A DNA stretch of 51,631 nucleotides. It comes from Methanoculleus chikugoensis. Its GTDB lineage: Archaea; Halobacteriota; Methanomicrobia; Methanomicrobiales; Methanoculleaceae. Shown piece by piece: positions 1 through 51,631 of this stretch. The number at the start of each line of letters is the position of its first letter. Position 1 is the first letter of the stretch. The position numbers and the translations under genes are program-made. The notes beneath the pieces are model-generated. The model had not been told where the DNA came from. It did not search any database and saw only the letters and a program-made list of their open reading frames with translations. The stretch is taken from NCBI RefSeq assembly GCF_900095385.1, contig NZ_FMID01000062.1:1-51631 (forward strand), read 5' to 3'.

Positions 1-70
1 AGATCGAAAAGATCACGGTACCGAGTCTTTTCTGATACCTCCGGGAATGCGTCAATGATCGTTAGTTTTT

Positions 71-201
71 GGTATGTAACGGGTATGTAATCCACAACTC
101 AGAGAGCCGGCCCTTCCCTCTTCGTAAAACTCCGGATGGAGCACTGCATCGTCATATCTCCTCGTATAACGCTTTGCTGGGTATGTAACCGGTATGTAAT
201 C
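71..201. repeat. Duplicated GGTATGTAA-type repeat
   Basis: A 22-base block made of two GGTATGTAA units occurs at 71-92 and again at 180-201, with 21 of 22 bases identical, so four copies of GGTATGTAA lie within 131 bases. I see no convincing gene in 1-338; short open frames there do not resemble known proteins. The repeats could be binding sites or remnants of a mobile junction. Function unknown. Confidence 0.6.
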
Positions 202-338
202 GGGAGTGCGGGGCTCCGGGGAAACCACGCGATCGGTGTGGATATTATCACGGAGTTTCGGCAGAACGGGTGCCGCTCCGACTCTGGATCAGTGCGGGTG
301 GCCTGCCGGGTGTGGATAACGTGATGCCGTGGTGATCT

Positions 339-467
339 ATGATGCCGGAGGACCCTGCGTATCTTCGTCGCATCCTTGATGCTGTAATAAGCATTGAGGA
401 ATTCTCTGAAGGCACCTCGCCGGTGGAGGACCTCAGGAGCCGCCGGTTGGAACAATCCAGGATATGA
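339..467 (+). pseudogene. Truncated HepT-like (DUF86) antitoxin fragment
   Basis: This 42-codon reading frame begins with two ATG codons behind a GGTGAT Shine-Dalgarno-like stretch at 331-336. It opens with MMPEDPAYLRRILDAVISIE, which matches the first helix of HepT/DUF86 proteins. The frame stops at 465-467, where intact HepT proteins continue for about 70 more residues including the R-x4-H-x-Y motif; that part is absent. The break lies directly at the edge of the AT-rich gene pair on the other strand. No nucleotidyltransferase partner is visible upstream. I infer a toxin-antitoxin gene broken by insertion or deletion. Homology rests only on the N-terminal pattern. Confidence 0.55.
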
Positions 468-469
468 TG

Positions 470-1477
470 TTACTTTATTGTTTCAAGTTTGAATAGTCGT
501 TCAATTTCCGAAACAAAGTCTGCTTGGTTGTAGACCAGAAGACCTTCGGCAGCAGGTTTATTGTAGTTTAAATCTGTCTTCGAAATTACTTTCATCGATT
601 TGGGCCATGTTGGGAATGGCAGGTTATCGTAATAGTCGCTACCTCTAGAACAATTAAGATATGTGAAATCCTTCCTTATATCGATGTATCTCCTGAATCT
701 TCCCGGAGTGAATAGATCGTACATATTTTCCAAAATGTCCATCGTATCCCCCCCATATTCTTTTTGCTGCAATTGATACAATCTTCTCCAAAGTTTATAA
801 CCCTCAGATCTCCCCTTTTTCTTCGATAGTTCCACTAAGGCCTCTAACTGTTGTCGAAATATTCCGGGCACTTTTGTGTTAATGTCTTGATATACGCTGA
901 CATCCACTGAAAATTCTAAATCTCTTAAATTTACATTAAAATACTTCTGTCTTAGTACGTCGAGGTGTTTCAATTGGGCACTCATCTCGTATTCTCTTAT
1001 ATCTTCATCAGGATTCCGAGGGACATCGCGAGGGATGATCCTTTCCACAAGTGAATCCATAAGTCTATGATCTTCGAAGCGATATTCAACGTCGAGAATG
1101 TATAACTCACCTGGGTCTAACTCGGTTAAATTAATGCTAAAACCATCAATTGTCCTCTCAACGCAATCAAATAGTGGACATAATCCCCTCATCTGTGTCA
1201 ACTCAACCCGTAGGGGGACGCCATGTGGAAAATCCACAGATTTGGGGTTACCAAAAAGACCTCTTTTGGGGGTGAGAGATAGTGAGTATTTTTGGATGCC
1301 ATCGGAACACATGATGGTCATCTGCTGTCCTTCGATTTTGAAACCGCTTTCTAATGTTTTTTGTAAATTGCCAATATGCTTTACCATTGAGCGAATTGTT
1401 TGCACTACAAGTTCTTTCCCCGCAACTGTTCCAACCCCCGTCGCAATATCATAACTAACAGATGGATCTATCATCAT
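470..1477 (-). CDS. Hypothetical protein, second gene of AT-rich pair
   Basis: I do not recognise this protein of about 335 residues. It is soluble, with no signal peptide or membrane segment. The N-terminal third is mixed, the middle contains a charged helical stretch (around residues 150-240) rich in Lys, Arg, Glu and Gln, and no catalytic motif stands out. The start is set by a GGAGGT Shine-Dalgarno site at 1487-1482, which favours ATG 1477 or ATG 1474 over the upstream ATG at 1489. The gene overlaps the 3' end of the preceding gene by 23 bases, so the two are probably translationally coupled. Its base composition is clearly more AT-rich than the rest of the window, which suggests recent transfer. 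Confidence 0.7.
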   Translation of the reverse strand: MMIDPSVSYDIATGVGTVAGKELVVQTIRSMVKHIGNLQKTLESGFKIEGQQMTIMCSDGIQKYSLSLTPKRGLFGNPKSVDFPHGVPLRVELTQMRGLCPLFDCVERTIDGFSINLTELDPGELYILDVEYRFEDHRLMDSLVERIIPRDVPRNPDEDIREYEMSAQLKHLDVLRQKYFNVNLRDLEFSVDVSVYQDINTKVPGIFRQQLEALVELSKKKGRSEGYKLWRRLYQLQQKEYGGDTMDILENMYDLFTPGRFRRYIDIRKDFTYLNCSRGSDYYDNLPFPTWPKSMKVISKTDLNYNKPAAEGLLVYNQADFVSEIERLFKLETIK

Positions 1478-2612
1478 TTTGACCTCCATTTGATTGTAAA
1501 TTTAGTAATTTGTGGAGAGGCAGCTCGCACGCCTCCATAGCACAAATCTCAAAACTGATCGGAACCTTTGGATAAGAACTGTAATTTAAATCAATAATGT
1601 TGAGATTTGCCCTGAATTTTTTCTTTATGGGTTCAAGATTTAAAACATTTATTGGGTTCTTTAGAAGAAGCCTTTCGGAATCTGTGGACTTTAGATATAT
1701 TAAAAAGCTCTCAAGTTCTGTAATAAATTTTAAGTTTTTGATATAGGCTACTTGAACTGTCGATTCATACTCCTCACTAAAACTAGAGTCTGTAATCAAG
1801 ATATTCTCAAGTTCTTCGACAAGATCTTTAAGTCCCTTCACTTCTGCCTCATCAAGTACTTTTGAGAGTTTATCCTTTAGCCCAATCAATTTATCAAGAA
1901 GTTCCGCATGATCAGGATAACGGTTTTTTAGATGGCTTAACCCTTCGATGAAATCAGACCAAAAATTAGTGATAAACTCGCCGATACCATGAGGTTCGCG
2001 GATCCTTAATTCGGTCTCTTCCCTTTCTACAAGACTTAATACCGCGGTCCCCTCACCACAGTTGACAACTTGAATCCGATCAGAAGCATAGTACTTGCCA
2101 CCTTTGTCCTTTTTTATTTCAATGACGGATGGTACATGAACCACTTTAACGTCTGGACGGAAACAATGAACTTCTCTTGTTATATGTCCTATATTCCCGC
2201 CTGCTTCCTCAAAAGTAAAATCAATTGTTATTTTTAGTCTATTCTCTAAAACTTTCTTTGTATTGAATACAATTCCAATATATCCGTTTTCCTCAAACTC
2301 ATTGAAAACAAGAGGATTACTTTCGGAGAGACTTGGTTTTCCGTTGAATATCTCTGAGACCTCAAATGAATCTGGATATCTCACAGATATTTTCAAATCT
2401 TTCTCTTTTGACCAAATTACGTGAACTGGTAGTTTACTGCCTTGCAAGCAAGTGGAGGGAACAAATAATGATTTCACTGACTTCATGAAACCCAACCGTT
2501 GTATTGTATGTTTGTTGCATCTGTGATCGGAGTATATATCTTTTCTTATTAGCAATCGAGTTTGAACACGTTTCTCTAGTTTTAACTGGTAGAGTGTTTT
2601 GCTAGGACCCAT
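1455..2612 (-). CDS. Hypothetical protein, first gene of AT-rich pair
   Basis: This protein of up to 385 residues is not recognised. Residues about 43-170 read as beta-strand-rich, like an immunoglobulin-type sandwich; about 205-300 form a helical, coiled-coil-like segment rich in Leu, Lys and Glu; the last 85 residues look beta-rich again. No nuclease, ATPase or transmembrane signature is visible. ATG 2612 gives the longest product; ATG 2486 (residue 43) is a plausible alternative because residues 1-42 are basic and less structured. It overlaps the next gene and shares its low GC. The pair sits between a broken hepT and an orphan hicA, which makes a defence or mobile-element role possible but unproven. 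Confidence 0.65.
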   Translation of the reverse strand: MGPSKTLYQLKLEKRVQTRLLIRKDIYSDHRCNKHTIQRLGFMKSVKSLFVPSTCLQGSKLPVHVIWSKEKDLKISVRYPDSFEVSEIFNGKPSLSESNPLVFNEFEENGYIGIVFNTKKVLENRLKITIDFTFEEAGGNIGHITREVHCFRPDVKVVHVPSVIEIKKDKGGKYYASDRIQVVNCGEGTAVLSLVEREETELRIREPHGIGEFITNFWSDFIEGLSHLKNRYPDHAELLDKLIGLKDKLSKVLDEAEVKGLKDLVEELENILITDSSFSEEYESTVQVAYIKNLKFITELESFLIYLKSTDSERLLLKNPINVLNLEPIKKKFRANLNIIDLNYSSYPKVPISFEICAMEACELPLHKLLNLQSNGGQNDDRSIC

Positions 2613-2662
2613 CTTTCTGACTTAGGAGGGAGTGTTGGAATATATCCTCGTTGTCGAAGCCC

Positions 2663-2887
2663 ATGCCTAGACCTCCAATGCTTACGCTCCAGAAAGCCAC
2701 CAAGGCTCTGGAGAAGAAGGGGTTTGTGCTGGACCGTGTGAAGGGGAGCCATCACATCTTTTATCAACCGGAGACGAAGCGCCGGGTCGTCGTCCCGGTG
2801 CACGGGTGGGACCTTCCGCCCGGGACGCTCCTGGAGATCCTCAAGCAGGCCGGGATTGAGCGGGAGGAGATCGAGGATCTTTCATAG
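2663..2887 (+). CDS. hicA: HicA-type toxin (mRNA interferase)
   Basis: The 74-residue product has the YcfA/HicA fold signature: an N-terminal helix with KALEKKGF, then VKGSHHIF carrying the catalytic histidine, a VVVPVHG strand, and a C-terminal PPGTLLEILKQAG helix. HicA cleaves mRNA and is normally silenced by HicB. I prefer ATG 2663 to TTG 2651 because the family usually starts just before a Pro-rich turn and the ATG overlaps a preceding short frame. That frame (2626-2670) ends in EYILVVEAHA followed by a stop, which looks like the tail of a HicB protein but is too short to prove it. No HicB is visible on the other side, so the toxin appears orphaned. Confidence 0.8.
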   Translation: MPRPPMLTLQKATKALEKKGFVLDRVKGSHHIFYQPETKRRVVVPVHGWDLPPGTLLEILKQAGIEREEIEDLS

Positions 2888-3003
2888 ATTTCTTAGTAAA
2901 ATTGAAATTTTTTCTTGGGTGTCAAGCCACTTTGGCGTTTCAGATCTTAAAACAGTAAACGGGGACCGGGACGGCGGTCCCGCCCCGTCGGACCCGGGGC
3001 CGG

Positions 3004-3246
3004 TCACGGGAGCGGGAGGAGGTGAAGGTTGCGATGTTCCGGAATGCGACGGACAACGTCCGGAGCTTGAGAAACCATATCAGGCTTCGAAGGTGCTATG
3101 CCCGGCTGGTGCGGGGAGTGGAACAGGGGGAGGGGTGAGGTGAACGACTGCCGGGACGGCAGGAGTTCGAGAAAACCGCGGGGTTTCGAGATCCGGGGCA
3201 TGAGCTGCTTGGGAATCGAGAAGGTGACGCCGGTGATCTCGGACAT
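3004..3246 (-). pseudogene. Possible gene remnant running into structured repeats
   Basis: A reading frame begins 3 bases beyond the EVE gene stop, with GGAGG eight bases before ATG 3246, so initiation looks genuine. The first 25 or so residues look like protein, but the rest coincides with two copies of a hairpin repeat and reads as low-complexity Pro/Ser/Leu sequence. I infer that the original 3' part has been replaced by repeat DNA. No family assigned. Confidence 0.3.
3044..3190 (-). repeat. Tandem two-hairpin repeats (copies A and B)
   Basis: Two repeat units lie about 99 bases apart. Each unit, read on the minus strand, has a first hairpin of the form GAAnCC-loop-GGnTTC (3171-3187 and 3071-3088), a linker TC(A/G)A(A/G)CTCC, and a second hairpin with a three-base loop (CTGCCG-tcc-CGGCAG at 3148-3162; CGGAC-gtt-GTCCG at 3050-3062). 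Related units occur at 25571-25803. The rest of 2888-3249 contains nothing else I can identify. Confidence 0.65.
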
Positions 3247-3249
3247 CGG

Positions 3250-3699
3250 TTACGCCTCCACGCCGGCCCGCTTGAGGATGAGCCGGTAGTCGTCCTCCGG
3301 GATCTCGCGCATGGCTATGCGGAGGTGACCGCTCCACATCGTCTTGTTCGTGATGAATTTGAGATCCTCGATCAGCGGCTTGAACTCAAGAGGTTCGGCA
3401 AAGACTGCGACCGGCCGGACCTTCATGCGGAAGGGGAAGACCTCGTCGCCCATCTGCGGCGGGGTGACGAAAAGGCGGGAGTGGTCCTCGTAGGGCTCGG
3501 AGACGACTTCATAGGCACCGGTTATTGCCGAGGGAAGGATGGTGTCGCCCTCTTTCTCCTGCCGGACATATACAAGGATGGTGTCGCCGGGCTTCACCCG
3601 CTGCATGAGGGTTTTGTTCCGCTTTGGAACTCCCCAGACATGCTTTGCATCGAGGATCCTGGCGTTGTCGCGGTTGGAGGAAGCGATCCAGTGGGTCAT
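3250..3699 (-). CDS. EVE domain-containing protein
   Basis: The 149-residue product is a stand-alone EVE domain, a PUA-related fold that binds modified bases or nucleic acid. It shows the conserved opening THWIASSNRDN, the WGVPKRNK segment, and a basic loop ending RVKPGDTILVYV; length is typical of single-domain EVE proteins. A GGTGAT site lies just before ATG 3699 and a TATA-like TTTTTAAAA (about 3720-3728) lies some 25 bases upstream, so it may have its own promoter in addition to read-through from hsdR 78 bases upstream. EVE domains are frequent partners of restriction systems, where they are thought to sense modified DNA. That link here is inference from position. Confidence 0.85.
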   Translation of the reverse strand: MTHWIASSNRDNARILDAKHVWGVPKRNKTLMQRVKPGDTILVYVRQEKEGDTILPSAITGAYEVVSEPYEDHSRLFVTPPQMGDEVFPFRMKVRPVAVFAEPLEFKPLIEDLKFITNKTMWSGHLRIAMREIPEDDYRLILKRAGVEA

Positions 3700-3777
3700 A
3701 TATCACCATGCATCGAACTGTTTTAAAAACCCTGGGATGCGGGAGAAGCCTCCCTGGAGCCGGTGCAGAACCGAGCG

Positions 3778-6700
3778 TTATCCGGTCCCTGCCACGATCT
3801 GGCCATAGATGCGGTTGAACATGTAATCCTTGAAGAGTCTGGCAAAACCCTCGTCGTCATTGATCTTTTTGAAGATCTCCTTGTTTGTAGAGAGCATCTC
3901 GACGAGTGTCTCCTCAAAGAAGTTATTGAAGGCGATGCGGACGTTCTCTCTTGAGTTGATCTCCGGATTGAACGTCTGCCGTAGCGTGGTATTATCTATC
4001 AGCCTTTTCTCCATGTCGTCGGCGAAGTAGGCGATTTTGTCCTCGTTGGTGAAGTCCGTGCCGAAGTTCTCGTTGATGTACTGGATGATCTCCGAGAGAG
4101 GGACTTTCTCTTCCGGCAGGGGATGCAGGGGCTTCTCGTCGGGCTGTTTCAGCGTCCCGTCCGCGTTGATCATGACCCTTCCGCTGCTGGTCTCCTGAAT
4201 CCGGTACGAGTCCATATCTATGTTCTCTATCACATCGACCGGGAGACGTTCGTTCCCTTTCGGGAGGGCCTTCTGGAGGTAGCGGGCGAACTGGTAGTAT
4301 TTTTCAAGCGCTACGTCCTGGAAGGTGATGATCTGCGAGAGGAAGGCGTAGAGGTTGACGAACTGCCGCAGCGTCTTTTTGAACGTCTCGCGGTCTTCCT
4401 TCTCAAGGTGCGTGTAGTTCTCCGCAACCGGCCGGATGATGGTGAGGAGCATCTCCTGCCTGCCCTTCTCCGCGAAGTATTCGTTGCCGAATGCCTCGAC
4501 GTCGTCTGCGGTGTATATGGCGGCCTGGTCGAGTTGATACTGGAGGTCGTAGAGCCTGTTCGGGTCGGTCGGCTCCTCAAGGAGGGTCTTTTCGTAGTAG
4601 GGCGCAAAGGATTTCTCGATCTCCTGGGCGTCGTTTGCGAAGTCGAGCACCATCGTGTCGCTCTTCTGCGGATGGATCCGGTTCAGCCGGGAGAGGGTCT
4701 GGACGGCGGCGACGCCGGAGAGTTTCTTGTCCACATACATCGTGTGGAGCAGCGGCTGGTCAAATCCGGTCTGGTACTTGTTTGCGACGACGAGAAGCCG
4801 GTTCTCCGGTCTCTTGAACTCATCTGCCGTCTGCCGGTCGGGAAACCCGTTCATGCCGCCTTCGGTGAACTTCTCCTGGAGGTCGGGGTCCAGCACCTCG
4901 CCGGAGAACGCGACGAGGGCCTTGAACGGGAGGTGGTTCTCGCGGATGAGCCGGTCGAGGGTCCGCTTGTAGCGGACGGCGTGAAGCCGGGAGCGGGTGA
5001 CGATCATGGCTTTGGCCTGCCCGCCGATCCGGTGCATCACCTCGTTTGAGAAGTGGTCGAGAATGATCTCGCACTTTTTGTTGATGGCGTGTTCGTGGAG
5101 ATCCACGTAGGATCGGAGGAGGGCGGTCGCCTTCCTCCTGGGATACATGGGGTCGTCCTCGATCTTCTTGAGCAGGTTGAAGTAGACCTTGAAGGTGGTG
5201 TAGTTTGCGAGGACGTCGAGGATGAAGTTCTCTGCGATCGCCTGGTGCATGGAGTAGAGGTGGAAGGCTTCAAACTCACCCATGCGGTTCCTGCGCCCGA
5301 AGAGTTCGAGCGTCTTCTGTTTCGGGGTGGCGGTGAAGGCGAAGAAGGAGACGTTCTTCGGGCGCTGGGTGGCTTTGAGATACTGTTCGATCTGGCTGTT
5401 GACCAGGTCTTCGTCGTCGGTGTCGGGTTCTTCGTGGTACTCGGCCTCTTCGAGGGTTTTCGGGGAGAGGACTTCGCGGACGCTGCGTGCGCTCGCGCCG
5501 GTCTGGGATGAGTGGGCTTCGTCGATGATGACGGCGAACCGGTTGCCGGGGCGTTTTGCGATCTCGTGTATCGCGTGCGGGAAGGTCTGGACGGTGACGA
5601 CGATGATGTCTTTGTTCTCGCTCAATGCTTCGGAGAGCCCTTTTGCTTTCCTGCCGGAGATGGTGGAGACGACGCCTTTGACCTGCTCGAACTGGCGGAT
5701 GGTTTCCTGGAGCTGCTGGTCGAGGACTCTCCTGTCGGTGATGACGATGATTGAGTCGAAGAGCCGCCGGTCCTCGCCGTCGTAGAGGGTGGCCAGGTAG
5801 TAGGCGAGCCATCCGATGGTGTTGCTCTTGCCGCTCCCGGCGCTGTGCTGGACGAGGTAACTCTCTCCTGTGGGGCTTGAGCGGGCGTGGAGGACGAGGC
5901 GGCGGACGGCGTCGAGCTGGTGGTAGCGGGGGAAGAGGAGTTTTTTGCCGGCCTTTCTACCGTTTTCGTCCCGCTCCTCCACCTCGCGGATGAAGTGCTC
6001 GAGGATGTCAAGGACGCTCTCGGTGTTCCAGACCTCCTCCCAGAGATAGGCGGTGTCGTAGCCGTTGCGGTTGTTCGGGTTCCTCTCCGGGTGGTCGGGG
6101 TCGGTCGGGTCGCCGCGGTTGAACGGGAGGAAGGCAGTCTTCTCGCCCGCGAGGCGGGTGGTCATGCAGGCGAGGTTGGGGTCGACGGCGAAGTGGGCGA
6201 GGCACCGTCTGTGCGCGAAGAGCGGTTCTCTCGGGTCGCGGTCTTTTCGGTACTGGCGGATAGCGTGCTCCACGGTCTGGCCGGTGAGCGGGTCTTTGAG
6301 TTCGGCGGTGAAGATGGGGATGCCGTTGACGAATATGGCGAGGTCGAGGGACTGCTCCGTCCGGGCCGAGAAGTGGAGCTGGCGGACGACCGAGAAGACG
6401 TTCTGCTGGTAGAGGTTCCGGTGCGTCTCGTTTAAGGTGGAGTTCGGCTTGAAGTAGGCGAGGTGGAAGGTGCAGCCGAGGTCGCGGACGCCCTTTTTGA
6501 GGACGTCGATGGTGCCCCGCTTCTCGATCTCGGACTTAACGCGGCCGAGGAACTCCCGGCGGGTCTCGGTCCCGCGCTGCTGCTTGAGTTTCTCCCACTC
6601 TTTGGCCTGGGTGGCGTAGATGAAGCCGCAGAGGTCGGCGGGGATGAGGCAGAGGTCGCGGTCGTAGTCGGCGCTGGTGCGGAGGCGGTAGCGGGAGCCG

Positions 6701-6804
6701 GGGTTGACGAAGGGGTTCTCTTCGTCGAGGGTCGGCGGGAGTTCGCCGGTGAGGGTTTTTACGATCGTCTCTTCAAAGTCCGCTTCGGTGATTTTCGCGA
6801 CCAT
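3778..6804 (-). CDS. hsdR: Type I restriction enzyme R subunit (HsdR)
   Basis: This 1008-residue protein is the motor and nuclease subunit of a type I restriction system, which cuts unmodified DNA after ATP-driven translocation. The N-terminal nuclease shows LDLAIF (Asp154), AELK (Glu168, Lys170) and a downstream QY pair (184-185). The SF2 helicase follows: YHQ near 294, Walker A SAGSGKS at 321-327, ITDRRVLD near 355, DEAH at 428-431 and AFTATPK near 495. The helical C-terminus probably docks on HsdM/HsdS. All key residues are intact and the length is normal. It is separated from hsdS by a dead IS and a divergent gene, so it is probably transcribed from its own promoter in 6805-6974. Confidence 0.95.
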   Translation of the reverse strand: MVAKITEADFEETIVKTLTGELPPTLDEENPFVNPGSRYRLRTSADYDRDLCLIPADLCGFIYATQAKEWEKLKQQRGTETRREFLGRVKSEIEKRGTIDVLKKGVRDLGCTFHLAYFKPNSTLNETHRNLYQQNVFSVVRQLHFSARTEQSLDLAIFVNGIPIFTAELKDPLTGQTVEHAIRQYRKDRDPREPLFAHRRCLAHFAVDPNLACMTTRLAGEKTAFLPFNRGDPTDPDHPERNPNNRNGYDTAYLWEEVWNTESVLDILEHFIREVEERDENGRKAGKKLLFPRYHQLDAVRRLVLHARSSPTGESYLVQHSAGSGKSNTIGWLAYYLATLYDGEDRRLFDSIIVITDRRVLDQQLQETIRQFEQVKGVVSTISGRKAKGLSEALSENKDIIVVTVQTFPHAIHEIAKRPGNRFAVIIDEAHSSQTGASARSVREVLSPKTLEEAEYHEEPDTDDEDLVNSQIEQYLKATQRPKNVSFFAFTATPKQKTLELFGRRNRMGEFEAFHLYSMHQAIAENFILDVLANYTTFKVYFNLLKKIEDDPMYPRRKATALLRSYVDLHEHAINKKCEIILDHFSNEVMHRIGGQAKAMIVTRSRLHAVRYKRTLDRLIRENHLPFKALVAFSGEVLDPDLQEKFTEGGMNGFPDRQTADEFKRPENRLLVVANKYQTGFDQPLLHTMYVDKKLSGVAAVQTLSRLNRIHPQKSDTMVLDFANDAQEIEKSFAPYYEKTLLEEPTDPNRLYDLQYQLDQAAIYTADDVEAFGNEYFAEKGRQEMLLTIIRPVAENYTHLEKEDRETFKKTLRQFVNLYAFLSQIITFQDVALEKYYQFARYLQKALPKGNERLPVDVIENIDMDSYRIQETSSGRVMINADGTLKQPDEKPLHPLPEEKVPLSEIIQYINENFGTDFTNEDKIAYFADDMEKRLIDNTTLRQTFNPEINSRENVRIAFNNFFEETLVEMLSTNKEIFKKINDDEGFARLFKDYMFNRIYGQIVAGTG

Positions 6805-6974
6805 CTGCCTGAGTGCCTCCTCTCCGGCATCCCGGGGGCGCGGGGGCCGGTTTTGTGGCTGGTAATGGTAACTGGGCGATGAGAAGACATCAATTTATTG
6901 ATCGGGTCTTTTGCCGGGGCCGAATAACAGAGCAAGATCGATACTGTTGAATACGGCGGGACGGATTTACTGGT

Positions 6975-7664
6975 ATGCCTCTCACCATCGATGATTTCCG
7001 AAGAGAACTCGGGGAGTGTCTCACCCGGGCGGAAGCGTCAGGCATGACCGAGATCACGATCCGGGCAGGCGATCTGCACAAGGCTCTGAGCGGTTGTTAC
7101 GGATCAAACCACCGGATGCCAGTCTGCTGCTCGGCGATGTACCAGGCGATGGAGATCGGAGACGAGATCGTCAAGGCGCCACTAAAGGGAAGGGGTGCGA
7201 ACCTGTACATTCGTTATCACCTTCCCCGCCCCGGAGCGGTCGAGAGGCAGGAGAACCTTCGACAGGTACTCCCCCGGAGCCCGGAGCCGCAGGTCTTTGC
7301 AGACCTTGAATACCTGATGCTCCGTCATCCTGAGTATGCAGCGCTTGACCAAATCCGCGATCTGGCCAGGGCCACGCCTGCAACGGTGGTCAGCATCTGT
7401 CGCACGATAGCCGAACATATTACGAGGATGGTCTGCACCCGGCAGGGCATTCAGGTCAAGAGGATGACCCTTGATGAGATGTGCGGAATAGTGAAAGCTT
7501 ACGAGTTCCTCGACTCCCGCGCCCTTGCCTATCTCAATACACTCCGTATCATGGGAAACAAAGCAGTCCATGCCGAAGCGGAGTTCCTGGAGCAGGACCG
7601 GATTATCATCTGTTCTATTCTCCACGAGTACCTGCTTGCCGTGCTAGAGGAGGATCTTATCTAG
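6975..7664 (+). CDS. DUF4145-like protein with winged-helix-like N-terminus
   Basis: The product has 229 residues. Residues 1-80 contain ITIRAGDLHKALSG and SNHRMPVCCSAM, a segment I associate with small domains fused to HNH or restriction-type nucleases, here without a nuclease. Residues about 110-229 are helical and contain LRIMGNKAVHAE, the hallmark of DUF4145/HEPN-like domains often linked to restriction modules. It reads away from hsdR, from a shared 170-base intergenic region, and its stop lies 14 bases from the end of the dead transposase gene. A regulatory or defence accessory role is inferred from context. The last residues could have been altered by the IS insertion. Confidence 0.65.
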   Translation: MPLTIDDFRRELGECLTRAEASGMTEITIRAGDLHKALSGCYGSNHRMPVCCSAMYQAMEIGDEIVKAPLKGRGANLYIRYHLPRPGAVERQENLRQVLPRSPEPQVFADLEYLMLRHPEYAALDQIRDLARATPATVVSICRTIAEHITRMVCTRQGIQVKRMTLDEMCGIVKAYEFLDSRALAYLNTLRIMGNKAVHAEAEFLEQDRIIICSILHEYLLAVLEEDLI

Positions 7665-7677
7665 AAGATAGCCGAGG

Positions 7678-8470
7678 TCATCCCAATATTCTCCCGATCA
7701 TGACCGCACATGCCAGGTGAATCAATCCCATGAATCAATGCTCATATCGCTCGTAACGCGGAACGATCTTTTTAAACGCCTCAATTCAGCTGAAGAACCG
7801 TTCGACGGCGCTGCGTTTTTTGTAGAGTTCCCGATCGAACCAGACTGGTCTCCCGCGTTTTGGATGTACCCAGGATCTCTTATTTACCGGGATATTGCTC
7901 TTGATCCCTCGTTTCCGGTTGTACTGACGAATTTCCCGGGCATCGTAGGCTGCATCTGCGGAGATGATCGTGGGATGATCCTGCACCTCGGGGATCTCAA
8001 ACGCTTTGAGGGTTGGCTCGTAGAGACGGGAATCATGGACGTTAGCAGGGGAAACTGCGCAGACAAGCGGGAGACCGTTTCGATCGACCAGAGCACTCAG
8101 CTTGTTCCCGTTTACCTTTTTATAGCCATCATAGCCGGTCGAGCCCCTTTTTAGCGGGAATAGCCTTAGTATCGGTAGAACAGTGCGAGAGATCGATTTT
8201 TTTGATCTCGTACCCCGACCGGAGAAGGTCAAGGAAGATCGCCTGGTACACGCCTTCCTCGCAGAGTTCAAGGTGGTACCGATGAACCGTCGATTTGGTG
8301 CCGTAGTTCGCCGGAACATCGAGCCAGGTGCATCCGGTGGTCAGAACGTACAGGATACCGTTGAACAACCCGCGGGGGTCACACCGCGGTCGGCCAATGT
8401 GCGGCTTCGTTGGGGGGAGGTATTCCCGAACAATCTCCCAGAGATCATCGTCAATTTCCCGGAATGCCAT
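7678..8470 (-). mobile_element. IS5-family transposase pseudogene
   Basis: The interval encodes a degenerate IS5-type DDE transposase. The 5' part (from ATG 8470) gives an N-terminal helix-turn-helix with GRPRCDPRGL and GCTWLDVP. At the run of five A and four G at 8152-8144 (minus strand) the frame changes, and the second part carries VDRNGLPL, SADAAYDA (catalytic Asp region) and KKRSAVERFFS. Two further TGA stops interrupt it, at 7786-7788 where Trp is expected and at 7735-7737, before the normal C-terminal MGLIHLACAVMIGRILG ending at 7678. The frame change alone could be programmed, but the two stops make it inactive. I could not identify convincing terminal inverted repeats. Confidence 0.85.
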
Positions 8471-8565
8471 GATCTTTGATTTTATTTGAGGGGCCTTATA
8501 ATTTTAGGATCGCCTCGCCAACAAAGAACAATATTTTGAGGGCAAATTTATTGGTAGTTTTGAAC

Positions 8566-8937
8566 TTACATAATCGCCTGACACAACTGAAGTTCAATCA
8601 TCTTCACGAGAATCGTCTTGATGACATCAAACGGAGCGCTCTTCACCTGCTCCCCGATTATGCCCATCGCTTTCTTCCACAGCCCCTCATCTCGACTGGC
8701 ATCGAGGAAGTCATGACCTGCCCAGGTCATGCGGAAGATGACGTAATCTTCTGGTTTTACTGAGTCCATACTGTAAGAGATTTCTGCCTCAATTAACCCG
8801 GCATCCTTAAGAAGGTAAACGTGGTATGCGATCTCTTCAGGTGAGTAGTTTTCTATCTGTATATTTGCAAAATCATCACCGGTTGAAGATTCTATCTGGA
8901 GTAAGATTTGCCGCACCAGTTCCATATCACGTTTCAT
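8566..8937 (-). CDS. DUF2513 domain-containing protein
   Basis: The 123-residue product begins MKRDMELVRQILLQIE and continues with an EIAYHVYLLKDAGLIEA helix-turn-helix, the typical DUF2513 pattern, which resembles a small winged-helix DNA-binding protein. Its ATG overlaps the hsdS stop as ATGA (8937-8934), so it is translationally coupled to hsdS and belongs to the restriction operon. Family members often accompany mobile and restriction loci; a regulatory role is likely but not shown. The IS remnant begins about 95 bases downstream. Confidence 0.85.
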   Translation of the reverse strand: MKRDMELVRQILLQIESSTGDDFANIQIENYSPEEIAYHVYLLKDAGLIEAEISYSMDSVKPEDYVIFRMTWAGHDFLDASRDEGLWKKAMGIIGEQVKSAPFDVIKTILVKMIELQLCQAIM

Positions 8938-10310
8938 GCTGCCTCCTCGCCCCGGACGTCGATCTTGCCGGTGACGGCGGCGGAGATGAGGGCGGTGCGA
9001 TATTCCTTAAACAGGGCAATTTGCCTGTTTGCACGCTCAAGGATTTTATCAGGCATGGCACATTTTTTGTCGATGAGAGCCAGAATCTGCTGTTGCTCAG
9101 AGACCGGTGGACACAGAATTTTAAGCTGTGGAAGTTTACTGGCCTTAATTCCGAGAACTGTTGACCCAGTGCTCTGACAGAGCATCTGATTCTGAAAATA
9201 CGGGGATAATACTGAATAAAGCACAAAGCGCGGCTCGAAAAGGGAAGGGTCCATCCGGAAACGAATTACACGCTGTGCAAGAGCAATATCCTCTCTATCA
9301 ACAAGTGCCGCATATCCAAGCGGGGCCTCGGTAGTCAGTAGTAGATCGCCAAGCCGGGGAAGCCCTCGCCGCATGATGGTGAGGTAGTCTATCTCTGAAA
9401 CAAACTCTCTTGAGGCTTCATAGTCAATCCAGCCCTTGCGGATATTCTTTGCTGTCACCAAGAAAATTCCGCTTTCAGTCTTTGTTGGCGTCGCGCCTCG
9501 ATAGTCTGCTTGCTCAATGGCACAGCGTGTAAACGCCCGAACCTCCCAATGAGCCGGCACCTTCCCGATCCACGCCACCCCCGAATCCTTCATCTCCGCG
9601 TCCGGGTCGAGCCCTTTCGTCACGGCGTGGGTGATCAGCGCCTGTCGCTTCTCCTCGAGAAGTTCGATGAAGCGGTGCTTTTTCTCGATAAGGGCGTCGA
9701 TCCGGACGGTCTCACGGTCGAGGAAGGCGACGATGGCCTGTTGTTCGGGCAGAGGGGGGAGTAGCCACGCAGCGTTAGCATACTTTTCCCCGTTAACGTT
9801 TTCAATCGTTGACGAGATTGCCGTCACCTGGAGAAAGTCTGCGAAAGCTTGGGTCTTAGTGAAAAGGAATACGAATTTCGGCAAAACATTCTCAGATGGA
9901 ACGAAACGCACAAGGTACCCGGCATAGGCGCAAGGTCCGTGCTCCCCAGAGTCATAGAGAAAGGCACGACCAACAGTTCCGCTACGTGAGATGAGCACGT
10001 CCCCACCTTTAAGTAAGTAGTCTTTTACTAACTCCTCTGGGACGAAGACACCTGTTTCCTTGAGATGCCCATCCTCAGTTATATCGGTGGTGCGAATGAA
10101 GCGAACCCCTGTTGTTGTATAGGCAGTTGCAGCCACGTTTGCGCCGTAAAGTGCTGATCGTAAGCACAATGTCTTTAGCCGCCGCACCTCCCAATGCTCC
10201 GGCACCTCCCCAAGCCACTCCACCCCGGAGTCCTTATACGCCGGATACCGCTTCCACGCCCGCACCTGCGTCGGGTCGATCGCGAACCCCTCGCCATCCG
10301 CCGCACTCAT
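8934..10310 (-). CDS. hsdS: Type I restriction enzyme specificity subunit (HsdS)
   Basis: The 458-residue product supplies DNA target recognition for the type I complex. It has two target-recognition domains, each introduced by the family pattern KDSGVEWLGEVPEHWEVRR (near residue 25) and KDSGVAWIGKVPAHWEVR (near 235). Each is followed by a long helical spacer: LPEQQAIVAFLDRETVRID and, near the C-terminus, VSEQQQILALIDKK. The start at ATG 10310 is favoured over TTG 10379 because it overlaps the stop of an upstream mini-ORF as ATGA and gives the usual N-terminus. The two halves are divergent, so the recognition site should be an asymmetric bipartite sequence. Confidence 0.93.
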   Translation of the reverse strand: MSAADGEGFAIDPTQVRAWKRYPAYKDSGVEWLGEVPEHWEVRRLKTLCLRSALYGANVAATAYTTTGVRFIRTTDITEDGHLKETGVFVPEELVKDYLLKGGDVLISRSGTVGRAFLYDSGEHGPCAYAGYLVRFVPSENVLPKFVFLFTKTQAFADFLQVTAISSTIENVNGEKYANAAWLLPPLPEQQAIVAFLDRETVRIDALIEKKHRFIELLEEKRQALITHAVTKGLDPDAEMKDSGVAWIGKVPAHWEVRAFTRCAIEQADYRGATPTKTESGIFLVTAKNIRKGWIDYEASREFVSEIDYLTIMRRGLPRLGDLLLTTEAPLGYAALVDREDIALAQRVIRFRMDPSLFEPRFVLYSVLSPYFQNQMLCQSTGSTVLGIKASKLPQLKILCPPVSEQQQILALIDKKCAMPDKILERANRQIALFKEYRTALISAAVTGKIDVRGEEAA

Positions 10311-10363
10311 GCCGCCACCCCTGCGCCGCGACCGGGACTCCCCCCGGCGTTCCCGGTCGTCAT
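10307..10363 (-). CDS. 18-residue mini-ORF bridging the nuclease gene and hsdS
   Basis: A tiny frame starts with ATG 10363-10361, which overlaps the TGA of the upstream Mrr-type gene (ATGA), and ends with TGA 10309-10307, which overlaps the ATG of hsdS (ATGA). A strong site, GGAGGGTGA, precedes its ATG by a few bases, inside the upstream gene. The peptide MTTGNAGGSPGRGAGVAA has no recognisable function. It most likely keeps terminating ribosomes moving onto hsdS, a coupling device rather than a protein of its own. Confidence 0.45.
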   Translation of the reverse strand: MTTGNAGGSPGRGAGVAA

Positions 10364-11352
10364 TCTTCACCCTCCTCAAGGTCGATGAGGTCGTAATTCG
10401 TCCGCAACACTCCGATATCGTGCTCGATGAGCAGACTCACCATCTGCTTGCCGTTCATCAGCGCGATAGGTGTCTTGTCCGGCTGCTCTGCTTCCTGCCG
10501 GGCACCCGCGGAGAAGTCGCCTGTGGTGATGATCAGCCCCTGCTCGTGCGCCCCAAGAGAGCCCCTGACCTGCTGGACGACCGGCGCCTGGACGTTGTTC
10601 TTCCAGCGCTTCACCTGGACCGCCATCTTTGTCTGGATGACGTCGCCGGCAACAAGTGTCCCCCGCACGTCGATGCCCCCGTCGCCGCTCGCCCGCGTGA
10701 CCGCGACATCCTCAAACCCGATCTTTGCGAGCAGTTCGCCGACAAGTTCTTCGAATGCAATGGGGCCCATCGTCCTGATCCGCTGCAGAAGGCGTTCCCG
10801 CACCTCCCGGTTGTGCGCCTCGATCTGGTAGGGAAGACCCCGTTCGTGCCACCGGGTCAGCCCGACGTAGCCTTTGCCAAACTTCTCGAACCTCGGGAGT
10901 TCCCCCCGCTTGATCTGCCGCTGGATCTCGGTGAGGATGCCGGCATACATCGTCGATTCAGGCGTCAGCCCTTCGGTTGTGATCAGATGGAGGTCGAGAG
11001 CCTTTCGGGTGATATCCCGGTAGTGCATCGGCTGCCCCCCGGCGTACTCCTCCAGCACTATCTCGGCGGCATCGAGGAACGACAGGGAGGCCGGTTCCGG
11101 ATCAGGTTCCGGAGAGGGAGGGTGACCACCAATCTCACGACACCCGAAGGTACCGGGCGCCGCCCGATAGAATCTGGACCGGTCCCCGTTCTTCTTGATA
11201 TCCACGGTGATCCTGGCGTTGACCGAGTCCCAGGGGGTCAGCCCTGCGCTCGTCCAGAGGCCCCGATCAAGCATCCGCTGCGTGATCTCGCGGTAGTGGA
11301 GCGGCTTGCCCGCTGCGAGGAGCACCTCGTATGCAGCGTCGAGAGCGCTCAT
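10360..11352 (-). CDS. HARE-HTH/Mrr-type restriction endonuclease protein
   Basis: The product has 330 residues and three domains. Residues 1-70 and about 92-165 are two HARE-type winged helices (each with H-Y-R-(E/D)-I-T and a helix leading to GLTP), a domain thought to read modified DNA. Residues 190-320 form an Mrr catalytic domain with FEELVGELL (Glu202 region), GDGGIDVRG (Asp228) and AVQVKRW (Gln246, Lys248). These suggest a nuclease acting on modified DNA. Its ATG overlaps the hsdM stop (ATGA 11352-11349) and its stop overlaps the mini-ORF before hsdS, so it is embedded inside the type I operon. This would let one operon attack both unmodified and wrongly modified DNA, which is inference. 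Confidence 0.85.
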   Translation of the reverse strand: MSALDAAYEVLLAAGKPLHYREITQRMLDRGLWTSAGLTPWDSVNARITVDIKKNGDRSRFYRAAPGTFGCREIGGHPPSPEPDPEPASLSFLDAAEIVLEEYAGGQPMHYRDITRKALDLHLITTEGLTPESTMYAGILTEIQRQIKRGELPRFEKFGKGYVGLTRWHERGLPYQIEAHNREVRERLLQRIRTMGPIAFEELVGELLAKIGFEDVAVTRASGDGGIDVRGTLVAGDVIQTKMAVQVKRWKNNVQAPVVQQVRGSLGAHEQGLIITTGDFSAGARQEAEQPDKTPIALMNGKQMVSLLIEHDIGVLRTNYDLIDLEEGEE

Positions 11353-13391
11353 CCCATCATCTCCTTCACCATCACCAGGATCTCCGCTTCGAGCTCCTTG
11401 ATCTCCGCCTCGATCTCCTCAAGCGGCCGGGGCGGCGTGTAGGTGTAGAAGTAGCGGTTGAAGTTGATCTCGTAGCCGACCTTCCCGACCTGGCCGTCTC
11501 TTGGATCCGTCACCGACTCGTTGATCCAGGCATCCGGAACGTGGGGCAGCACCTCGCGCTCGAAGTATTCGTAGACGGACTCCGCGAGCGGGACGTTCTC
11601 GGTGTCGCGGAGATCGGAGTCGGCCTCCGGCATGCCTTTCGCGTCGAGGCAGGCAGGCGCCGTCTCGTCGCGCTCCGAGAGCGCCGAGATGATCGCCTTC
11701 TTCACCGCACCGTCGAGCTTCACGCCGCGTCTCCTGAACCCTGCGACCAGAACCTTCTCGAACCGCTGCCGGTCGGTATAGACCTCATCGCCGGCCATCT
11801 CCCTGAGCACGGAGAGCACCAGGTCCTGCTGCCGTCTCCCTTCGGCGACCTCGGCAGCCCCGGCGTCGCCTTTCTTCTTGCTCGCCGCAAGCCTCTCAAA
11901 CGCACCCTCAGATCGCAGGCGTTCGATCCGCTCCTGCGAGATACGGAAATTGAGGCGGAGCGGCCGCTCGACGGTGATCTTCCGGTACCCGAACTCCGTG
12001 GCATCAAAGATCTTCACGATCTTCGACTCCTCGAAGGCTCGGAAGAGTCTCGTGATCTCCCGGATCTGTTCATCCGAGATCTCGTGGCGCTTGTCCCCGA
12101 GACTTCTGCGCATCTTCACGAAGCAATTGGTCGCATCGATGAGCTGCACCTTCCCCTTCCGCCTCTCCTCCTTCCTGTTCGAGAGCACCCAGATGTAGGT
12201 ATTGATCCCGGTGTTGTAGAAGAGCTGGCCCGGCAACGCCACGATCGCCTCAAGCCAGTCGTTCTCCAGAACCCAGCGCCGGATCTCGCTCTCGCCCGAG
12301 CCGGCATCGCCGGTGAAGAGCGGTGAGCCGTTCATGACGATCGCGATCCTGCTCCCGCCGTCCTCCGGGGCCTTGCGCTTGGCAAGCATGTGCTGCAAAA
12401 AGAGGAGCTGTCCGTCGCTGATCCGGGGGAGGCCCGCCTCGAACCGCCCGGCCGTTCCGCGCTCAAACTCGGCCTTGATGAAGTCCTCCTCCTTCTTCCA
12501 GGACTTCCCGTAGGGCGGGTTGCAGATCATGTAGTCGAACTTCATCCCCGGATGCCCGTCCCTTGAGAACGAGGAGTCGGGCTTGATATTGTCCGCGTCG
12601 CGGTCGTCGCCCTTGATCAGCATATCGCTCTTGCAGACCGCGTAGGTCTCGTCGTTCGTCTCCTGCCCGAAAAGCCAGATGTCCGCGTTCGGGTTGATCT
12701 CGGAGATAATGTGCTCCTTGGTGACCGAGAGCATCCCCCCGGTTCCGCAGGCCGGATCGAGGACCGTCTTGATGATATGATTGTGAGCGAGCATATCCGC
12801 GTCGCCCGCGAGCATGAGGTTCACCATCAGTTTGATCACCTCGCGGGGCGTGAAGTGCTCACCGGGATTCTCGTTGTTCTGTTCGTTGAACTTCCGGATG
12901 AGTTCCTCAAAGATGTAGCCCATCTGGTGGCTGCTCACGCGGTCGGGGTGGAGGTTCACCGTATCGGAGGCGAACTTCTGGACGAGCAGGTAAAGCGACC
13001 CTTTCTCGTGCAGCGCCTGGATGGAGTTCCTGATCTTGAACCGGTCCAGGATATCCCTGACGTTCTCGGAGAAGCCGTTGATGTAGTCGATCAGGTTCTT
13101 ATGGATATTTGCCGGATCGTCAAGAAGCCGTCTGAAATCATATTTTGAAACGTTGTAAAAGGCATAGCCCGACTCGTGCTTGAGCACAGCGTCGAGGTTC
13201 TGGATCTCGTCTTTTAATTCGGTGTATTTCTTCAGCACATTCTCCTTGGTCGGCGCAAGCACGCAGTCGATGCGGCGCAAGACCGTGAACGGAAGGATCA
13301 CATCCGGGTATTTTGAGCGTTTAAAATCGTCTCGAAGGACATCGTCTGCAACATTCCATATAAAACTGGTGATGTGCTGAAAATTCTCCAT
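11349..13391 (-). CDS. hsdM: Type I modification methyltransferase subunit (HsdM)
   Basis: The 680-residue protein methylates adenine N6 within the recognition site given by HsdS. It has the HsdM N-terminal helical domain, HFTPREVIKLMV, the SAM-binding motif DPACGTGGM (212-220) and catalytic NPPY (291-294). The C-terminal 180 residues are longer than in compact HsdM proteins and end in a helical tail likely to contact HsdS. It is the first gene of the operon. Its ATG 13391 lies close behind an AT-rich stretch that may hold the promoter. Its stop overlaps the next gene as ATGA. Confidence 0.95.
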   Translation of the reverse strand: MENFQHITSFIWNVADDVLRDDFKRSKYPDVILPFTVLRRIDCVLAPTKENVLKKYTELKDEIQNLDAVLKHESGYAFYNVSKYDFRRLLDDPANIHKNLIDYINGFSENVRDILDRFKIRNSIQALHEKGSLYLLVQKFASDTVNLHPDRVSSHQMGYIFEELIRKFNEQNNENPGEHFTPREVIKLMVNLMLAGDADMLAHNHIIKTVLDPACGTGGMLSVTKEHIISEINPNADIWLFGQETNDETYAVCKSDMLIKGDDRDADNIKPDSSFSRDGHPGMKFDYMICNPPYGKSWKKEEDFIKAEFERGTAGRFEAGLPRISDGQLLFLQHMLAKRKAPEDGGSRIAIVMNGSPLFTGDAGSGESEIRRWVLENDWLEAIVALPGQLFYNTGINTYIWVLSNRKEERRKGKVQLIDATNCFVKMRRSLGDKRHEISDEQIREITRLFRAFEESKIVKIFDATEFGYRKITVERPLRLNFRISQERIERLRSEGAFERLAASKKKGDAGAAEVAEGRRQQDLVLSVLREMAGDEVYTDRQRFEKVLVAGFRRRGVKLDGAVKKAIISALSERDETAPACLDAKGMPEADSDLRDTENVPLAESVYEYFEREVLPHVPDAWINESVTDPRDGQVGKVGYEINFNRYFYTYTPPRPLEEIEAEIKELEAEILVMVKEMMG

Positions 13392-13827
13392 ATAATTATC
13401 CGATGGCGAGAAAGTGTATTAAGAGTGATTATTTGCGATCACACTGGTGATTCGATGAAATTCAGAAAATCTGAGTAAACTCGTATCTGTCCACTTATCA
13501 TGGGGCTTCTCGATACATTGGCAAAGGCGTTCGACCTCTGGCTGCCGGTGGAGCAGCGCGAACAATCCGGAAATGATGTTCCGCATTCACCTCAAGGATG
13601 CAAAGTGCCCGGAGATCTTCCCAATCAATCCAGACCTTCTTCTGGCGGGATGGGATGCTGAAGTAGTCCTCCCGTCCCCGGCGGCCCCGCTGAGCATGCT
13701 AACGGCTTTTTAATCATTTTTTTGGGCAAGTTTTCAGTCCTACCGGGATGAGAAGCAGGCTCAGTTAGAAGAAATTACGGAGAACAAAACTCCTCTCGCC
13801 GGTCAGGGGACGTCTCTCGAAACCCAG
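13392..13827. other. Gap between hsdM and the nuclease gene
   Basis: This stretch should hold the leftward hsdM promoter. A rightward frame in the frame of the next gene is open from 13714 to 13827 without a start codon and reads like real protein (FQSYRDEKQAQLEEI), so coding sequence seems to extend upstream of the GTG at 13828. A short frame at 13573-13713 in the same frame ends at TAA 13711. I see no other gene. Confidence 0.5.
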
Positions 13828-14277
13828 GTGGCGAAGATATTGGAAGAGATCGGTTTTGCAGTGCAGCCCGGGACGACCAACCGGCATGATCATATTGTTG
13901 AGTACAACGGAAGGTCAGCAGTCGTAGAAGTGAAGGGTCGGACGAAAAGCGGAAAGGAAGAGGACTCACGGCAACTGGAAGTCTGGGTGAGCGAATATCT
14001 GTTGGAACACGGTGAAGGGTCGAGTTGCAAGGGGATCTTATTTCTGAACGCATATTGCGACACTCCACTTTCAGAAAGAAAAGGAAAGACGATCTTCCCT
14101 GACGGCATGCTCTGGTATTCGGTAAGTAACGAGCACTGCTTGATAACGACGACACAATTACTGCGGCTCTATTACCATCTCCAACAGCATCCTGAAGCAA
14201 AAGAAAAACTGATCGAGGAGATGTTTGCCACTGTGGGGGTATTCCAAAAATTCACCGAGCCTGATGCCATAGAATGA
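13828..14277 (+). CDS. PD-(D/E)XK nuclease-like protein, possibly 5'-truncated
   Basis: The 149-residue product from GTG 13828 contains a restriction-endonuclease-like core: an N-terminal helix ILEEIGFAV, an acidic residue in RHDHIVEY, and VVEVKGR, the E-x-K element, followed by a helix and the strand KGILFLNAY. The tail SVSNEHCLITTTQLLRLY is a pattern I associate with DNA-cleaving accessory proteins. The frame is open 38 codons upstream with protein-like sequence but no ATG, GTG or TTG, and no ribosome binding site stands out before GTG 13828. The gene may therefore have lost its 5' end or use an unusual start. It stands among defence genes. Confidence 0.6.
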   Translation: MAKILEEIGFAVQPGTTNRHDHIVEYNGRSAVVEVKGRTKSGKEEDSRQLEVWVSEYLLEHGEGSSCKGILFLNAYCDTPLSERKGKTIFPDGMLWYSVSNEHCLITTTQLLRLYYHLQQHPEAKEKLIEEMFATVGVFQKFTEPDAIE

Positions 14278-14384
14278 TAGTGTCAAGCGACTCTTCCCTG
14301 CATCTTCCGGGACGAGGAAGCAGCAGCAGGCGCCGAAATAATCCAGCCAACTGAAATAATTACCTTTATCATCCTCCCTTTTGA

Positions 14385-15884
14385 ATGGTTATCTATCGAT
14401 ATATGACCCAGGACGAGCTCTCCTCCCCCGACCAGCACCCGTCAGAAGACATGACGTTAGTAGCCGAGCCGGACTATCCGGGACAGTACCCATACGCTTC
14501 CCTCGATGAGTTCCTGTCACTGCACGAGGGGAGACACCTCGACTTCAAGGAGGCGGTATCGGAATCGTTCTTCAAACTGCTCTCAGCCTTCTCAAATACC
14601 GAGGGTGGGTTCGTCATCCTCGGGGTCAATGACAAGACCCGCAAAGTAACAGGCTTTGACTGCAAGGGAGAGAAACTGTCCGAACTCGCAAACCGGATCA
14701 GCGACGGCCTTGGCATACACCCGGTCATCGACGAGATACCTGCAGAAGGCAGGACAATCCTCATCATCAAGGTGAGCCCCCAGAGAAAGCCGATCTCCTA
14801 CAGGGGAGTGTACTACACCCGGGTCGGCGACACCGTCCGGGAGATCGATCCTGATGAACTCAGGAGAAAGTTTCTGGAAGATACCAGCTGGGAGGATCTC
14901 GTGGGCGGCTGCACCCTCGACGATATCGATGACGAGACGGTGCAGAACTTCATGGACCTGCTCCGGGGCCGTGTTGCAGGAAGCGGGATCCCCGACATCA
15001 AAGACAAAGAAACGACTCTTCGACGCCTCGGCCTGATCACCCCGGATGGAAACATCACCAATGCTGCGTACATCCTCTTCGGGAAGAATCCCCAGTCCCG
15101 TTTCGGAAACGCAGGACTCCAGATCTCCCGGATAAACGACGAGACCGCACTGATCAATCCGAAGAACTTTTCGGGGAATCTCTTTCAGCTCCTGGAATAT
15201 GCGGAAGAGTACCTCCTCACAGCGCAGGCGGTCGTCTACGATCCATCCGGCAATGCAATCATCGATTCTTTCAGGAGAAAAGAGATCCCCGAGTACCCGG
15301 TAGCAGCACTCCGTGAAGCGCTGCTGAACCTGCTTATTCACCGCGACTACTTTGATAGCAGAACCCCGAGCATCATACGAATGTATGACGACCGCATTCA
15401 GTTCCTGAACCCTGCCCGTTTCCCTGCAGATGTTACGCTCGAAAAGATCCTCTCGCAGCACTACCCCTACCATAGAAACCCGAAGATCGCGGATATCTTT
15501 GCAAAAGCAGGATATGTGGAAAAATTTGGTACCGGCCTTGAGAGGATCCGGGCCGAACTTTCCCGTGCAGGGCATCCCGCTCCGGAAGTTGACTACTCAT
15601 CTATCGGGTTCAGTCTCGTTCTCCGGAAAGACCCCTACACCCGAGAGCGGCTCGATTCACTCGGGCTGAATGAACGGCAGATTGCTGCCGTACACTACCT
15701 GAAAAGCAGAGGATCCATTTCAAACCAGGAATATCAACAACTCAATAATGCGAAGAAGGCGACCGCAACGCGGGATCTTAAAGCGATGGTTCATAGCGGC
15801 ATTCTCCGCAAAGAGGGAACGACCGGACCGAACGTGCGCTACTCCCTGACATACGCAAAGAGAGAGGGCAGCAAGGGTTCATAA
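14385..15884 (+). CDS. Schlafen/AlbA_2-domain ATP-binding protein
   Basis: The 499-residue product belongs to the COG2865-like family of putative transcriptional regulators. The AlbA_2 (Schlafen AAA-4) domain covers about residues 40-165, with EGRHLDFKEAVS, NTEGGFVILGVND and RGVYYTRVGDTVREI. The central part carries REALLNLLIHRDY and GTGLERIR, a GHKL-like ATP-binding region, and the C-terminus (about 425-499) is a winged helix with ISNQEYQQL. The start could be ATG 14385 or ATG 14403 (residue 7). Related proteins appear in defence islands and near toxins; the role here is not known. Confidence 0.85.
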   Translation: MVIYRYMTQDELSSPDQHPSEDMTLVAEPDYPGQYPYASLDEFLSLHEGRHLDFKEAVSESFFKLLSAFSNTEGGFVILGVNDKTRKVTGFDCKGEKLSELANRISDGLGIHPVIDEIPAEGRTILIIKVSPQRKPISYRGVYYTRVGDTVREIDPDELRRKFLEDTSWEDLVGGCTLDDIDDETVQNFMDLLRGRVAGSGIPDIKDKETTLRRLGLITPDGNITNAAYILFGKNPQSRFGNAGLQISRINDETALINPKNFSGNLFQLLEYAEEYLLTAQAVVYDPSGNAIIDSFRRKEIPEYPVAALREALLNLLIHRDYFDSRTPSIIRMYDDRIQFLNPARFPADVTLEKILSQHYPYHRNPKIADIFAKAGYVEKFGTGLERIRAELSRAGHPAPEVDYSSIGFSLVLRKDPYTRERLDSLGLNERQIAAVHYLKSRGSISNQEYQQLNNAKKATATRDLKAMVHSGILRKEGTTGPNVRYSLTYAKREGSKGS

Positions 15885-15910
15885 TGGGATCATAATGGGA
15901 TCATAATGCC
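15880..15910 (+). repeat. Short tandem repeat over a stop codon
   Basis: The 11-base unit CATAATGGGAT occurs twice in tandem, followed by a partial CATAATG. The first copy supplies the stop codon of the AlbA_2 gene. A related TAATGGGATCAT recurs at 15979. The rest of 15911-16147 holds no gene I can support. Confidence 0.6.
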
Positions 15911-16147
15911 CGCTCCCCATATTCTTAAACAAAATCTGTGCCCCGGATTTGCAAAATATCCTCAATTTGTAATTACGTAATGGGATCATGATCTTCTCAA
16001 GACCGCAGTTGTCACCCCGCGCCGCACCGCAGGAGTTCATGGTCTCCTTTGAATCACTGATCTATGCAGGATATGCTGTGAGAAAAGCGGGAGCCGTAAT
16101 ACTCCTCTAGAGCCCAACATACTACCGCACTAAAAAGTATCAGTTGG

Positions 16148-17830
16148 TCAGGTTGGCCCCCCCAACCAACCCCTACCCCCCACCGCCAACTCCTCCGACC
16201 CCGTGATCGCCCGGACAATCCCGGCAACGACCGCCCGCTCCTCCGGCTGCAGCCTCGTATAATACAGCCTCGTATCCTTCGCCTCGACGATCGCCACGGC
16301 ATCCGCGACCGGCTTCAGGAACCCCGCATAGCCGGCACCCCCGGACGCGATGATCTCGCGAACGGCGCTCCCGACCGCGGAGACCTCCCCCTTCCTTACG
16401 AGCCGCTTCAGGAACCCTGCCGTCATCCCCCGTGCCGTTGCCGGGTCCAGGCGGCCCGCGTGCCCATACGCCGCCCGGATCAGGGAGAGGCCATTTGTCC
16501 GGTTCCCGGCCAGCAACTCCTCCCCCGCCAGATCGAGCGCGAGGTGCACGAACCGGCCCGGGTCGTCGGCCTCTCCTTCAGCCCCCTTTAATGCCGCCAG
16601 TGCATCCTCCCGCCTCCCGGCCGTGGTCCGGTCCGGCAGGGCTTCGCCTTCCATGACGCCCGGCGCCCCCCGGTATCGTGTATCGGCGGGAGCCGGCTGC
16701 CCATACCAGGCCTCCAGGAACCCGATGAGGGCAAATACCCGGGCACGGCCGGCCGGCTCCCGCATCGCCCGCCACAGCGCAAAAAGCCGATCCCGGGCCT
16801 CGTAGGTCGTCCTCTTCTTCATCGGGCGGGAGACGACGTAGCCGTCGGCCTCCAGCCTCCGGACCTGAGCGTTCACCGTCGCGAGGTTCAGCCGGGCGCG
16901 CTCTGCGACGTCTTTCGGGGTGAGCGGGGTCTCTGCGGCGAGGATCGTATCGAGGATGAGCCGCCGCTGCCCCGGAAGCCTCCGGAACACCTCCCGGTAG
17001 TAGGGCGTCTGCTCGTCCGCCAGCCTGAAGAAGGCCTCCGCCACCTTGCCGGCCCCGCACAGCGAGAGGATCTCGTACAGCCGGACCACCAACCCCGGGT
17101 TGCCGCCGACGAGGTGCCAGAGGGCCTTGATGCCGGGCTCGTAGTCCCCGAAGTTCTCGATGAAGACGGTGTTGCCGTCGACCTCCGCGACCCTCCGCAT
17201 GAGGTCCTTCGAGCCGGCGCAGTCGAGTTCCCGGAGGTGAAAGACCCGGAAGAAGTTGTAGAACGGTTCCTCATGGTCGAGGACTCCGGGGAAGAGCGAC
17301 GGCGCCGACGCAATGACCGAGAGATTATCTCCCCGCTGGAAGACCGACCGCAGCGCCCGGACCTCGCGCCTCTCCATCTGGGAAAAGGCCTCGTGGATGT
17401 TCTCGACGAATACCACGACCTGCCTCTCCCCGGCCGATGCGGCGATCCTCTCGACCGCGGCCTCGCGGACCAGCGGATCCTCGCCGAGCGCGGCCACATC
17501 GGAGGTCTCGACCCCCATCCCCGCGAGCACCCGGAGAAAGAAGTCGGACGCCCTGAAGATCGAGAACCCCTCTCCTGCAAGGTGTACCGGGATCATCCGG
17601 TCGGAGAGCTCGTCGCGTATCCTGTGGCAGAGCAGGCTCATCAGGTGGGACTTCCCGGCGCCCCGGTCCCCGACCAGGAGGAAGAACCGCGGCGTTCCGG
17701 AGCCGGACGCCCGGTCTATTTCGTCGAAGAGGTTCTCCAGGAGTTCCTGCCGGCCGACGAGAAGGTGCTCGAGCGTCTCCCCCTCAAGGGCCGCAGGGAA
17801 GTAGCGGTAACACCTACCAGGTGCCGGCAT
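16148..17830 (-). CDS. AAA+ ATPase with winged helix, second gene of ATPase pair
   Basis: The 560-residue product is an archaeal-type AAA+ ATPase. Walker A is GDRGAGKS (residues 54-61) and Walker B reads VVVFVENIHE (about 138-147), with Glu-Asn where Asp-Glu is usual, followed by a sensor-like SVIASAPS. A winged helix spans about 290-350 (LTPKDVAERARLNLATVNAQ) and the C-terminal 200 residues are helical repeats. It starts at ATG 17830, 17 bases inside the preceding ATPase gene, with GGAG about nine bases upstream. The architecture resembles Orc/Cdc6-like or STAND regulators. Partner and substrate are unknown; the high GC matches the backbone. Confidence 0.75.
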   Translation of the reverse strand: MPAPGRCYRYFPAALEGETLEHLLVGRQELLENLFDEIDRASGSGTPRFFLLVGDRGAGKSHLMSLLCHRIRDELSDRMIPVHLAGEGFSIFRASDFFLRVLAGMGVETSDVAALGEDPLVREAAVERIAASAGERQVVVFVENIHEAFSQMERREVRALRSVFQRGDNLSVIASAPSLFPGVLDHEEPFYNFFRVFHLRELDCAGSKDLMRRVAEVDGNTVFIENFGDYEPGIKALWHLVGGNPGLVVRLYEILSLCGAGKVAEAFFRLADEQTPYYREVFRRLPGQRRLILDTILAAETPLTPKDVAERARLNLATVNAQVRRLEADGYVVSRPMKKRTTYEARDRLFALWRAMREPAGRARVFALIGFLEAWYGQPAPADTRYRGAPGVMEGEALPDRTTAGRREDALAALKGAEGEADDPGRFVHLALDLAGEELLAGNRTNGLSLIRAAYGHAGRLDPATARGMTAGFLKRLVRKGEVSAVGSAVREIIASGGAGYAGFLKPVADAVAIVEAKDTRLYYTRLQPEERAVVAGIVRAITGSEELAVGGRGWLGGPT

Positions 17831-19001
17831 AATAGATCCTCCACCAGTCCCTGAGCATCTTCGAGTAGAACCGCAACTCGCCGGGAGTCTCCGAAGTGAC
17901 GTAGAAGTCGTGGTTCAGCTGTGCCAGCAGCGCTAAAAACGCATCCTCGCTCTCTGATGCGGTGCTCTGCAAAAAGATCTCGTAGGCAATACCCACGGGC
18001 AGGGACTCCGCGAGACTCACCCTGCTCAAGATGGCGCGGGCAGCCTTCGCCTCCTGCCCGGAGTAGGTCGTCTGGAGACGGCGCGAGTAGTGCTCAAAGT
18101 AGTGGCGACCCTCGCTGCCGAGGATCCTCCTGTTGTAGACCCTCTCGACCAGCGCCGGGGAGGGCACCCCTCCGGAGATATCCACCTCTTCCTTCAGGCC
18201 GGAGAGGACGATCATGAGGAAGTAGGGGATGTAGGGCTCGCCCACACAGTCGAGAACCGCTCGCCCGATCTCCGGAGAATAATCCCACCCTTCCTCCCCG
18301 AAGATGCGTTCGACGACGGAGAGCGCGACATCTCCGCTGAACCCGCCGATGGTGACCCTCCGGAAGTCGTTTATGACCGGGGTCCCCCCGATAGGGTAGA
18401 CGACGTGGTCGATGCTGACCGAGCCCCCGACGATGAACCTCGCCCCGGGCGAGACCTGCCGCAGCCGCCGGAACCACTGCAGGAACTTCCTCGCGTCCTC
18501 CTCCTCCATGTTCTGTATGGCAACCGGGAACTCGTCGAGGATGATGCAGACCGGCTCGGTGAGCCCTGCAAAGATCTCGTCCACCTTCTTTGCCTTCTCG
18601 TGCCAGTCGTCCGAGAACTCCGCTCTCAGCCGGCTCCGGAGCTTTGCCCTGAAGGCCGGGGTCTCGATCTCATCGATGTTCTCCTGCACCAGGGCAAACG
18701 CCTTCCCGAGCGCCGAGGAGATCCGGGCTCTGGGGGTCGCTCCCTCGCACTCGACGAGCGCCGTGATGAGATCGGTGATGAACTCCCCCGGAGAGTTAAC
18801 GTTCTCGACCTCAAGGAAGACGCACGACTGGTGCTTGCTCGCGAGGTCTCTCTCGATCTTTCGCATGATCGAGGTCTTGCCGAACCGCCGGGGGGCGACG
18901 AGCATGACGTGGTCGTTTGTGATGGTGCTCAGGATGAACGCGGTCTCGCGCTCGCGGTCGACGAAGTCGTCGCCTGTTGCGGGGCTTCCTACGGGCAGCA
19001 T
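17814..19001 (-). CDS. Archaeal AAA ATPase, first gene of ATPase pair
   Basis: The 395-residue product belongs to the archaeal ATPase superfamily typified by PF01637. It opens with FVDRERE, then Walker A APRRFGKTS (36-44), Walker B VCIILDEFP (about 151-159) and a sensor segment FIVGGSVS. The C-terminus is helical and ends in the family-typical LRDWWRIYYAGTW. ATG 19001 is chosen because AGGTG precedes it by about eight bases and upstream sequence is AT-rich promoter DNA. It is translationally coupled to the next ATPase. The proteins may work as a hetero-oligomer; no target is known. Confidence 0.8.
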   Translation of the reverse strand: MLPVGSPATGDDFVDRERETAFILSTITNDHVMLVAPRRFGKTSIMRKIERDLASKHQSCVFLEVENVNSPGEFITDLITALVECEGATPRARISSALGKAFALVQENIDEIETPAFRAKLRSRLRAEFSDDWHEKAKKVDEIFAGLTEPVCIILDEFPVAIQNMEEEDARKFLQWFRRLRQVSPGARFIVGGSVSIDHVVYPIGGTPVINDFRRVTIGGFSGDVALSVVERIFGEEGWDYSPEIGRAVLDCVGEPYIPYFLMIVLSGLKEEVDISGGVPSPALVERVYNRRILGSEGRHYFEHYSRRLQTTYSGQEAKAARAILSRVSLAESLPVGIAYEIFLQSTASESEDAFLALLAQLNHDFYVTSETPGELRFYSKMLRDWWRIYYAGTW

Positions 19002-19008
19002 GTATGAC

Positions 19009-19024
19009 ACCTGACAGATCAGGT
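19009..19024 (-). promoter_or_regulatory. Hairpin over the ribosome binding site of the ATPase operon
   Basis: The sequence ACCTGA-tctg-TCAGGT (minus strand) forms a six-base-pair hairpin whose 3' arm contains the AGGTG ribosome binding site of the ATPase gene. It could mask initiation. This is inferred from the sequence only. Confidence 0.4.
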
Positions 19025-19027
19025 ATA

Positions 19028-19057
19028 TAACAAATCTGTTATATAACAGATTCGTTA
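19028..19057. promoter_or_regulatory. 30-bp near-palindromic operator/promoter
   Basis: The core AATCTGTTATATAACAGATT (19033-19052) is a perfect 20-base palindrome, and flanking TAAC and GTTA extend it to 30 bases with one mismatched pair. It contains TTATATA elements and lies 27 bases upstream of ATG 19001, where an archaeal TATA box is expected. A dimeric repressor bound here would block the promoter, probably autoregulating the ATPase operon. The remaining bases up to 19258 show no gene. Confidence 0.65.
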
Positions 19058-19258
19058 TTCTCCGGGTAGGTCTGCCTGGGGAGGGCAGGGGGGCCGGCAC
19101 AATCTTTGTGCCGGTATGTACGCAGCGGCACCTGGACAGGAAGAACGACAACGGACCGCGACAGCAGGCGATCGTTGAGCAGGAGAAGTGCTGGAACAGT
19201 TGAGAGAAACGGTACGGCGAGATGCATCTCACAAAAAAACACTCTCAAAAGAACAACA

Positions 19259-19330
19259 TGGACCGAGCGGGAATTGAACCCGCGGCCTCTTCCATGCCAA
19301 GGAAGCGATCTACCCCTGATCTATCGGCCC
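19259..19330 (-). tRNA. tRNA-Ala(GGC)
   Basis: The 72-base minus-strand gene folds as a full cloverleaf: acceptor GGGCCGA/TCGGTCC with the G3:U70 pair that identifies alanine tRNA, D stem GATC/GATC, anticodon arm CTTCC-TTGGCAT-GGAAG with anticodon GGC, and T arm GCGGG-TTCAATT-CCCGC. The discriminator is A and CCA is not encoded. It marks the right-hand end of the defence-rich region, and tRNA genes are common integration targets, but I find no second copy of its 3' end in the window. Confidence 0.95.
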
Positions 19331-19388
19331 CTGTTACCCTACAATGTTGATCGCGATCACATAATAAGGATTGGGGCGGGCCGCTCCC

Positions 19389-20513
19389 CTATCCCTCCCC
19401 GGCAAGGGTTGAAAGCCGCGAGAGCACCCGCTCCCGCGCATCCTCCATCTTCGGGCGCACCAGGGCGACGCCGCCCCTGATGCAGGGGACGAGGAGCCCC
19501 ACCCCGCCCTCCGGCGCGGGAGCCCCGAGGGGCAGCGTGACCCGCCGGCCGGCCACCTCATAGACCTGCTTTGCGCTGCTCCGCTTCCCGCGCTTCGCGT
19601 AGGGCCGGCCCTTCATCTCCACGATGTCCATCGCGAAGTCGACCACCGGGGCGTTCGCGATCGCGCCCCCGACCCCGAACGCGTCGGCGATGTCGCGGTA
19701 GGCCGCGACCTCATCGCGCGACAACCCGCCCGAGAGGAAGATCTTCACGTCCGGGTAGCCGTGGACGTCGAGTTCCCAGCGCACCTCCTCGACGATCGCC
19801 CGCAGGTCGCCCCGGCGCGACCGCGGCGTGTCGAGCCGCACCGCCGTCGCCCCGCATGCCGCCGCCCGGACCGCCTCGTCCGCCTCGTCGGAGAAGGTGT
19901 CCGCGAGCATGATCCGCGGCACCTCCGGCCCCGCCCCGCGGTCGAACGCGCACCAGGCATCCTCCTCGCGCGGGTAGCACATCACGAACGCGTGCGGCAT
20001 CGTCCCCGCGAGCGGGATTCCCTCCGGCGCACAGGTGTTGCTCGCCCCGTCCACCCCGCCGATCCAGGCCGCCCGCTCGATCATCGCCGCGATCGCCGGA
20101 TGCTGCCGGCGCGAGCCGAAGGAGAAGACCGGTCGCCCGCCGGCGGCGAGCTTCATGTGGGCGGCCGCCGACGCCACCCCCGAGGCGTGGCAGAGGAACC
20201 CGAGGATGGCGGTCTCGTAGACCGCGAAGTCCCGGTAGCGCCCGGATATCCGGAGCACCGGCTCGTTAGGGTAGAATATCGAGCCCTCCGGCATCGCGTC
20301 CACGTCCACCGGGAGGCCTTCGAGCAGGTTGATGACGTCGTCAAGCCCGCAGAAGACCCCCCACGGGTCCGGGAGCGCCGCCGCCGTCACCTCCATCGCA
20401 ACCTCGGGGTTGATGCCGTCCCGCTCCATCACCTCCACGACCCGCCGGAAGTAGATGTCCGTGCACTCACCGTTCTTGATGGCGTCCTCGCCGACCACCA
20501 GAAACCTGCCCAT
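19389..20513 (-). CDS. pncB: Nicotinate phosphoribosyltransferase
   Basis: The 374-residue protein converts nicotinate and PRPP to nicotinate mononucleotide in the NAD salvage pathway. Recognition rests on TDIYFRRV near the N-terminus, the FSFGSRRQHPA motif (about 150-160) holding the phosphate-binding residues, VRLDTPRSRRGDL, and IFLSGGLSRDEV with a downstream GVGGAI, typical of the archaeal short form of the family. ATG 20513 fits the conserved start. The gene reads away from the phosphorylase/deaminase operon and shares a 145-base upstream region with it. Confidence 0.92.
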   Translation of the reverse strand: MGRFLVVGEDAIKNGECTDIYFRRVVEVMERDGINPEVAMEVTAAALPDPWGVFCGLDDVINLLEGLPVDVDAMPEGSIFYPNEPVLRISGRYRDFAVYETAILGFLCHASGVASAAAHMKLAAGGRPVFSFGSRRQHPAIAAMIERAAWIGGVDGASNTCAPEGIPLAGTMPHAFVMCYPREEDAWCAFDRGAGPEVPRIMLADTFSDEADEAVRAAACGATAVRLDTPRSRRGDLRAIVEEVRWELDVHGYPDVKIFLSGGLSRDEVAAYRDIADAFGVGGAIANAPVVDFAMDIVEMKGRPYAKRGKRSSAKQVYEVAGRRVTLPLGAPAPEGGVGLLVPCIRGGVALVRPKMEDARERVLSRLSTLAGEG

Positions 20514-20658
20514 GGATATTCCGGTTGTCGCGATGGCGTAAATCCTTATTGAACTGATCCGACGGCACCGGAACGGTGAGCCTTTTTTGCTGGGAGGTCT
20601 ACACTCTAAGGAGAATGTCGTACGGAGAAGCGTATGCCGCTATAGGGGAGAGGGTCTG

Positions 20659-21330
20659 GTGCTCGGGATCATAGGGGGCACGAGCCTCCTCTTCGCCGAC
20701 CTGCCGGCGCTCGAGAAGACGACCGTCGCCACCCCCTACGGGAAGGCGGAGGTGCACACCGGGGCCTTCGCGCTCCTCCTGCGCCACCAGCACAACCTCC
20801 CCCCGCACCGGATCAACTACCGGGCGTGCCTCGCCGCGCTCGCCGTCCTCGGGGTGGAGGAGATCGTCGCGTTCGGTTCCTCCGGCTCACTGAAACCGGA
20901 GATAGCGCCGGGCTCGATCGTCATCCCGACTGACTACTTAAGCGTCACCGATATCCCGTCCATCCACGAGTGCACCATCGGCCACGTCCGCCCGGAACTG
21001 GACGCGGACCTGGTCCGCACCCTCGCCGGACTGGTGCCGAACGCCCGGGTGGGCGGGGTATACGCCCAGACCCGCGGGCCGCGGATCGAGACGATCGCCG
21101 AGGTCAAAGCGCTCGCCCGCGTGGCGGATATCGTCGGGATGACGGTTGCAAGCGAAGCGACGCTCGCCCTCGAACTCGGGATGCGGTTTGCCGCCGTCTG
21201 TACCGTGGACAACTACGCGAACGGCCTCGGGGAAGAGACCCTGACCTACGAGCACATCCTCGCGACCTCCCGGGCGAACTGCCGGAGAACCGAGAAGATT
21301 CTTGAGAATATCGTGGAGAGATTTGCATGA
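20659..21330 (+). CDS. Purine nucleoside (methylthioinosine-type) phosphorylase
   Basis: This 223-residue member of the PNP/MTAP family cleaves 6-oxopurine nucleosides with phosphate. It has the N-terminal GIIGGTSL phosphate loop, LLRHQHNLPPHRINYRA (the His/Arg substrate segment), GSSGSLK, and MTVASEATLALELGM. GTG 20659 is chosen over an upstream in-frame start at 20587 because GGGGAGAGGG precedes it and the conserved strand begins at once. Its stop overlaps the deaminase start as ATGA. With that deaminase upstream in the reaction order, its substrate is probably 5'-methylthioinosine or 5'-deoxyinosine, consistent with the known archaeal route. Confidence 0.85.
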   Translation: MLGIIGGTSLLFADLPALEKTTVATPYGKAEVHTGAFALLLRHQHNLPPHRINYRACLAALAVLGVEEIVAFGSSGSLKPEIAPGSIVIPTDYLSVTDIPSIHECTIGHVRPELDADLVRTLAGLVPNARVGGVYAQTRGPRIETIAEVKALARVADIVGMTVASEATLALELGMRFAAVCTVDNYANGLGEETLTYEHILATSRANCRRTEKILENIVERFA

Positions 21331-22634
21331 ACGAGATATTCACCGCCAGAGGATCCGTCCTGATCGCCGGGGTCACCGTCGACGGATCGACCGTCGATAT
21401 CGCGGTCGACGAGAAAGGTACGATCGCCGCGATTGGAAAGGACGCGAAGAAGACCATCGACGCCGATATCGTCATCGACGGCTCCGACCGGATAGCCGTC
21501 CCCGGCTTCGTGAACACGCATACCCACGCCGCGATGAGCCTCCTGCGCGGCTACGCCGACGACATGGTCCTGCAGGACTGGCTCTCGCAGAAGATCTGGC
21601 CGCTTGAGGCGCACCTGACCGGCGACGACGTCTACGCCGGGACGAAACTCGCGTGCCTGGAGATGATCAAGAGCGGCACCGTCGCGTTCAACGACATGTA
21701 CTTCTTCATGGACCGGGCCGCAGCGGCGGTCGACGAGATGGGCATGCGGGCGACGCTCGCCTACGGGTTCATCGACCTCGGGATGGAGGAGAAGCGGGAG
21801 GCCGAGATCAAGGCGACCGAAACCCTTGTCGCCCACGTCAGATCGCTCGACAACCCGCGGATCAGGGCCGCCGTCGGCCCCCACTCCGTCTACACCGTCT
21901 CCCCCGAAGGCCTCACCTGGTGCGCCGAATACGCAAAAGAGCAGGGGATCGGCATCCACGTCCACCTCTCCGAGACCGAGAAGGAGGTCGTCGACTGCGT
22001 CGCCCGGTTCGGCAAACGCCCGGCGGTCCACCTCGACGACTGCGGCTGCCTCACCCCCCGGACGGTCGCCGCGCACTGCTGCTGGCTCGACGAGGCCGAG
22101 TGCCGGCTCCTTGCAGAGCGCGGCGTCACCGCCTCCCACAACCCGGCAAGCAACATGAAACTCGCCGTCAACCGGGCGATGCCCTACCACTGGCTGAGAC
22201 AGCACGGGGCGAACGTCTCCCTCGGGACGGACGGCTGCTCCTCGAACAACAACCTGGATCTCATGGAGGAGATGAAGTTCGCCGCGCTCCTCCAGAAGTT
22301 CGCCTGGAACTCGCCGACCGTCCTCCCCGCGGGCGAGGCGATCGCGATGGCGACCGCGGCGGGCGCCCGGGCGCTCGGCACCGGCCCCGGCACCCTGACC
22401 GTCGGCGCACCGGCCGACATCGTCCTCCTCGACGCCCGTGCGGCCTGCAACACCCCGCTCTTCCATCCCGACTCAAACGCCGTCTACGCCTGTAACGGCG
22501 GCGCGGTCATGACCGTCCTCTGCCAGGGAAGAGTCCTGATGCACGAGCGGGAGGTCCCGGGAGAAGAGGAGATCGTCCGCGAAGCCGGAGAGACCGCCCG
22601 ATCGCTCGTCGCGCGGGCGGAAGAGGCCCAATAA
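21327..22634 (+). CDS. dadD: 5'-deoxyadenosine / MTA / SAH deaminase
   Basis: The 435-residue amidohydrolase deaminates 5'-deoxyadenosine, 5'-methylthioadenosine and S-adenosylhomocysteine, by-products of SAM enzymes. Metal ligands are visible in FVNTHTHAAMS (His-x-His near residue 65), IGIHVHLSETEKE (His near 212), AAHCCWLD and LGTDGCSSNNN (Asp near 295); SHNPASNMKL is also typical. Translation is coupled to the phosphorylase by ATGA (21327-21330). Together the two genes form a salvage pathway from MTA or deoxyadenosine to hypoxanthine and a sugar phosphate. Confidence 0.92.
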   Translation: MNEIFTARGSVLIAGVTVDGSTVDIAVDEKGTIAAIGKDAKKTIDADIVIDGSDRIAVPGFVNTHTHAAMSLLRGYADDMVLQDWLSQKIWPLEAHLTGDDVYAGTKLACLEMIKSGTVAFNDMYFFMDRAAAAVDEMGMRATLAYGFIDLGMEEKREAEIKATETLVAHVRSLDNPRIRAAVGPHSVYTVSPEGLTWCAEYAKEQGIGIHVHLSETEKEVVDCVARFGKRPAVHLDDCGCLTPRTVAAHCCWLDEAECRLLAERGVTASHNPASNMKLAVNRAMPYHWLRQHGANVSLGTDGCSSNNNLDLMEEMKFAALLQKFAWNSPTVLPAGEAIAMATAAGARALGTGPGTLTVGAPADIVLLDARAACNTPLFHPDSNAVYACNGGAVMTVLCQGRVLMHEREVPGEEEIVREAGETARSLVARAEEAQ

Positions 22635-22637
22635 CCT

Positions 22638-22643
22638 TTTTTA
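22638..22643 (+). terminator. T-tract terminator after dadD
   Basis: Six T residues follow the dadD stop by three bases, the usual form of archaeal intrinsic termination. Confidence 0.5.
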
Positions 22644-23486
22644 TCGCGGCCTTCGCGACTCGCAGGGCACGCCGGTCTGGCAGAAACCGCAACTCGCGAC
22701 CGGGAGGCCGAGTTCGTCCTCGACGAAGGGCATCGTCGTCTCCCGGATGTACGCGAAGCACCGCTCCTTGTCGTGCCCCTCCGCCGAGATCGCGCCCGTA
22801 GGACAGCGGCGGATGCAGGCGTCGCACCCGGAGGGGTGGAGGCAGTATCCGTTCCTGTCGCTGTAGGGTCGCGGCGTCGGGGGAAGGTCTATCGCGGCCA
22901 CGACCGACCCGAACCGCACCGCCTTGCCCCGCTCCGTGATCAGGCCGTCGCTGAGGCCGAAGGTGCCGAGGGCTGAAGCGTAGGCGGCGTGCCGCTCCGA
23001 CCAGCGCGAGGCGATGCCGAACCGTTCCGAGGTCTCCCGCCCGAACGCCGGGAGCCGAACCGGGGCGACGGCCGGGTATCCGGCATCGACGAGCACCCGG
23101 ACGAGACGATCGCGGAGACGGTCGTTCACCGCCTCCCCGTAGTGGCGGGCAAGGCTCCAGCGCCGCGAGGGAAGAGCCGTGCACGCCCGGTGGTCTCGCC
23201 GTGTCGCAGCGGTCTGCGGCAGCGCCCAGACGACGACGGCGAGGTCGGACGCCGCGACGTCTATCCCCGGAAACCCGGCACGGAGCGCCTCGAGGGGCGT
23301 CCAGTGAAACGGTCCGATCGTCTCCTGAAACTCGGCGTAGAGCGGGTCGTCGCCGCGGGAGACGCCGATGAGCGGGCCGTCCCAGGCGGGCTCCGCGCAG
23401 TCCGGGCCGAGCCGATTTACGTCCGGGTCGGCGAGGATTGAGCGGATCTCCTCGAAGATTTCCCGGACGCCGAACGAGTCGTGCAT
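22641..23486 (-). CDS. QueG-like 4Fe-4S cluster protein
   Basis: The 281-residue product resembles the iron-sulfur part of epoxyqueuosine reductase and reductive dehalogenase-like proteins. It has a conserved GTFGLSDGLITERGKAVRFG, then a ferredoxin region CLHPSGCDACIRRCPTGAI and a last cysteine group CGFCQTGVPCESRRP. The N-terminal part, where QueG binds cobalamin, is less similar, so the queuosine activity is unsure; archaea use archaeosine, and another redox role is likely. It ends head-to-head with dadD and starts at ATG 23486. Confidence 0.75.
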   Translation of the reverse strand: MHDSFGVREIFEEIRSILADPDVNRLGPDCAEPAWDGPLIGVSRGDDPLYAEFQETIGPFHWTPLEALRAGFPGIDVAASDLAVVVWALPQTAATRRDHRACTALPSRRWSLARHYGEAVNDRLRDRLVRVLVDAGYPAVAPVRLPAFGRETSERFGIASRWSERHAAYASALGTFGLSDGLITERGKAVRFGSVVAAIDLPPTPRPYSDRNGYCLHPSGCDACIRRCPTGAISAEGHDKERCFAYIRETTMPFVEDELGLPVASCGFCQTGVPCESRRPR

Positions 23487-23509
23487 GATAAGGAGACGTC
23501 GTGCGGAAT

Positions 23510-23517
23510 AAAAAAAA
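23510..23517 (-). terminator. T-tract terminator after the acyl-CoA synthetase gene
   Basis: Eight T residues on the minus strand start about 13 bases past the synthetase stop and should end its transcript. Confidence 0.55.
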
Positions 23518-23530
23518 GGTGGGACGGGGG

Positions 23531-25231
23531 TTACGCCGTCTCGATCTTCGACTCGCTCTCGAGCCCGAGTTCCTCGATCGCCATCTCGCGCATCTGGAAC
23601 TTCATGATCTTGCCCGAGACCGTCATCGGGAATTCGTCGACGAACTTGACGTAGCGCGGGATCTTGAAGTGCGCGATCCTCCCGCGGCAGTACTCCTTCA
23701 CCCCGTCCTCCGTGAGGACCGCGCCGTTGTCGGTCTTGACCCAGGCCATCAGCTCCTCGCCGTACTTCCGGTCCGGGACACCGATCACGTAGGCGTCGGC
23801 AATCTTCGGGTGGGTGTGGAGGAACTCCTCGATCTCACGCGGGTAGATGTTCTCCCCGCCGCGGATCACCATATCCTTCAGGCGGCCGACGATCTTGACG
23901 TAATCCTCCTCGTCCATCGTCCCGAGGTCGCCGGTATGGTTCCAGCCGTTCTCGTCGATCGTCGCCCGGGTGGCGTTCGGGTTGTTGTAGTAGCACCGCA
24001 TCACGCAGTAGCCGCGGGCGCAGATCTCGCCGGTCTCCCCGCGGGGGACGATCCTCTTCGTGTGCGGGTCGATGATCTTGATCTCGGTGTGGGGGAAGGG
24101 TTTCCCCACCGTCGAGACCCGCCGCTCCAGGGGATCGGCGGTCGTCGTCATCGTGACGCCGGGAGAGGTCTCCGTCTGCCCGTAGACGATCACGATCTCG
24201 GACATGTTCATCTCCTTGTTGACCTCCCGCATCACCTCGGTCGGGCAGGGCGACCCGGCCATGATCCCGGTGCGGAGCGTCTCCAGCCGGTACTTCGGGA
24301 AGTCCGGGTGGGAGAGTTCCGCGATGAACATCGTCGGCACCCCATGGAGCGCCGTGCACTTCTCGTCCTGCACGGTCTTGAGGACCGATTCGGCGTTGAA
24401 GACCGGCGCGGGGAGAACCATCGCGGCGCCGTGGGTGACGGCGGCCATGTTCGAGAGCACCATGCCGAAGCAGTGGTAGAACGGCACCGGGATGCAGAGC
24501 CGGTCCTCGTGGGTGAACTTCATCCCCTCGCCGATGATGAACCCGTTGTTCAGGACGTTGTGGTGGGTCAGGACGACGCCCTTCGGGAACCCGGTCGTCC
24601 CGCTGGTGTACTGGATGTTGACCGCGTCGTCGAAGTCGAGCGACGCCTCCCGCTCCCGAAGCTCGTCGGGGCTGATGAGGTCGGCCTTCGCCATGAGGTC
24701 GTCCCAGGTGTACATCCCGTTGTAGGGGATGTCGCCGAGGAAGACGACGTTTTTCAGGAACGGGAACTTGTCGCTGTTGATCCGGCCGGGTTTCGCCTCG
24801 AACGCTTCCGGGCAGGACTCGTAGAACATCCCGACGTAGTCGGAGGTCTTGAACCGCCCCTGGATGAGGAGGGTCTGGACCTCCGACTGCTTCATGGCGT
24901 AATCGAACTCGTAGGTCCGGTAGGCCGGGTTGATGTTCACCATGATGGCGCCGATCTTCGCCGTGGCGAACTGGGTAAGCACCCACTCCGCGTAGTTCAG
25001 CGCCCATATCGCGACCCGGTCACCGCGCTCCACGTCGAGCGCCATCAGGGCACGCGCCAGGGTGTCGACGCGCTCAAGAAATTCCGCATACGTCCAGCGG
25101 ATGTTCTGGTGGACGGAGACGAGCGCATCGCTATCCGGATGCGCCGCTGCGATTCGGTTCAGCATTTCACCGATGGTGATGCCGAGCAGGGGTATCTGCG
25201 AGTTCCCACACGCGTAACTGCCCTCAACCAT
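23531..25231 (-). CDS. AMP-forming acyl-CoA synthetase
   Basis: The 566-residue enzyme activates a carboxylic acid with ATP and CoA through an acyl-adenylate. The ANL-superfamily motifs are complete: [18 protein letters not shown] (P-loop-like, near 195), YGQTETSPG (near 345), GWNHTGDLG (near 430), [16 protein letters not shown] and the catalytic lysine in [11 protein letters not shown]. Similarity is to the medium-chain or branched-chain subgroup; substrate cannot be read from sequence. In methanogens such enzymes may activate fatty or branched acids taken up from outside. It is monocistronic, with a T-tract terminator. Confidence 0.92.
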
Positions 25232-25326
25232 TCTATATAAATGGGTTCTGTGACGGTTATATGATTAATGGTTCTTACCGAGCGTAATCCTTATACTGCA
25301 TGGCCGTCAAAGGTATAGAGGACAGT

Positions 25327-25479
25327 GGGGTCGTGGCCAAGCCCGGAATGGCGACGGGCTCCAGCGGTCTTTGCACGTGATGAACAATGGGTCTCCTGAC
25401 TTACGGATGATGACCCGTTGGAGCACTGATGCATGTCGGAGAGACCCGTCGATCGTGAGTTCAAATCTCACCGACCCCA
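25327..25479 (+). tRNA. tRNA-Trp(CCA) with intron
   Basis: The mature tRNA is 25327-25364 joined to 25444-25479. Pairing is complete: acceptor GGGGTCG/CGACCCC, D stem GCCA/TGGC, anticodon stem ACGGG/CCCGT around CTCCAGA with anticodon CCA, and T arm GTGAG-TTCAAAT-CTCAC. A 79-base intron splits it after position 37. The junction forms a textbook bulge-helix-bulge: four-pair helix CTCC/GGAG with three-base bulges AGC and AGA. The CCA end is not encoded. A TATA-like CTTATAC lies about 36 bases upstream. Confidence 0.95.
25365..25443 (+). ncRNA. C/D-box guide RNA in the tRNA-Trp intron
   Basis: The intron has box C GTGATGA (25377-25383), D' CTGA (25396-25399), C' ATGATGA (25407-25413) and D CTGA (25426-25429). 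The guide before D' (GGGTCTC, 25389-25395) pairs with 25441-25447 so that the fifth base from the box faces tRNA position 39 (C39). The guide before D (CCGTTGGAGC) pairs with 25358-25367 and its fifth base faces C34. Both duplexes cross a splice site, so methylation must precede splicing. The same two sites (Cm34, Um39) are known targets of the Haloferax tRNA-Trp intron; here position 39 is C. Confidence 0.92.
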
Positions 25480-25570
25480 CATTCTTATGATCTTACCGGA
25501 TACCGCAGGGTATCTCTGGAACTTCTCCTTCGCGCCTAAGGTGTTCATGCTCCTGCCCTTCAGCCAGCCG

Positions 25571-25875
25571 CACTTCGAAACCCTCCGGCTTTCTCAAGCT
25601 CCGTTCCTACGGAACGTCGCACTTCGCACCTGGCGGTGCTCGAACTCCGGCCCTTCGGCCTGTCGTTCTTCGCGGCTTCGCGTCCTTCGCGTGAGACGGT
25701 ATTACTATCAGCAATCGATATCGCACGCGAAGCCGCGCAGAACGCGAAGAACCGTTTGGTTGTGAGTAACTCCCCTTCGAAGCCTGATGGCTTCTCATGC
25801 TCGCTACACTCGCACTTCGCGTGAGGCCGTGTCATTACTCATAAACTGTCAACTCACGCGAAGAACGCGAAGATG
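25571..25875 (+). repeat. Intergenic cluster of two-hairpin repeats
   Basis: Between tRNA-Trp and the DUF421 gene (25480-25889) I see no gene but a set of structured repeats. Copy C has hairpin 1 at 25577-25593 (GAAACC/GGCTTTC) and hairpin 2 at 25602-25616 (CGTTCC-tac-GGAACG). Copy D has GCACC-tggc-GGTGC at 25626-25639 and GGCC/GGCC at 25649-25660. Copy E has GAAGCC-tgat-GGCTTC at 25779-25794. CGCGAAG-type words recur as an inverted repeat (25665-25695 with 25723-25751) and again near 25856-25872. They match the units at 3044-3190. Confidence 0.65.
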
Positions 25876-25889
25876 CCCTGCAGAGCAGG

Positions 25890-26417
25890 TCACTCCGACT
25901 TCTTCTCCTCCTCTGCGGCCGCGGCCGCCCGGTGCTGGCGGCTCTCCTTATAGGTGAGCGCCGATATGTCGCCGTCGCTCTCGATGTAGGCGACCCGCAC
26001 CTTCTCAATCCCGTCGATGCCCCGTGCCCGGAGCCGCTCGATGAGGTCGTCGCGGGTCATCAGTTCCCGCCTGAGGCTTCGTTCGATCACGTGGCCGTTC
26101 TCGATCACCTTGAGCGCCTCCGGCGAGACGATCTTGCGGAACCGCTTGCTCTTGTACTGTCCGAAGGAGACGAGCACCGAGAGGGTGAGAAGCGTCGACG
26201 CGCTGACGAGCCCTGCAAGGAGCGAGTCGTCGCCCGCGGTGAACGCCTCCGAGATGCTCTCGGATATGATGAGGAGGAGGATCAGGTCGAAGGGCGTCAA
26301 CTGCCCGAACTCGTGCCTGCCGATGACCCGCATGACGAGCAGGAGGAAGAAGTAGATCACCGCCGCCCGGAGGATGAGTTCGACGAGCGGCGTCTGGAGG
26401 ACGAAAAGTTCCGACAT
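25890..26417 (-). CDS. DUF421 (YetF-like) membrane protein
   Basis: The 175-residue protein has about three transmembrane helices in residues 10-85 (ILRAAVIYFFLLLVMRVIGR, FDLILLLIISESISE, STLLTLSVLVSFG), followed by a cytoplasmic domain with IENGHVIERSLRRELMTRDDL, the conserved DUF421 segment. The family occurs widely in bacteria and archaea; its molecular function is not established. The C-terminus ends in an Ala/Glu/Lys-rich tail. It is a single gene starting at ATG 26417. Confidence 0.88.
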   Translation of the reverse strand: MSELFVLQTPLVELILRAAVIYFFLLLVMRVIGRHEFGQLTPFDLILLLIISESISEAFTAGDDSLLAGLVSASTLLTLSVLVSFGQYKSKRFRKIVSPEALKVIENGHVIERSLRRELMTRDDLIERLRARGIDGIEKVRVAYIESDGDISALTYKESRQHRAAAAAEEEKKSE

Positions 26418-26582
26418 GGGCGTGAGTGAACCGTGACCGGATTATACCTTCCCCGGTTTTGTGGGAGACGTCCTCGCCCGGCCTCCTGAACCGGATCTTC
26501 CCGCACATAACAGTATCGCCCCGACCGGGAGGTCTTTAATACCTGCTTCACCAATATTTCAGCACTATCTGAGGGCATCCAT

Positions 26583-27764
26583 ATGTATCTCATCGGTGAA
26601 GCATTGGTTGGAGACGGCGCAGAACTTGCGCACATAGATCTGATAATGGGAAACAAAGAGGGCGCGGTAGGACAGGCGTTCGCAAACGCCATCTCGCAGC
26701 TCTCGAAGGGGCACACGCCGCTCCTCGCGGTCGTCAGGCCGAACCTGCCGACGAAACCTTCGACGCTGATCATCCCGAAGGTCACCATGAAGAAGGGGTA
26801 CCAGGTGAACCAGATGTTCGGGCCCGTCCAGGCCGCGGTGGCGAAGGCCGTCGCGGACTCGGTCGAGGAAGGCGTCTTTGAGGGGGTCGATATCGAGGAC
26901 ACCGTCATCATGGCGAGCGTCTACCTCGACACCGCCGCGGAGGACTACAACAAGATCTACCGGTTCAACTACGGCGCGGTGAAACTCGCGCTCCGCCGGG
27001 CTCTCGACCGGTTCCCCGACGTCGAGACGCTCCTGCACGAGAAGGACCGGGCGGCTCACGCGGTCATGGGATTCAAGGTCCAGCGCCTCTGGGACCCGCC
27101 CTACCTCCAGGTCGCTATGGACCTCGTCGACAGGAACCACATGCGCAAGGTCCTTGAGTCGCTGCCCCAGAACGACCACCTGATCATCGAGGCGGGAACG
27201 CCCCTGATCAAGAAGTTCGGGCTCTCGATCATATCCGAGATCCGCGAGATCCGGCCGAATGCGTTCATCGTCGCGGACTTAAAGACGCTCGACACCGGGA
27301 ACCTCGAGGCACGGATGACCGCCGACGCCGGCGCCGACGCCGTCGTGATCTCCGGCCTCGCGCCCATCTCGACGATCGAGAAGGCGATCGAGGACACCCG
27401 CAAGACCGGGATCTACACGGTCGTGGATATGCTCAACGTCGAGAACCCCGTCGCCGTCATCGAGCAGTTGAAGGTGAAGCCGGACGTCGTGGAACTCCAC
27501 CGGGGCATCGACATCGAGGATACCGACTACGCCTGGGGAGACATCCCGGCGATCAAGAAGGCCGGCGGCGAGCGGCTCCTGGTCGCGACGGCGGGCGGCA
27601 TCCGGCAGCCCGTCGTGAAGGACGCGCTCAAGGCGGGCGCCGACATTCTGGTCGTCGGCCGCGCCATCACCGCGAGCAAGAACATCCAGCACGCGGCCGA
27701 AGAGTTCCTCCAGGAACTGAGCACCGAAGAGATCGACCAGTTCAGGATCATGACCGACTTCTAA
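26583..27764 (+). CDS. fae-hps: Bifunctional Fae/Hps (formaldehyde-activating enzyme / hexulose-phosphate synthase)
   Basis: The 393-residue fusion joins Fae (residues 1-165), which condenses formaldehyde with tetrahydromethanopterin, to Hps (about 170-393), which interconverts formaldehyde plus ribulose 5-phosphate and hexulose 6-phosphate. Fae motifs include MYLIGEALVGDGAELAHID with the catalytic His, and HTPLLAVVRPNLPTKP; Hps motifs include FIVADLKTLDTG and ATAGGIR. In methanogens the pair is thought to make ribulose 5-phosphate in reverse and trap the formaldehyde on the C1 carrier. GAGG precedes ATG 26583, and a T-tract with hairpin follows. Confidence 0.95.
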   Translation: MYLIGEALVGDGAELAHIDLIMGNKEGAVGQAFANAISQLSKGHTPLLAVVRPNLPTKPSTLIIPKVTMKKGYQVNQMFGPVQAAVAKAVADSVEEGVFEGVDIEDTVIMASVYLDTAAEDYNKIYRFNYGAVKLALRRALDRFPDVETLLHEKDRAAHAVMGFKVQRLWDPPYLQVAMDLVDRNHMRKVLESLPQNDHLIIEAGTPLIKKFGLSIISEIREIRPNAFIVADLKTLDTGNLEARMTADAGADAVVISGLAPISTIEKAIEDTRKTGIYTVVDMLNVENPVAVIEQLKVKPDVVELHRGIDIEDTDYAWGDIPAIKKAGGERLLVATAGGIRQPVVKDALKAGADILVVGRAITASKNIQHAAEEFLQELSTEEIDQFRIMTDF

Positions 27765-27778
27765 CGTCGGCCGATATC

Positions 27779-27806
27779 TTTTTTTCCGCCGGAGAGTTTC
27801 CGGCGG
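27779..27806 (+). terminator. T-tract plus hairpin after fae-hps
   Basis: Seven T residues (27779-27785) are followed by an eight-pair hairpin CCGCCGGA/TCCGGCGG (27786-27806). The T-tract is the likely archaeal termination signal; the hairpin may protect RNA ends. Confidence 0.55.
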
Positions 27807-27867
27807 CGCAGGGTTGCAAGCCGTCCCGGACAATAGGTTAACGTGAGCAGAACGGCAACGAATAACC

Positions 27868-28455
27868 ATGTCGTTTCCCGGCCCGGTGAGCGGGCAGGCT
27901 CCGGCCGACGGGGGATCGCCGGAACCCGGGGCGGGCACGGGCGGGTATCGGCGGCTGAACCGGAAGTGCATGCTCTCGATGTACATCGACTACGCCATAG
28001 GGTATGCGGTTCTGCTCGCGGCCTACATCCTCACAAAGACCTATGGAGAAGGGTTCCTGGGGGCCTACTACGATCCTGTCGGGTACGGGTTCCTGGTCGC
28101 CCTGGGGATCGCTCTGGTCTACATAGCCGTGGCTCCGCCGGTCTTCTACGCCCGGTACCGCTACCGGATCACCGAAGACCGGGTTGATGTGCGTTGCGGA
28201 GTCCTCTTCATCCGCCACACCCTGGTCCCGATCGAGCGGGTGCACCAGGTGGAGATCGCGAGAGGCCCGATCAACAACCTGCTCGGCCTCGCTGATGTCA
28301 CCATAACCACGGCAGGGGGCGAGGCGACCCTCAGGTACCTGGAACTTGACGAGGCGGAGAAGGTGGCCGACCGGCTCAACAACCTGATCGGGAGGATGCT
28401 CCGGGAGAGGATGCCGACGACCCCGGGCCCCCGGCCGGGGGCTGCAGACGAATGA
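27868..28455 (+). CDS. PH domain-containing membrane protein (YdbS-like)
   Basis: The 195-residue product has two transmembrane helices (about residues 45-60 and 70-90), then a bacterial PH domain with YRITEDRVDVRCGVLFIRHTLVPIERVHQVE and ITTAGGEATLRYLE in order. The N-terminal 30 residues are Gly/Pro-rich and poorly conserved. It overlaps the next gene as ATGA and forms a two-gene unit like bacterial ydbS-ydbT. These pairs are membrane-associated and of unknown detailed function; an envelope-related role is inferred. Confidence 0.85.
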   Translation: MSFPGPVSGQAPADGGSPEPGAGTGGYRRLNRKCMLSMYIDYAIGYAVLLAAYILTKTYGEGFLGAYYDPVGYGFLVALGIALVYIAVAPPVFYARYRYRITEDRVDVRCGVLFIRHTLVPIERVHQVEIARGPINNLLGLADVTITTAGGEATLRYLELDEAEKVADRLNNLIGRMLRERMPTTPGPRPGAADE

Positions 28456-29951
28456 CCGACGAGTGCAGCAGCGATACGGCTGCGGACACCCCAACTCGCC
28501 ATGACGAGACGATCCGGTGCCACCCGAGCATCATCGTGGAGCGCTCGCTCTCGGCAATCGTGGTGCTGGGCGTCCTCGCCACGCAGCTCGGCAGGGGTGC
28601 CGTACCGGCCGTGTTCGCGATCCTCTTCATCGGGCTGGTGCTCTTCAACTACCGGCAGTGGAGCCGGACGACCGTCCGGTTCGACGAGACGGGCGTGGTG
28701 GTGGAGAGGAACACCCTCTTCAAGACGAAGAAGACGCTCCCCTACGCGAAGATGGCGTCGGTCAACATCAACCGGGGCGTTCTGAACAGGGTCTTCGGGA
28801 CGTCGAGGCTGCAGATCAACATCAACTCGGGCAGCGGTGCCACGGTGCCGGAAGCCGTCCTGACGTTCCGGCAGGATGTGGCGGAGGGGATACGGGCGGG
28901 GATGGCAGAGCGGCTGTACGGCGGCGAACCCGTCCCGGAAGAAGAGCCGGCCGAACCCCCGGTCACGTTCTCCCCGGCGGACGTGATCGTCCACGGCCTC
29001 TTCAGCGTCTCGACCTACCAGACGGTCTTCGGTTTTGCGTTCCTGGCCTACTCCGTCTTCCAGTTGTATCTCTCCGCGGGGGTAGGCGGGGGAGCACTGG
29101 TCTCCCTGCTGATGTTCGTTGTCGTCCAGCTGGCGCCGTCGGTCTCGCTGATATCCCATTACTACAACTACCGGGTCTACCGCCGGGGCGATACGATATA
29201 CCTGGAGCACGGCCTTATCCGGACGTACAGGACGTCGTTTGCCGCGTCGAGGATCAACGCCGTCCGGGTAAAGCGGACTCTCGCGGCCCGGCTCCTCCAC
29301 CGGTCGTGCATCGAGGCGGAGGTGGTGGGGCTCGCGTCCGGGAGCGGGGAGAGTCTCCGCCCCGTCCTCTGCCTCCTGAAAGACGATGCGGCACAGCAGA
29401 GGCTTCTCGAAGACCTGGTGCCGGAGTTCGTGTACGAAGGAGGTCGGGAGAAGCAGCCGGAGGGGGCGAAGGGCGTGCTCCGGGTCCGGGCCGCTGTAGC
29501 GTCCTTCGCGCTCGCTCTCGCGATGGTCTACCCGTCGATCGCCGTCTACCGCGCGACGACGGCCCTCCCGGGGATCGCGGGGACGGTCCTCCCCTGGGTG
29601 CTGCCGCTCGCGACGGCGGCAGTCGTCCTCGCGATATGCTACGCGACATACGTCTCCTACCGGGTGACGGAGTTCGGCACGGACAGCGACCTCTTCACGT
29701 TCGTGAACGGTGCCGTCGACCGCGAGACCGTCGTGATGAACTACGACAGGGTGCAGATGGTCTGGATCACAAAGGGGCCGGTCGCCCGGTTCTTCGGCGT
29801 CGCCCGGGGGCAGGTGTACCTCCTCTCGGCGATCGGGGGGGCGAGCGTCGGATCGGGGTATTTCGACGAGGGCCGGCTCGCCGCCATCGGGGAGACCGTG
29901 ATGGCGCGGATCGTGAGCGGGGAGTACGATTACCGGAAGAACAGTGTCTGA
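28452..29951 (+). CDS. PH domain-containing membrane protein (YdbT-like)
   Basis: The 499-residue protein has three PH-like modules, each beginning with V-R-F/V-T-E-F and a strand-turn pattern, alternating with pairs of transmembrane helices near residues 35-65, 190-230 and 345-395. The third module contains GAVDRETVVMNYDRVQMV. Start ATG 28452 overlaps the preceding stop. Such YdbT-like proteins occur next to YdbS-like partners. The 129 bases after it hold nothing I can identify. Confidence 0.85.
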   Translation: MTDECSSDTAADTPTRHDETIRCHPSIIVERSLSAIVVLGVLATQLGRGAVPAVFAILFIGLVLFNYRQWSRTTVRFDETGVVVERNTLFKTKKTLPYAKMASVNINRGVLNRVFGTSRLQININSGSGATVPEAVLTFRQDVAEGIRAGMAERLYGGEPVPEEEPAEPPVTFSPADVIVHGLFSVSTYQTVFGFAFLAYSVFQLYLSAGVGGGALVSLLMFVVVQLAPSVSLISHYYNYRVYRRGDTIYLEHGLIRTYRTSFAASRINAVRVKRTLAARLLHRSCIEAEVVGLASGSGESLRPVLCLLKDDAAQQRLLEDLVPEFVYEGGREKQPEGAKGVLRVRAAVASFALALAMVYPSIAVYRATTALPGIAGTVLPWVLPLATAAVVLAICYATYVSYRVTEFGTDSDLFTFVNGAVDRETVVMNYDRVQMVWITKGPVARFFGVARGQVYLLSAIGGASVGSGYFDEGRLAAIGETVMARIVSGEYDYRKNSV

Positions 29952-30080
29952 GCGGGGGAAGGCCCCGGCTGTGAGAGATCTCGAATCCGGGAAGAGGAAT
30001 CAGCTCGATCGGTATGAGAAAAAGGGTGGCGGGTCAGGGCTCACCGGTAGACCGGGGCCGGTAAAAGTGCGATCGCCTGC

Positions 30081-31808
30081 CTAGAGATCTCTTCCTGTCT
30101 TCTGAAGTATCTCCTGCATCTCCGGGGTCAACTGGAGAACAAGTTCTGCATTATATGCACCGCTTGGCTTCATCTCTACGGGAGATTGGAATATCTGTTG
30201 GGCTGCGATAGCATACGACCGCGATTGGGCAGCGGGCGATCCGTCTCTGACCGCCGGATCGACATTGGTCGCAAAGATCGAGACGGTATCATCGCCGTTA
30301 TAGACGACCTCGAAGATCCGGAACTGCTGAGGGAACTCCCGCAGTGATGCGGTTTCAACCTGCCAGAAACCGAGTTCAGGACGGTCGACATCCGGAGATT
30401 TGATAGGTATCACGGTATTTTGATGGCGATGCCCCGAGATCCATACCATGAGATTTGGATAGGTCTGAAGTTTGGCTATCAGATCGACATCGGATACCGC
30501 AGCGTACTGACTCCATTTCATCAACGAACTGAGACCGGCTTCATCCTCCTGGATGACTATCGGAATGTGTGCTGCGATGATCATGAGCTTTCCTTCAGCC
30601 TGACCACTCTCGAGTTCTTGTACCAGCCAGTCGTAGCGTTCCTGATCGATAGAACCAAATCCGGAGCTGCCTTCACCGGGATCATCGTCCCTCTGGGTAT
30701 CATCAAGCACAATGACCTTTATCGGAACGTCCGATCTCGGTTCGAACGAGTAACAGGCAAATCCCGTTGTTCTATCGGACTGGTTGAATCCATGCCCTTT
30801 TGGACTTGAAGGGGAGTCTAAAAATTCACCGATCCCCTCTGTTCTCGAGAGGAAACTGCGATTTTGATCGGCCGGGACCGTTGGGGCACCATCAGGGAAG
30901 TCGGTGACGGGGCCTGCACCGATGATGTCACCATAGGGTGTCCGGCCATCGATTGCTCCCATATAGAAGCCACGGCTCTTCAACTGGCGCGGATCGGAGA
31001 AGATATTACCCAATTCGAGTACGGCGTTGCCGGTCAAGGCACTGTTGACGTGATCATCAGGAGGGAAGAGACCCATCCAGAAGTGATCGTGATTGCCGAG
31101 AGCCTGATACCATCTGATCGATTCATCAAGCCCTGCCGCTCTGTATTGGTCCTGGTAATCGTTGAGAGGGCCGGGGATGGGATCGTCCCTGTCACCCGAA
31201 TCGGGGTTGACCGTCCTGCCGTCAAGCACATCGATATACCATCGCAGTTCGTTGTACTGGCCACTGTTGATTGCGTCACCAAGGAATATGCCGAAGTCAA
31301 ATGGATCCTCTTTATGAAGGGCGTTCACCGTCTGGACCGCCGCGTCGAGGACATGGGTGGTATACAGCATAGCCGGAGAGTATCCTGAGATTACACCCCA
31401 TTTATAGCCATAATAGACCACCTGACCGGGAGACTCTTTGTCAGTGATATGGATATCGCTCATGGCAAAGAAGGTCAAAAGCTTCTTTGTATTGGTATCC
31501 GATCCAGGGGTGTATCCATCCGGCATGAGGTCCAGTCTCTTCTCATAACCCAGCCCCTCGCCAAACTCCCAGACCCCATATCCATACTCTGAAAAGTTTG
31601 CGACCTGATCCGGATTCAGGGCAGGCGACGTCAAAGGGACGGGGACGGGAAGAACGGTTCTGTCAACTGTTGTCAGGACCAGAGAATCTATCGGATAATC
31701 CGGTCCTCCTTCTTCGGGGAGCTGGGAGCCGGGACCAGTGCATCCTGCTGCAGTGATGAACACCACGAGCAGGAGAGCCAGTATGGCGCCTACTTTAGAA
31801 TTGTACAT
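30081..31808 (-). CDS. Secreted lipoprotein metallophosphoesterase
   Basis: The 575-residue protein has a lipoprotein signal (hydrophobic LALLLVVFITAAGC, lipobox Cys near residue 23) and the calcineurin-like metallophosphoesterase motifs in order: FAMSDIHI, FLGDAIN, ALGNHDHF, IIAAHIPI and ISGHRHQN. It matches the TIGR03768-type family. I place the start at ATG 31808, which puts the signal peptide at the N-terminus; an upstream in-frame ATG at 31883 would bury it. The protein should hydrolyse phosphoesters outside the membrane. GC is lower than in the neighbours, which may point to acquisition. Confidence 0.87.
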   Translation of the reverse strand: MYNSKVGAILALLLVVFITAAGCTGPGSQLPEEGGPDYPIDSLVLTTVDRTVLPVPVPLTSPALNPDQVANFSEYGYGVWEFGEGLGYEKRLDLMPDGYTPGSDTNTKKLLTFFAMSDIHITDKESPGQVVYYGYKWGVISGYSPAMLYTTHVLDAAVQTVNALHKEDPFDFGIFLGDAINSGQYNELRWYIDVLDGRTVNPDSGDRDDPIPGPLNDYQDQYRAAGLDESIRWYQALGNHDHFWMGLFPPDDHVNSALTGNAVLELGNIFSDPRQLKSRGFYMGAIDGRTPYGDIIGAGPVTDFPDGAPTVPADQNRSFLSRTEGIGEFLDSPSSPKGHGFNQSDRTTGFACYSFEPRSDVPIKVIVLDDTQRDDDPGEGSSGFGSIDQERYDWLVQELESGQAEGKLMIIAAHIPIVIQEDEAGLSSLMKWSQYAAVSDVDLIAKLQTYPNLMVWISGHRHQNTVIPIKSPDVDRPELGFWQVETASLREFPQQFRIFEVVYNGDDTVSIFATNVDPAVRDGSPAAQSRSYAIAAQQIFQSPVEMKPSGAYNAELVLQLTPEMQEILQKTGRDL

Positions 31809-32025
31809 ATTTTTCTTAGGATCAAATTGGAGATAAGGCTTTTTACGGGAGAGTACCAGATCGTCAGATGTATATACCGGCAATGACGGGACACGACAGT
31901 AGGGATGACACTACTCCTTTTCGTCCTGCAGCTGCGCCCATTCATAACGAGGCTCATAAACATTGACTGGATTTCGACTTAAATTTCGATCGGAGTAAAT
32001 TTCATGGAGATATTTGTTTTACTCA

Positions 32026-32049
32026 TTATGTGTTGTGCCTGACACATAA
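32026..32049. promoter_or_regulatory. Inverted repeat in the metallophosphoesterase/mntA gap
   Basis: TTATGTGT (32026-32033) and ACACATAA (32042-32049) form perfect eight-base arms with an eight-base spacer. The site lies in the 434-base gap 31809-32242, between divergent genes, and may be an operator for the toxin-antitoxin pair or the esterase. Nothing else coding is visible in that gap. Confidence 0.45.
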
Positions 32050-32242
32050 CGAGATTCGGGATTTGTTTTTCTTCAGTGCGAGGCGGGGCTGAAGATAACC
32101 GGGTAACCGACCCCCGGCGAACTCCCGCCACGAGTACGGCGCCTGCTATCGGCCCTGTGCCGAAGCCGGGGGACCGGGCTGGAACGGTTCACCCGAAAGG
32201 GCTAATGTCTCAGGAGTAGTAATACCGTCATAGAGGACTCCG

Positions 32243-32554
32243 GTGCACGCAATCATTCGCGAGAAGATCCCTGATCTCGCCCGCATCGCGGCACGTCACC
32301 GCGTGAGGCGACTGAGCATATTCGGTTCGGCGGCGAGCGGCCGGTTCGACCCGGCAGCAAGCGACATCGACTTCGTCGTCGAGTTCGAGCCGATGACCCC
32401 GGTGGAGCATGCACGGGCGTACTTCGGCCTCGCCGAAGACCTGGCCCGGGCCCTCGGCCGCGAGGTCGATCTCGTTGAACTCTCCGCGGTAAGGAACCCA
32501 ATCTTCCGCCAGGCGGTGGAAGAGACCGCGAGGGAGATCTATGCCGTCGCGTGA
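32243..32554 (+). CDS. mntA: MntA-like nucleotidyltransferase (antitoxin)
   Basis: The 103-residue protein is a minimal nucleotidyltransferase with SIFGSAASGRF and the acidic pair SDIDFVVEF, plus the third strand VDLVE. In characterised MntA/HepT systems it AMPylates a Tyr in HepT and so silences the HepT RNase. It starts with GTG 32243 behind GAGGA. It overlaps the hepT gene by 14 bases, so the two proteins are made together. Confidence 0.9.
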   Translation: MHAIIREKIPDLARIAARHRVRRLSIFGSAASGRFDPAASDIDFVVEFEPMTPVEHARAYFGLAEDLARALGREVDLVELSAVRNPIFRQAVEETAREIYAVA

Positions 32555-32888
32555 GGCGAAGAAGTACCTCTACGATATTGCCGAGGCCGCGAAGCATATC
32601 GCGCAGTTCACTGCCGGCAGGACGTACGAAGAATATCACGCCGACCCCATGCTCCGTTCTGCAGTGGAACGGCAGTTTGAGATCATCGGCGAAGCCCTGA
32701 ACCAGCTCCTCCAGCGGGAGTCGGATCTTCAGAAGAAGATCTCCGATGCACCCCTGATCATCGCGTTCAGGAACCGTTTGATTCACGGATATGCAACTGT
32801 ATCCGATGAGGTTGTCTGGGGTGTTGTCAAAGGGTATCTGCCGGTTCTTTCCGGTGAGGTGCAGGCTCTCCTGACAGAGAACGAATAG
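32541..32888 (+). CDS. hepT: HepT-like HEPN ribonuclease toxin
   Basis: The 115-residue helical protein carries the HEPN RNase motif RNRLIHGY (R-x4-H-x-Y), with His as catalytic residue and Tyr as the likely AMPylation target. FEIIGEALNQL is typical of HepT. It is the toxin of the MntA/HepT pair encoded with the gene just upstream. The intact copy offers a direct comparison for the truncated fragment at 339-467. Confidence 0.9.
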   Translation: MPSREAKKYLYDIAEAAKHIAQFTAGRTYEEYHADPMLRSAVERQFEIIGEALNQLLQRESDLQKKISDAPLIIAFRNRLIHGYATVSDEVVWGVVKGYLPVLSGEVQALLTENE

Positions 32889-32943
32889 TCAGTGCCGTTG
32901 CGTCTTTAAAAAAGGGGTTTTAAGCAGGGTTACCCCCGCCCCT

Positions 32944-34020
32944 TCACGCCCTCTCCTGGACCTTCAACCCCTCGTTGTCCACCGTCGTCGCGATCGCGAT
33001 CCGGAGCCCGACCCCTGCAAGGATCTTCGCCACCTCATCCTCCGGCCGGTCGGTGATGACCGCGATCGACGGGCCGACCGAACTCATCCCGACGAACTCG
33101 AGGCCGGCTTCGCGGAGCGCCGCCATGTAGCGGTAGATCTCGAACCCGTGGTGCTCCACCTCGGCCCGCTTCGAGCCGCGGAACTCGATCTCCCATATGA
33201 CGTCGCCGGCTTTCCTGAGATCGCCCCTCTCCAGCGCCGGGATCAGGTCCATCAGGACGAGGTAGGACTTCAGCTCGCGGTCGCGGTAGTCGAGCGTCCG
33301 GGCCTTGTTCATCAGGAGGTCGAACTCCATCTCCCCCGCCGACGATATATCGGAGGACGGGATGGCGATATACACCTGCTTTCCCACGGCGAACGCGTGC
33401 CGGTAGACGAGCGCCAGTTCGTCGCCCATCACGACCATCCCGCCGTGGATGGTCGCGGCAGGCCCGACGCCGGTCTCGAACGCGAACGCGACGTTCCCGG
33501 TCGTCGTCTCCTCGACGAAGTTGCAGCCGATGAGGAGGCGGAGCTGGTCAGAGGTCAGGGGCGAGCCCACGGCGGTGTTGAGGGCGTGTCCGACCGCCGT
33601 CAGGATGGTGCTCGTCGACCCGAGCCCGACATGCTCGTGCTGGTGGTCGCGGGCGCGGATCTTAAACCCGCCCTCATAACCGACGACCTGCCGGAAGGCC
33701 TCCACGAAGTGCCGGAGGATCGGCTCGCGGGTGTAGTCGATCTCGATCCCTGAATCCGTGCACTCGACCTCGGCGGTGCAGTAGACGGCGATGGCAAACC
33801 CGATCCCGCCACCCCCGGCGTGGTCGGGGGAGAACCGGTTCATGTCGAGCACGGTGAGGTGGATCCGTGCAGGAGCACGGACGACGACGGTGCCGGATAC
33901 CGGGTTGAGCCGGTAGTCCTTCTTGAGGCCACACGGCCGGATCTTCTCGCCGGGGGAGAAAGAGATGAACTCGTACTCGACGAGGTCGAGATCCCCTCCG
34001 CGGATCTTCATTATAGCCAT
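32944..34020 (-). CDS. Beta-ribofuranosylaminobenzene 5'-phosphate synthase
   Basis: The 358-residue GHMP-fold enzyme joins 4-hydroxybenzoate or p-aminobenzoate to PRPP, the first committed step of methanopterin synthesis. Motifs include VRAPARIHLTVLDMNR, HVGLGSTSTILTAVGHAL (GHMP glycine-rich loop) and VGMSSVGPSIAVI. The first 45 residues precede the usual domain start, so ATG 34020 is accepted with some reserve (an internal ATG is at residue 4). It is followed 16 bases upstream by a DUF2148 ferredoxin gene on the same strand, probably in one transcript. Confidence 0.88.
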   Translation of the reverse strand: MAIMKIRGGDLDLVEYEFISFSPGEKIRPCGLKKDYRLNPVSGTVVVRAPARIHLTVLDMNRFSPDHAGGGGIGFAIAVYCTAEVECTDSGIEIDYTREPILRHFVEAFRQVVGYEGGFKIRARDHQHEHVGLGSTSTILTAVGHALNTAVGSPLTSDQLRLLIGCNFVEETTTGNVAFAFETGVGPAATIHGGMVVMGDELALVYRHAFAVGKQVYIAIPSSDISSAGEMEFDLLMNKARTLDYRDRELKSYLVLMDLIPALERGDLRKAGDVIWEIEFRGSKRAEVEHHGFEIYRYMAALREAGLEFVGMSSVGPSIAVITDRPEDEVAKILAGVGLRIAIATTVDNEGLKVQERA

Positions 34021-34035
34021 TTTGACACTTCGCTT

Positions 34036-34587
34036 TCAGCGTGTACGGTCAAAGAAGATATCCTTTCCCGATGCCCGGAGCGGGATACCGTAGGCTACCC
34101 CGCAGCCGTCCAGCCACCCGAGCGAGAGCGCTCCGACCCCGGCCGAGTACATCACCCGGTTGTCGACGTTGTGGATGCTCGCGGTCTTCACCGCGGAACC
34201 GAGCGCGATCCCGAGATCCGCCATCCTGACGGCGCAGTTCGGGCCCCGGAACGGGACAGATGCCGGGAGGCCTTTCTTCTGGGCTTCGAGCATCTCCGCG
34301 CAGGTGGGATACCCGCACGCCCCGCAGTCGAGGCCCACGGCGTCGTTGTGGAGCGAGCCGACGAGGAAGCAGGCGTCGCTTGCCTTGACGTTCCCCGCGT
34401 CCCGCAGAAAGAACCCCAGGTGGTGCTTCTCGCCGTACTCCCGCATCGCACCGGCGAGCTGCTCCTTCTCCTTACCCGTGACGATCATCGTCTTGATGAC
34501 GTCGCTGCCCCGGGCCTTCGGGGCGGTGCGGGCAGAGAGCGCCATCAGCCGGGCGACCATCTCTACGGCGTCTGATTCAACGACCAT
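34036..34587 (-). CDS. DUF2148 ferredoxin-like protein
   Basis: The 183-residue protein has the DUF2148 pattern with [12 protein letters not shown] (Cys residues for an Fe-S cluster) and a second Cys in [20 protein letters not shown]. Such proteins are frequent in methanogens but their electron partner is not known. It starts at ATG 34587 and is followed 15 bases later by the RFAP synthase gene, so the two are probably co-transcribed. Confidence 0.88.
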
Positions 34588-34674
34588 GAGAATACGTATC
34601 CTCTACCCCAGATAAGGGTATGCCCGGAGGGGTCGATACCTTTTTCCACAGACCCGCAAAGAAACGGAACTATC

Positions 34675-35169
34675 ATGGTACCGGAGAAGAGCCTCGAACT
34701 TGCCACCTTCGGCGCGGGATGTTTCTGGGGCGTCGAGGAGGCATTCCGGCGCGTCCCGGGTATCAAGGATACCGCGGTGGGGTTCATGGGCGGCACCGTC
34801 GAGAACCCGACCTATGAGGGCGTCTGCACGGGAAGGACCGGGCACGCCGAGGTCGTGCAGGTGACCTACGACCCGGAGAAGGTCTCGTACCAGGCGCTCC
34901 TCGACACGTTCTGGGACGCCCACGATCCGACCACCCCGAACCGGCAGGGGCCCGATATCGGGACGCAGTACCGGTCGGTGATCTTTGTCCACACCCCGGA
35001 GCAGGAGGCGGAGGCCCGGGCCTCGAAGGAGGAGATGAACCGGTCCGGGAAGTTCCGGCGCCCCATCGTCACCGCGATCGAGCCCGCGGGGACGTTCTGG
35101 CGGGCCGAGGAGTACCACCAGCAGTACTTCGCGAAGCGCGGCGGCGGGCAGTGCCGGACGGTGTGGTAG
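34675..35169 (+). CDS. msrA: Peptide-methionine (S)-S-oxide reductase
   Basis: The 164-residue enzyme reduces methionine S-sulfoxide in proteins. The catalytic Cys lies in [13 protein letters not shown] (Cys16), and [24 protein letters not shown] and GTQYRSVIF are all present. It is shorter than the bacterial form at the C-terminus but complete through YHQQYF. A C-terminal Cys in GGGQCRTVW may be the resolving Cys. Monocistronic, divergent from DUF2148. Confidence 0.95.
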
Positions 35170-35654
35170 GGGATTTCTTCTGACTGCCAGGAGGCCCGGG
35201 TTTTAACTCGCAGCGCTGCTATGTGGCATTTAACTTAGTAAAGTCCGTACACGGCTTTCCAGTGGCTATCGCCATGACTGCCCCCGCCCCGGAGGGGGCG
35301 GGGGAGGAGCGTCTGTTACCGTTGCTGCGTTGTATCGTTTCATCCCCGCCCCTCGCGGGCGGGGGAGGAGCGCGAAGCGCGGGCGGGGTGGGGGTTACAG
35401 GTTAACCTTACGAGGTAGACAGGGGAGGGGGGATGCTCCCCCCTCCCCGTCGGCCCCACCCCCAATGGCGATGTCCCCACGAAATCCGTGGTTCGTTACG
35501 CGACAGGATCAGAGCACGAAAAGCGTTGAGTCTTCGAGGTGCGCAGCCCCCACGTCCACGGTATCGGGCTTGCGCTCATACCCACTGTTTAGAAAAATAG
35601 GCTGATGGCCGGAATGCAGGGGCGAGCACCTCTAAATCGGCACCAAAACCCCTT
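35170..35654. other. GC-rich hairpin region without a gene
   Basis: This 485-base gap contains three perfect hairpins: a ten-pair stem (35281-35304, loop GGAG), an eight-pair stem (35344-35364, CCCCGCCC/GGGCGGGG), and an eleven-pair stem (35422-35448, loop ATGCT). GGGCGGGGGAGGAGCG occurs at about 35296 and 35357. CCACG-aaatc-CGTGG follows near 35476. No convincing protein is encoded. A structured RNA, transcription-end region or mobile repeat is possible. Confidence 0.55.
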
Positions 35655-36080
35655 TCACTCTTTCTGCGCCGGAACCCCGAACTTAAACCCGACACCCTCG
35701 AACGAGGCGACCGGGCGGTCGCCCGAGTAGACGTCGACGGCGTAGACCGACGTCCTCTCCGTCTCCGAGACCATGTACGCGACCGCCTCGAGCGTCTCCC
35801 CCGCGGGGACGGAAAAATAGCGGATGTTCGCGGAGATCGCGATCTGGTCGACTCCCTCCATGTTCGCGGCGATGCCAAACGCATGGTCCGCGAGGGCGAA
35901 GATCGCGCCCCCGTGGGTCGTGCCGTGGGCGTTCTTCATGCCCTCCGCCAGCATCGCCACCCGGACGCGGCCGCCCTCGATCTCCGTGACCGCCATCCCG
36001 AGGAGGCGTGCGAACCCGCAGGTGTCGGAACGCTGCACCGCCTCGGCATAGGCCTCCGGGATGGATACGGTCTGCTTCAT
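35655..36080 (-). CDS. Hotdog-fold thioesterase (PaaI-like)
   Basis: The 141-residue product has the PaaI-type hotdog core NAHGTTHGGAIFALADHAFG, with the catalytic Asp/His region, and SANIRYFSVPAGETL. Such enzymes hydrolyse acyl- or aryl-CoA thioesters. ATG 36080 (MKQTVSIPEA) is preferred to an upstream in-frame start because it begins the conserved helix and lies four bases past the glycosyltransferase stop. It is the last gene of the glycan operon; its role there is unclear. Confidence 0.87.
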   Translation of the reverse strand: MKQTVSIPEAYAEAVQRSDTCGFARLLGMAVTEIEGGRVRVAMLAEGMKNAHGTTHGGAIFALADHAFGIAANMEGVDQIAISANIRYFSVPAGETLEAVAYMVSETERTSVYAVDVYSGDRPVASFEGVGFKFGVPAQKE

Positions 36081-36084
36081 AGAA

Positions 36085-36783
36085 CTACTTGTACTCCCGC
36101 TGCGTGTAGGTGGCACCGCCGGCCTCGCCGCCGCGAAGAACGATGTAGAACCATTCCCAGAGCGACTTGAGCGTCCCGAACTGCTGGTAGCGCCGCATCG
36201 AGAACCCGACCTTCAGGCCCGGGTCGAGGTAGACCTTTCCGAGCTTGCGCATCCGCTGTGCAATCTCGAGATCGTCCCCGGCATCGATGCAGCGATACAT
36301 CCCCGCCCGCACAAACGCCTCCCGGTCGAACGCCGTGTTGCACCCGAGCGTGAAGTAGATCGTCCGGGTGTGGTAGCCCAGGCGCGAGAAGGTGTTTGCA
36401 CCGAGAAGAGAGAGCCGGTTCCTGAAGGAGTCCTCGATCGGGTAGACCGTGCCGTAGAGCTGCACGATATCCCGCTCCGCGAAGTTCCTTTCGATCCGCT
36501 CCACCCAGTCCCGGGGGAGGATGCAGTCGGCATCCGTCGTCGCGACGATATCGCCCCTAGCCGCCATCGCCCCGTCGTTTCGGGCTCCTCCAACCCGCTT
36601 GCTCGTCTGGATGAAGACCTTGTCCGCGAGGGGTTCGGCCAGTTCCCGGGTCCTGTCCTTCGAGTCTCCGTCGACGACGATGATCTCGTAGGTATCCCGC
36701 GGCACCGTCTGGTCTGCGAGCGACGCAAGACAGCGCTCGATGTTCTGCTCTTCGTTGTAAGTCGGCACGACTACGGAGATCAT
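36085..36783 (-). CDS. Family 2 glycosyltransferase
   Basis: The 232-residue enzyme has a GT-A fold: VVVPTYNEEQNIERCLASL at the N-terminus, IIVVDGDSKDRT, TTDADC (the DxD metal site) and DAGDDLEIAQRMRK. ATG 36783 is chosen since it places MISVVVPTY at the start and is preceded by GAGGG. A C-terminal hydrophobic helix FGTLKSLWEWFYIVL may attach it to the membrane. The sugar donor cannot be told. It should extend a lipid- or protein-linked glycan. Confidence 0.9.
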   Translation of the reverse strand: MISVVVPTYNEEQNIERCLASLADQTVPRDTYEIIVVDGDSKDRTRELAEPLADKVFIQTSKRVGGARNDGAMAARGDIVATTDADCILPRDWVERIERNFAERDIVQLYGTVYPIEDSFRNRLSLLGANTFSRLGYHTRTIYFTLGCNTAFDREAFVRAGMYRCIDAGDDLEIAQRMRKLGKVYLDPGLKVGFSMRRYQQFGTLKSLWEWFYIVLRGGEAGGATYTQREYK

Positions 36784-36939
36784 CCCTCGATCAACTCCCG
36801 GTATAGTTGTTGATGCCGTGCTGCTATAAGCGTGATGCCGCATCTCCCCGCCACCATAACCGGAGAAGAGGATCGGCCGCTGGGAAGCGCCGCGACGGCC
36901 CGATGGGCGCATACGTTGCCCCTCAGGGTGAACCCGGCA

Positions 36940-37917
36940 CTACCCGGCCAGTTTCTGGTACAGGTCGATGTGGCGGGTCGCGATCGTCCTGATATCGAAC
37001 TCCTCCGTGAACGGCCGGGAGAGCGCCGCATGCCGTCCGAGCAGACTCCGGTCCTCGATCAGCACCCCGGCCTCCTCGGTGTTGTCGAAGTACAGGGCGG
37101 TATCCCTGAAGTTCCCGGTGAACTCAGGGATCCTCCGGGCGACGACCGGCAGGCCGGTCGCGAACGCCTCCAGGGCGACCATCGGGAGTCCCTCCGCGTA
37201 GGAGGGGATGAAAAAGAGATCGGCGCTGCAGTAGGCGGCGGTGATGTCGTCGACAAAACCCGTGAAGAGGACGTTCTTCCCGGAACGGCTTTTCTGCTCC
37301 TCGATCATGCTGTAGTCCTGGGAGAGCCGCCCGTAGGGGAACCCGCCGACCCAGACAAACCTGATATCGGGGTGTTTGTGCGAGAGGTCGAGAAAGTCGT
37401 AGATGCCTTTCCGCGGCGTCTGCTGGGCGACGGTGAGCACCACCCACTCGTCCTCCCCGATGCCGTACTTCTCCCTGAATGCCGCCCGCTTCCCCGGGTT
37501 CGGCTGGAACTTCTCCCGGTCCACGCCGTTCGGGATGAGGGTAGTCTCGACGTCCGGGGCGATCTCGTGAACCTCCTTATCGCAGAGGGGCGAGATGGTG
37601 ATGATGTGGTCGAAACTCCCGTAAATATTCGGGTAAAAATGGTTTACCGTCTCGGAGAAGGCGACGTTCCCGGTGTTGAGGCGGGGGGTCGAGTGAGCCG
37701 TGAGCACCTTGACGCCGAGACTGTACTTCTTGTTCGTCAGGGCAAGGGGGCCGAAGGTGTGGTAGTGGACGAGATCGAAGTCGCGGCCACGGGCGTTCCA
37801 GGCGATATCCGGGCAGGACTCTTCCCGGGTGAGTGCATTATAGAGCATCTTCGCCAGAGTGGCGCACCCGATGTACTTGAAGAAGAGCATGTCCTCGACG
37901 AAGAAGTTGAGTTTCAT
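36940..37917 (-). CDS. Family 4 glycosyltransferase
   Basis: The 325-residue GT-B enzyme shows IPNGVDREKFQP, VVLTVAQQTPRKGIYDFLDL and the donor-binding EGLPMVALEAFATGLPVV (E-x7-E). ATG 37917 overlaps the stop of the upstream FAD gene as ATGA, and conserved sequence starts there. It probably transfers a nucleotide-activated sugar to a surface glycan together with the GT2 gene, which lies 157 bases downstream. Confidence 0.9.
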   Translation of the reverse strand: MKLNFFVEDMLFFKYIGCATLAKMLYNALTREESCPDIAWNARGRDFDLVHYHTFGPLALTNKKYSLGVKVLTAHSTPRLNTGNVAFSETVNHFYPNIYGSFDHIITISPLCDKEVHEIAPDVETTLIPNGVDREKFQPNPGKRAAFREKYGIGEDEWVVLTVAQQTPRKGIYDFLDLSHKHPDIRFVWVGGFPYGRLSQDYSMIEEQKSRSGKNVLFTGFVDDITAAYCSADLFFIPSYAEGLPMVALEAFATGLPVVARRIPEFTGNFRDTALYFDNTEEAGVLIEDRSLLGRHAALSRPFTEEFDIRTIATRHIDLYQKLAG

Positions 37918-39233
37918 GGGTATCCCTTCACGAACTCGATCGCGCTCCTGATGCAGCCGTCCATATTGAGGTACTCGAACTGCGAGAACCGCCCGACGAG
38001 GTCGATGCCGCGTTCCCGGCAGAACTCGCGGACGATCACGATGTTCTTCTGGTATTCGGTATCGTAGACGACGTACGCGAACTTCTCCCGCGCAACGCCG
38101 GTGTAGACGACGTCGTCCCGTGAAGGGATGAACCCGGCGGCGACGAGCGACGCCACGGTATGCTCGACGATCTCGGCGTCCGACATCCGGGAGACCGCGT
38201 CCCCGTCGTTGTAGGTGATCTCGGCGAGGATCGATGAGTGATCGGGGGGGGCGACCTCGCTGCTGTAGTTCGAGGGGAACGAGATCCGGTTGAAGAGGCC
38301 GGTCTTCTCGTCGGGGACGTAGAGCCACGAGATATCGGGAACCTCCCCGGCAAGGCCGATGAAGACCGAGCAGAGCGAGTTGTAGCGGAGGGCGTCGCAG
38401 GCCGCCTGCACCTCGGCAGGAACGTCAGAGAGGCAGGGGAGCAGGTTCTGGAGCGGGATGGTCGAGATCACCCGGTCCGCATGGATGGTCGTCCGGCCGT
38501 CGCTCACCGCAAAACCCCCGTCCTCCTCGCGGACGGAGGCGACACGGAACCCTGTCCGGACGGACGGAACGACCGGTTCCGCCATCGCCTTCACCAGCGC
38601 CTCGATCCCGCCCGTCACCGGGTAGGAGAAGACCGCCTGGTGGACGTAGCCCTCGGTCTCGATCCCGATCGCCGACTTGATGATATCCTCGACCGGCGGG
38701 CGGGGGATGCGCCCCTCAACCCAGTGGTGCGACATCCGGTCGGCCGGGTAGTTCCAGATCTTCTCGTTGTAGGGGAGCATGTAACACTCGGCGATGCCCC
38801 GGCCGAAGGTGCAGGTGATCCATTCGGCAAAGTTCGTCGGCGGCAGAACCTCGCCTTTCTCGACGGCGATGAGGTTCTTGATGAACTCGTTGATGCAGAA
38901 GAAGCGGTCTTCGTCAGGGAGTTGATACAGGCCGTTCTCGAAGGGGTACTTGACATGGCGACCTTTGTAGAGGATCTTCGTGTTCCGCGTCCGCCGGTCG
39001 GCGTTCTCGCCGAGAACCGAGAGCATGAAGGAGAGGACTTCCGTGTCGCGGGAGAAGATGATGTGCGAGCCTCCGGCATCGAACGTAAACCCCGCTTCCG
39101 TCCTTGAGCGGCAGAGTCCCCCGATCCGCTCACCCTGTTCAAGAACGGTCACGTCGTCGCCCCGTTCATGGAGCAGGCGCGCGAGCGTAATTCCGGTGAG
39201 ACCGCCACCCAGTACCGCCGTTTTCACGCTCAT
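37914..39233 (-). CDS. FAD-dependent oxidoreductase, UDP-galactopyranose mutase/amine-oxidase type
   Basis: The 439-residue flavoprotein opens with the dinucleotide-binding motif VLGGGLTGITLARLLHERG, then VLEQGERIGGLCRS, and carries WNYPADRMSHHWVEGRI and a late YRVRFD-like region typical of Glf/HpnE-like proteins. It could be a mutase making a furanose sugar or an oxidase of glycan precursors. ATG 39233 places the FAD motif at the N-terminus. The gene is coupled to GT4 by ATGA. Confidence 0.8.
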   Translation of the reverse strand: MSVKTAVLGGGLTGITLARLLHERGDDVTVLEQGERIGGLCRSRTEAGFTFDAGGSHIIFSRDTEVLSFMLSVLGENADRRTRNTKILYKGRHVKYPFENGLYQLPDEDRFFCINEFIKNLIAVEKGEVLPPTNFAEWITCTFGRGIAECYMLPYNEKIWNYPADRMSHHWVEGRIPRPPVEDIIKSAIGIETEGYVHQAVFSYPVTGGIEALVKAMAEPVVPSVRTGFRVASVREEDGGFAVSDGRTTIHADRVISTIPLQNLLPCLSDVPAEVQAACDALRYNSLCSVFIGLAGEVPDISWLYVPDEKTGLFNRISFPSNYSSEVAPPDHSSILAEITYNDGDAVSRMSDAEIVEHTVASLVAAGFIPSRDDVVYTGVAREKFAYVVYDTEYQKNIVIVREFCRERGIDLVGRFSQFEYLNMDGCIRSAIEFVKGYP

Positions 39234-39247
39234 ACTGTTTATGCCGA

Positions 39248-39261
39248 AACCATATATGGTT
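39248..39261. promoter_or_regulatory. 14-bp palindrome upstream of the glycan operon
   Basis: AACCATATATGGTT is a perfect palindrome lying 15 bases upstream of ATG 39233. It contains an ATATAT core that could be a TATA box or a repressor site for the glycan operon. Confidence 0.45.
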
Positions 39262-39377
39262 GACCATCCGTTTCCCCGAGGACGGCGCATATTGGAGCAA
39301 ATTGCGGGAGTTCCCGGGCAGGGAACGCGGAGTGCGGGTTCTGCCGCCGCGTGAACGCCCGGCGGCCTCCCGGTGCG

Positions 39378-40772
39378 CTACTGCTCAGATCTTCTCTCTG
39401 CGAGAACCCGGCTCGACTCGATCGCCTTCTCGAGCGGCCGGATCATGTGGGAGGGCATCTTCTTCACCACATCCCGCCGGACGGAAGGGATGGCCATCGC
39501 AAGAGAGGTCGCCCGGGTGATGATCCTCTGCTGGTAGTCACGGGTGGGGAAGTCGTAGAGCCCGTGCTGCCGGTAATATCGGTCGTCCGCCTTGAAGATC
39601 GCCCGCATCCCTCCCCAGATCTCGTCCCGGAAGACCTTGTGGCCAGCGACGGCGGGGAAGGTGGCCGGTGCGACGTACCCCCGCTCGGAGAGCCTCACGG
39701 AGCGCTCGGCGAGAGCGTGCAGGGCGGCGTCGATCTCGCCCCCCGGCTCGCCGGTAACGATCCCCGCAAGATTGGCTCCTTCCATCACCGCGAGACCGGT
39801 GAGAACCTCCCGGAGGGTCGCGAGATGGCCGAGCGGCCCATCCACCAGGTACGCGACCTGCTTCCTCTTGAACGCCGGTATATGCCCGCTCGCGAAACTC
39901 CGGTCGAAGAACTGCTTCCAGGCGGCCGAGAGGAAACGGTCGCGGACGGTCCCGGCCATGACGAGGATATCCGCCGGGGCGACGTACTCCTCCCAGAACG
40001 CCAAAAACCCGTCGTCGTAGACGCAGGTGTTCTCAAAGGCGCACCGGCAGCACCCGAGACAGGCGCCTTTCATCGCGGCGTCCCGGATGTGGGCGACCCG
40101 GACAGAATCCCCGTAACACGCCGCGAGCCCGCCGACCATCGCCGCGAGGCCGGAACCGGGCTCCGCATCGTGGAGGATGACGACCCGCTTTCCACGGGTC
40201 TCCACCACGGCCGGCGGGGTCGTTCGGGCGTAGGGGGCGGGAGAAGCGGGCAGCGGCGGAAATTCCCGCTGAACCGGGCGCCGTTCTGCGATCGCTTCCA
40301 GGAAGTCGGAGAAGAAGAGGACGAGCTGCTCCTGGAACGCCTCCTTCCGGAGGTCTTCCATGTGGGCCGAGCAGAAACCGACGTAGCGCATGGCAAGGTC
40401 GTCGCAGATCCCGTGCAGGTAGGCGTGGGCGGTATGGTCGAAGTAGTGGATGGAGGTGGTGAGGCAGGCGGCGTACTTGCCGGAAAACGCATCCCCCGCA
40501 TTCCGCTCGCCGACCAGTTCGATGAACCGCTTCAACTGGGCCGGGACCAGCATGACGTAGACGGGGGTGGCCCAGAGCACGCCGTCGGACTCCGCCACCG
40601 TGGCGAGCAGCCTCTTCCACGCCTCTCCCTGCCGCTCAATCGACCTGATATCCCGCCCTGCATGCACCACGGAGAAGGTGTGCTCCGGAAATGCCTCCTC
40701 GAGGAACCGGACGTACTGCAGGGTGACGCTCATCTCGCCTTTGGGGCTCCCGGAAATGACAGCGATCTGCAT
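39378..40772 (-). CDS. Two-domain flavodoxin-like NAD(P)H/Fe-S flavoprotein
   Basis: The 464-residue product has two flavodoxin-fold domains. The first begins MQIAVISGSPKGEMSVTLQY (FMN-binding SGSP...) and holds ATPVYVMLVPAQLK. The second begins near residue 195 (RVVILHDAEPGSGLAAM) and has CLGCCRCAFENTC, an iron-sulfur Cys cluster like that of iron-sulfur flavoproteins. ATG 40772 gives the conserved start; upstream sequence is not conserved. Function is electron transfer or quinone/aromatic reduction; partner unknown. It is 65 bases downstream of a membrane protein gene. Confidence 0.82.
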   Translation of the reverse strand: MQIAVISGSPKGEMSVTLQYVRFLEEAFPEHTFSVVHAGRDIRSIERQGEAWKRLLATVAESDGVLWATPVYVMLVPAQLKRFIELVGERNAGDAFSGKYAACLTTSIHYFDHTAHAYLHGICDDLAMRYVGFCSAHMEDLRKEAFQEQLVLFFSDFLEAIAERRPVQREFPPLPASPAPYARTTPPAVVETRGKRVVILHDAEPGSGLAAMVGGLAACYGDSVRVAHIRDAAMKGACLGCCRCAFENTCVYDDGFLAFWEEYVAPADILVMAGTVRDRFLSAAWKQFFDRSFASGHIPAFKRKQVAYLVDGPLGHLATLREVLTGLAVMEGANLAGIVTGEPGGEIDAALHALAERSVRLSERGYVAPATFPAVAGHKVFRDEIWGGMRAIFKADDRYYRQHGLYDFPTRDYQQRIITRATSLAMAIPSVRRDVVKKMPSHMIRPLEKAIESSRVLAERRSEQ

Positions 40773-40837
40773 GATCTTGCCTGCTCGTGTTTTATATACG
40801 GATCTGAGGTAGGCGGGATATACCTTGCGGAAGAGGG

Positions 40838-41413
40838 TTACGCGGCGGCCTGCCGCCGTAGATCGCTCGCGGCCCATCCGGCGACTGCAGCGAGGATGTT
40901 CAGCACGCTGACCGCGATGAACGTGTACTTGATCGGCGAGATCACGGCGGTGAACGCTGCAACCCCGTAGAGCTCCGCCGGGTAGGCAAGGAGCATCGCG
41001 ACGACCCCGATGTTCTCGCAGTAGTCGGCAGCGCCCGCGACGAGCGGGACGAGGTTGAGGCGCATCCAGGGGCTGCCCGCCGGGAGCCACCGGGAGAAGA
41101 GCCAGGATATGGTAACGGCATAAAAGAGCGTATACGCCAGCGGGAAGACGAGGTCGAGCGGCACGATCCGCGTCAGGTAGAACGCCCGCCCGGCGTCCCC
41201 GAGCGCCGCAAGCATCGCGTAGGCCTCAACCGGGGTGTAGGTGAACGCCATGTCGAGGATACCTGCGCCGCCCGTGATCTTCTCGAGCGCAGCAAGACCG
41301 AACGGCCGGCCGTTGATCAGGGCCGCCGAGACGGCGAAGAAGGCGAGCGATAGAAGCACTGCCCTTCCTGACGAGATCCGTTGGATGGCGGTGGAGACCG
41401 TATCGACGATCAC
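40838..41413 (-). CDS. Integral membrane protein of unknown function
   Basis: The 191-residue product has about four or five hydrophobic helices (near residues 20-40, 65-80, 90-115, 125-150 and 160-185). I do not recognise a family. GTG 41413 is favoured because GGAGG lies eight bases upstream; GTG 41428 is the alternative. It lies between the flavoprotein and the NapH-like Fe-S gene, so a role in a membrane redox complex is possible. Confidence 0.6.
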   Translation of the reverse strand: MIVDTVSTAIQRISSGRAVLLSLAFFAVSAALINGRPFGLAALEKITGGAGILDMAFTYTPVEAYAMLAALGDAGRAFYLTRIVPLDLVFPLAYTLFYAVTISWLFSRWLPAGSPWMRLNLVPLVAGAADYCENIGVVAMLLAYPAELYGVAAFTAVISPIKYTFIAVSVLNILAAVAGWAASDLRRQAAA

Positions 41414-41509
41414 AGCCTCCCCCTCCACGCGTACCCGACGGTGTTATCCGGGCGGTATGCCGCGATCAGCGCCGGCCGGGTCGTTGGTGCCATGAGAGGA
41501 TGGTGGTGC

Positions 41510-42272
41510 TCACCGGCCCTGTACGCCGTAGGTGATGGCCCCCTCCGGGCAGGCGTCGGCGCAAGCAGCGCAGAGGATGCACTCGGCACTCTCCATATCC
41601 CCCTCCCGGACCCTGCCGTGGACGTCGAGGCCCATCGGGCAGGCCTTCGAGCATTTCCCGCAGTCGATGCAGCGGCCGGCATCGGCCGCAAGGCGGAGCG
41701 CCGGCCAGGCCGACGGCGTTCCTGATCTTCCGGCCGACGATCATCAGGGCGGCGATCGGGCAGAGGACGCGACAGAAGCCGCGACGGCCCAGGACGAACG
41801 CGGCAGCGAAGATCCCGAGGAAGATGAAACCCGCGATCGCCAGGGTCTCGAGGGACGTGATCGAGAATCCGTTCACCGTGCCGTAGAAGGGATCGACCGC
41901 ACGGATACCCCCGGCGCCGACGAAGAGGTACGCGATCAGCCCAAGCCAGAGGACCGTGACGCCGTACTTGACCAGGTTGCGTCGGCCGTCCTTGACGGTG
42001 CGCTTTATGGCGGGCGAACAGATCTCCTGCCATGCTCCCATCGGGCAGAGCCAGCCGCACCAGAGGCGGGAGACGCCGAGCGAGAGGACGGCGAGCGCGG
42101 CAAAGAGGAGCAGGCTGCCGGTGGCGATGCCTTCGGCCGCCCCCATCAGGATGACGATGGGGGAGATGTAGAAGAGCGTGGCCGGGAGGATGAGGAACGA
42201 GACGATGAGGATAGCCCTCCTGATCGTCTGGCGCGAGAGTCGCGGCTTCTGTGACAGGGTTTCCTGTGCCAT
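41510..42272 (-). pseudogene. NapH-like membrane 4Fe-4S protein, frameshifted
   Basis: The N-terminal two thirds encode a membrane Fe-S protein of the NapH/ferredoxin type: four or five transmembrane helices, CGWLCPMGAWQE and CRVLCPIAALM. Near 41690-41715 the frame is lost. Read one base over, the gene continues RCIDCGKCSKACPMGLD and CILCAACADACPEGAI, two 4Fe-4S sites expected of this family, and stops at 41510-41512. A single indel would restore the protein. Without it the product runs into unrelated Arg/Gly-rich sequence ending at 41466. This may be a real mutation or a sequencing error. Confidence 0.8.
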
Positions 42273-42556
42273 GATAATTTCCTTAGGCTGATCTGACGGT
42301 CGTGCGGCCTCTCACGCCGCCGGAACAATCCATCACTCATGGGATCTGCCGGTACGGAGGGCTGTGAGCGGACGCACAGAGCAACATTCCTAGTTTTATC
42401 AAAAGGGTGCAATAACACTTTTGCATGACGATTCCATCAAGGAGAAGCAGCGGTTGCGGAAATAAATGGGTATTCCCGCCCCAAATCCCCTATAACCACC
42501 CGGAGGGGGTTTGCCCGTTCCCTGAAACGGTCAGCGTTGCAGGTGAACCGGCCGGG

Positions 42557-43216
42557 TTACGAAACGTACGACGCCGCTTTCACCAGCCGCCTGACGTCCC
42601 TGAGACCGATCGTTCCTCTGAAGTAGGTATGTTCCCTGTTGACCCGATCGAGATCGCTGCACAACTTCTCCGGATCTGCAGTTGCAACCGTTTTTGCATC
42701 CGTATACCCCGCGGCGACCAGCATCCTGGCTGCTGTAGGGCTTACCCACTGGATTCGCGTCAGATCAGCCAGTGCGTAGAGGGAATCGATAAGATCGGGA
42801 TCGATACCGAGAGCGGTTGCGGTCTCCTCCCGTCTTCCGGGCGAGGCCAGAGCATCGTAGAGGAGAGCGGCATTCTTCAGACCGCTGCTCTCCAGGTTAT
42901 CGAGATCGGCCTTCCGGAGCCAGTCAAAAGCGCTTACGGGGTGTGCTTTTGGAAAATAACCCTCGATCTCCCGGCGCAGCAACGTTAGGTACGCCGGGTC
43001 GACTCCGGTCTCCGTTGCAAGTGCGGGTATCTTTTTTGGATTCTTCAACTCCTTCCGCAGATCCGCGAGGGTTGCGAAGCCATGCGCTTTCAGCTTCAGA
43101 AATGTTCCATCAATATCTTCTAGGAGAGACGAGCGGCTTGGAACCAGATCGGTCTCTTCAATCCTCTTCTTCAGGTCGTCGAGGCTTACTCTTTCGGCAT
43201 CGATGTAGTACGGCAT
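42557..43216 (-). CDS. DUF4332 helix-hairpin-helix protein
   Basis: The 219-residue product is built of helix-hairpin-helix repeats, with LKAHGFATLADLRKELK, NLESSGLKNAALLYDAL and WVSPTAARMLVAAGYTDAKTV, as in DUF4332 proteins, which are thought to bind nucleic acid. ATG 43216 follows AGAGGT closely; GTG 43222 is an alternative. It begins nine bases after the first EFR1-type gene stop and is probably the last gene of that operon. The 284 bases after it, toward the Fe-S gene, have no recognised gene. Confidence 0.75.
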   Translation of the reverse strand: MPYYIDAERVSLDDLKKRIEETDLVPSRSSLLEDIDGTFLKLKAHGFATLADLRKELKNPKKIPALATETGVDPAYLTLLRREIEGYFPKAHPVSAFDWLRKADLDNLESSGLKNAALLYDALASPGRREETATALGIDPDLIDSLYALADLTRIQWVSPTAARMLVAAGYTDAKTVATADPEKLCSDLDRVNREHTYFRGTIGLRDVRRLVKAASYVS

Positions 43217-43225
43217 AGCCACCTC

Positions 43226-44050
43226 TCACGAACGGTTCTCCCGTGCGGCTCCGTCCCCGCGTTGCGCCTCCATATCCGCAACCGTGAGATCCGGGTGCCG
43301 GTAGCGCCCCCGCCCCTCGGTCCCGAACATCGCGTTGAGCTGGATCGCCTCGGTCGGGCAGAAGTGGAGACAGGCGCAGCAGAACTCGCACTTCCGGCCC
43401 CACATTGGGCGGCCGCCGGTGAGGGTGAGGTTCCCCGCCGGGCAGACCCTCGCGCAGGTGCCGCAGCCGGTGCAGGCATCCGAGACGGAGAAGCGTTCGC
43501 CCGCATCGCGAGCGCTCTTTGCAAGCGATCCGTAACTCAGGGCATTTACGAGCCCGGAGAGGGGTGCGAACCCCGGGGAGACCGGCCGGCCGCCCCTGAT
43601 CGCCTCCGCGATCTCATCGAGCCGGCGGTCTGCCCTGCCGAGGATCTTACCACACTTCCCGGCCGGCACCGAGCGCATGAGCGGTGGGAAGTTGCCGGGC
43701 ATCCTGACGGCAAACCCTGCGTCGAGCCCCCGGCCCTGCCGCTCACGGAGGATCCTATCGAGCTGGTGGAGCGCCGAGACGCCTATCCCGCCCATCGTAA
43801 CGACGGCGAAGGTATACTTCGCCCGTGAGAGGTCGAGTCTCTCTGCGAAGTCGGCGACCATGACCGGCAATCCGCAGTCGTAGACCGGGCAGACGATCCC
43901 GATCCGGCCGGCGTCCGGGGTGATAGGGCCCGGGGTATTCGCAAGCGATGCGATCGGGACGAGTTCGGTCTCCCCGAGAGCCCCCGCGATCTTCCTTGCC
44001 GCGGCAAGAGAGTTCCCTGTGCCGGTGAAGTAGTAGATGACGGTCTTCAT
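43226..44050 (-). CDS. EFR1-type flavodoxin-ferredoxin protein, copy 1
   Basis: The 274-residue protein joins a flavodoxin domain (MKTVIYYFTGTGNSLAAARK, FMN phosphate loop) to two 4Fe-4S clusters near residue 195-235 (CTGCGTCARVCPAG and CEFCCACLHFCPTE). This EFR1 arrangement transfers electrons between flavin and Fe-S proteins. It is the downstream member of a tandem pair; ATG 44050 overlaps the stop of the other copy as ATGA. The two are similar along their length, a local duplication. Confidence 0.88.
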   Translation of the reverse strand: MKTVIYYFTGTGNSLAAARKIAGALGETELVPIASLANTPGPITPDAGRIGIVCPVYDCGLPVMVADFAERLDLSRAKYTFAVVTMGGIGVSALHQLDRILRERQGRGLDAGFAVRMPGNFPPLMRSVPAGKCGKILGRADRRLDEIAEAIRGGRPVSPGFAPLSGLVNALSYGSLAKSARDAGERFSVSDACTGCGTCARVCPAGNLTLTGGRPMWGRKCEFCCACLHFCPTEAIQLNAMFGTEGRGRYRHPDLTVADMEAQRGDGAARENRS

Positions 44051-44838
44051 AGCCGGTGCTCCAGCTCGGCGATCTCGACCGACGGATTCCGGTAGCGCTG
44101 CCTCCCTTCGGTAGCCTTGCCGGCCTGGATCGCCCCGGCCGGGCAGAGGTGGATGCACCCGCAGCAGAGTTCGCACCGGTGGTTCCAGACCGGCCGGCCG
44201 TCGACCATCTCGATGTTCTCCGCCGGGCAGAGCCTCGCGCAGATGCCGCAGGACGTGCACTCTTCGGTCACCGTGAACCTGCGGTCTTCCCCGTGAACCC
44301 GGGAGCGGAACCGGGGGTACATGACGGCCCTGATGAGGCGTGTCAGAGGCGCGGACGGGAGGTTTACTTTCTCCCCCTGCCGAACCCGGCCCGCGATCGC
44401 CTCGAGCTCCGCGTCCGCTGCGGCAAGGATGCGGTCCCGCTTCTCCCCCGCAGGCGACCCGTACATCAGGATGTAGTTGCCCGGCATGTTCACCGCGAAC
44501 CCCGCATCGAGCCCCCTTCCGGCCTTCTCCTTCAGGATCCCGTCGAGCTGCCGGAGCGCCGCGGAGCCTCCGCCCCCGCCGTGCGTGACCACCGAGAAGA
44601 TGTACTTCGCACCCGAAAGGTCGAGACGCTCCGCAAACGCCGTCACCATCGCCGGGAGCCCGGAGAAGTAGACCGGGCAGACGAACCCGACCCGGTCGGC
44701 GCCGGGGCGGATCTCGCCCGGGGTCTTCGCGAGCGACGCGATAGGGACGATCTCGGTCTCCCCGAGGGATTGGGCGATCTTCTTTGCCGCTGCAAGGGAG
44801 TTCCCCGTGCCAGTAAAATAGTAGATGATGGTCTTCAT
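44047..44838 (-). CDS. EFR1-type flavodoxin-ferredoxin protein, copy 2
   Basis: The 263-residue paralogue begins MKTIIYYFTGTGNSLAAAKK and ends with CTSCGICARLCPAE and CELCCGCIHLCPAG. It is the first gene of the pair. Divergence between the copies is highest in the middle third (around residues 150-190), which may tune partner choice. Electron partners are not visible; the nearby NapH-like and flavoprotein genes are candidates. The 108 bases before it contain no gene. Confidence 0.88.
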   Translation of the reverse strand: MKTIIYYFTGTGNSLAAAKKIAQSLGETEIVPIASLAKTPGEIRPGADRVGFVCPVYFSGLPAMVTAFAERLDLSGAKYIFSVVTHGGGGGSAALRQLDGILKEKAGRGLDAGFAVNMPGNYILMYGSPAGEKRDRILAAADAELEAIAGRVRQGEKVNLPSAPLTRLIRAVMYPRFRSRVHGEDRRFTVTEECTSCGICARLCPAENIEMVDGRPVWNHRCELCCGCIHLCPAGAIQAGKATEGRQRYRNPSVEIAELEHRL

Positions 44839-44946
44839 GGCAATCTCCGTTCTCCACCGGTTGTGTCGGCAGTCTAGTGTCTGCTCAGGGGGATATGGAC
44901 TTTGCGAAGGCGAACGGGAGGGAAAAATGACGGGAGCGCTCCGCCG

Positions 44947-46533
44947 TCACTGCCGGCGGGGCGATTCCCGGTCGACAAACAGGGTCTCTCCGGGGCTCGC
45001 GGCCGGTGAAGGGAGGGAAGGCGACTGGATGAACCAGCCGGTCCGGGTACTGTCGAGCACGTCATCGGAGTTCCGGGTGGTCATGAGGCTGACGACAACC
45101 ATGGTGAGGATCGAGAGCCCGAGCGCGTAGATGCTGAAGTGCATGGGAAGGGGCGCCACGAACTGGTGCCAGTAACCGAAGACGGCGGACGCAACGAGCC
45201 CGACCAGCATGCTCGCGATCGCTCCCTGTCCCGTCGCACCGCGCCAGTAGAGCCCGGCAAGCAGCGGAACCGCGAACGTCGCGAGCATCACCCCGATGCC
45301 CATCCAGATCAGCCACGCGAGCATCGGCGGCGGGTTGACGGCGAGCAGGAGCGTGCCGCCGGCCCCGACGACGATCGCGACCTTCGAGACGAGGAGCACC
45401 TCTTTATCGGTCGCCGAGGGACGGAGGATGTTCTTGTAGACGTCCCACGCGAACGAGGTCCCCACGGTGAGCATCAGCCGGTCGGTCGTGGACATCACCG
45501 CCGCAAGGACGATGACCGCGAAGAGCGCCCACAACGCCACGTTCGGCATCGCGTACTCGACGCCCGCGATGAAGGCGAAGTCCTGGGCGTTCACGGCGTC
45601 GGGGAGGACGAGCTTCCCCTCCTCGACGAGCGACCGCACGGCAAACCCGGTGAACTTGACGAGGAACATCACGACCGCGTAGATGACGAACGCGAGGAGC
45701 GGCGCCCACTTGAAGTAGCGTTTCTCCTTGACTGCCAGGACGTTGCTGACGACGTGCGGTGCGCAGGCGAGGCCGACCATCAGGAGGATCCCGAACGAGA
45801 AGAGGAACTCCGGCGTCGTGTAGGCATACGACGCGTAGGCCGGGCTCGGGTACCAGGGCTCGACGAAGTTCGGGTCGATCCCGGCAAGCACGGTATTGAT
45901 GTGGGCCAGGCCGCCGGCGCTCATGATGACCGGCGGCGCCATCAGGAGGACGCCGAAGATCAGGATCCCGCCCTGGAAGAGAGTCGTCCAGGAGACGGCA
46001 TAGAGCCCGCCGACGACCGTATAGGCCGTGATGATGACCCCGGAGATGAGGAGCGCCTGCCAGTGCGGGATACCGAAGAGCCAGACGAGCACGATGCTGA
46101 TCGCGGCATACTGCCCGACGAGGTAGATCAGCGAGACGACGATGCCCGAGATCGCGGCGAGCGCCCGGACCGCCCGCGGGCTCTCGAACCGGTCCGCGAG
46201 GTAGTCCTGGACGGTCAGGTAGCCCCGTTCTCTCCCGAGGGTGTGGAGTTTGACCCCGAAGAAGATGATACAGAACGAGGCTGCAAGCGGGACGAAGATC
46301 TGCTCCCATATCCCGGGCCAGCCCGAGTTGTAGCCGAACCCGCTTACGCCGAGCAGGGTCATCCCGCTGCAGATCGAGCAGACAACCAGGATCGTGAAGA
46401 CCCAGAACCCGAGCGATCTGCCTGCGAGGATGTAGTCCTCGGTGTTCTTGATCTTCTTCGAAGCCCAGTTCCCGATGCCGATGAGCACGAAGAAGTAGAG
46501 CCCGATCAGGACGAACGTCAGTATATCCGCCAT
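44947..46533 (-). CDS. Sodium:solute symporter family protein
   Basis: The 528-residue permease has about 13 transmembrane helices and the SSS signature around GRSLGFWVFTILVVCSICSG and YTVVGGLYAVSWTTLFQGG. Members import organic solutes such as proline, pantothenate or acetate with sodium; the substrate is not evident. Its ATG directly abuts the stop of a 35-residue membrane peptide gene (46534-46641), which is probably its accessory subunit. The hydrophilic C-terminal tail is Ser/Pro-rich. Confidence 0.92.
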   Translation of the reverse strand: MADILTFVLIGLYFFVLIGIGNWASKKIKNTEDYILAGRSLGFWVFTILVVCSICSGMTLLGVSGFGYNSGWPGIWEQIFVPLAASFCIIFFGVKLHTLGRERGYLTVQDYLADRFESPRAVRALAAISGIVVSLIYLVGQYAAISIVLVWLFGIPHWQALLISGVIITAYTVVGGLYAVSWTTLFQGGILIFGVLLMAPPVIMSAGGLAHINTVLAGIDPNFVEPWYPSPAYASYAYTTPEFLFSFGILLMVGLACAPHVVSNVLAVKEKRYFKWAPLLAFVIYAVVMFLVKFTGFAVRSLVEEGKLVLPDAVNAQDFAFIAGVEYAMPNVALWALFAVIVLAAVMSTTDRLMLTVGTSFAWDVYKNILRPSATDKEVLLVSKVAIVVGAGGTLLLAVNPPPMLAWLIWMGIGVMLATFAVPLLAGLYWRGATGQGAIASMLVGLVASAVFGYWHQFVAPLPMHFSIYALGLSILTMVVVSLMTTRNSDDVLDSTRTGWFIQSPSLPSPAASPGETLFVDRESPRRQ

Positions 46534-46641
46534 TCAAGCGGCCTCCCTGAACCGGAGGCCCCAGAGGGCGAGCAGTACGACGACGATCAGGATCGTACCG
46601 CCCACGACGAGTCCCGTATGGAAAGGTAATCCGGAGAACAT
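46534..46641 (-). CDS. Small symporter accessory membrane peptide
   Basis: This 35-residue peptide, MFSGLPFHTGLVVGGTILIV followed by VVLLALWGLRFREAA, is a single transmembrane helix with a basic C-terminal end. Its TGA is directly followed by the ATG of the symporter gene (TGAATG), so the two are co-translated. Small accessory peptides of this type are known beside SSS transporters in archaea. TATA-like GTTATAT lies about 30 bases upstream in an inverted repeat TGTTAG/CTAACA. Confidence 0.78.
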   Translation of the reverse strand: MFSGLPFHTGLVVGGTILIVVVLLALWGLRFREAA

Positions 46642-46730
46642 GCTGTGTTAGTGTGTGGCGTGCTAACATATAACACGATCGCCGGAGAGGCAGGGAGATC
46701 GGCCTGATGGCATGACGGACGCACCGGACC

Positions 46731-46737
46731 AAAAAAA
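46731..46737 (-). terminator. T-tract terminator after ilvN
   Basis: Seven T residues on the minus strand start one base after the ilvN stop codon and should end the branched-chain operon. Confidence 0.6.
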
Positions 46738-46738
46738 G

Positions 46739-47242
46739 TTATTTTGAACTCTTCACGGTCTTTGCCCCACGGAGAAGGGCAATCTTCCCTGTGCGGACGA
46801 GTTCCTTGATGCCGTACTGGCGCAGGAGTTTCTCCAGCGCATCGATCTTCTCCGTATCCCCGGTCACCTGGAGGACCAGGGTCTTTGACCCGACGTCCAC
46901 GACCTGTGCCCGGAAGATGTCCGCGATCTGCAGGATCTCGGCGCGGAACGGCCCGGTCTCGGCGGCGACCTTGATGAGGGCGAGTTCCCGCTCCACGCTC
47001 TCCCGCTTCGTCAGGTCCGAGACCTTGATGACGTCGATGAGCTTGTTGGTCTGCTTCATCACCTGCTCGATGACGCCGTCGTCGCCGTTCACCACGATGG
47101 TGACCCGGCTCATGTTCGGCTCCTCGCAGGGTCCGACGGCCAGGCTCTCGATGTTGAACCCCCGCCGCGAGAACATCCCGGCGACCCGGCCCAGGACGCC
47201 GGCCCGGTTCTCGACGAGAACGCTCAGGGTATGCGGTTTCAT
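46739..47242 (-). CDS. ilvN: Acetolactate synthase small (regulatory) subunit
   Basis: The 167-residue protein has an N-terminal ACT domain ([19 protein letters not shown] and [12 protein letters not shown]) that binds valine and activates the large subunit, and a C-terminal domain with [18 protein letters not shown] 47242 overlaps the ilvB stop as ATGA, so subunits are made in step. It is the last gene before a T-tract terminator. Confidence 0.95.
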
Positions 47243-48915
47243 TCCTGCCTCACCCCGATCATCTCGTTGATCGCAGCACCCGCAGGGACCATGGGAAAGA
47301 CGTTCTCCTCCCGTTCGACCCGGAAGTCCAGGACGAACGGCCCGTCGGTGGCGAGCGCGGTCTCGAGCGCCTCCCGCACACCGGCCTTCTCCTCGACCCG
47401 GAGCCCTTCGACCCCGTAGGCGTTCGCGATCTTCACGAAGTCCACCGCCGGCAGCTCCGTGTAGGAGTAGCGGCGGTCGTAGAAGAGTTCCTGCCACTGC
47501 CGCACCATCCCGAGGTACATGTTGTTCAGGATGACGACCTTGACCGGGATCTGGTAGTGCGCCACCGTCCCGAGCTCCTGAATGTTCATCTGGAAACTCC
47601 CGTCGCCGGCGACGTCGACGACCGGGAGGTCGGGCCGGGCGTAATGGGCGCCGATGGCCGCCGGGAACCCGTAGCCCATCGTCCCGAGACCGCCGGAGGT
47701 GATCCAGGTCCGGGGTTTCTTGAAGCAGTAGTAGAGCGCGGTCCACATCTGGTTCTGGCCGACCTCGCTCACGACGATCCCCTCGCCCTTCAGGAGATCG
47801 GAGAGCTGCTCCACGACGTACTGCGGGCGGAGATGGTCGTCGTCGCGGTAGCAAAGCGGATACTGCGCCTTCCAGGCGTTGATCCGGGAGACCCAGTTCG
47901 CCGTATCGCCGCGCTTCTGCATACGACGGAGGAGCGCCTGGAGGACGGCCTTCACGTCGCCCACGATCGGGACGTCGACCACCTTGTTCTTCCCGATCTC
48001 CGCCGGGTCGATATCGATGTGGATGACCGCGGCGTTCGGCGCGAACGTCTCGATCTTGCCGGTGACCCGGTCGTCGAACCGGACGCCGACGGCGATCAGG
48101 AGGTCGCACTCCGTCACCGCGTAGTTCGCGGACTGGGTGCCGTGCATCCCGAGCATCCCGAGGTTGAGCGGGTGGTCGCCGGGGACGGCGCCGAGCCCCA
48201 TCAGGGTTGTCGTCACCGGGACGGCGGCCGTCTCGACGAACTCCAGGAGTTCGGCCGACGCTTCCGAGAGAATCACCCCGCCGCCGGCGTAGACGAGCGG
48301 GCGCTCGGCGTTCGCTATCAGGTCGAGCGCCTTATCGATCTGGCGGACGTGCCCCTGGTAGGTGGGCTGGTAGCCGCGGAGGGAGACCGTCCCGGGGACG
48401 GGCGCTCCCTCCAACACCTGGCCCGTGCTGACGTCTTTGGGGAGATCGACCAGCACCGGGCCGGGCCGGCCGGTCCGCGCGATGTAGAACGCCTCCTGCA
48501 CCACGCGGTCGAGGTCGGCGGCATCCTTCACCAGGTAGTTGTGTTTGGTGACCGGCATCGTGATCCCGGTGATGTCCGACTCCTGGAACGCATCGTTCCC
48601 GAGGAGGCCGGTCGGCACCTGGCCGGTGAGCGCCACGATCGGGATAGAGTCCATGTAGGCCGTCGCGATCCCCGTGACCAGATTGCACGCGCCGGGGCCG
48701 GAGGTGGCAAGGCATACCCCTACACGGCCGCTCGCGCGCGCGTAGCCGTCGGCCGCGTGCGCTGCTGCCTGCTCATGCCTTACCAGAATGTGCCGGATCG
48801 ACGAGTCGTAGAGTTCATCGTAGATCGGCAACACCACGCCGCCGGGGTAGCCGAATATGGTGTCCACCCCTTCACGCTGCAGCGCTTCAATCAGAGTCTT
48901 TGCTCCGGTCTTCAT
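47239..48915 (-). CDS. ilvB: Acetolactate synthase large (catalytic) subunit
   Basis: The 558-residue ThDP enzyme makes acetolactate and acetohydroxybutyrate for valine, leucine and isoleucine. It contains [19 protein letters not shown] with the catalytic Glu, [12 protein letters not shown], and the ThDP site [17 protein letters not shown] with VVILNN. The start ATG 48915 lies 29 bases inside the upstream synthase gene. Operon order synthase-ilvB-ilvN links the pathway to branched-chain precursor synthesis. Confidence 0.96.
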
Positions 48916-50398
48916 GCTCTTCCCTGAGTAATCTGTTCATCCCGGCGATAACTGCTTCGACGCTCGCCATGATGATGTCGGTCCTCGCACCCCGCGAGGT
49001 CACGGTCTTCCCGTCTTTGCTGAGTTTCACCGAGACGTCGACGAGGGCGTCCGTGCCGCCGGTTATGGCATCGACGCTGTATTCATCGAGCCGCACACTA
49101 CCGACGTCCGCGACCGACTTCTGGAGCGCGCGGATCGCCGCGTCCACCGGCCCGGTACCGACTGCGGCGCCGGTGACCTCCTCGCCGCGGACGAGCATCG
49201 TCACCGAGGCGGTCGGCATCGCGTTGCTCCCCGAGACGATGGTGAACTGGCGCAGTTCAAGGCAGGGCGTAAACGCGATATCCATGACGGTATCGGTTAT
49301 CGCCATGATGTCGGCGTCGGTTATCCGCATCCCGGCATCCCCTATCTGCTTGATCCTCGTGACGATCTCCGCGAGCTGTGCGCCGTCCGGGGTATACCCC
49401 ATGTCGTGGAGGGCGGCCTCGACCGCCGCCGACCCCGAGTGCTTCCCGAGGACGATCCGGCGCTTGCGGCCCACCCTCTCCGGCTGGAGCGGCTCGTAGG
49501 TGCTCGCGTCCCGCATCACCCCGTGAGCGTGGATGCCGCTCTCGTGGGTGAAGGCCATCTCGCCGACGATCGGCTTGTTGGTCGCGAGCGGTACCCCGGT
49601 CAGCCGGGCGACGTGGGTCGAGAGGGGGTAGAGTTCCCCGGTCTTGATCCCGGTATCGACCCCGTAGAGTACCTCGAGCGCCATCACCAGCTCTTCGAGG
49701 GCGGTGTTTCCCGCCCGCTCCCCGAGGCCGTTGACGGTGACGTGGGCACAGGTCGCCCCCGCCCGGAGGGCGGCGACGGTGGTCGCGAGCCCGAATCCGA
49801 GGTCGTCGTGGCAGTGGATCGAGAGCGGGGCAAAGAGAAGCGGCGGTATGATCGCGGCCGCCCGCTCGGGGGTGAGGAGCCCGACGGTGTCGCAGAAGCA
49901 GAGCCGGTCGGCTCCCCGCTCGACCCCTTCCCGGAAGACCGTCGCGAGAAACGCCTGGTCGGCGCGGGACGCGTCTTCGCCGGATAATTCCACGATCAGG
50001 CCGCGGCTCTTCGCGTACTCGACGGCGCTCCAGGCCATATCACAGACCTGCTCGCGGGTCTTCCTGAGCTTCTTGCTGATATGGAGATCGCTCACCGGGA
50101 CGACGAGGTGGACGGAGTCGGCACCGGCGTCGGCGGCGAGGTCGATGTCCCCGGGGAGTGCCCGGACGTAGGTGCAGGTCTCGGCTGCAAGCCCGGCGTC
50201 GGCGATGGCCCGGATCGACTCACGCTCTCCGGCGGAAGCGGCGGCTGAGCCCGCCTCGACGACGTGGACGCCGACGTCGGAAAGGTGCGTTGCAATCTCA
50301 AGTTTCTGTGCCGGCGTGAGAGAGACACCCGGTGTCTGTTCCCCGTCCCGTAAGGTAGTGTCAAAAAAGCGGATCGATTCAACAAATAAAACAATCAC
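48887..50398 (-). CDS. Citramalate synthase or 2-isopropylmalate synthase
   Basis: The 503-residue HMGL-like enzyme condenses acetyl-CoA with pyruvate (citramalate, isoleucine route) or with 2-oxoisovalerate (isopropylmalate, leucine route). [38 protein letters not shown] and [10 protein letters not shown] are diagnostic, and the C-terminal LeuA regulatory domain begins near 370. Which activity it has cannot be told from sequence alone. Start: GTG 50398 is in frame; a GGTGA site is better spaced for an ATG at 50402 that would encode only MCDCFIC before a stop, so initiation is slightly ambiguous. Confidence 0.9.
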
Positions 50399-50437
50399 AC
50401 ATAGTGCAATTCACCGTCAAGAAATTGGCGGCAGGGA

Positions 50438-50445
50438 TACTTAAA
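50438..50445 (-). promoter_or_regulatory. TATA box of the branched-chain operon
   Basis: TTTAAGTA on the minus strand lies about 40 bases before GTG 50398, as expected for an archaeal promoter. Confidence 0.5.
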
Positions 50446-50579
50446 CGTTGGGCATTCGGGGAACCTGGTGCAGGGAAAGGTTCTGGTGAAACCTCCCGTC
50501 CGTCGCCGACCGGGTGAGACGAAGATGTGGAGTTCATAGCACTGGTGATGATCGAGATGAACCGAAAAAGAAGAGGATT

Positions 50580-51266
50580 TTATGCCGCCGCCGGGGCGCT
50601 CTCGTAGAGGAGGGCGACATAGCGGGCGGAGAAGATGATGAATGCCGGCATGAGCAGGAAGACGAGGATCGGCCCGGCGAGCGGGATCAGGGCAAGGACG
50701 AACTGCGCGATCGTTATCACGATGCCCATGACAAGGAGGGCGATGAAGCAACGGATCCACCCGACCCTGCCGACGTGGCGGATGAGGGTGCCGACCCGGA
50801 ACGCCTCGCGCATCTTCCCCGTCCGGGCAAACCTGACCGCCGCAAACGTCGAGAGGATCCCGATGATGATGGCGGCGAGGATGAAGATGATGAAGACTGC
50901 AAGGGCTGCGAAGATGGCCAGCTCCGGGCTGATGAGCGGTTCGGGACCGGATCCCGCCGGGGTTACCGTCGCTGAGACCGGGATGAGGTACATCAGGAAG
51001 GGAAGGACCGTGAGGACCATGAGCGGGATCGAGTAGACGACCGTGATGACGATCAGTTTGATGCCGTCGATAAAAAGCCCGATCCAGCCTTCGAGTTCCG
51101 GGGCGGGTTTCGTGCCGCTCATGACCCGCACCGTGTAGCCGTACATGAACGGGAATATGATCGTGCTGACGAGCAGGAGGAGCCAGCGGACCCACCTGCC
51201 CCAGATAGCGTCCTTCGCGTAACCGAAGGACTCGCTGAGTAACTGAACGAGACCCATGTGTATCAC
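50580..51266 (-). CDS. DUF4013 membrane protein
   Basis: The 228-residue protein has about five transmembrane helices. It begins GLVQLLSESFGYAKDAIWG and holds WIRCFIALLVMGIVITIAQF, with the family-typical end LLMPAFIIFSARYVALLYES. DUF4013 is common in methanogens and has no known function. ATG 51257 (residue 4) is possible instead of ATG 51266. A second copy follows upstream at the edge. Confidence 0.88.
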   Translation of the reverse strand: MIHMGLVQLLSESFGYAKDAIWGRWVRWLLLLVSTIIFPFMYGYTVRVMSGTKPAPELEGWIGLFIDGIKLIVITVVYSIPLMVLTVLPFLMYLIPVSATVTPAGSGPEPLISPELAIFAALAVFIIFILAAIIIGILSTFAAVRFARTGKMREAFRVGTLIRHVGRVGWIRCFIALLVMGIVITIAQFVLALIPLAGPILVFLLMPAFIIFSARYVALLYESAPAAA

Positions 51267-51430
51267 CGCATATTCGGATAAGCATTACCCGGATCAGGGA
51301 TAAACACGCTGCTTTTATCCGGGGAGAACCCCGTGCGCTCCGGAGATTCTGTCGACGGGGCAAAGACGGTATCGTTGACCGGGTGCAAACAGGTGCGGAA
51401 CCGGAGAAAAAGAGGGGGTTGGTTGAGCGA

Positions 51431-51631
51431 TTACGCGGAGGCAGGGGCTTCCTCGTAGACCTGCGCGAGGTAACGGGCGTAGAAGATGGCGAACGCCGCG
51501 TTGAGGAAGAGTGCAATGAGCCATCCGAGGAGGGGTATCGCACCGAGAATGCCGACCACGAAGCCGTAGACGAGCGCAATGACGAGGAGAATGATGACCG
51601 CGATGATCCAGGTTCCCCAGCCGAGCGCACC
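51431..51631 (-). CDS. DUF4013 membrane protein, partial (runs off the edge)
   Basis: The last 66 codons of a second DUF4013 gene enter the window at 51631 and stop with TAA at 51431-51433. The visible part has two transmembrane helices, WIIAVIILLVIALVYGF and LGWLIALFLNAAFAIF, and ends YARYLAQVYEEAPASA, closely like the end of its neighbour (YVALLYESAPAAA). The two are tandem paralogues. The N-terminus lies outside the window. Confidence 0.85.
   Translation of the reverse strand, partial: GALGWGTWIIAVIILLVIALVYGFVVGILGAIPLLGWLIALFLNAAFAIFYARYLAQVYEEAPASA

Follow-up and report, generated by a model that had tools for sequence, protein, structure and literature searches.

A guide for Cm34 and Um39 lies within the tRNA-Trp intron of Haloferax, and a 2008 study counted such guides in no fewer than 29 archaea (PMC2584109); it stated that the guide is always intronic and argued for Haloferax that methylation must come before splicing. 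In PMC11408192, deletion of the Haloferax intron is cited as abolishing both methylations and is described as viable. An intronic Cm34/Um39 guide is also described in Pyrococcus (PMC7994747), and in a 2018 review (PMC6313347) the table entry on the tRNA-Trp intron reads 'Cm34 and Um39 (or Cm39)'.

Here we describe the tRNA-Trp locus in a 51,631-nucleotide stretch of the Methanoculleus chikugoensis genome (contig NZ_FMID01000062.1, hereafter the window). The tRNA-Trp intron guide system is already known in kind and main detail, the C39 form of the window is usual among relatives, and the locus is one further example of this system. Among the closest known systems is the Rfam family sR3 (RF01133), with which the intron shares all boxes, both guides and a full-length match; the family consensus has G at D′ guide base 5, i.e. 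a C39-type guide as in the window, and the only difference worth recording is four extra bases between boxes D′ and C′ in the window. The Haloferax volcanii pre-tRNA-Trp (Clouet d'Orval 2001 and Singh 2004, as reported in PMC2584109 and PMC11408192) has the same intron position (37/38), a dual guide, the same two targets and duplexes across both splice sites, but the window has C39 instead of U39, G at D′ base 5 and an intron of 79 rather than 103 nt. The initial annotation gave position 39 of Haloferax as U, in agreement with PMC2584109, and the G31-C39 pair that it described is present in the window. Moreover, the boxes of the window are canonical, whereas CCGA is frequent in haloarchaea-like relatives. 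By its published description, Pyrococcus sR50 is likewise an intronic dual guide for positions 34 and 39 of tRNA-Trp (PMC7994747, PMC6313347), with Um39 listed (PMC6313347) where the window has C39.

Structure of the precursor and its guide duplexes

The gene for tRNA-Trp with anticodon CCA and its intron occupies positions 25327-25479 on the plus strand, exactly the coordinates of the initial annotation. With cmscan and Rfam, the tRNA model RF00005 matched 25327-25479 (48.1 bits, cut-off 29) and sR3 matched 25373-25431 (60.1 bits, cut-off 41) over model positions 1-55 of 55. ARAGORN did not report the tRNA-Trp gene at 25327-25479, which we attribute to the intron. For the guides, tRNA positions were set from the paired stems by a script and the guides were then tested in the N+5 register. 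The features are as follows, with their sources in brackets.

25327-25364, plus strand: tRNA-Trp 5′ exon, from the acceptor 5′ strand to G37 (sequence, cmscan, N+5 register script)
25365-25443, plus strand: intron, 79 nt, after G37 at the canonical position 37/38 (read from sequence; agrees with the minimum-energy fold)
25377-25383, plus strand: box C, GTGATGA (sequence; Rfam sR3 alignment)
25387-25395, plus strand: D′ guide, 9 bp (N+5 register script)
25396-25399, plus strand: box D′, CTGA (Rfam sR3 alignment, register script)
25407-25413, plus strand: box C′, ATGATGA (sequence; Rfam sR3 alignment)
25415-25424, plus strand: D guide, 10 bp (N+5 register script)
25426-25429, plus strand: box D, CTGA (Rfam sR3 alignment, register script)
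25444-25479, plus strand: tRNA-Trp 3′ exon, with A38 at 25444 and C39 at 25445 (sequence, register script)

C34 is at 25361, and the 5′ strand of the anticodon stem, ACGGG (27-31), pairs with CCCGT of the 3′ exon, including G31-C39. The bulge-helix-bulge of an archaeal tRNA intron is found at the exon-intron junctions, where a 4-bp helix of CTCC (32-35) and GGAG (intron −6 to −3) is flanked by 3-nt bulges, AGC and AGA; it was read from the sequence and the minimum-energy fold agrees. The locus is very probably an ordinary archaeal pre-tRNA-Trp with an intron, and the archaeon is probably a member of the order Methanomicrobiales. The genome is 2.65 Mb in size, and a neighbouring Fae-HPS fusion gene is in keeping with a methanogen of this order.

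The four boxes C, D′, C′ and D, all of which the initial annotation had recognized, are canonical and stand in that order. Bases 2-11 of the D guide pair with tRNA positions 31-37 and intron bases 1-3 (10 bp, one G-U), which places guide base 5 (G) opposite C34 at N+5, and bases 1-9 of the D′ guide pair with the last three intron bases and positions 38-43 (9 bp, one G-U), which places guide base 5 (G) opposite C39 at N+5. The proposed registers and the spanning of both splice sites by the duplexes therefore hold as originally described. Upon removal of the intron the D duplex falls to 7 pairs and the D′ duplex to 6 pairs, so the unspliced pre-tRNA-Trp is the likely substrate of both guides; this was a reasonable proposal of the initial annotation, but one that had already been published (PMC2584109). 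Both guides are linked to the same anticodon-stem pair, 31-39, so that a change in it must be matched at two guide positions. A full-length model match, the box order in an intron at 37/38 and N+5 registers on both 34 and 39 place the intron among the sR3 (archaeal tRNA-Trp intron) guides. Genes for box C/D methylation proteins are present as well: in the same genome, a fibrillarin gene (E 5.6e-59) adjoins a Nop-domain (Nop5) gene (E 4.9e-41).

Judged from sequence, the intron is very probably a dual box C/D guide of the sR3 kind that directs 2′-O-methylation of C34 and C39 on the unspliced precursor. In this mechanism the guide RNA would be bound by L7Ae, Nop5 and fibrillarin, the D guide would direct methylation of C34 and the D′ guide that of C39, and the splicing endonuclease would cut the bulge-helix-bulge only afterwards. 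We infer the making of the methyl groups, their order and the action in trans from the Haloferax work.

Guide and target in relatives

The class of the window was sampled with 232 genomes (one order, six families), and sR3 matches were present in 193 of them, and in 130 of the 135 good ones; in the phylum they were present in 260 of 391 genomes. The introns of relatives labelled haloarchaea-like (this label and 'Archaeoglobi-like' are inferred groupings) escape the sR3 model and were retrieved by a guide-independent pattern of the 5′ exon, which was used in place of an earlier pattern with a fixed variable loop that gave no match in 20 genomes. Both guides were present in all 33 loci retrieved in this way (L048-L080).

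The alignment of guide and target in relatives, which the initial annotation had put forward as a check, was made with 143 precursors of the phylum in which both guides were assigned (63 distinct guide/target combinations). Box motif and spacing, and not pairing, decided which D′ box was taken; for haloarchaea-like introns the spacing rule was derived from members in which a single box can be assigned. In these precursors 95% of D′ cells were paired in register, compared with 26-40% when the guide was slid by 1-3 bases, which shows that the D′ pairing is not chance. The search for the D box used the motif YTGGAG, which itself dictates D guide bases 3-8, and no weight can be put on the constancy of these bases. 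For positions 31 and 39, D′ base 5 and D base 2, the joint state G,C,G,C was found in 106 of the 143 precursors, A,U,A,U in 25, A,U,G,U in five and A,U,A,G in two; the remaining five are other G31-C39 cases, two of them with a D′ register that is off by one base. Of the 111 cases with G31-C39, 109 have G5 in the guide, and A31-U39, which is confined to haloarchaea-like genomes, is accompanied by A5 in 27 cases and by a G5 wobble in five. Position 41 also co-varies with the guide (C with G, A with U), and at position 43 the guide tracks the target in the haloarchaea-like L050 and L052 and not in the Archaeoglobi-like group.

These data show that guide and target co-vary, mainly via one deep split and with exceptions. 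The clean co-variation that had been claimed stands insofar as positions 31 and 39, D′ base 5 and D base 2 move together, but the five U39-G5 cases and the two shifted C39 registers make it less than clean. Since nearly all of the 31-39 contrast falls on one split of the tree, the independent co-variation events are few. In L056-L060, from one haloarchaea-like family, the D′ guide has G opposite U39, so that the methylation target itself lies in a wobble pair, and in L119 and L132 an additional base ahead of the D′ box would shift N+5 from C39 to A38.

Alternative readings and direction of the change at position 39

The complementarity might instead reflect splicing structure only, with pairing between intron and anticodon arm making the bulge-helix-bulge and the boxes being incidental. 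The bulge-helix-bulge really forms between intron and exons, and the D′ guide is similar to the 5′ strand of the anticodon stem, both as this reading expects; but guideless tRNA-Trp introns in which the splice-site ends are retained occur in relatives (31 nt in L081, 96 nt in L082), and canonical box spacing and the N+5 register of the guides are held throughout the phylum. We therefore give this explanation almost no credence. Slightly more room, though still little, is left for the view that the D guide for C34 alone is functional and that the D′ guide, aimed at position 39, is a remnant undergoing decay. The D′ guide is less well kept than the D guide in relatives, which speaks against a dual guide: their D duplexes nearly always have 9-11 bp and their D′ duplexes often 6-8 bp, D′ register shifts and mismatches occur in some genomes (the latter at position 41 in L133 and L163), and D′ base 9 does not track C43 in the Archaeoglobi-like group. 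However, the D′ duplex of the window is whole over 9 bp, and D′ bases 5 and 7 track target changes to U39 or A41 in relatives, so that we think this unlikely and keep to the intron as a guide for both C34 and C39.

The remaining alternative concerns the direction of change. The initial annotation read C39 as having replaced U39 in this lineage, with a matching change of the guide, and its starting point was Haloferax, which reversed the polarity. Haloferax, the best studied system, does have U39, and U39 is reported for Pyrococcus (PMC6313347), which lies outside the phylum, so that the polarity given here applies within the phylum. Nevertheless, within the phylum every guide-bearing precursor that is not from a haloarchaea-like genome has G31-C39, and L048, whose intron is of the haloarchaeal type, retains C39 with G5 while A41 with U7 is already present. 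A change of the guide from the Haloferax state is thus not supported, and a recent origin of C39 from U39 in this lineage seems highly improbable. In these comparisons most precursors of the phylum combine G31-C39 with G5, and U39 was probably acquired by the haloarchaea, with the guide adapting afterwards; the simplest reading places this change inside the haloarchaea or shortly before them. The comparison corrects the polarity, with C39 and a G-type guide as the common state of the phylum.

Guide loss and candidate free-standing guides

Several families of the phylum have intronless tRNA-Trp (L084-L097), one genome has a 31-nt tRNA-Trp intron without guide (L081), and in another, of the order of the window (G128), the 96-nt intron of L082 keeps its splice-site ends and has neither guide. 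Given such guideless introns and intronless genes, the guide is separable from splicing and can be lost, which is in line with the viable intron deletion in Haloferax described in PMC11408192. In another genome (G318) two different intron-bearing tRNA-Trp genes were found (L110 and L146), the second with the guide type of another family (like that of L111); this second gene may be assembly contamination or a transferred gene.

With a strict pattern, genomes with intronless tRNA-Trp or a guideless intron yielded no stand-alone guide except L172, and the genome of L082 yielded no stand-alone replacement. A contig scan gave 15 U39-type guide matches, of which 14 are bacterial and were taken as chance, and only L172 was retained. 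The latter (916-980, plus strand, genome G517) is a free-standing C/D RNA with a terminal stem GGTTCC/GGAACC and sub-threshold Rfam C/D matches. Its D guide has 10 pairs with the pre-tRNA-Trp of its own genome (L260, minus strand), spanning the junction between 5′ exon and intron, with C34 at N+5, and no other position of this precursor pairs with the guide in a run of more than 5; the precursor has its own 34-nt intron, without boxes or guide. The search pattern pre-fixed six of the guide bases, and the chance of the further agreement is ∼0.03. The L172 RNA as a C34 guide is a lead, not proof.

Decayed tRNA-Trp copies were also found in the order of the window, in two species of one genus (L140 and L148, genomes G179 and G168; 2 of 39 genomes), at ∼1.2 kb from the intact pre-tRNA-Trp. 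In these copies the exons are eroded and the anticodon is lost, while the guide core is intact; the differences seen between the decayed and the intact copy lie outside the guide core, in changes too few for significance. L172 and these decayed copies raise the possibility, which we advance only tentatively, that the tRNA-Trp guide can leave the intron and act as a free guide in trans. If this is true, the statement that the guide is always intronic (PMC2584109) has exceptions, and a free-standing guide for pre-tRNA-Trp would be a natural test of whether selection acts for the modification or for the intron.
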